NCBI GenBank assembly: GCA_026785945.1
Contig: JAJAZD010000150.1
Coordinates: forward strand, 1 to 37,099
Direction of reading: 5' to 3'
From: Pseudonocardia sp.
GTDB lineage: Bacteria > Actinomycetota > Actinomycetes > Mycobacteriales > Pseudonocardiaceae
DNA length: 37,099 nt
Numbering within the stretch: the first letter of the stretch is position 1; every line of letters starts with the position of its first letter. The notes below the pieces were generated by a model. The model searched no databases. It was given only the letters and a program-made list of their open reading frames with translations, and was not told the origin of the DNA. Positions 1-37,099 of the stretch are shown piece by piece. The translations under genes and the position numbers were made by a program.

Positions 1-1496
1 ACCGGGACCGGACCGGCGGCCGGGGAGGCCCCGGCCGCTCCCGTGGGGGTGGTCCGGTCGGCCGGTCGGGCGGCCGCCGCGAGCAGGGCGGGCCGTTGCG
101 GTCCGGCCTCGGTGGTGTCGGTGCGGGCGTCACCGGTCCACGGATCGATCCCCGGGGCGGGCTCGGCCGCACCGGCGGAGGAGACGAACCCCCCGATTCC
201 CGAGAGCGGACCGCTGAACCCGCCGCCTCCGGCCGGGTCGACGCCCGTGGCGATGGTCGCGGCCCCGAGCCCGATGGTGGCCACGGCGGCCACGGCGGCG
301 GCCAGTGTCAGTACCCGGACCGGACGCGGGCGGGCCGGCGCGGGCTCCGCCACCTCTTCGACGACCGGATCGTGGTCCATCGGTGGGCACGGCGGCGACA
401 CGTCGGACACGGCCACCCCGGGCGCCACCGCCAGGGGACCCCGTGCGGACACCGCCGCTCCCGTGGCGATGACGCTCTTCGGGTCGACGTCGACGGCGAT
501 GGGCCGGCCGAGCTCGGCCGAGACGAGCTGCGCGACCAGCGGGATGCGGGAGGAGCCCCCCACCATGAGGACCGCGTCCAGATCGGGAGACCCCGCGGAC
601 GCGATGGCCCGGCGCAGCGCCTCGACGGTCTCGACGATCGCGGGCCTGATCCGTTCCTCGAACTCGGCCCGGCCCAGGCGCACCTGCGAGTGATGGCCCG
701 GCAGCATCACCGGGACCATCACCTCGGTGTCGGCCGACAGGGCCTCCTTGGCCGCGGTGCACTCGCGGCGCAGCCCGGCCACCGCGGTCTGGACGTCCGG
801 GTCGAACGGGTCGAGCGTGAGCCATGCCTCGCCGACGGCGTCGCGGACGTGATCGAACACGGCCTCGTCGAAGTCGACACCGCCCAGGTGCTCGATGCCG
901 ACGGGCCGCCCGAGGATCTCGAAGCCGCCTCCGTCGACGCGGCGAACGACCGCGGCGTCGAAGGTCCCGCCGCCCAGGTCGTAGACGGCGACGGCGCTGC
1001 CGACGCGCCCCTCGCTCGCGTACCCGATGGCCGCTGCCTCGGGCTCGGAGAGGAACGCGACGCCCGTGACGCCGTGCACGGCGAGAGCCGCGTCGAGCGC
1101 GTCGCGCTTGTGGGATCCCCACTCGGCGGGATGGGTGAGCGTGACCCGCTCGGCGGGCCCACCCTCCCGGTCACCGACGACGGCCAGGATCCATGCGACG
1201 AACCGGGCCGCGACGGTCTCGGCGGCCACGGTGTTGCCGTCGACGACCAGCGGGGTGTCGTCGCCGATGCGCCGCTTGAACTCCCGCACGACCAGCCGCG
1301 AGTCGGTGACGGCGCGGCGGTGGGCAGCCTCACCGCACAGCATCGAACCGTCCTGCGCGAGGAAGACCATCGACGCCACGGACGCGGTGGTCTCCCCGAG
1401 GCGGACGACCTCCGGCCGCGGCTCCCCGTCGCGGCACACGGCCGCGGCCGACCACGTCGTGCCCAGGTCGATCCCCACGCTGTAAGAAGGCCCCAT
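1..1496 (-). CDS. Hsp70-like (DnaK-type ATPase domain) protein with C-terminal TM segment; partial, runs off left edge
   Basis: Minus-strand ATG at 1496 gives MGPSYSVGIDLGTTWSAAAVCRDGEPRPEV..., with phosphate-1 motif GIDLGTT, YDLGGGTFDAAVV, and VLMVGGSSRIPLV. Hydrophobic stretch VRVLTLAAAVAAVATIGLGAATIA follows. Not in the ORF list because it has no stop inside the window. Confidence 0.9.
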   Translation of the reverse strand, partial: MGPSYSVGIDLGTTWSAAAVCRDGEPRPEVVRLGETTASVASMVFLAQDGSMLCGEAAHRRAVTDSRLVVREFKRRIGDDTPLVVDGNTVAAETVAARFVAWILAVVGDREGGPAERVTLTHPAEWGSHKRDALDAALAVHGVTGVAFLSEPEAAAIGYASEGRVGSAVAVYDLGGGTFDAAVVRRVDGGGFEILGRPVGIEHLGGVDFDEAVFDHVRDAVGEAWLTLDPFDPDVQTAVAGLRRECTAAKEALSADTEVMVPVMLPGHHSQVRLGRAEFEERIRPAIVETVEALRRAIASAGSPDLDAVLMVGGSSRIPLVAQLVSAELGRPIAVDVDPKSVIATGAAVSARGPLAVAPGVAVSDVSPPCPPMDHDPVVEEVAEPAPARPRPVRVLTLAAAVAAVATIGLGAATIATGVDPAGGGGFSGPLSGIGGFVSSAGAAEPAPGIDPWTGDARTDTTEAGPQRPALLAAAARPADRTTPTGAAGASPAAGPVP

Positions 1497-1686
1497 TGCA
1501 CATGACTCCACAGTGGAAGACGGACGAACCGGACGACGGACGAGCTGGACGGCAGAGAACTTCATTGCCCTCACCTCAACATCGGCCGGCATTCGTACGC
1601 TGTTAGCACGACGGCCGGACCCGATCAGGTGACTGAGGGCTGGCGCTAGATTGCTCCACGTAGTGGATTGCGGAAAGGGCAGGTAG

Positions 1687-2214
1687 ATGATGGTGCGGCA
1701 CGGGAGGCGGGTGCTCATGGGCGGTCTCGCCCTGGTCATCCACGGTGTGATGATCGTCGGATGCGGATCGGGGACACCGGAGGTGCCGCCCGTCCCTGGC
1801 ATCGTGGACGCCCGCGACGTGCGGGACGCCGATCCGTGCGCGCTGCCCCCGACGGACCGGCTCACCACGCTGGGTCTGCGGACGGACGGCGCGGCCGGCC
1901 AGGCCCCCGAGGGGCCGAGCTGCCAGTGGCGAGGCGACGAGGGCGAGGGCTTGACGGTGACGCTTTACACCGACGGCGGGGGGTTGGCGACGCTGGCGGA
2001 GAACAGCGAGCCCACCACGAGGCGCGTCCGGGTCGCGGGCTATCCCGCTCTCGAGACGTTCACCGGGCAGGGTGAGTTCTGCCAGTACGACGTGGGTGTC
2101 GCCGAGGGGCAGGTGGTGATCGCGGCGCTGGAGGCGCCGTCGCCCGACTCGTGCACGGCGCTGCAGTCCGTGCTGACGGGGCTCGTGGAGAACCTGCCGG
2201 CGGCGCAACGGTGA
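1687..2214 (+). CDS. Lipoprotein, DUF3558-like
   Basis: N-terminal signal with lipobox-like VGCGSG, DPCALPP...CQW pattern typical of DUF3558 lipoproteins; AAGGGCAGG upstream as RBS. Confidence 0.7.
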   Translation: MMVRHGRRVLMGGLALVIHGVMIVGCGSGTPEVPPVPGIVDARDVRDADPCALPPTDRLTTLGLRTDGAAGQAPEGPSCQWRGDEGEGLTVTLYTDGGGLATLAENSEPTTRRVRVAGYPALETFTGQGEFCQYDVGVAEGQVVIAALEAPSPDSCTALQSVLTGLVENLPAAQR

Positions 2215-3707
2215 CGGGCGCGCTCACCGGTGCCGTCCGCGAGGTCCTGCACCAGGCGCTGGCGGTCTACCACGACGATGCTCGCACCCACGCCGGGCTG
2301 CGCGGCCATCTCGAGCGGCTCGACGACCCGCTGCGCATCGCGATCGCCGGCAAGGTGAAGGCCGGCAAGTCGACGCTGCTCAACGCGCTGGTCGGGGAGC
2401 AGATCGCCCCGACCGACGCGGGGGAGTGCACCCAGGTCGTCACGTGGTACCGCGACGGTCGTTCCCCGCGGATCGTCGCGTACCCCAGCGGTGGGCCGCC
2501 GGTGTCGCTCCCGGTGGACCGCCGCGACGGAGCGCTGGTCATCGACCTGCAGGGCCGCTCCGCCGAGGACCTGGACCGGATGGTGGTCGACTGGCCGTCG
2601 CAGAGCCTGCGCACGGCCACACTGATCGACACACCCGGAACGGCGTCGCTGTCGACACAGACCTCGCGGCGCACCGTGCGCTTCCTCAACCCCGAGGACG
2701 ACACCCCCACCGAGGCCGACGCGGTGGTCTACCTGATGCGCCAGCTGCACGCCTCCGACGCCGAGTTCCTCGAGGCGTTCCGGGACCAGGGGGTGGCCAG
2801 GGCGGCCTCGGTCAACACCGTCGGGGTCATCTCGCGGGCCGACGAGATCGGTGGGGGCCGGGTGGACGCGATGTCCTCCGCGCGGGCCGTCGCCGGCCGG
2901 TACCGCACCGAGCCCGCCCTGCGCGGGCTGTGCCAGAACGTGGTGGCCGTGGCGGGCCTGCTGGCCCAGACCGGGCGGACGCTGCGCCAGACGGAGTTCC
3001 AGACGTTGCGCGACCTGGCTGCCGCCCCCCGCGACGACCTGGACGCCGCCCTGCTGACGGCCGACCGCTTCGCCGCCCCGGACGGTCCGGTGGCCGTCGC
3101 GGCGCCGTCGACGACGGTCGAGGACCGCCGCGCCCTGCTGCGCCGGTTCGGGGTGTTCGGTCTGCGGCTGTCCGCGTTGTTGATCCGCCAGGGCACCGAC
3201 AGTCCCGCCGCGCTCGCGAGCGAGCTCGTCCGCCGCTCCGGCCTGACCGACCTGCAGGACGTGCTGCAGACCCAGTTCGCCCAGCGGCGCGACGTGCTCA
3301 AGGCCCGTTCGGCGCTGCTGGCGCTGGACTCGGTGCTGCGCGCCAACCCCCGACCGCAGGCTGCCCTGCTCGCGAGCGACGTCGAGCGGATCTTCGCGGG
3401 GGCCCACGAGTTCACCGAGCTGCGCCTGCTCAGCGCCCTGCGCTCGGGGGCGGTCGCCCTGCCGCCGGCGGTGGTCGCGGAGGCCGAGCGGTTGCTGGGG
3501 GAGACCGGCGCCGGGGCGACGACGCGCCTGGGTCTGCCCCGGGACGCCGAGCCCCACGACGTCCGGGCAGCCGTGCTCGACGCCCTGACCAGGTGGTCGG
3601 ACCTCGCCGGGAACCCGATGACGACCCGCGCCGCGGCAGACGCCTGCCGGGTCGTGATCCGCACCTGCGAAGGGTTGCTGGCCGGTGCGGTGAGCGGCCG
3701 CGCGTGA
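2211..3707 (+). CDS. Dynamin-like GTPase (IniC-like)
   Basis: GTG start at 2211 overlaps the upstream TGA (GTGA). P-loop AGKVKAGKSTLLNALVGE, G3 DTPGTASLS, helical C-terminal half. Confidence 0.8.
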   Translation: MTGALTGAVREVLHQALAVYHDDARTHAGLRGHLERLDDPLRIAIAGKVKAGKSTLLNALVGEQIAPTDAGECTQVVTWYRDGRSPRIVAYPSGGPPVSLPVDRRDGALVIDLQGRSAEDLDRMVVDWPSQSLRTATLIDTPGTASLSTQTSRRTVRFLNPEDDTPTEADAVVYLMRQLHASDAEFLEAFRDQGVARAASVNTVGVISRADEIGGGRVDAMSSARAVAGRYRTEPALRGLCQNVVAVAGLLAQTGRTLRQTEFQTLRDLAAAPRDDLDAALLTADRFAAPDGPVAVAAPSTTVEDRRALLRRFGVFGLRLSALLIRQGTDSPAALASELVRRSGLTDLQDVLQTQFAQRRDVLKARSALLALDSVLRANPRPQAALLASDVERIFAGAHEFTELRLLSALRSGAVALPPAVVAEAERLLGETGAGATTRLGLPRDAEPHDVRAAVLDALTRWSDLAGNPMTTRAAADACRVVIRTCEGLLAGAVSGRA

Positions 3708-3736
3708 CCGGCCGGACCTCCCCGACGCGTGGGGCG

Positions 3737-3805
3737 CCCGGGGGTTACGCCCCCGCACCCCCGGGGGTCGCACGATTCGGGAACATCCCCCGACGCCGGG
3801 GGGAT
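3737..3805. terminator. Two consecutive strong GC hairpins downstream of the IniC-like gene
   Basis: CCCGGGGG(3737-3744)/CCCCCGGG(3758-3765), then ATCCCCC(3785-3791)/GGGGGAT(3799-3805). No clear U-tract, so the terminator role is inferred. Confidence 0.4.
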
Positions 3806-3944
3806 CCCGCCCCCGACCCCGCCCGGTCGGCCCGCGCTCTTCGGCGTCTTCCCCGATGACCACGGCCGCGGCGGGCCCTAACTTTCGTCTCAAGCCGGAG
3901 CAGCCGGCCGGCGCACTCCCAGTACAGACGAACAGGAACGTGAC

Positions 3945-4916
3945 ATGACTCAGAGCTACGGACCGTCCTTCAACTTCGCGCAGTTCCCGGTCTCGGTGAA
4001 CGAGAACGAGCAGTCCGCCAACGGCGGCGAGGGTGGCTCGTCCGGCAACGCGACCAGCAACCCGTTCGTCGCCGCCGTGGGTGACGGTGGGGCCGGCGGC
4101 GACGCCGACGCCTCGGGCGGCAACACCACGGGTGGCAACGGCACCGGCCTCGGCGCGGGTGGCGACGGCACCGGCCTCGGCGCGGGTGGTGACGGCACCG
4201 GTGGCGACGCCAACAGCCTGCTCGCGCTGCTGGGCCTCGGCGGCTCGGGCGACGGTGGCGACGGTATCGGCCTCGGTGTGGGTGGCCCCGGTCTGGGCCT
4301 CGGAGCCGGCGGCAACGCCGGATCGGCCGACGGCGGCCTCGCCGTGGCGGGCGACGGCGGCGACGGACCGGAGAACGACGTCACGAGCGCCGCTGTCTCC
4401 GGCGCCGGTGGCGCGGGTGGCGCGGGCGGCAGCAACTCGGCCGACCAGACCACCGTCACGACCGCGGACCTCGAGTTCAACGACTCGTTCACCGATGACG
4501 ACGGGTTCGACCTCAAGGGCGCCCACGTCGACGACTCGTTCAACTCCGACGACGACGGTGTCGACAACTCCGGCGGCCTGATCAACAACAGCAACGTGGC
4601 CAACGGCGACCAGACCGACGTGGGCAACACGACCACCACCACCGACATCGACGACTCGTTCAACGTCGACGAGAGCATCAGCAACGTGTTCGACAACGTC
4701 GGCAACGACAACTCCGACAACTCGACCGACATCAGCGACTCGGGCAACGACAACTCGATCGACATCGACGTCGACCTCGAGGACGTGGGCAACGTCGACA
4801 ACTCCATCGGCGGCGACTTCGACCCCGACCTGATCGACGTCGACATCAGCGACGTGCTGAACAACCTCGAGCTCGACGTGATCGACGACCTGCCGGTCAA
4901 CCTGCCGATCAACTGA
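3945..4916 (+). CDS. Gly-rich then Asp/Asn/Ser-rich low-complexity protein of the IniB-associated island
   Basis: 323 aa: N-terminal half Gly/Ala/Asp-rich, C-terminal half with DSFN/DNS/DSGN repeats; no signal peptide or TM. RBS-like AGGAAC upstream. Confidence 0.75.
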   Translation: MTQSYGPSFNFAQFPVSVNENEQSANGGEGGSSGNATSNPFVAAVGDGGAGGDADASGGNTTGGNGTGLGAGGDGTGLGAGGDGTGGDANSLLALLGLGGSGDGGDGIGLGVGGPGLGLGAGGNAGSADGGLAVAGDGGDGPENDVTSAAVSGAGGAGGAGGSNSADQTTVTTADLEFNDSFTDDDGFDLKGAHVDDSFNSDDDGVDNSGGLINNSNVANGDQTDVGNTTTTTDIDDSFNVDESISNVFDNVGNDNSDNSTDISDSGNDNSIDIDVDLEDVGNVDNSIGGDFDPDLIDVDISDVLNNLELDVIDDLPVNLPIN

Positions 4917-5059
4917 GCGGACCCCGCTCCCTGAGCGCCGGACCCGGCGCCAGCCCCCGGCGGCGGGCCCGGCCCCGCTCCACACGTCCCACGTCTGACT
5001 GCCCGGCCGGGTACGGCTACCGGGCGGGCCCGACCTACATGATTCGGAGGTGAAAGACG

Positions 5060-5818
5060 ATGCTTTCCATTTCCTCGCTGATCGACTTCCTGCTGGACCT
5101 GCTCCGTGACGAGGAGGCTGCGGCCGAGTTCGCCCGTGACCCACAGGCGATGCTGGCCCGGCACGGCCTCGAGGGCGTGACGGCCCAGGACGTGTGCGAC
5201 GTCGAGCCGATCCTGGCGGACACCCACGGGGTCTCCGCCCGGCCGAGCCACCCCGCCGCGGACCACGTGTCCGGCGGGGGCCACGCCCAGCGGCCCGAGC
5301 ACCACCGTCCCGAGCACGGTCACGACGACCCGGTGCGCGAGATCCACCACGTGACGACGAGCTACCAGGTGGACCACGAGGTGGTGGTGGAACACCACAC
5401 CGCCCAGAACACCTACAACGAGTACAACTCCGAGTTGAACTACTACGACCACAGCGTCACGACCGGTGACGACTCCACGGTCGTGCAGGACTCGTTCAAC
5501 GAGGACAACGACGGCGTCGACAACAAGGGCGGTGTCATCAACGACAGCAACGTCGCGAACGGCGACCAGGACACCGTGGGGAACTCGGAGGAGACGACGG
5601 TCATCGAGGACTCGTTCGATGAGGACGACAGCGAGACGACGGTGATCGTCGACTCGGGCAACGACTCGAGCGACAACTCCACCACCGTCGAGGGCTCGCT
5701 GAACGACTCCAGCAGCAGCGCCACCACGTCGGTGAACGACTCCTACAACATCGACGCGCCGGTCGCGGACGCCGAGGTGTCCGAGGTCGACCTCTCGCAG
5801 GCGGAGTCCGCGGCATGA
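5060..5818 (+). CDS. IniB N-terminal domain-like protein with His-rich middle and Asp/Asn/Ser-rich C-terminal repeats
   Basis: N-terminus LIDFLLDLLRDEEAAAEFARDPQAMLARHGLEGVTAQDV resembles the IniB N-terminal domain; RBS GGAGG at about 5046. Confidence 0.75.
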   Translation: MLSISSLIDFLLDLLRDEEAAAEFARDPQAMLARHGLEGVTAQDVCDVEPILADTHGVSARPSHPAADHVSGGGHAQRPEHHRPEHGHDDPVREIHHVTTSYQVDHEVVVEHHTAQNTYNEYNSELNYYDHSVTTGDDSTVVQDSFNEDNDGVDNKGGVINDSNVANGDQDTVGNSEETTVIEDSFDEDDSETTVIVDSGNDSSDNSTTVEGSLNDSSSSATTSVNDSYNIDAPVADAEVSEVDLSQAESAA

Positions 5819-5882
5819 GCTGATCGACCACCCGACCACCCGAACACCGGTCCGGGCCCGCCCCGGCCCTGGCCGGCACATC

Positions 5883-5957
5883 GGCTCCGTCCCCGCTGCG
5901 GGGGCCCTTCCACAGCGCTCCTCCTGTGGGGGCCCTGTCCTGCAGGGGGACGGAGCT
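5883..5957. promoter_or_regulatory. Long imperfect inverted repeat / RNA hairpin upstream of the IniA-like gene
   Basis: GCTCCGTCCCC(5884-5894) pairs with GGGGACGGAGC(5946-5956); GGGCCC(5902-5907)/GGGCCC(5930-5935); CCACAG(5910-5915)/CTGTGG(5924-5929), 8-nt loop. Confidence 0.6.
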
Positions 5958-6010
5958 GTGTGTCGTGTGGCACCGGCCGGTGTCGTACATCGTCCCCCAA
6001 GGAGGACACA

Positions 6011-7942
6011 ATGGACAGAGTGGACCCCGTGGACCTGCCGGCTCCGGTCAAGGCCGTGGACCTGACGCTGTCGACGATCGCCCGCTACCAGCGACCCGAC
6101 CTCGAGGCCCGGTTGCGGCAGGCCCGGGCCCGGCTCCTCAACGACCACGTCCGGGTGCTCGTCGTCGGCGAGTTCAAGCAGGGCAAGAGCCTCCTGGTGA
6201 ACGCACTGGTCAGCGCCCCGGTGTGCCCGGTCTACGACGACATCTCGACCGCCGTCTCGACAGTGGTCTCGTACGCGGAGGTGCCCTCGCTCACCCTGGT
6301 CCGGGTCGCCGACGGCGGCGGTGACACGCCCCCGGTGGAGCAGCGGCAGCAGTTGGGCGGCATCGAGCTGGAGAAGATGTCCGACGCGGTGTCGCACTAC
6401 GTCAGCGAGCAGCGCAACCCGGCCAACCGCCAGGGGCTCAGCCACGTCGAGGTCGGGATCCCCCGGCACATCCTCCGGGCGGGCCTGGAGATCGTCGACA
6501 CCCCGGGCGTCGGTGGCCTCAACTCCGTGCACGGCGCCGCGACGATGTCGGCACTGCCCTCCGCGGATGCCGTGCTGCTCGTGTCCGACGCCTCCCAGGA
6601 GTACACCGCTCCGGAGCTGGAGTTCCTCCGGCAGGCGGTCCGGCTGTGCCCGAACGTCGCCTGCGTCATGACCAAGACCGACCTCTACCCCGACTGGCGG
6701 CGGATCGCCGAGCTCGACCGCAAGCACCTGCGCAACGCCGGTGTCGACGCCGAGCTCATCGGGGTGTCCTCGACCGTCCGCTGGCAGGCCGTGGTCACCG
6801 GCGATGCCGCGCTGAACGTCGAGTCGGGCTTCCCCGACCTCGAGACGTTCCTGGCGAGGCGCGTCATCGGGCAGGCCGACCTGCTGGCCCGCCGGTCGAC
6901 CGTGCACGACATCCTCGCGGTCACCGGCCAGCTCTGCGACGGGCTGCGATCGGAGGAGTCCGCCCAGCGCAACCCGGAGTCGGTGCAGGACCTGATCGCC
7001 GACCTGGCTGTGGCGCAGCAGCGCGCCGCCGCGTTGAAGGAGCGCTCCGCGCGCTGGCAGCACACCCTCAACGACGGCGTCGCGGACCTCAACGCCGACA
7101 TCGACCACGACCTGCGCGACCGTATGCGCGAGATCACCCGTCTCGCCGAGGAGGAGATCGACCAGGGCGGGGACCCGACCAAGACCTGGGAACAGCTCTC
7201 GAGCTGGGTCCAGCAGCAGGTCGCGGCGTCGGCGTCGACCAACTTCATCTGGGCGACCGAGCGGGCGCGCTGGCTCGCCGAGCAGGTCGCGATGCACTTC
7301 GCCGAGGACCGCGAGGCCCTGCTCCCCGCGCTGCGCACGGAGGCCTCCGCGGCGCTCGGGTCGGTTCGCGAGATGCGGATGCGCGACGGCGAGCCGTGGA
7401 ACCTCGGCCAGCAGGCCCTCGCGGGGCTGCGCGGCAGCTACATGGGCATGCTGATGTTCGGCCTCATCGGCACGATGGTCGGGCTGAGCCTGCTCAACCC
7501 GTTCTCGATCGGTGCCGGTCTGCTGCTGGGCGGCAAGACCATCAGCGACGAGCGCCGCCGGATCGTGGCCCGGCGCCAGGCCGAGGCGAAGACCAGCGTG
7601 CGGCGGTACGTCGACGACGTGACGTTCCAGGTCGGCAAGGACTCCCGCGACATGTTGCGCGGCGTGCAGCGTGATCTTCGTGACCACTTCACCGAACTGG
7701 CCGAGCAGCTCAACCGCTCGCTCAAGGAGTCACTGTCCACCGCGGAGCGGTCGGTGAAGGCGAGCCAGGGCGACCGCGAACGTCGCCTGACCGAGATCCC
7801 CGCCGAGCGGGCGCGACTCGAGAAGTTGCAGGAACGGGTGCGCACCCTGCTTCCGGTGTCCGACACACCGCCCCGACCGGTGTCGGTGCAGAAGGACCGG
7901 GGCTCAGCCGCCCGGGGGCGGCCGGCTCACGCCGCGGGGTGA
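6011..7942 (+). CDS. Dynamin-like GTPase (IniA-like)
   Basis: ATG 6011 preceded by AAGGAGG. P-loop VGEFKQGKSLLVNALV, G3 DTPGVGG, G4-like TKTD; C-terminal hydrophobic MGMLMFGLIGTMVGLSLLNPFSIGAGLLLGG and coiled-coil-like tail. Confidence 0.85.
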   Translation: MDRVDPVDLPAPVKAVDLTLSTIARYQRPDLEARLRQARARLLNDHVRVLVVGEFKQGKSLLVNALVSAPVCPVYDDISTAVSTVVSYAEVPSLTLVRVADGGGDTPPVEQRQQLGGIELEKMSDAVSHYVSEQRNPANRQGLSHVEVGIPRHILRAGLEIVDTPGVGGLNSVHGAATMSALPSADAVLLVSDASQEYTAPELEFLRQAVRLCPNVACVMTKTDLYPDWRRIAELDRKHLRNAGVDAELIGVSSTVRWQAVVTGDAALNVESGFPDLETFLARRVIGQADLLARRSTVHDILAVTGQLCDGLRSEESAQRNPESVQDLIADLAVAQQRAAALKERSARWQHTLNDGVADLNADIDHDLRDRMREITRLAEEEIDQGGDPTKTWEQLSSWVQQQVAASASTNFIWATERARWLAEQVAMHFAEDREALLPALRTEASAALGSVREMRMRDGEPWNLGQQALAGLRGSYMGMLMFGLIGTMVGLSLLNPFSIGAGLLLGGKTISDERRRIVARRQAEAKTSVRRYVDDVTFQVGKDSRDMLRGVQRDLRDHFTELAEQLNRSLKESLSTAERSVKASQGDRERRLTEIPAERARLEKLQERVRTLLPVSDTPPRPVSVQKDRGSAARGRPAHAAG

Positions 7943-10641
7943 GCCCCGTCGGCGTCGATCGCGGTCCGGATGTGCTCGAAGAGCTCCTCACGCGAGGCCA
8001 CCGCGAGCCGCTGACGCATGCGGGCGACGTGGTGCTCGACGGTCTTCGCGGAGATGAACAGCCGCTCGCCGATCTGCTTGTAGGTCAGCCCCGCGAGGAT
8101 GAACCGCCCGATCTCGAGCTCGCGTTCGCTGAACGTCGGCCGGTCCTCCGATGCGGAGCTCGCCGGGCGCGCGGCGGTGGCGGGGCCGGCAGCGGACCTG
8201 TCGACGGGTGCGTCGGGCGGCGAGTCGGTTGCCGTGTCGGCACGGACGTCCCGTGAGGCGACCACGTCGGTGATCGTGCCACCGGGCCACTCCGGAGCCG
8301 CAGCGCCGGTGTTGCCCACCGTCGACTGCAGGGCCCGGGCGAACGCGTGCAGCGCGGCGGTGGACCGCTTGTCCGGAGCCGCGGGTGCGGCACGGCCGGC
8401 CAACTGCGCGGCCTCCCAGCCCAGGCCGACGGCGAGCATCCGGCGCGCGACGGCAACCACCGTGTCGGCGTCCGTGTCGCCGTACAGCACGTCGGACCAG
8501 CATGCCGCGGCCGCGTGCAGCACCGCCGCGTACGGGCTCGCCGCCGCCACCCCGGCCAGGACCGAGGTGTGGCGCGCGACGTCCGTGGGCCGGTCCGCGG
8601 CCACCGCGGCCTGCAGGTGGAACCAGGCCAGGGGAGCGGTCCACAGCGGGGGGCGGCCGATCCGGTCGAGCAGGTCGTCGGCCGCCGCGAGGTGCGCGGT
8701 CAGCCAGTCGGACTCGCCGAGCTGCGCGGCGGCGACGGTGAGCTCTCCGAGCTGCGGCAGGACCGACAGGTCGACGGGGTACTGCACCAGGGCGTCCCGC
8801 GCCCTGGACCACGCGGCCGCCAAAGCACCGGAGCCGTCGGCCCTGCGGGCCACGGCCACCCCGAGCGAGGCGGCGAGGAACTCGTCGCGCGGCTCCAGGT
8901 GCAGCTCCGGAGCGGCCACCCGCTCGAGAACCCGACGCGCGAGGTCGGGGCCACCCCGGCTCATCATGAGCCAGGCGTGCAGCAGCCGGTGGCGGGTGCG
9001 GGACGGACGCCCGCCGTGTCCCGAGGCGATCGCCTTGCGCAGGCCCGCGTCGGCGACCGAGAGCTCGCCGCACTGCAGGGCGACGACGGCTGTCAACGCC
9101 GCGGGCGTGTCGGGGAGCAACGCGGTCGAGGCGATGGGCTCCAGCAGGATCGCGGCCCGGGACAGCTGCGACAGCGCGGCGGGCCCGGATCCGGAGACGG
9201 TGGCGACCATGCCCTGCGCCATCAGCATGGCGGCGCCCTCCAGCAGCGTCGCCGCTCGCAGGTCGGCATCGGTCCGTGCCGCGGCGAGCGCGTCGCGCGC
9301 CTCCCGCAGCGCACCGGTGGCCACCAGGGCGGGGACCCCGAGCAGCGCGCCCGCGGGGGACAGGCTGAGGTGCAGATCGGCACTGCGTTCGAGCATGCCG
9401 CGGTGCGCGAGCCCCGCGGCGGCGGTGGTGACGGCGTGCGCGCGGTCGGGGGCGTCCGGATCGGAGATCACCTGGTCGGTGTGACGCAGTGCGCCGTCGA
9501 GGTCACCGGCGAGCGCGGCCGCCATGGCCCGTCGCCCGGCGATCTCCGGTGGTGGCGTCCCGGCCTCCACCGCGGCCGTGAGGAGGTCGACGGCCAGCGC
9601 GGGCGAGGAGACCAGTGCCTCCTCCGCGGCGGCCTCGAAGACCGCGGCGATGCGGCTGCCGCCGGCGCGGTGCGCGCGGGCGCCCCGCCGCTGGCGGGCG
9701 ACCGACAGCACCGAACCGCCGCGGTCGAGCTCGATGCCGGCGAGTCGATGCTGCAGCTCACGTCGGCGGAGCAGCGGGGTGAGGCGCAGGAACAGGTTGC
9801 GGATGAGCGGGATGACCTGCCCGGACTCGACGACGAGCCCGGTGGCCCTGGCGGCCTCCACCGCGGCGTCGAGCTCGTGGGGGGCACCGCCCAGCAGCGG
9901 CCCGAGCACGTCGCTGTCGAGCCCGGCGCCCCGCGCCAACGCCTCGAGCAGGTCGTGCACCGCGGGTTCGAGGGCGTCGACCCGGTGGCGCAGCCGTTCC
10001 GCGAGACCGGCCGACACGGTCACGCTGTCGGGCCGGTGGAACCCCTCGGGTCGGCGCGGATCGAAGCGGCCGGAGTCCACCAGACCCTGCGCCACCAGGT
10101 CGACCAGCGAGGGAAGGCCTCCCGACTGCTGATGGACCAGGTCCACCATCTCGTCGGGCGGACGGCACCCGACGCGCTCCGCGATGCGGTCCGCCACGGC
10201 CGTCCGCGTGAGGTGGCCGACCATCACGACCAGCCGCCGGGGGCCGATCGTCGCGGTGAGGGCGGCGAGTGCGCGCGGACGCGGCCACGGCCGGTAGGCC
10301 ACGACGAGCCGGACCGACTCGTCGTCGGCGAAGCCGCGCAGATCGTCGAGGAACCCGGGTTCGAGGCGGTGCGCGTCGTCGATCAGCACGGCTGCGCCCG
10401 GGTCCAGCCGGTCCCGGGGCACGCGGTCCCGCGCGTCACCCCTGACGACCTGCACACCCGCCCGCCGGTACTCCGCGGCCATCCTGTCGAGCACCGTGGT
10501 CTTCCCCGTGCCACCGGGACCGACGACGGCCGCGGCCAGCGATGCGCCCGGCTCGGCCGCGATGAGCGCCACGATCCGAGCGGCGGTCGGCGTCGCGCCG
10601 AGGGACCGCTCGGCCAACACCGTCCCTGTCGACGTCGACAT
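7927..10641 (-). CDS. Large ATPase/LuxR-family regulator (IniR-like)
   Basis: Walker A GPGGTGKTT, Walker B-like AAVLIDDAH, C-terminal LuxR HTH FSERELEIGRFILAGLTYKQIGERLFISAKTVEHHVARMRQRL. ATG at 10641 with AGGGGGT RBS. Confidence 0.85.
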   Translation of the reverse strand: MSTSTGTVLAERSLGATPTAARIVALIAAEPGASLAAAVVGPGGTGKTTVLDRMAAEYRRAGVQVVRGDARDRVPRDRLDPGAAVLIDDAHRLEPGFLDDLRGFADDESVRLVVAYRPWPRPRALAALTATIGPRRLVVMVGHLTRTAVADRIAERVGCRPPDEMVDLVHQQSGGLPSLVDLVAQGLVDSGRFDPRRPEGFHRPDSVTVSAGLAERLRHRVDALEPAVHDLLEALARGAGLDSDVLGPLLGGAPHELDAAVEAARATGLVVESGQVIPLIRNLFLRLTPLLRRRELQHRLAGIELDRGGSVLSVARQRRGARAHRAGGSRIAAVFEAAAEEALVSSPALAVDLLTAAVEAGTPPPEIAGRRAMAAALAGDLDGALRHTDQVISDPDAPDRAHAVTTAAAGLAHRGMLERSADLHLSLSPAGALLGVPALVATGALREARDALAAARTDADLRAATLLEGAAMLMAQGMVATVSGSGPAALSQLSRAAILLEPIASTALLPDTPAALTAVVALQCGELSVADAGLRKAIASGHGGRPSRTRHRLLHAWLMMSRGGPDLARRVLERVAAPELHLEPRDEFLAASLGVAVARRADGSGALAAAWSRARDALVQYPVDLSVLPQLGELTVAAAQLGESDWLTAHLAAADDLLDRIGRPPLWTAPLAWFHLQAAVAADRPTDVARHTSVLAGVAAASPYAAVLHAAAACWSDVLYGDTDADTVVAVARRMLAVGLGWEAAQLAGRAAPAAPDKRSTAALHAFARALQSTVGNTGAAAPEWPGGTITDVVASRDVRADTATDSPPDAPVDRSAAGPATAARPASSASEDRPTFSERELEIGRFILAGLTYKQIGERLFISAKTVEHHVARMRQRLAVASREELFEHIRTAIDADGAHPAA

Positions 10642-10768
10642 GAAACCCCCTGCCGGCCGGACGGCCGTCCATAGCGACCATCGGGGTTCTCGGGGCACTT
10701 GTTAACGCAAGATGGCGGATCACCCCCGATCGCGTGACGACCGTGGGCGTCCGGTCACTCTCCGCGCA

Positions 10769-13386
10769 TCACGACCGGTCGAACTCGCGGGCGCCCAGCG
10801 CCCGGACGATTCCCGCTCGGCCCTCCGACACCAACCTGCGCAGGGCGGGCGGATGCGACTTGTCGGAGCCCGCGTGACCCGCACCCGTGTCCCGCCCGGC
10901 CAGCCACACGTCGGCCGCGTCGACCGTCGCCTTGTCCACGGCCCACGACGGGAACAGCCCGACGACCACCGACTGCGCACGCTCGCTGGTCCGCCGCTCC
11001 CACACCTGTGCGACGACGGCGAAGTAGCGCTCCACGTAGCCACCGAGCAGGCCACGCTGGGCCGGGTGCGAGAAGCCGGAGATGATCGCCTCCTGCACCG
11101 CGTTGGGCAGCTCGTCGTCCTCGACGGCGCGCTGCCAGGCGCGTTCCTTGGCCTCGGCGGTGGGGATCAGCGCGCGGGCCCGCTCGGCCTGCCGCTGCCC
11201 CGTCGAGGTGGCGTCGCGGGCCTGCTCCCGCGCGATCTCGGTCTCGCCGGCCGTGCCGTGCGCGACGAGGGCGTGCAGCAGCCGCCAGCGCAGGTCGGTG
11301 TCGACGGTCAGGCCCGGGGGCACATCGACGTCGCGCAACCAGCCCCGCATCCGGTCCAGCACGGCGGTGGGCAGGACGGCGCCGCACAGCGAGTTGACGC
11401 ACGCGAGCTGCGCGTCCGACCCGGCCGGGGCGGTGTCGAGCCGGAACCGCAGCGAGTCCACCAGCAGGGGCCAACCCCGCTCGGCCGCCCACTGCTCGTC
11501 GGCGTAGGAGACGATCGCGGTCTGGGCCTGCAGCAGCAGCCGCTGCACGACGCCGATCGCGGACTCGGAACCGAACCCGCGCGCGGCGAGCACGGCGAAG
11601 TCACGGGCCTTGAGCTCGGCCTCGCGGGTCATCTCCCAGGCGGCCGACCAGCACAGCGTGCGCGGCAGCGGCTCAGCGATGTCACCGATCCGGTCGACGA
11701 GCGTGGCGAGCGACCCGGGATCGAGCCGCAGCGCGCAGTAGGTGAGGTCGTCGTCGTTGACCAGCACCAGCTTGCCGCGCGCGACACCGACCAGTTCGGG
11801 CACCGCGGTGCGTTCTCCGTCGATGTCGATCTCGACGCGGTGGGTGCGCACCAGCGCCCCCGACCGCGCGTCGTCGTCGTAGATCCCGACGGCGATCCGG
11901 TGCGTCCGCAGCTCGCCGGCGCCCGGGCGTGCACCGCCCTGCACCACCTCGAAGCGGGTGAACCGGCCGTCCGCGTCGACCTCGAACGACGGGCGCAGCA
12001 GGTTGAGCCCGGTCGTCCGCAGCCACTGCGCGCCCCATCCGGACAGGTCGCGGCCCGAGGACTGCTCCAGCGCGCCGAGCAGGTCGTCGAAGGTGGCATT
12101 GCCCCAGGCGTGGGTGGTGAAGTAGCTGCGCAGCCCGGCCAGGAACGGCTCGATCCCCACGTAGGCGACGAGTTGCTTGAGCACACTCGCGCCCTTGGCG
12201 TAGGTGATGCCGTCGAAGTTGACCTCCACCGCCTGCAGGTCGGGGATGTCCGCGGCGATCGGGTGCGTGGACGGGAGCTGGTCCTGGCGGTAGGCCCAGC
12301 TCTTCTCGACGTTCGCGAAGGTCGTCCAGCCCTCGGTGTACTCGGTGGCCTCGGACAGGCAGTGGACCGACGCCCAGGTGGCGAACGACTCGTTGAGCCA
12401 CAGGTCGTCCCACCACCGCATCGTGACGAGGTCGCCGAACCACATGTGCGCCATCTCGTGCAGCACGGTCTCGGCACGCCGTTCGTAGGCCGAGCGCGTG
12501 ACGCGCGACCGGAACACGTAGTCCTCGAGGAACGTCACCGCGCCCGCGTTCTCCATCGCGCCCGCGTTGAACTCCGGCACGAAGAGCTGGTCGTACTTGC
12601 CGAACGGGTACCGCACGCCGAACTGGTGGTGGTAGAAGTCGAAGCCCTGCTTGGTCTCGGTGAACAGCCGCTCGGCGTCCATGTGCTCGGCGAGCGTGGC
12701 GCGACAGTAGATGCCGAGCGGGATGCTCCCGGTGTCGTCACTGTGCTCGTCGTGCCAGACCGCGAAGGGGCCGGCGACCAGGGCGACCAGGTAGGTGCTC
12801 ATGATCTCGGTGGTGGCGAAGCGGTGGACCAGCGCGCCGCCGGGGCCGTCGGTCGTCTCGTCGATCGCGGCGTTCGAGACGACGGACCAGCCGGCGGGCG
12901 CGGTCACGGTGATCGCGTAGCGGGCCTTGAGGTCGGGCTGGTCGAAGCAGGCGAACATCCGCTTGGCGTCGGCCGTCTCGAACTGGGAGTAGAGGTAGAC
13001 CGCGCCGTCGACCGGGTCGACGAACCGGTGCAGGCCCTCACCGGTGTTCATGTACCGGCCCGTGGCCTCGACGACCAGCTCGTTCTCCGCGGCGAGGCCG
13101 GGCAGGGCCAGGCCGTCGTCCTCGCGGTATCCGGACACGTCGAGCGCGACGCCGTTCAGGGTGGCGCGGGCCACGTCGGCGCCCACGAAGTCGATCCAGG
13201 AGTCCGCCCCCGGCTCGCGGCAGGTGAACCGGACGGTGACGGCGCTGGAGAACGTGGTCTCGCCCGCCTTGCCGCCGTCACCCGCTTCGGCGGCGTCGGT
13301 GAGGTCGAGGTCGATGGTGTAGTCGGCCACCCCGAGCAGTGCCGCCCGGCGCTCGGCGTCGATGCGGGTCAGATTGGGAGGGGCCA
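10769..13386 (-). CDS. pepN: Aminopeptidase N (M1 family)
   Basis: GAMENAGAVTFLEDYVF, HEMAHMWFGDLVTMRWWDDLWLNESFA; start MAPPNLTRIDAERRAALLG at 13386. Confidence 0.93.
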
Positions 13387-13494
13387 TGCAGTCGAACTCC
13401 TTGATCTCCGGTGAACCGGCGCCTGGTGACTGACGATCCAACCACGTGCTCCGACGAGGCGCCGCCGACATCTCCGCGAGCCGGTTTTGCGGGC

Positions 13495-13574
13495 CCGGGT
13501 GGGCGGCCCCGGGTGGGCGGCCCCGGGTGGGGGCCCCGGGTGGGGGCCGCAGGTGGTGGCCGCAGGTGGGGGCC
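13495..13574. repeat. Tandem array of about six degenerate 13-14 bp units
   Basis: CCCGGGTGGGCGG / CCCCGGGTGGGCGG / CCCCGGGTGGGGG x2 / CCGCAGGTGGTGG / CCGCAGGTGGGGG. Confidence 0.85.
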
Positions 13575-13704
13575 ACTGCCGGAAATCGCCGCGATGTACC
13601 CGGGCGCCGTCGACATCGCCGTGAGCGGAACACGTCGCCGGTTCTGCCGGTTGAGCTGAGCGCCGAACCGTGATGCCCGATCCGTGAGAAAAGGGAGCCC
13701 CACC

Positions 13705-14340
13705 GTGACTACTGGCCAGGATGCCACGAGCCGCGCCGACACCGCCCGCGTCGACTTCTGGTTCGACCCCCTCTGTCCCTGGGCGTGGATCACCTCCCGC
13801 TGGATGCTGGAGGTGCGCGAGGTCCGCGACGTCGACATCAACTGGCACGTGATGAGCCTCGCCGTGCTCAACGAGGGCCGTGACCTGCCCGATGAGTACC
13901 GGGCGCTGATGGAGAAGGCGTGGGGCCCGGTGCGTGTCGTGATGGCGGCCGCCGCCGCGCACGGCGAGGAGCTCCTGCTGCCGCTCTACACCGCGATGGG
14001 CACCCGGATCCACGCCGAGGGCAACAAGGATCTCGACGTGGTGATCAAGGAGTCGCTCGCGGAGCTGGACCTGCCCGCCTCCCTCGCCGAGGCCGCCACC
14101 AGCACCGATCTCGACGAGGAGATGCGCGCGAGCCACCATCGCGGCATGGATCCGGTGGGCCAGGACGTCGGTACCCCGACCATCCACATCGACGGCGTCG
14201 CGTTCTTCGGCCCCGTCATCTCGAAGATCCCCCGCGGCGAGGAGGCCGGCCAGGTCTTCGACGGCAGCCGCCTGCTGGCCAACTACCCCCACTTCTTCGA
14301 GCTGAAGCGCACCCGAACAGAAGACCCCACCTTCACCTGA
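13705..14340 (+). CDS. DsbA-family protein, mycothiol-dependent nitroreductase Rv2466c-like
   Basis: [76 protein letters not shown] 13705 with AAGGGAG RBS. Confidence 0.88.
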
Positions 14341-14475
14341 CGCCCACCCCGGGGTGGGGGTCCGTGGCGAGCGCGGGGCCGAGTCGGGCCCGCGATCGCA
14401 GGTGTGAACTTCTCGGACGTTCCCGACCTCGGCCGTCGAATCCGTGAGGAACGCCCCGGAGCTGCGGGGACGTGA

Positions 14476-15696
<1,221 letters not shown>

Positions 15697-15756
15697 GCAG
15701 GCGCTGATGAGGTGGCTTCACAGGCGACTCAGGCCTTCTCGCTACCCTGACGGGCG

Positions 15757-17277
15757 ATGAGCACGCCCGAACACTCGCCCACCCGCGTCGGCGGACGGTA
15801 CCGTCTCGATGAGCGGATCGGTGCGGGCGCGATGGGCGCGGTCTGGCGAGCCACCGACGAGCTCCTGAACCGGACGGTGGCGGTGAAGCAGCTGCTCTCC
15901 GCCGCGGCGCCGGCCACCGCTGCCGGCCACGACGCGCTGGAGGAGTCGCGCCAGCGGATCCTGCGCGAGGGCCGGATCGGCGCCCGCCTGCAGCACGCCC
16001 ACGTCATCAGCATGTTCGACGTCGTCGTGCACGAGGACAGCCCGTGGCTGGTGATGGAGTACCTGCCCTCCCAGTCGCTCGCGCAGGTGATCAGCTTGAA
16101 GGGCCCGCTCTCCCCGATCGAGGTCGCCGACATCGGCCGTCAGGTCGCCGACGGTCTTGCCGCCGCGCACGTCGCCGGGGTCGTCCACCGGGACGTCAAG
16201 CCGGGCAACGTGCTGCTGGCCGAGGACGGCCGCGTCAAACTCACCGACTTCGGGGTCTCCCGCGCCGTCGACGACGTGCAGCTCACCCGGACCGGGCTCA
16301 TCGCCGGCACGCCCGCGTACCTGTCGCCGGAGGTGGCCCAGGGCAGGGAGCCGACGGCCGCCTCCGACGTCTTCGCGCTCGGCGCCACCCTCTACTCCAC
16401 GGTCGAAGGCCACCCTCCGTTCGGTCTCGACGAGAACCCGTACGCGCTGTTGCACAAGGTGGCGACCGGCGTCGTCGACCCGCCGACGCAGGCGGGCCCG
16501 ATCGCCGGGATCCTGTCCCGGCTGCTGGCCATGGACCCCCGCGACCGCCCGTCGGCGGCCCAGGCCCGCGACGAGCTGGCCGCCATCGCGGCCGGGCAGG
16601 TCGGGGGCACCGACGCGCCCGCCACCGCGATGTTCGCGGCGAGGCCAGGCCCGCCGTCCCGCCCGACGGGCGCGTTCCCCCCCGCCCGGCCGCCGGTGCA
16701 GCAGGAGCGCCGTCGCCGCGGACCGGTGCTGTGGCTGCTCCTCGCCGTGCTGGTCCTGGCCGGTGGGATCACGGCCGCGGTGGTGGCGAGCAACTCCGCC
16801 AGGCAGGCCGCGAACAGTCCTACCGACGATCAGTCCATTGTGACGCCGTCGCTCGTCCCGCCGGCGCCGAACGACGAGCCCACGCCGGACGACACGCCGA
16901 CCCCCACGCCACGGACCACGCGTCCCGATGCCACCCCGACCACGCCACCGAGCCCGACCTCGGTTCCGGACGTCGGGAACCCGGTCGCCTTCGTGCAGAA
17001 CTTCTACGACCTGCTTCCGCAGAACGTGGACACGGCGTTCGCCCTGCTCAGCCCCGAGGCCCAGAGCGCTTCGGGCGGACGAGAGGGATTCAACAACTTC
17101 TACGCGGGGCTGGCGTCCGTGACGTTGCAGAGTCCCCAACAGGTCGACGACAACACGGTGAACGCCGTCGTCGTGTTCGTGCAGCGTGGCGGCACGACCA
17201 CCAACGAGCCCTACCGGTTCGTGATGACCACCGACGCCGATGGCCGGACCATCATGGAGTCGTTCTCCCGGCGATAG
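15757..17277 (+). CDS. Membrane Ser/Thr protein kinase (Pkn family)
   Basis: GRYRLDERIGAGAMGAVWRA, AVKQL, HRDVKPGNVLL, LTDFGVSR, GTPAYLSPE; single TM LWLLLAVLVLAGGITAAVVA; extracellular C-terminal domain. Confidence 0.9.
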   Translation: MSTPEHSPTRVGGRYRLDERIGAGAMGAVWRATDELLNRTVAVKQLLSAAAPATAAGHDALEESRQRILREGRIGARLQHAHVISMFDVVVHEDSPWLVMEYLPSQSLAQVISLKGPLSPIEVADIGRQVADGLAAAHVAGVVHRDVKPGNVLLAEDGRVKLTDFGVSRAVDDVQLTRTGLIAGTPAYLSPEVAQGREPTAASDVFALGATLYSTVEGHPPFGLDENPYALLHKVATGVVDPPTQAGPIAGILSRLLAMDPRDRPSAAQARDELAAIAAGQVGGTDAPATAMFAARPGPPSRPTGAFPPARPPVQQERRRRGPVLWLLLAVLVLAGGITAAVVASNSARQAANSPTDDQSIVTPSLVPPAPNDEPTPDDTPTPTPRTTRPDATPTTPPSPTSVPDVGNPVAFVQNFYDLLPQNVDTAFALLSPEAQSASGGREGFNNFYAGLASVTLQSPQQVDDNTVNAVVVFVQRGGTTTNEPYRFVMTTDADGRTIMESFSRR

Positions 17278-17281
17278 GGTC

Positions 17282-19123
17282 TCAGGCCGTCTGTTCGTCG
17301 AGTTCGAGCAGGTGTGCGGTGACCCAGCGGACCACCTCGCGGACGAAGACGGCGCGGTTGTCGGTGCCGCGCACCTCGTGCCCCTCGTCGGGGAACAGCA
17401 GGAACCCCGGTGACGCGCCGCGCTCCCGCAGGCTGTCGACGACCTGCTGCGCCTCGACGAGCGGGACGTTCGTGTCGTGGCCGCCGTGCACGACCAGCAG
17501 CGGGGCGGCGATCCGGTCGACCCGGTGGATCGGCGACAGCTCCCGCAGCAGCGCCGCGTCGACGTTCGGGTCGCCGTACTTGGTGGTGGCGGCCTCCGCG
17601 ATCCACGGCTCGGTGTGGGCGTAGAAGGTGGCGAAGTCGGAGATGCCGCAGACGTCGACGCCCACCGCGAACAGCTCCGGGTACCAGGACAGCGCCGCGA
17701 GCGTGAGGTACCCGCCGTAGGAGCGGCCGGAGACACCGACACGGGCCGGGTCGGCGAGCCCCGCCGAGGTCAGGAACTCGACGGTGGCGCGGACGTCGGT
17801 GATCGCGGCGAACCGCCGCTCGTGGTCGTCGGCCGCGGCGAACCGCCGACCGTAGCCGCCCGAGCCCCGCACGTTCGGCGCGAACACGGCGACTCCGTCG
17901 GCCAACAGCGCCTGGAACAGGGGCTGGAACGTCGGACGCTCCTGCGCTTCGGGCCCACCGTGGAGCCACACCAGGGTGGGTAGCGGTCCCGGTGCGCCTC
18001 GCGGGCGGAACAGCCACCCCGACAGCTCCAGGCCGTCCTCCCCGCGGAACGGGTGCAGGGTCGGCGCCACCAGGGCGGTGCCGTCGCCGGGATCGGCGGG
18101 AAGCAGTGGGGTGGGTGTGCCGCCGCCGCCGAGGGAGAGGCGGCTGACGCGCGGGGTGGCGGTCGGGCCCTCGCTGGCGAGCAGCAGTGCGCGGCCGTCA
18201 CGGGTGAACGCGGCGCCGGTGACGACCTCGCCCGGGGGCGCGACCACGGGTTCCAGCATCCCGCTGCGCAGGTCCAGCAGCTCGGTCTCGCTGCGCCCGT
18301 CGACGTTCCAGACCAGCGCCGCGCGGGCACCGGCGGGGTCGAGCGAGATGATGTCGAGGTCGTCGTCGGGGCGCTCGGCGATGGTGAACACCGTCGACAC
18401 CCCGGCAGCGCCCCGCAGCCCGACGGCGAGCAGGGCGGGACGGTCGCGTCCGGCGTCGGTGTGGACGTAGAGCTGGCGGCCGGTCACGCCGAAGCGGGCG
18501 TCGGCGACGGTCGACTCGCCGCCGGGGATCAGCTCGGTGCGCCGACCGGTGCGCAGGTCCACCAGCTCCAGGCGCCGGGCGCCTCGGCGGCCCAGGCGGC
18601 CCACCGCGCGCCGCCCGTCGCCGCTGACGGCGCACACCCGCGCCGCCGGTCCCGCGGCGAGCACGACCGACGTGCCGTCGCGCAGGTCGACAAGGCACGC
18701 CTGCCCGTCGCCCGCCCCCTCGGGGAAGACGGTGACGCCCAGGCGCGAACCGCCGTGGGACCAGGCCCCGAGCGTGACCGCCGCCGCGCCCGGCGCGAGA
18801 TCGCGGACCTCCGAGCCGTCGGCGCTCACCACCTGCACGCACGTCCGCTCACCGCCGCCGGGGGCCAGCTGGCAGGCGAGCCACGCGCCGTCCGGCGCCC
18901 AGCTGAGCGCCTGGACGTCGGCGCCGTCGAACAGCGGGCGGTCGGGTTCGGCGACCGGGCCCGAGGTCAGGGGGGCGACCCAGGCGCGGGGGCGGCCGTC
19001 CCGGTCGGAGATCCAGGCCAGCAGGGTGCCGTCGGGGGAGGGGGCGGCGTCGGAGTAGGCGGGGGCGAACAGCTCCTCGGGCCCGGTTCCCAGGCGCGCC
19101 AGCCGGCGCTCGGTGAAGCCCAT
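17282..19123 (-). CDS. S9 family (prolyl-oligopeptidase-like) peptidase
   Basis: Beta-propeller-like N-terminal region then LVWLHGGPEAQ, RVGVSGRSYGGYLTLAAL, VVHGGHDTNVPLVEAQQ, LLFPDEGHEV. Confidence 0.88.
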   Translation of the reverse strand: MGFTERRLARLGTGPEELFAPAYSDAAPSPDGTLLAWISDRDGRPRAWVAPLTSGPVAEPDRPLFDGADVQALSWAPDGAWLACQLAPGGGERTCVQVVSADGSEVRDLAPGAAAVTLGAWSHGGSRLGVTVFPEGAGDGQACLVDLRDGTSVVLAAGPAARVCAVSGDGRRAVGRLGRRGARRLELVDLRTGRRTELIPGGESTVADARFGVTGRQLYVHTDAGRDRPALLAVGLRGAAGVSTVFTIAERPDDDLDIISLDPAGARAALVWNVDGRSETELLDLRSGMLEPVVAPPGEVVTGAAFTRDGRALLLASEGPTATPRVSRLSLGGGGTPTPLLPADPGDGTALVAPTLHPFRGEDGLELSGWLFRPRGAPGPLPTLVWLHGGPEAQERPTFQPLFQALLADGVAVFAPNVRGSGGYGRRFAAADDHERRFAAITDVRATVEFLTSAGLADPARVGVSGRSYGGYLTLAALSWYPELFAVGVDVCGISDFATFYAHTEPWIAEAATTKYGDPNVDAALLRELSPIHRVDRIAAPLLVVHGGHDTNVPLVEAQQVVDSLRERGASPGFLLFPDEGHEVRGTDNRAVFVREVVRWVTAHLLELDEQTA

Positions 19124-19125
19124 TG

Positions 19126-20907
19126 CTAGATCCCCCTCTCCTGCAACCACATCTCGAGCAGCGCAACCTGCCACAGGGCGTTGGACCCGAGGTTCGTGCG
19201 TTGCGTGTTGGGGTCGGCGAGCATCACGTCGAGCCAGTCGCGGCGGACGAGCCCGCGCGCCCTCGCGACCGGGTCGGTGACCGCGTCGCGCACCCGGTCG
19301 AGGAACGGGCCTTCCAGGTGTCGGATCGCCGGCACCGGGAAGTAGCCCTTCGGCCGGTCGATGATGCCGTCGGGCACCACGCCGCGGGCCGCCTCCTTGA
19401 GCACGCCCTTGCCGCCGTGGGCGAGCTTGAGCGCGGGCGGGCACGCGGCGGCGAGTTCCACCAGCTCATGGTCCAGGAACGGGACGCGCGCCTCCAAACC
19501 CCACGCCATGGTCATGTTGTCCACCCGCTTGACGGGGTCGTCCACCAGCATGACCGTGGAATCGAGCCGCAGTGCCGCGTCGAGCGTCTCCTCGGCGCCC
19601 GCCATGGCGAAGTGCGCGGCGAGGAACGCGCGGCTGGGGTCCTCGGGCAGCAGCCACTCGGGTTCGAGCACCCGGGCGAGGTCGGCGTGCGGCCGGTCGG
19701 TGAACACGGCGTCGTAGGCCGCGACGCCACGGCCGCGGGGGACGCGCGCGAGCGGCGGATACCAGTTGTAGCCGGCGAACACCTCGTCGGCGCCCTGCCC
19801 GGACTGGACGACCGTGACGTCGCGCGACACCTCCTCCGACAGCAGGTGGAACGCGACGCAGTCGTGGCTCACCATCGGCTCGGCCATCGCCGCGATCGTC
19901 GCGTCGACGGCCGGCAGCATCCTGACCGGGTCGACGAGGATCTGGCGGTGGTCGGTGGCGAAGTGCTCGGCCACCAGGTCGGAGTAGACGAACTCGTCAC
20001 CCGACTCGCCTGCCGCAGCGTGGAACCCGACGCTGAACGTCTTGAGCCCGGTCTGGCCCTGCGCCGCCAGCAACGCCACGACCAGCGACGAGTCGAGCCC
20101 CCCGCTGAGCAGCACCCCGACCGGGACGTCGGCCACCATCCGCCGCCGCACCGCGAGACGCAACGCCTCCAGGGTCGCGTCGCGCCAGTCCCGCGCGCTC
20201 ATGGCGGCGTGCTCGGGGCGGCGCGTGTGATCGGGCCGCCAGTAGAGGTGATCGACGCTCGTACCGTCCGGCGCGACGGTCCGGACCGTCGCCGGAGGGA
20301 GCTTGCGCACCCCGGAGAGGATCGTGCGTGGCGCCGGGACGACCGAGTGGAACGTCATGTAGTGGTGCAGGGCCACGGGATCGATCGATGTGTCGACGCC
20401 ACCGCCGTCGAGCAGCGCGGGCAACGAGGACGCGAACCGCAGCCGCCCCGGCGCCTCGGCGAGGTAGAGCGGCTTGATGCCCAGCCGGTCGCGGCCCAGC
20501 GTCAGGACTCCGGTGTCGCGGTCGGCGACGGCGAAGGCGAACATCCCGAGGAAGTGGTCCACGCAGGCCGTGCCCCACCGGTGGAACGCCTTGACCAGCA
20601 CCTCGGTGTCGGAGTCGGAGAAGAAGCGGTAGCCGTGACCCTCCAGTTCGGCGCGCAGCTCGCGGTAGTTGTAGATACAGCCGTTGAACACCGCGGCGAG
20701 GCCCAGCTCGGGATCCACCATCGGCTGGGCACCGCGCTCGGACAGGTCGATGATCTTGAGGCGGCGGTGGCCGAGCGCGATCGGGCCGGTGGCGTGCACG
20801 CCCGAACCGTCCGGCCCGCGGCGGTGCATGGCGGCGGTGATGCGGGCGACCGCCGCCACGTCGGCGTCGTCTCCGTCGAACCGCATCTCCCCGGCGATAC
20901 CGCACAT
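19126..20907 (-). CDS. Asparagine-synthase-like amidotransferase, N-acetylglutaminylglutamine (NAGGN) amidotransferase type
   Basis: MCGIAGEMRFDGDDADV (Cys2 GATase II), GVLLSGGLDSSLVVALL, VQSGQGADEVFAGYNWYPP, STVMLVDDPVKRVDNMTMAWGLEARVPFLD, RPKGYFPVPAIRHLEG; resembles remembered AsnO/NAGGN amidotransferases. Confidence 0.85.
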   Translation of the reverse strand: MCGIAGEMRFDGDDADVAAVARITAAMHRRGPDGSGVHATGPIALGHRRLKIIDLSERGAQPMVDPELGLAAVFNGCIYNYRELRAELEGHGYRFFSDSDTEVLVKAFHRWGTACVDHFLGMFAFAVADRDTGVLTLGRDRLGIKPLYLAEAPGRLRFASSLPALLDGGGVDTSIDPVALHHYMTFHSVVPAPRTILSGVRKLPPATVRTVAPDGTSVDHLYWRPDHTRRPEHAAMSARDWRDATLEALRLAVRRRMVADVPVGVLLSGGLDSSLVVALLAAQGQTGLKTFSVGFHAAAGESGDEFVYSDLVAEHFATDHRQILVDPVRMLPAVDATIAAMAEPMVSHDCVAFHLLSEEVSRDVTVVQSGQGADEVFAGYNWYPPLARVPRGRGVAAYDAVFTDRPHADLARVLEPEWLLPEDPSRAFLAAHFAMAGAEETLDAALRLDSTVMLVDDPVKRVDNMTMAWGLEARVPFLDHELVELAAACPPALKLAHGGKGVLKEAARGVVPDGIIDRPKGYFPVPAIRHLEGPFLDRVRDAVTDPVARARGLVRRDWLDVMLADPNTQRTNLGSNALWQVALLEMWLQERGI

Positions 20908-21010
20908 CTGCCCGTCCTCCTGATCGTCGCTCCGGCCGCCCGATGTCCGCGGCGTCGCGGGATGAGTGGACGACGTGACGGGCCGCCCGCGCAACCCGCC
21001 CGGTGTTTCC

Positions 21011-21085
21011 AGCGCGTGTCCCCGACGCGTGTCCCCGACGCGTGTCCCCGACGCGTGTCCCCGACGCGCGTCCCCGACGCGCGTC
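21011..21085. repeat. 13-bp tandem repeat array (about 5.5 copies of GTGTCCCCGACGC)
   Basis: GTGTCCCC at 21016, 21029, 21042, 21055, GCGTCCCC at 21068 and GCGTC at 21081: exact 13-bp period. Confidence 0.95.
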
Positions 21086-21137
21086 ACGGCCGCGGGGTTC
21101 GGCGGTCCTGTCGGTGGCGTGTGCTGAAGTGGGTGTC

Positions 21138-21986
21138 GTGAGCGATCTCGGGAACGATCCGTCGGCGCAGCCTCCGCAGACGAGCGCGCCGCCCCCGCGG
21201 CGCGGACCGGAGATCGGCGTGGTGTTCCGCCCGCAGTCCGCGCCGGAGCGACTGCGGGAGGTCGTGCTGTCCGCGGAGGCCGCAGGCGTGGCGGAGCTGT
21301 GGCTGTGGGAGGACTGCTTCGCCCAGGGCGGTCTGACGTCGGCCGCCGCCGCGTTGGCCTGGACGCAACGGCTGCGCGTCGGCGTCGGGTTGCTCCCGGT
21401 GCCCCTGCGCAACCCGGCGCTGGCCGCGATGGAGATCGCGACGCTGGCGCGGCTGTTCCCCGGGCGTTTCGTGCCCGGCCTCGGGCACGGGGTTCTCGAC
21501 TGGATGGGGCAGGTCGGCTCGCGCGTCCTGTCACCCATGACGTTGCTGCGGGAGTACACGGTCGCGGTGCGGGGGTTGCTGCACGGCGACACGGTCGACG
21601 TCGACGGCCGCTACGTCCACCTCGACGACGTCGCGCTCGACTGGCCCCCGCGACAGGTGCCGCCGCTGCTGCTCGGTGCGCGCGGCCCGAAGACGTTGCG
21701 GCTCGCGGGCGAGGTGGCCGACGGCGTGATCCTCGACTCGGGCGTCACACCGGAGATGGTGCGCGCGGCCCGTCCGGAGATCGACGCGGGCACCGTGGCA
21801 GCGAGGCGCACCGACCCGCTCCGCGTCGTCGCCTTCGTCGAGGTCGGGACGTCCGCGGAGCAGGTCGTCGACGGTGCCGCGGCGTACGGGGAGGCGGGTG
21901 TCGACGTGGTGGTCTTCCAGGCCTCGTCGGAGGATCCGGATGCCGAGCCGCTCATCGCGGCGTGCGCCGCTCTCGGCAGGGGGTGA
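21138..21986 (+). CDS. LLM-class flavin/F420-dependent oxidoreductase
   Basis: GTG 21138; IGVVFRPQSAPERLREVVLSAEAAGVAELWLWED, GVGLLPVPLRNPALAAMEIATLARLFPGRFVPGLGHG, PPLLLGARGPKTLRLAGEVADGVIL. Confidence 0.88.
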   Translation: MSDLGNDPSAQPPQTSAPPPRRGPEIGVVFRPQSAPERLREVVLSAEAAGVAELWLWEDCFAQGGLTSAAAALAWTQRLRVGVGLLPVPLRNPALAAMEIATLARLFPGRFVPGLGHGVLDWMGQVGSRVLSPMTLLREYTVAVRGLLHGDTVDVDGRYVHLDDVALDWPPRQVPPLLLGARGPKTLRLAGEVADGVILDSGVTPEMVRAARPEIDAGTVAARRTDPLRVVAFVEVGTSAEQVVDGAAAYGEAGVDVVVFQASSEDPDAEPLIAACAALGRG

Positions 21987-22001
21987 TCGTCGGGTCGGGC
22001 G

Positions 22002-24632
22002 TCAACGCAGGACCCAGGTGTCCTTCGCTCCGCCGCCCCGTGACGAGTTGACGATCATGCTGCCCGCGGGCGCGACCCGCGTCAGCGCGGCAGGCAACAC
22101 CTCGACGTGGGTCTGCGGGCCCCGCCGGGACTGCAGCACGAACGCGCGGAGGTCCACCGCCCGCGGTTCGAGCTGCCCGCCGGCGAAGGTCGGGTGGGTC
22201 GAGAGCGTGATCATGTCCTGCGCCACCCAGCCCGCCGGGTTCGCCCGGACGGCGGTGGCCCCCGCGTCGAGCTCGGCCCGCGTCGCGTGCGGGCCGATGA
22301 CGATGCCCTCCCCGCCGTACCCGTCGACGGGTTTGAGCACCAGCTCGCCCACGCGGTCGAGCACCTCCCGACGGCGGTCGGGGTCGATGCAGGGGTAGGT
22401 CGGCACGCTGTCCAGCAGCGGATCCTCGCCCAGGTAGTAGGAGACCATCTGGGGTACGTAGGCGTAGACCAGCTTGTCGTCGGCCACGCCGTTGCCCATG
22501 GCGTTGAGCAGCGCGACCCGGCCCTTGGCCACCGCGTTGCACATCGCGCGCCCGATCGGTCGCAGGTCGGCGCCCGCCGCGCTGAGCAGCGCGCCCTCGT
22601 CCAGGCGTCGGTAGAGCGCCGAGAGGCGGCGGCGCGCCCCGGTGCCGACGAGGTACACGCCCTCCTCCGTGACCTGCAGCTCACGGGGAGTCACGAGCGG
22701 GATGCCCATCTGCTCCGCCAGCAGCCGATGTTCGAAGAACGCGGAGTCGACGGCGCCGGCCGAGAGCAGCGCGACCTCGTCGTGGCCGGGCTCGTCGGGC
22801 TGGGTCGCCGAGAGCAACGCCGAACGCAGCTGCCCCGGCACCGGCTCCAACCCGACGACACCCGCGGGCGGCTCCAGGTCGGGCATCACGCTGCGGATCA
22901 ACCGCCGGCTCATGATCGAGTAACCGATCCCCGACGGAACGCGCAGGTTGTCCTCGAGGACGAGCCAGTGGTCGGCGCGGTCGCGCACGAGGTCGATGCC
23001 CGCGACCGCGATGCGCACCGCGTCGGCGGGGAAGAGCCTGCCCAGCCGACTCCAACCGGGCGCGAGGTCGATCACCTCACCCGGGACCACCCCGTCGGCG
23101 ACGATCCTGCGCTCGCCGTAGACGTCACGGACGAACGCCTCCAGCGCCCGCACCCGCTGGCTCAGCCCGGTGGTGAGCCGGGCCCAGTCCTCCGAGGTGA
23201 CGATGCGTGGCACCAGATCCAGCGGGAAGAGGCGGTCGGGTTCGTCGTCGCCGAGCCGGAACGTGACCCCGCGCGCGTTCTGCTCGGTGCGCAGCACCGA
23301 CTCGGCGGCGGTCATCCCGCGCGGTCCGAGTCGGTCGAGCGCCCGGAACATCCAGCCGTAGTGGGACCGCACGGTGCCGCCGGAGCCGACGGCCTCGTCG
23401 AAGGGGCCGGTGTCCGGGAATCCGGTGTCCGCACAGCCGCTGTCCGGCGAGTGGGCGAGGGAGGGGGCGCCGATGGAGGTGGCGCCGTAGAACCGCAGCA
23501 GCGCGGACGTCGACGGCACCGTCGAGGGCCCGTGGGCGGGTGGGCGGCCCTGGGTGATGGCGAGCAGGGCGTCGACGACGTCGGTGAGCTCCCCGCGCCG
23601 CCCGAACGCCCTGCGCTGCGCGGCGGCGGCGCTGCCTCGCGCGAGCGTGGCTTGCGAGAGCTCCAGCACCTGTTCCCAGTCGCCGAGCTCCTCCAGCTGC
23701 GGGCGCAGTTGGTCGACGAGCCTGCCGACGAGCAGCGGTGGGGAGACCAGCGTGGGGCCACGGAGGTCTACGAGGTCACCCTCCAGGCCCGACCGTGCCG
23801 CCCGCCAGCTCGCCGCGCGCAACATCTCGTGTCGCAAGGCCGGCAGCGGGAGGCCGGTATCGAGGTCCTCGCGGGCCTTGCCGACCAGCGCACGGAACAG
23901 CCCAGTGATCAACACGACGTCGTCCACCTGCGGGCACGCGTCACACACCCGCAGCTCGACGGTGGGCAGGTGCGAGCTGGGCCGGACGTCGAAGTACACC
24001 ATCCCGGGGTCGCTGATCGTGCCCGACGCGATCAGCTCGGCCACCATCTCGTCGTAGTCCGCGCCGGTCTCGACGTGGCCGGGCGGGCCCGCGGTCGGCC
24101 AGCGGGACCACACCATGCTGCGGAAGCTCGCGTAGCCCGAGTCGCGTCCCCGCCAGTACGGCGAGCTCGCCGAGATCGCGAGCAGGACCGGCAGGTAGGG
24201 GGCGACGCGCCGGACGACCTGCACGGCGACGTCACGATCGGGGACGTCGACGTGGACCTGGGCACCGCAGATGTGCTGCTCGCTCACCAGGAGCTGGTAC
24301 TCGTGCTGCATCCGCTCGTAGCGGGCGCCGGCCGAGATCGCGTCGCTGGTGGTGTCGACCAGCGGCACCGTGCCGGCGGCCACGACGCCGAGCCCGAGGG
24401 GCTCGGCCACCCCCTGCAGCGTGGTGCGCAGCCGCTGCAGGTGCTGGCGGAGCTCGTCGAGCCTGCCGCACACCGGGGTGTTGGTCTCCACGAGGGAGCG
24501 CTGCAGCTCGGGGGCGAACTCCGCGCCGTCGAGCCGCTCGAGCAGGGCGTCGACCTCGGGGGCGGAGCGGCGGGTCTCCAGGTCGACGACGTGGAACTCC
24601 TCCTCCACACCGAGCAGCGGGAGGTCGCTCAT
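22002..24632 (-). CDS. Carboxylate-amine ligase (GCS2/YbdK-like) fused to circularly permuted type-2 ATP-grasp domain
   Basis: N-terminus LLGVEEEFHVVDLETRR, EQHICGAQVHVDVPDRD, HLPTVELRVCDACPQVDDVV; C-terminus LVLEDNLRVPSGIGYSI, YLVGTGARRRLSALYRR, LLNAMGNGVADDKLVYAYVPQMVSYYLGED, LVLKPVDGYGGEGIVIG. Confidence 0.9.
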   Translation of the reverse strand: MSDLPLLGVEEEFHVVDLETRRSAPEVDALLERLDGAEFAPELQRSLVETNTPVCGRLDELRQHLQRLRTTLQGVAEPLGLGVVAAGTVPLVDTTSDAISAGARYERMQHEYQLLVSEQHICGAQVHVDVPDRDVAVQVVRRVAPYLPVLLAISASSPYWRGRDSGYASFRSMVWSRWPTAGPPGHVETGADYDEMVAELIASGTISDPGMVYFDVRPSSHLPTVELRVCDACPQVDDVVLITGLFRALVGKAREDLDTGLPLPALRHEMLRAASWRAARSGLEGDLVDLRGPTLVSPPLLVGRLVDQLRPQLEELGDWEQVLELSQATLARGSAAAAQRRAFGRRGELTDVVDALLAITQGRPPAHGPSTVPSTSALLRFYGATSIGAPSLAHSPDSGCADTGFPDTGPFDEAVGSGGTVRSHYGWMFRALDRLGPRGMTAAESVLRTEQNARGVTFRLGDDEPDRLFPLDLVPRIVTSEDWARLTTGLSQRVRALEAFVRDVYGERRIVADGVVPGEVIDLAPGWSRLGRLFPADAVRIAVAGIDLVRDRADHWLVLEDNLRVPSGIGYSIMSRRLIRSVMPDLEPPAGVVGLEPVPGQLRSALLSATQPDEPGHDEVALLSAGAVDSAFFEHRLLAEQMGIPLVTPRELQVTEEGVYLVGTGARRRLSALYRRLDEGALLSAAGADLRPIGRAMCNAVAKGRVALLNAMGNGVADDKLVYAYVPQMVSYYLGEDPLLDSVPTYPCIDPDRRREVLDRVGELVLKPVDGYGGEGIVIGPHATRAELDAGATAVRANPAGWVAQDMITLSTHPTFAGGQLEPRAVDLRAFVLQSRRGPQTHVEVLPAALTRVAPAGSMIVNSSRGGGAKDTWVLR

Positions 24633-24818
24633 GTCGGCGACGGTAGGGCGCCGTTATTACGTGGAGTTTGCCCGGAGGTCACCCGGTTGTGACGCGGCAC
24701 TCGCACGAGAGTGCCCGCTCGCGCGGGTGTCCGCACGATCGCGGCACGCGGGTGCACCCGACCGGCGGATCTCCCGGGGTGGGACGGCGTGTGTGCCGGT
24801 ACCGGGGCGGTCCCGGCA

Positions 24819-25625
24819 CTACCGGTGGGTCGGCCACGCCACGCCGGGGTAGGGCGAGCGCCGGTCCGCCTCGCTGGGGTCGAGCTCACCGCGCAGGACC
24901 GCGGCGTGCAGGTCCGCCACATCGCCGAGCCGGTCGCGCTGCTCGGCGACGAAGGTGGTGTCCACCGGGTCGCCGTGACCGGGGACGACGAGGCGCGGAC
25001 CGAGCGCGAGCAGCGCCGAGAGGGTGCCGGGCCAGGCGGCGACGACGGCGTCGGTGAGGTCCGGCGGTGCGCCCTGCTCGACCAGATCGCCCGCGAACAC
25101 CACGCCCGCGTCGGGCACATGGATGACGAGGTCGTGATCGGTGTGCCCGGCGCCGAGGTCGAGCAGGTCGACGGTGCGCCCACCCAGCTCGACCGGGCCG
25201 GGCGGCGCGTCGGGCAACGGGGGGTCCGTGCCGGCGAGCGCGGCGGCCGTGGCGTCGTCACCGAGGGCGCGGTAGCGGTCGGTCCAGGTCTCGCGTTGGC
25301 GGACCGCCGTCGCGACCATCGCCGCCCGGCACCGGGGGTGGGCGTGCACCGGCGCCGGGAGGAACGCGGCGGAGCCGAAGCAGTGGTCGAAGTGGGCGTG
25401 GGTGATCGCCACGGCGAGCGGCAACCGAGTCACGGACCGGACGGCAGCGGCGAGCTCCGCGCCCTGCCGCTCGTCCCCCCGCGTGTCGACGACCAGCGCC
25501 CGCTCCCCGCCCATGACCAGCCCGACCGTGAGATCGAGCTCCGCGTGGCGGCGGGCGAACACCCCGTCCCCGAGCTCGACCCACTGCCCGTCCCCGTCGA
25601 CCCGGTGCCCGTCCATGTCGACCAT
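24819..25625 (-). CDS. MBL-fold metallo-hydrolase
   Basis: THAHFDHCFGSAAF, GAGHTDHDLVIHVPDAGVVFAGDLVEQG, VVPGHGDPVD; start MVDMDGHRVDG at 25625. Confidence 0.85.
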   Translation of the reverse strand: MVDMDGHRVDGDGQWVELGDGVFARRHAELDLTVGLVMGGERALVVDTRGDERQGAELAAAVRSVTRLPLAVAITHAHFDHCFGSAAFLPAPVHAHPRCRAAMVATAVRQRETWTDRYRALGDDATAAALAGTDPPLPDAPPGPVELGGRTVDLLDLGAGHTDHDLVIHVPDAGVVFAGDLVEQGAPPDLTDAVVAAWPGTLSALLALGPRLVVPGHGDPVDTTFVAEQRDRLGDVADLHAAVLRGELDPSEADRRSPYPGVAWPTHR

Positions 25626-25723
25626 CCTGTGCCCGCGGCGTGCGCTCTGCCGCGCCACCGCTCGCGACGGGCGGGGCGCATGCGGTCCACGTCGACCGTC
25701 CTGAGCGTCGACATGCGGATCGT

Positions 25724-25905
25724 TCAGGCGGCCAGGAAACCGTCGCGAAGTCGGGGAACGGCCGCGACGGCGGAGGCGTTGCGCAGGCATCCACCACGAT
25801 CACCACCGCGCACTCCGCGGCCAACAGCTCGACCCCGGCGAGCCCCCACTCCAGCCGCACCCGGTGCTCACGCTGCCGGTGCGCGAGGAGCGCCTCGCCG
25901 ATCAC
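25724..25905 (-). pseudogene. Internally deleted 2-phosphosulfolactate phosphatase (ComB)-like gene
   Basis: GTG 25905 gives VIGEALLAHRQREHRVRLEWGLAGVELLAAECAVVIVVD (ComB N-terminus-like), then in a shifted frame GCLRNASAVA and AVPRLRDGFLAA* (ComB middle/C-terminus-like); about 180 nt in total. Confidence 0.6.
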
Positions 25906-27842
25906 GTCGCGACGGTCGCGACGTCCCGCGGGTCGGCCGACTCCTCGGGGAAGGTCGAACCGGGGAACGGGACCGGAGGCGTCGGCTGGTCGAACTGGGT
26001 GTGGTGCAGCTCGGCGTAGCGGCCGTCGCGGCCGATGAGCTCGGCGTGGGTGCCGCGCTCGATGATCCGGCCGTGCTCCAGCACGAGGATCTGGTCGGCC
26101 GCGCGGATGGTCGACAGCCGGTGGGCGATGACGATCGCGGTGCGCCCGACGAGGGCCTCGGTCAGCGCCTCCTGCACGGCGGCCTCGGACGTGGAGTCGA
26201 GGTGTGCGGTGGCCTCGTCGAGGACGACGATCCGGGGGCGCGCCAGCAGCAGCCGGGCGATGGTCAGCCGTTGGCGTTCCCCGCCCGAGAGCCGGTAGCC
26301 GCGCTCGCCGACGACGGTCTCGAGGCCGTCGGGCAGCGACGCGACCAGGTCGTGGAGCCGGCCGCGCCGCAGGGCGTCCCAGAGGTCCTGGTCGGACGCC
26401 TCGGGGCGCGCGAGCAGCAGGTTGGCCCTGATCGACTCGTGGAACAGGTGCCCGTCCTGAGTGACGAGGCCCAGCGTGGCGCGGATGGTGTCGAACGAGA
26501 GGTCCCGGACGTCGACACCGCCCAGGCGGACCGCGCCCGCGTCGACGTCGTACAGGCGGGGGAGCAGTTGGGCGATGGTGGACTTGCCCGCCCCCGACGA
26601 GCCGACCAACGCGATCAACTGCCCCGGCTCGGCCCGGAACGTGACCTCGTGCAGCACCTGTTCCCCGCCGCGGGCGTCGAGCTGGGCGACCTCCTCCAGC
26701 GACGCCAGCGAGACGGTGTCGGCCGCGGGGTAGGCGAAGTCGACGGCGTCGAACTCCACCGACAGCGGGCCGTCGGGAACCGGCTGCGGGTCGGCGGGCT
26801 CGGCGATCAGCGGCACGAGGTCGAGCACCTCGAACACCCGCTCGAAGCTCACCACCGCGCTCATCACCTCGACCCGGGCGCTGGCCAGCGCGGTCAGCGG
26901 GGCGTAGAGCCGGGTGAGGAGCAGCGCGAGCGCGACGACGTCGCCCGGCGCCATGCCCCCGGTGAGCGCGAGGTAGCCGCCGAGGCCGTAGACCAGCGCG
27001 AGGGCCAGCGCGGAGACGAGCGTGAGCGCGGTGACGAAGGTCCACTGCACCATCGCGGTGCGCACCCCGATGTCACGCACGCGGGCTGCCCGCGCCACGA
27101 ACTCGCGGGTCTCCTCGGCGGGCCTACCGAAGAGCTTGACGAGCGTGGCGCCGGGCGCGGAGAACCGCTCGGTCATCTGGGTGCCCATCCGCGCGTTGTG
27201 CTCGGCGGCCTCGCGCTGGAGCTGGGCGAGCCTGCGCCCGATCCGCCGGGCCGGCAGCACGAACAGCGGCAGGAGCACCAGCGCGAGCACCGTGACCTGC
27301 CAGGACAGGCCGAGCATCACGACGAGGGTGAGCGCGAGCGTGACGACGTTGCCGACGACACCGGACAGCGTGTTGCTGAACGCCCGCTGCGCGCCGATGA
27401 CGTCGTTGTTGAGCCTGCTGACCAGCGCACCCGTGCGCGTGCGGGTGAAGAACGCCACCGGCTGGCGCTGGACGTGGTCGAACACCGCCGCACGCAGATC
27501 GAGGATCAGGTCCTCACCCAGTGACGACGACAGCCATCTCTGGACGATGCCGCCCGCCGCCTCCGCGACCGCGATGACCGCGATGAGCGCCGCCAGCATG
27601 ACGACCACACCCACCGAACCGCCGCCGACGATGGCGTCGAAGACACGGCCCGCGAGCACCGGTGTGGCGACCACCAGCGCCGCACCGACGATGCTGACCA
27701 TCAGGAAGGCGATCAGGCGGCGCCGGTGCGGCCGGGCGAAGGTCGCGACCCGGCGCAGCGTGACGATCGACAGCGGCCGGCGCTCCTGCGAGCCGTGCGC
27801 GACCTGGTACATCGAGGTCCAGGCCACCATTTCCATGCTCAT
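25902..27842 (-). CDS. ABC transporter, fused permease/ATP-binding half-exporter
   Basis: Six-TM N-terminus; Walker A VGSSGAGKSTIAQ, signature YRLSGGERQRLTIARLLL, Walker B RIVVLDEATAHLD. Exact start among MSMEM/MVAW/MYQV uncertain. Confidence 0.92.
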   Translation of the reverse strand: MSMEMVAWTSMYQVAHGSQERRPLSIVTLRRVATFARPHRRRLIAFLMVSIVGAALVVATPVLAGRVFDAIVGGGSVGVVVMLAALIAVIAVAEAAGGIVQRWLSSSLGEDLILDLRAAVFDHVQRQPVAFFTRTRTGALVSRLNNDVIGAQRAFSNTLSGVVGNVVTLALTLVVMLGLSWQVTVLALVLLPLFVLPARRIGRRLAQLQREAAEHNARMGTQMTERFSAPGATLVKLFGRPAEETREFVARAARVRDIGVRTAMVQWTFVTALTLVSALALALVYGLGGYLALTGGMAPGDVVALALLLTRLYAPLTALASARVEVMSAVVSFERVFEVLDLVPLIAEPADPQPVPDGPLSVEFDAVDFAYPAADTVSLASLEEVAQLDARGGEQVLHEVTFRAEPGQLIALVGSSGAGKSTIAQLLPRLYDVDAGAVRLGGVDVRDLSFDTIRATLGLVTQDGHLFHESIRANLLLARPEASDQDLWDALRRGRLHDLVASLPDGLETVVGERGYRLSGGERQRLTIARLLLARPRIVVLDEATAHLDSTSEAAVQEALTEALVGRTAIVIAHRLSTIRAADQILVLEHGRIIERGTHAELIGRDGRYAELHHTQFDQPTPPVPFPGSTFPEESADPRDVATVAT

Positions 27843-27916
27843 GAGTCACTCCCTCGCTCCCGGCGCCCAGTGTGGCGGCAACCACCGACAGTTCGCGGTC
27901 GTGTTCCGGTGTCCCG

Positions 27917-27947
27917 ACGATAGGAGCTGAACTCCGGTGGAGGTCAA
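27917..27947 (-). promoter_or_regulatory. Predicted MerR-family-type promoter/operator for the ABC exporter
   Basis: Minus strand: TTGACC (-35, 27947-27942), 19-bp spacer, TATCGT (-10, 27922-27917); dyad GACCTCC-ACC-GGAGTTC (27945-27929) in the spacer. Confidence 0.6.
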
Positions 27948-27988
27948 ACGCGGTGGCAGCACGGGCGCTCGTGGGGTTCCCGACGCGC

Positions 27989-28864
27989 TCACCCGTCCGC
28001 CCGCAGGAACGTCACCGTGTCCCCGGCCACCAGCGGCGACAGCGGGTCACGGGTCTCCCCGGCACCGTCGATCGTCACGAGCAGGGGTCGGGCGACGTCG
28101 AAGAGGGCGGCCGCGCCGCCCACCGTCGCGGCGTGGACGAGGCAGGGCCGCCCACCGGGCCGCCGCACCGTGATCTCCGGGGCGGGTCGCGCCCTGGCGC
28201 CGCGGTACTCGCCGGGCTCGTTGACGTTGAGCAGGGAGTCGAGGTCGGGGTCGGCTGCGGCCAGCTCCGGGTCGGTGAGCAGCGTGGCGTCGTCCAGGCG
28301 GAGCGTGCGGACCTCGGCGAACAGCGTCGCCGGGCGCATCCGGGCCGCGGCGACCAGGGCGGCGACGCGGGGCGCGAGCGTGGTGCGGTAGGCGGCCGCG
28401 AGCGGCTGGGGGTAGCCGCGGGCCACGGGCAGGGCGACGTCGACGTCGGGCCCGAGCCCGCGCAGCACGCGCCGGACGAATGCGGGGTGCAGCAACGGCA
28501 GGTCGGTGGGGCAGACGAACGCGACCGGCGCGCGGCCGGCCAACGCGGCGAGGCCGGTGGCGATGCCCTGCAACGGACCCAGTGCCTCGACCGGGTCGTC
28601 CACCACCTCGACGCCGCGGGGCAGCGAGGGGAGAACCTGTCCGGGCGCGCGGACCACGACCACCGGGCCGTCGATGGTGCGGACCAGCACCGCCGCGACG
28701 CGGTGCAGCAGCGTCGAACCGTGCCATTCCAGCGCGGCCTTCGAGGTCCCCATCCGTGACGACCGGCCTCCGGCGAGCACGATGCCCGCCGCGCTGGCGG
28801 CCGTCAGTGCGCCGGTCCCCGCTCCGGTCCCCGCGCCCGTCCCCGCGCTCGTCCCCGCGCTCAT
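27989..28864 (-). CDS. mobA: Molybdenum cofactor guanylyltransferase (MobA-like NTP transferase) with extra C-terminal region
   Basis: GIVLAGGRSSRMGTSKAALEWHGSTLL, PTDLPLLHPAFV, LLNVNEPGEY; roughly 60-70 aa C-terminal extension. Confidence 0.82.
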   Translation of the reverse strand: MSAGTSAGTGAGTGAGTGALTAASAAGIVLAGGRSSRMGTSKAALEWHGSTLLHRVAAVLVRTIDGPVVVVRAPGQVLPSLPRGVEVVDDPVEALGPLQGIATGLAALAGRAPVAFVCPTDLPLLHPAFVRRVLRGLGPDVDVALPVARGYPQPLAAAYRTTLAPRVAALVAAARMRPATLFAEVRTLRLDDATLLTDPELAAADPDLDSLLNVNEPGEYRGARARPAPEITVRRPGGRPCLVHAATVGGAAALFDVARPLLVTIDGAGETRDPLSPLVAGDTVTFLRADG

Positions 28865-28999
28865 CACAGTGCCCCCGATCGCCACCGCGGCCCGGTCGTC
28901 ACGATGCGATTGCCAGGCCCGGTCGTGGATGTCGATTTCTGACAGTGTGGGCCCGGTTGCCCCGGGGTGGGCACGACAGGGCCGAACAGAGGAGTTGGC

Positions 29000-30322
29000 G
29001 TGACGACGACGGAACGTCCCCGCAGGGGGCGCGGCTCGGCGATCGGCGAGGGCGTCACCTGGGCGGCGCGGTGGAGCCTGCGCCTGATCCTCGTGTCCGC
29101 CGGGGCCGCGCTGCTGTGGCTTCTGATCGCCCAGCTCTGGTCGATCGTGCTGCCCGTGATGCTGGCGGTGATCGTCGCGACGGTGCTGTGGCCCCCGGCC
29201 GCCTTCCTGCGCCGTCGGAAGTTCTCGCCCCTGCTCGCCGCGGCCACGGTGTTGCTCGCCGGGATCGTCGTGCTGGCGGGGTTGATCGCCCTGATCTCCG
29301 CCTCGGTGGCCGGGGGTGCCGGTGAGATCGCGGAGAGCGTCACCGCCGGCATCCAGGAGGTCCAGCTCTGGGCGGCCGGCCCGCCGCTCAACCTCGCGCA
29401 GAGCCAGCTCGACTCCGCGGTGCAACAGGTGAGCACCCAGATCCAGCAGAGCGTGTCGACGATCGCGACGAGCGTGCTGACCGGGGCGGCCGGTGTCGCG
29501 TCGGGCGTGGTCACGGGTGTGCTGGTCCTCGTGCTCGCGTTCCTGTTCGTGAAGGACGGACCGCGCTTCCTGCCCTGGCTGCGCGCCGTCGCGGGCGACG
29601 GCGCGGGCGGGCACGTCGCGGAGGTGCTGAGCCGGGTCTGGAAGACCGTGGGCGACTTCATCCGCACCCAGGCCATCGTGAGCCTGGTCGACGCCATCCT
29701 GATCGGGGCCGGGCTGCTGATCCTCGGCGTGCCGCTCGCACTGCCGATCGCGGTGCTGACGTTCCTTGCGGGTTTCGTCCCGATCGTCGGGGCGATCGTG
29801 GCGGGAGCCGTCGGGGTGCTCGTCGCGCTGGTCAGCAACGGCTTCACCACCGCCCTGATCGTGCTCGCGCTCATCCTCGTGGTGCAGCAGGTGGAGGGCA
29901 ACGTCCTGCAGCCGATCCTGCAGTCACGCAGCCTCGGCCTGCACGCCGCGGTGGTCCTGCTCGCCGTCACGGCCGGGAGCACGCTCTACGGCATCGCCGG
30001 CGCGTTCCTCGCCGTGCCGGTGACGGCCGCGGCCGCGGTGGTGCTCCGCTACATGGGCGAGCAGATCGACGAACGGGTCGTCGGCGGAGCGGCCCCCCGG
30101 GTGGATCCGCAACTGGAGACCATCCAGATCGTCCGCGCCACGCCGGGCGCACCCAGCCCGGACGCGACGGTCCCGAACCCCACCGCGGCCGACCCGGCAG
30201 CGGCCGACCCGGCAGCGGCCGACACTGCATCGCCCGACCCGGCAGCGCCCGACTCCGACGCGCCCGATCTCGATCCGGACCTCGCGCTGCGGGACGAACC
30301 GGAGTCCGCGCCCCGCCGCTGA
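29000..30322 (+). CDS. AI-2E family transporter / permease
   Basis: GTG 29000 with GGAG RBS; multiple TM helices; FVPIVGAIVAGAVGVLVALVSNGF, VVQQVEGNVLQPILQSRSLGLHAAVVLLAV; acidic AADPAAADPAA C-terminal tail. Confidence 0.88.
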   Translation: MTTTERPRRGRGSAIGEGVTWAARWSLRLILVSAGAALLWLLIAQLWSIVLPVMLAVIVATVLWPPAAFLRRRKFSPLLAAATVLLAGIVVLAGLIALISASVAGGAGEIAESVTAGIQEVQLWAAGPPLNLAQSQLDSAVQQVSTQIQQSVSTIATSVLTGAAGVASGVVTGVLVLVLAFLFVKDGPRFLPWLRAVAGDGAGGHVAEVLSRVWKTVGDFIRTQAIVSLVDAILIGAGLLILGVPLALPIAVLTFLAGFVPIVGAIVAGAVGVLVALVSNGFTTALIVLALILVVQQVEGNVLQPILQSRSLGLHAAVVLLAVTAGSTLYGIAGAFLAVPVTAAAAVVLRYMGEQIDERVVGGAAPRVDPQLETIQIVRATPGAPSPDATVPNPTAADPAAADPAAADTASPDPAAPDSDAPDLDPDLALRDEPESAPRR

Positions 30323-30326
30323 CATG

Positions 30327-30371
30327 GTCGACTACTGACGCGTCGACTACTGACGCGTCGACTACTGACAC
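30327..30371. repeat. 15-bp tandem repeat, 3 copies (GTCGACTACTGACGC)
   Basis: 30327-30341 and 30342-30356 identical; 30357-30371 differs at one position (GTCGACTACTGACAC). Confidence 0.95.
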
Positions 30372-30389
30372 GGGCAACCAGTGACACCG

Positions 30390-31103
30390 TCAGAGGACCA
30401 CGCGCATGGGACGCCCGCGGTCGTCCACCTCGGTGCCGAGGACCTCTGCTGTGCCGAGCGCCCAGCGGGCCGCGGACCAGGATGCGGCCAGCGCGTCGAG
30501 CACGTCGTCCAGGCGTGCGCCGGCCGGGAGGTCGGCCAGCGCGACGGCGGGGTCGACCCAGCCCGCCAGCGCCGCGATGCGCTGCCCCGCACCGCGCGCC
30601 GACTTCTTCGGGGCGAAGTCCACGCCGGGCGCCATGTGCCGCAGGGCGAGCTCGGGGTGTACCTCGACGACGTGCGCGGGCAGCGCGGCCAGCGCGTCCC
30701 ACTCGCGGATCTTCGGGCCGATGTGGAAGGTCTGCAGGCTGATCGCACGGCCGGTGAGCCGCCGTGCCGTGGCGCACGCCTGCGCGAACCCGGCCGCGGC
30801 CAGCACCTCGCGCGGCGGGGCCGGGAACACCGACGAGCGCGCCCGCCCCAACCGTGTGGCGGCCAGGTCGTCGCAGGCCCGGCGGGCGCGGCCCGACGGC
30901 AGGCCGAGCGGGATGTCGACGCCCACGGCCGCGCACCCGGCCGTCGCCACCAGCACCGCGGCGGCGTCCGGACACACCGACCACCGGACGCGTCCGGAAC
31001 CCACCAGGGCGACCACCCACCCGCCCGGAACCCCGTCCACCCCGGCGACCGGCGCGATAGGGAATGATCGGGGACCGTGCGCGTCTACCTCGGTTCCGAT
31101 CAT
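30390..31103 (-). CDS. DUF429-like protein
   Basis: PVAGVDGVPGGWVVALV, AVGVDIPLGLPSGRARRACD, ARSSVFPAPPR, GRAISLQTFHIGPKIREWD, VVEVHPELALRHM. ATG 31103 overlaps the divergent rpiB start. Confidence 0.75.
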   Translation of the reverse strand: MIGTEVDAHGPRSFPIAPVAGVDGVPGGWVVALVGSGRVRWSVCPDAAAVLVATAGCAAVGVDIPLGLPSGRARRACDDLAATRLGRARSSVFPAPPREVLAAAGFAQACATARRLTGRAISLQTFHIGPKIREWDALAALPAHVVEVHPELALRHMAPGVDFAPKKSARGAGQRIAALAGWVDPAVALADLPAGARLDDVLDALAASWSAARWALGTAEVLGTEVDDRGRPMRVVL

Positions 31104-31559
31104 GCCGGCTTCGAGCTCAAGGCCCAGCTGGTCGCCCACCTGAACAGTCTGGGTCACGAGGCCGTCGACGTCGGCCCCGCCACCTACGACGCCGCCGACG
31201 ACTACCCGCCGTTCTGCATCGAGGCCGCCCGCCGCGTGCTCGACGACCCGGGCAGCCTGGGCGTCGTCCTCGGCGGGTCGGGCAACGGCGAGCAGATGGC
31301 CGCCAACAAGGTGCCCGGCATCCGCGCCGGGCTCGCCTGGAGCGTGGAGACCGCCACCCTGACCCGCCAGCACAACGACGCACAGGTCGTGGCCGTCGGC
31401 GCGCGGATGCACAGTGCCGACGAGGCGGCCGAGATCGTCGCGGCGTTCGTCGCGACCCCTTTCTCCGGTGACGCCCGCCACCAGCGGCGCATCGACATCC
31501 TCGCCGAGTACGAGCGCACCGGGTTGCCGCCGGCGCTGCCGGCAGGTCAAATTCCGTAA
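31077..31559 (+). CDS. rpiB: Ribose-5-phosphate isomerase B
   Basis: MRVYLGSDHAGFELKAQLVAHL, VVLGGSGNGEQMAANKVPGIRAGLAW, TRQHNDAQVVAVGARM; GTG start. Confidence 0.92.
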   Translation: MRVYLGSDHAGFELKAQLVAHLNSLGHEAVDVGPATYDAADDYPPFCIEAARRVLDDPGSLGVVLGGSGNGEQMAANKVPGIRAGLAWSVETATLTRQHNDAQVVAVGARMHSADEAAEIVAAFVATPFSGDARHQRRIDILAEYERTGLPPALPAGQIP

Positions 31560-32377
31560 TGCCCGAGGGTCACACGCTCCACCGGCTCGCCCGCCTGCAC
31601 AGCCGCCGTTACGCGGGCGGACCGGTCGAGGTGTCCAGCCCGCAGGGTCGGTTCTCCACCAGCGCGGAGATCGTGGACGGCCGGGTCCTGCAGAGCGCCG
31701 AGGCCTACGGCAAGCACCTGTTCCACGTCTACGGCCCGGACCTCGTCGTGCACGTCCACCTCGGGCTCTACGGCAAGTTCTCGAACCTGCGGCGGCCGGC
31801 CGCGGAGCCGCGCGGGCTCGTCCGGATGCGGATGGTCGGCCCGACGCACTACGCCGACCTGCGGGGTCCCACCGCGTGCGAGCTCATCACCGACGGTGAG
31901 GTCGACGCCATCCGCGCCCGCCTCGGTGCCGACCCGCTCCGCGAGGACGCCGATCCCGACCGCGCCTGGGCCCGGATCTCCCGCTCCCGCGCGCCGCTCG
32001 CCACGCTGCTGATGGACCAGTCGGTGATCGCCGGGGTCGGCAACGTCTACCGCGCCGAGGCCCTGTTCCGGCACGGCCTGGACCCGCAGATGCCGGGCAG
32101 GGGACTCACCCGCGAGCAGTGGGAGGCCCTGTGGGCCGACATCGTCGGGATGCTCCGCGACGGCGTGAAGCGCGGCAAGATCGAGACGTTGCGGCCCGAG
32201 CACGACCCGAGCCTGCTCGCGCCCGCCGACCGCGGCGCCCTGTGCGCCCGCCGCGTCTACGCCTACCGCCGGACGGGACAGCCGTGCCTGGTGTGCGGCA
32301 CGCCCATCGCGCACGCGGCGCACCTGGCTCGCAACCTGTTCTGGTGCCCGACCTGCCAACCGGCCGTGATCACCTGA
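31559..32377 (+). CDS. Fpg/Nei family DNA glycosylase (endonuclease VIII-like)
   Basis: MPEGHTLHRLAR, LLMDQSVIAGVGNVYRAEALF, C-terminal zinc finger CLVCGTPIAHAAHLARNLFWCPTCQ; start overlaps rpiB stop (TAATG). Confidence 0.93.
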   Translation: MPEGHTLHRLARLHSRRYAGGPVEVSSPQGRFSTSAEIVDGRVLQSAEAYGKHLFHVYGPDLVVHVHLGLYGKFSNLRRPAAEPRGLVRMRMVGPTHYADLRGPTACELITDGEVDAIRARLGADPLREDADPDRAWARISRSRAPLATLLMDQSVIAGVGNVYRAEALFRHGLDPQMPGRGLTREQWEALWADIVGMLRDGVKRGKIETLRPEHDPSLLAPADRGALCARRVYAYRRTGQPCLVCGTPIAHAAHLARNLFWCPTCQPAVIT

Positions 32378-32426
32378 CCCACGCGGGCCGGGCGTCCCAG
32401 CCCTGCCGACACGACGGTGGGCGCGG

Positions 32427-32530
32427 TCATCGGAGCACCACCGGCAGGGTGACCAGCCCGTTCATGATCAGCCCGGGCGTCCTGACCAGCTCTGCCGCCG
32501 GCTCGGCGAGCCGTTGGAGCATTGCACCGC
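32427..32530 (-). pseudogene. Possible cytochrome P450 C-terminal remnant
   Basis: Minus-strand frame RGAMLQRLAEPAAELVRTPGLIMNGLVTLPVVLR* resembles a P450 C-terminal tail; no heme-binding region upstream. Confidence 0.3.
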
Positions 32531-32662
32531 GCGAGGACCGGCGCCGGATCGGCAACGGCTACCGGTATCTGCCGGCGGCCGCGGGGTATAGCTACTTGGC
32601 GACATTGATATAGCTCAGGAGTCATGGACGAGAGCGCCGACCGGGACGGGATCTGGGGCCGG

Positions 32663-33424
32663 TCACATGCCGCCGCCGAAGTCGCCGCCGCCGAAGTCGC
32701 CACCCCCGAAGTCGCCACCCCCGAAGTCGCCCCCGGTGTCGCCCCCGGTGTCGCCGCCCCCGTCACCCTGCACGTCGTCGGAGGCGGCCCCGTCCTGGAA
32801 CCCGTCGGCGTAGGCGACGCCGGACATGCCGGAGAACATGGCACTGAACAGCAGTGCCGACCCCACGCCCCATGCGCCCGCCGCCAGTGCCGGGCGCCAC
32901 CACGGTTCGGAGTACCAGCCCTGCGGCACGGGCCGCCCGGCGACGTCGCCGCCGGGGTAGAAGTGCCGGTTGCGCTCCGAGGGCACGGGGGAGGCGCTGT
33001 AGGAGTGGCCCTCCACCTCGACGTCGCGCTCCTGGCTGACGGCGCCTGCCCGCTGCTGCCCGGGCAGCGGGGGGAGCTCGGGTCCGGGGTCCAGGCCCAT
33101 CACCGTGCGGGCGGCGCGCACGTAATACAGGCCCTCGTATGCGGTGTCGGTGACCTGCCGGGTCTGGACCACGCTGCGCGCCTGGTCCATCTGGGAGCCG
33201 GCGGCGTTGAAGCGCTCCGCGGCGTCCGCCAGCGCCTGCCTCGACGCCTCGTCGGTGCCGACCAGGTTGAGCACCTGGCCGCCGAGACGTTCGACCCAGC
33301 GTCGGGCCTCAGCGCGGGCGTCTTCGAGCTCCCGGGCCTGCGTCGCCGCCCTCTGGCGGACGAGCCACACGATTCCCGCGGCGATCAGGGCGAGGACGAC
33401 GATGGTCACGAGCGTGCCGGTCAC
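32663..33424 (-). CDS. DUF1542-like membrane protein with GGGDF C-terminal repeats
   Basis: N-terminal TM LVTIVVLALIAAGIVWLV, ARAEARRWVERLGGQVLNL, GLYYVRAARTVMGLDPGPELPPLPGQ, PGGDVAGRPVPQGWYSEPWWRPAL; tail (GGGDF)n. Confidence 0.75.
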   Translation of the reverse strand: MTGTLVTIVVLALIAAGIVWLVRQRAATQARELEDARAEARRWVERLGGQVLNLVGTDEASRQALADAAERFNAAGSQMDQARSVVQTRQVTDTAYEGLYYVRAARTVMGLDPGPELPPLPGQQRAGAVSQERDVEVEGHSYSASPVPSERNRHFYPGGDVAGRPVPQGWYSEPWWRPALAAGAWGVGSALLFSAMFSGMSGVAYADGFQDGAASDDVQGDGGGDTGGDTGGDFGGGDFGGGDFGGGDFGGGM

Positions 33425-33504
33425 ACCCGCTCAACGGCCCGGGGATCGGTGACGTTCCCTCCCGGGCCGGAGTCCCCGTCGTCGACGCCGTGGCCGAGGT
33501 CCGG

Positions 33505-34254
33505 TCAGCCGCTGCCCGGCAGGCAGGCCTCGACGCCACCGGTGCGGCCGAGGTCGAACGCGCCGATGCGCTGGAACGGGTCACCGTGGTCGGTGCTCGA
33601 CGTCCACGGCGTCTCGTCGGCGGCGGCGGTGAGCGAGGTGGTCAGCTCCCGGACGTCGCCGCTCTCCAGGGAGAGGGTCCCGTCCGCGGCGGCACCGTAG
33701 AGCGTGGCTCCTGCCAGGCAGTCGGCCTGCAGCTCGCTCTGCTGCAGGTTCAGCGACACGTCGAGCCGGGCCTGCACGGCGTGACCCCATTCGTGGGCGA
33801 CGATCAGGTAGACCCAGGAGTCACCGATCTCCAGCCCGCGCAGCATCAGCGTGACGTCCCAGGCCACGAAGTCGCCCTCGGGGCAGTAGACGGCGTTCTC
33901 CGGGGGCAGCACCTCACCCGCGCAGGTCGGCAGCGCGGGGTCGGGGTCGGCGCCGTCGTAGAGCCCGACCACGGTGGGGCTCTCGTAGGTGCCCACGAAG
34001 AAGTCCGACCAGTGCCGCGTCCAGTACTCGTCGACGACCTGCTCGGCGGTCGCGACATCCTCGACCAGTTCTGCCGGACCCACGCCGGCTGGCACGGCCG
34101 GCGTGGACCCGGGGCCGGTCGGTGGAGGGGGTTGACCGGCCGGAGGGCTGACAGGAGCGACAACGGGTCGCGCGGAACCGGTGACGGTGACGGTGACCGA
34201 ACATCCGGCCAGGACCACCACCAGGACCGCCACGGCGGCGGACCGCCCCCACAT
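33505..34254 (-). CDS. Neutral zinc metallopeptidase, lipoprotein
   Basis: Lipobox VVVLAGCSV; YLIVAHEWGHAVQARL (HExxH), SELQADCLAGATLYGA. Confidence 0.85.
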   Translation of the reverse strand: MWGRSAAVAVLVVVLAGCSVTVTVTGSARPVVAPVSPPAGQPPPPTGPGSTPAVPAGVGPAELVEDVATAEQVVDEYWTRHWSDFFVGTYESPTVVGLYDGADPDPALPTCAGEVLPPENAVYCPEGDFVAWDVTLMLRGLEIGDSWVYLIVAHEWGHAVQARLDVSLNLQQSELQADCLAGATLYGAAADGTLSLESGDVRELTTSLTAAADETPWTSSTDHGDPFQRIGAFDLGRTGGVEACLPGSG

Positions 34255-34367
34255 ACCGCTCCCCCGTCCCCCGCCCGTGCACTCGGAGCCGGTGCCCCTG
34301 ACGTTACCCAAGTCAGGTGCCGGCGGCCTCGGCCGCCGGCGAATGCGGAGGATCAGCCTCCCCAGGA

Positions 34368-35327
34368 TCAACCCCCGCCGTACCGACTCCGCCAGGCCGC
34401 CCACGTCCCCGAGGTACCGTCGGTCAGCGCGAGCTGCCGGATGGTGACGGCGACGGTCGCCCGTGCGGCCGGACCGTCCACGCTCAGGGCCTTCCCGGGT
34501 GCACGGCCGGCCCGCACGGCGTCGACGACCTCGGCCTTCAGCACGCCGAGCACCGGGTCGCCGTGGATGTCGAGCAGCGTCTGGAACGCGCGGTGGCGTT
34601 CCTGGTCGAACGGCAGCGGGCGTCCCGTCCGGTCCATCGCCGGGTGGGCCGGGTGCAGCACCACGCACGGCACCCAGCCGGCCGGGACGGGGGCGGACGC
34701 CGGCAGGGTCGGGGCGGTGGATCCGACCATGGTCGGTGACGGTGCCGTGGTCTCGATGCGTCCGCCCGCCGTGCGGAGCACACGGTGTACCCCGGGCATC
34801 GGGGACTCGAGGTCCAGCTCCCCTCCGTGAACGGCGGCCCGGAGCGCGGCCAGCGCGGCCGGGTCGGACGTCCGGCGGCAGACCTCGGCGAACGGCCCGC
34901 CGATGCCCAGGTCGAACAGGATGTCCGCGGTGTCCTTGGGCCGGAGCGCGGCAAAGTCGGGTCCGAGCTCGGTGACGCCGGCGCGTCCGGCCTGCCCGGC
35001 CTCGTCGGTGGGCAGGCAGAAGGCCACGGCGTGGTCCCAGCGCAACGGGTCGGCGGCCGAGGGCGTCTCGTAGGCGATGGCGGCGACACCGTCGGGCAGG
35101 GTGAGCCGGATGCCGCCGCGATCGGTGACGGCGCTGCCGGGCCCGCGGGAGACCGGCTCGTCGGGACGGCGGGCGAAACGGCCGCCGAACCCCATCGTCC
35201 AGGTGGCCTCGGGGTCGGCGAGCTGCTCCTCGGCGAGCACGCGGGCGGCACTGTTGGCGGGGTCCTCGGTGTCCGGCCCCGGTTCCGGTGCGCTGCCCAT
35301 CGGGGGAGCGTCGCACACGCCGTGCAC
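34368..35327 (-). CDS. Conserved hypothetical protein
   Basis: 319-aa ORF with natural composition; no family named with confidence. Start may be the internal MGSAPEPG. Confidence 0.65.
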   Translation of the reverse strand: MHGVCDAPPMGSAPEPGPDTEDPANSAARVLAEEQLADPEATWTMGFGGRFARRPDEPVSRGPGSAVTDRGGIRLTLPDGVAAIAYETPSAADPLRWDHAVAFCLPTDEAGQAGRAGVTELGPDFAALRPKDTADILFDLGIGGPFAEVCRRTSDPAALAALRAAVHGGELDLESPMPGVHRVLRTAGGRIETTAPSPTMVGSTAPTLPASAPVPAGWVPCVVLHPAHPAMDRTGRPLPFDQERHRAFQTLLDIHGDPVLGVLKAEVVDAVRAGRAPGKALSVDGPAARATVAVTIRQLALTDGTSGTWAAWRSRYGGG

Positions 35328-35368
35328 GACCGGCAGATCCTGGTTTTCTCATCGGCCGGGAGCAGGCG

Positions 35369-35392
35369 AATCACATGGATGTGATTTAGGGT
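35369..35392 (+). promoter_or_regulatory. 18-bp palindromic operator plus -10 (TAGGGT) for a leaderless transcript
   Basis: AATCACAT-GG-ATGTGATT (35369-35386), then TAGGGT (35387-35392), 6 nt before ATG 35399. Confidence 0.6.
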
Positions 35393-35398
35393 GTCCCC

Positions 35399-35548
35399 AT
35401 GGAGACGACGAGCACGGGTTGGTGGATCTGCTCGGGTTGCGGTGTCGACGTCGAGCTGACCGGAGCGGACCTGACGGGTTACGAGATGCCCTGCCCGGAC
35501 TGCAGCGAGCCGATGACACCCTGGCGCAGATGGGACGCGGCCGCCTGA
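35399..35548 (+). CDS. 49-aa zinc-ribbon-like small protein
   Basis: METTSTGWWICSGCGVDVELTGADLTGYEMPCPDCSEPMTPWRRWDAAA*; two CxxC knuckles 18 residues apart. Not listed in the ORF track as its own ORF. Confidence 0.65.
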   Translation: METTSTGWWICSGCGVDVELTGADLTGYEMPCPDCSEPMTPWRRWDAAA

Positions 35549-35734
35549 GCGGGACCCACCACGCCGTCCGCGGTGTTCGACCGGGCGCCCCGTAACGGGC
35601 GCTCGGTCGTGTAGGTGGTGGCCAGCTCGGCGAGGCGATGAATGGAACACGGATGGCGCTCGGGATGGGCGCCGTGCTCCCGGCACCAGCCGTCCCGTGT
35701 GGGCACGTGGTTCTCCAGGTAGCCGTACCCCGTG

Positions 35735-36136
35735 TCATGCCACCAGGACTTCTCCCTCCAGCCCGTCGGGGTCGCGGAAGAAGATGCTCCGCACGGAGCC
35801 GAAGTCGTTGACGGTGCCGTCACTGGCCCCGGCATCGATCAGGCGCTGCCGGATCGTGCCGAACGCCTCCGGTGAGGCGGCGGCGAGCCCCACGTGGTCG
35901 ATGCGGCCGCGTCCCCACATGGGGGTCTGCCGGTCGACCTCGGTGTTGCCGTCGATCGTGACGATGTTGAGCTCGGTGTGGCGCCCGATCCGGATGGTCG
36001 TCATCGTCTCGCCGGGCTGCTCCCCGTGCGGCCGCGTCGGCCCGACCTCCGCGTCGAACACCTCGGCGTAGAACCGGCCGAGCCGGGCCACGTCCTTCGA
36101 GATCCAGGCGATGTGGTTGACGCCGTCCAGCAGCAT
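35735..36136 (-). CDS. VOC family (glyoxalase-like) protein
   Basis: MLLDGVNHIAWISKDVARLGRFYAEVFDAEVG, GRIDHVGLAAASPEAFGTIRQRLIDAGASDG, FFRDPDGLEGEVLVA. Confidence 0.88.
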   Translation of the reverse strand: MLLDGVNHIAWISKDVARLGRFYAEVFDAEVGPTRPHGEQPGETMTTIRIGRHTELNIVTIDGNTEVDRQTPMWGRGRIDHVGLAAASPEAFGTIRQRLIDAGASDGTVNDFGSVRSIFFRDPDGLEGEVLVA

Positions 36137-36247
36137 TGAGGTCTCCTCGCGGTCGGGTGCGGTCGGATTATTCGTCAGGGGCGGATACTGAAGGGTCCCA
36201 GTACTTCATAGTTGATGCGTACCGCCTCGGCCATCGCGAACGTCAGG

Positions 36248-36411
36248 GCCGGGGAGCGCGTGGTGGGGGATGAGTTTCCCGACCACGCTGCAGTTCCGCT
36301 ACACGACGGCGTCCGCCTGATGCTGATCCCCACCGGCGGCTCCGCCTGGGTCATCGGCGACCGCGAGGTGGCGGGACGCGGCCAGAGCGAGTGCATGTTC
36401 GGCCTGCGTGT
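36248..36411 (+). pseudogene. VOC-like gene fragment
   Basis: + frame AGERVVGDEFPDHAAVPLHDGVRLMLIPTGGSAWVIGDREVAGRGQSECMFGLRVG resembles an internal VOC segment without proper N- or C-terminus. Confidence 0.4.
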
Positions 36412-36614
36412 GGGGAACGCTCTACGCGAGCATGGTTCTCGTAGTGGACCCTGCCTTCCCCGCGGTACACCGAGCGAATCGGCGCGCTGTTGTGCCCGCA
36501 TGCGACAAGGCGATCCTCGACGAGGGATCGAGTGAAGTCGGCGAGCCACTCGGGGCTCTCGGCCGTGATGACGACCTCGACGCACTCCAGCTGCTCGGGG
36601 GCCGGCGCGGTCAT
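36412..36614 (-). pseudogene. Truncated CutA1-like divalent-cation-tolerance gene (N-terminal half)
   Basis: MTAPAPEQLECVEVVITAESPEWLADFTRSLVEDRLVACGHNSAPIRSVYRGEGRVHYENHARVE; the expected C-terminal HPYEVP segment is missing. Confidence 0.6.
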
Positions 36615-36838
36615 GGCGTGCGCGCCTTCTCGTCGTCGCGCAGCCTGTCCATGAGCGCCCACCTTGTCCTCGGTCTGCGCCAGCGCGCTCCACCCGGTGA
36701 TGATCGGCCCGTCGTAGCTCAGGCCGACCCACATCCCCGCGGCGTTGATCCCGTGCTGGTGCAGCGTGACGGACAACGTGCTGTCAACGACAGCAGTCAT
36801 CCGGTCGGCATGATCGCCGATACCCCGCGTGACCTGGT

Positions 36839-36911
36839 CGGGGTGGCGGGATTTGAACCCACGGCCCCTCGCTCCCAAAGCGAGTGCGCTACCAAACTGC
36901 GCTACACCCCG
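36839..36911 (-). tRNA. tRNA-Pro (anticodon TGG)
   Basis: Reverse complement CGGGGTGTAGCGCAGTTTGGTAGCGCACTCGCTTTGGGAGCGAGGGGCCGTGGGTTCAAATCCCGCCACCCCG folds as a cloverleaf. Confidence 0.96.
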
Positions 36912-37024
36912 TGGCCACACCCGCTGGCGGGACCGTCACCAAGCCTAACCTGTCCCGCCACACGCTGGCGGACACGGCCTGCGACCGGTCGAACGCCTCC
37001 GCTACGCTGGCACTTACACACTCT

Positions 37025-37098
37025 GCGGGCGTAGCTCAATGGTAGAGCCCTAGTCTTCCAAACTAGCTACGCGGGTTCGATTCCCGTCGCCCGCTCCA
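37025..37098 (+). tRNA. tRNA-Gly (anticodon TCC), 3' CCA encoded
   Basis: GCGGGCGTAGCTCAATGGTAGAGCCCTAGTCTTCCAAACTAGCTACGCGGGTTCGATTCCCGTCGCCCGCT+CCA. Confidence 0.96.
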
Positions 37099-37099
37099 C

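Follow-up and report, generated by a model that had tools for sequence, protein, structure and literature searches.

Closest described systems

In mycobacteria, the activator of iniBAC is IniR, a dnaK-like gene adjoins iniR in M. smegmatis, and the role of IniB is unknown (PMC5760070). The locus described here comes from a window of 37,099 nucleotides (the whole stretch of DNA that was analyzed, contig JAJAZD010000150.1 of a Pseudonocardia sp.). It resembles the iniBAC and IniR system of M. tuberculosis and M. marinum in its IniB N-terminal domain, its IniA and IniC dynamins, and its IniR-like regulator, and its Hsp70 gene parallels the dnaK-like gene beside iniR in M. smegmatis (PMC5760070). 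It differs from iniBAC in that it adds a second, Gly-rich partner that lacks the IniB domain and bears the same tail, whereas mycobacteria instead have iniB and a small iniB*. Matched short motifs in the products of neighboring genes are also described for bacterial amyloid signaling motifs (BASS), which are 20 to 40 residues long (PMC8086366, PMC12261475).

Gene content of the ini locus

The window locus is an ini locus that encodes an Hsp70, an IniC-like protein, a Gly-rich protein (P1), a protein with the IniB N-terminal domain (P2), an IniA-like protein, and an IniR-like protein. The Hsp70 gene (positions 1 to 1535, reverse strand; PF00012, E value of 1.4e-51) is truncated by the contig end, and complete orthologues adjoin the other ini loci. 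The IniC-like gene (2151 to 3707, forward strand) encodes a dynamin-family GTPase (Dynamin_N, E value of 8.1e-12), its orthologue in the compared loci being IniC. P1 (3945 to 4916, forward strand; 323 amino acids [aa]) can be read from its sequence as an N-terminal FNFxQ motif, a Gly-rich middle, and an Asx-rich tail, and P2 (5060 to 5818, forward strand; 252 aa) consists of an IniB N-terminal domain, a His-rich linker, and an Asx-rich tail. The gene for an IniA-like dynamin-family GTPase (6011 to 7942, forward strand) adjoins that for P2; its product matches IniA (PDB 6j72) with an E value of 8e-129 and Dynamin_N with an E value of 3e-19, and its frame, with an ATG at 6011, is open from 5960. 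The IniR-like AAA+/LuxR-type regulator, encoded on the reverse strand (7927 to 10698), aligns with the IniR family NF038181 over its full length (residues 36 to 914; E value of 1.3e-100), at 338 bits versus an equivalog cutoff of 750 bits. A promoter and terminator scan of positions 1400 to 8100 gave nothing above chance.

Among the ini loci of the family (L107 to L146), an Hsp70 gene lies by the ini locus in all 36 loci with IniA and an IniR-like gene in 35 of the 36; Hsp70, IniR, and IniBAC make up a five-gene module in these loci. The IniC-like gene is upstream of P1 in the window genome, Pseudonocardia humida, and Pseudonocardia lacus (window 2151 to 3707; L055 and L064), and it comes after IniA in most other loci of the window type.

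The initial annotation described the N-terminal halves of P1 and P2 as unrelated, and the profile searches agree. The IniB_NTERM domain of P2 (5075 to 5221, forward strand; residues 6 to 54) scores 68.6 bits against NF038175 versus a cutoff of 40 bits (E value of 3.2e-19) and is modeled by AlphaFold as helices with a pLDDT of 73 to 85. P1 stays below threshold for every Pfam and NCBIfam family, and a profile search found no IniB_NTERM in it; it is kin to IniB via its tail only. We read P1 and P2 as the pair of IniB-type partners in a Pseudonocardia ini locus, a dynamin locus with a putative role in envelope stress.

A tail module common to P1 and P2

The two proteins had been reported to match at 25 of 32 positions in one block, and the translations bear this out. 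The block occupies residues 197 to 228 of P1 (4533 to 4628, forward strand; DSFNSDDDGVDNSGGLINNSNVANGDQTDVGN) and residues 144 to 175 of P2 (5489 to 5584, forward strand; DSFNEDNDGVDNKGGVINDSNVANGDQDTVGN), with 25 of the 32 residues and, in the DNA, 77 of the 96 bases identical. When the C-terminal halves of P1 and P2 were shuffled 200 times, the best ungapped 32-mer reached 13 identities, and local shuffling of the same halves in 15-residue pieces gave a maximum of 14 of 32. A composition artifact as the source of the match is ruled out by these shuffles and also by the unmatched acidic pairs in sister loci and the unlike tails of the other ini loci of the same genome, both described below.

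The similarity exceeds the reported block, continuing on the same diagonal (offset of 53) over about residues 193 to 266 of P1 and 140 to 213 of P2; the 32-residue block is the best-conserved stretch of a tail of about 75 residues in both proteins. A 72-position profile of the full tail module, A3, matches P1 at 4521 to 4733 and P2 at 5477 to 5689 (both on the forward strand), with E values in their own genome of 5.7e-25 and 4.0e-30, respectively. That P1 and P2 have homologous IniB-type tails is close to certain. In window-type tails, an NxD[DN]DG motif is followed by GGxIxDSxVxxGDxNxVGN, to which GGDIEDSTITTGDGNVVGD corresponds in other IniB tails; a pattern scan places this core at 4572 to 4628 in P1 (GGLINNSNVANGDQTDVGN) and at 5528 to 5584 in P2 (GGVINDSNVANGDQDTVGN), on the forward strand. 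Upstream of the P1 block, a diverged extra half-repeat, DSFTDDDGFDLKGAHVD, can be read from the sequence (4482 to 4532, forward strand), and it is conserved as DNDGFD in P1 orthologues. The motifs said to trail both blocks are similar but not identical: DSGNDSSDNST in P2 corresponds to VGNDNSDNST in P1, and the second of the DSF motifs in P2 reads DSFD.

Both tails are very acidic, with 43 acidic residues and 1 basic residue in P1 (158 aa) and 31 and 1, respectively, in P2 (122 aa). AlphaFold folds the IniB domain only and leaves the tails at a pLDDT under 50 on shallow alignments; with just 9 to 11 aligned sequences, AlphaFold2 gave the P2 tail a pLDDT of about 30 to 36 and P1 no secondary structure. 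A search of the P2 profile against solved structures gave no match, and neither a known family nor a solved relative of the tail was found. As the tails have no AlphaFold fold (albeit on these shallow alignments) and are very acidic, the beta-solenoid or amyloid-like Asx ladder suggested in the initial annotation is unsupported.

Distribution of the tail

Profile A3, which was built from the P1/P2 pairs themselves and which more distant tails may therefore escape, was run on 394 family genomes, of which 11 have the tail (9 Pseudonocardia and 2 Actinophytocola); in a class-wide sample of 396 genomes, it detected the tail in the window genome only. Each of the 11 genomes has the tail in P1 as well as in P2, and no genome has fewer than two proteins with it. 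A block ubiquitous in unrelated acidic proteins would have spoken against a selectively shared module; these searches of family and class genomes rule out such ubiquity, and the tail, being confined to pairs in the family, absent elsewhere in the class sample, and covarying within genomes, behaves as such a module should. In the family, an ini locus most often encodes only one IniB.

Several variants of the arrangement were seen. P. humida has two tandem P1 genes (L055, 4435 to 6420), and in P. lacus P1 tails occur twice, one on each of two contigs (L063 and L039). In a Microbacterium metagenome-assembled genome (MAG), an example of the more distant tails that profile A3 can miss, one Gly-rich and one IniB protein have a different common tail of their own (24 of 32; L086, 3910 to 4743 and 9079 to 10290), their genes lying apart on opposite strands.

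Matching of tails within genomes and loci

In raw identity, the own partner ranks first in three clades (A, D, and E), which does not hold for clades B and C. Once row and column effects are removed, P1-P2 tail identity within genomes is greater than expected (permutation P value of 1e-4), and this corrected excess also holds for all 11 genomes, with a clade-level value of 1/120. Particular changes are common to both partners: in Pseudonocardia oceani, an insertion of 4 residues together with a deletion of 3; in a Pseudonocardiales MAG, EDSVVAGGxANxSGN; and in Actinophytocola, a different tail, SVVxGDD...NSDDD, with P1 and P2 tails forming one clade in the tree (support of 100/99). A tree forcing the P1 tails into one clade is weakly rejected (P value of 0.045).

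Tails of partners within a locus agree at 24 to 30 of 32 positions, versus 9 to 14 of 32 (chance level) when different ini loci of one cell are compared. The window genome has three ini loci with mutually unlike tails (10 to 14 of 32), while the within-locus values are 25 to 29 of 32 in the window locus and in the C48 locus. The two further loci, L065 (C48) and L066 (C58), have different tails, and one of them encodes three tandem IniB proteins. In sister-locus pairs (L066/L002, L068, and L073), the tails are unmatched, at 10 to 12 of 32 and not above shuffles, indicating that matching is not universal and not required in every ini locus. A P1-like partner with a PFNLxxF start and a Gln/Asp-rich tail precedes IniB in L068 (5024 to 5608), L073 (4336 to 5013), and L002 (1964 to 3184). 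That IniB-type tails are kept matched within loci is well supported.

Gene conversion in tandem IniB genes

Matching could result from passive concerted evolution, with tandem IniB-type genes swapping repetitive tails by gene conversion without any functional need. Such exchange does occur in several of the tandem IniB_N pairs from 19 further Pseudonocardia genomes, which served as a comparison set. Their tails are best matched by their own partner in 19 of 19 cases (identity of 0.76 within versus 0.56 between), and their N-domains are so in only 2 of 15 (0.45 within versus 0.50 to 0.54 for the same copy). In tandem pairs, tails therefore go with the genome and N-domains with the copy of the gene. 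When copy labels were placed on trees, the N-domains required 2 changes and the tails 13, the latter number being no lower than for shuffled labels. Synonymous identity in these pairs is raised (0.865 within versus 0.772 expected), and exact codon runs in their tails reach 168 (L173), 71 (L032), and 35 (L171) codons; gene conversion is therefore real in Pseudonocardia, and it is recent in the tandem IniB genes of the three genomes concerned (G042, G003, and G038). In another genome (L172), a third, shorter acidic IniB gene lies between two near-identical IniB genes.

The tandem IniB pairs resemble gene-converted tandem paralogues, with concerted evolution of one segment, but the window-type pair lacks a sign of recent conversion at synonymous sites. 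Its synonymous identity (0.810 within versus 0.794 between and 0.782 expected) is at background and its longest exact codon run is 4 to 12, so that recent conversion has no support as the source of its match. Further, gene-specific residues persist in the block (the Lys of NKGG/LKGAD is found in every P2), and outside the tail P1 and P2 have no homology that could seed conversion. Conversion of older date could still have taken place in this pair, and we consider passive exchange an unlikely but serious explanation of its matched tails.

Possible roles of the matched tails

That the tails are matched inside each cluster and differ between clusters and species suggests that P1 and P2 assemble with each other or on a partner common to both, and from this pattern we infer physical coassembly. 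Coassembly through the matched tails is our best reading of the sequence comparisons and the likeliest purpose of the matching, although we hold it tentatively and at somewhat less than even confidence. P1 and P2 would be made together, each with contacts of its own, P2 through the helical IniB domain and P1 through the Gly-rich half; the acidic tails, being matched, would join the two proteins in a mixed assembly or onto one common partner. Assembly would take place at the membrane, the presumed site of IniA/IniC dynamin action. Through the NxD[DN]DG motif, divalent cations such as calcium might aid the packing of the very acidic and otherwise unfolded tails.

Both tails may instead bind the same third partner, e.g., the Hsp70, IniA, or IniC of the locus, their mutual match being secondary. 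Consistent with this, all 36 family loci with IniA also encode, beside IniB, a dedicated Hsp70 and an IniC, and single-IniB loci retain a tail without a second copy to match; we nevertheless regard a third partner as the main cause of matching as rather improbable.

About as doubtful is the possibility that the acidic tails bind calcium and fold on export or calcium influx, the match reflecting a metal site only. The motif N-x-D-[DN]-D-G-[VIL]-D, present as NSDDDGVD in P1 (4542 to 4565, forward strand) and NEDNDGVD in P2 (5498 to 5521, forward strand), is the most conserved motif of the block; it occurs in 24 of 24 window-type tails, and columns N8, D10, D12, G13, and D15 are invariant. It is a near match to the calcium loop Dx[DN]xDG (PMC3123361) and has the acidic-residue spacing and Gly of such loops in EF-hand, thrombospondin, and dockerin proteins. 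However, its first position is Asn rather than Asp in all 24 tails, it has no supporting fold, and no Pfam calcium family matches the tails. In addition, a metal site would account for 8 residues, whereas the covariation lies mainly in the next 60.

A BASS-like motif is very unlikely: although the block has the size of the matched 20- to 40-residue motifs of neighboring genes, P1 (without a family) and the IniB protein P2 have no Bell or NLR domain, no Bell or NLR pair bears the block, the matching spans about 75 to 85 residues, and the longer tails, without amyloid support, have a strong acidic excess (43:1 and 31:1).

Returning to coassembly, a more far-reaching version of it is that IniB-type tails form a locus-specific recognition code, by which members of one ini system coassemble and are insulated from any further ini systems that the cell has. 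We offer this as speculation that is probably too strong; under such a code, tails would change quickly from locus to locus and from species to species yet stay matched inside a locus. If true, it would insulate the three ini systems with unlike tails in the window genome. No other part of the isoniazid-inducible dynamin operon varies as much as IniB. The matching within loci, which for the window type was seen in both Pseudonocardia and Actinophytocola and which recurs in 19 other Pseudonocardia pairs, points to the tail as the working interaction surface.
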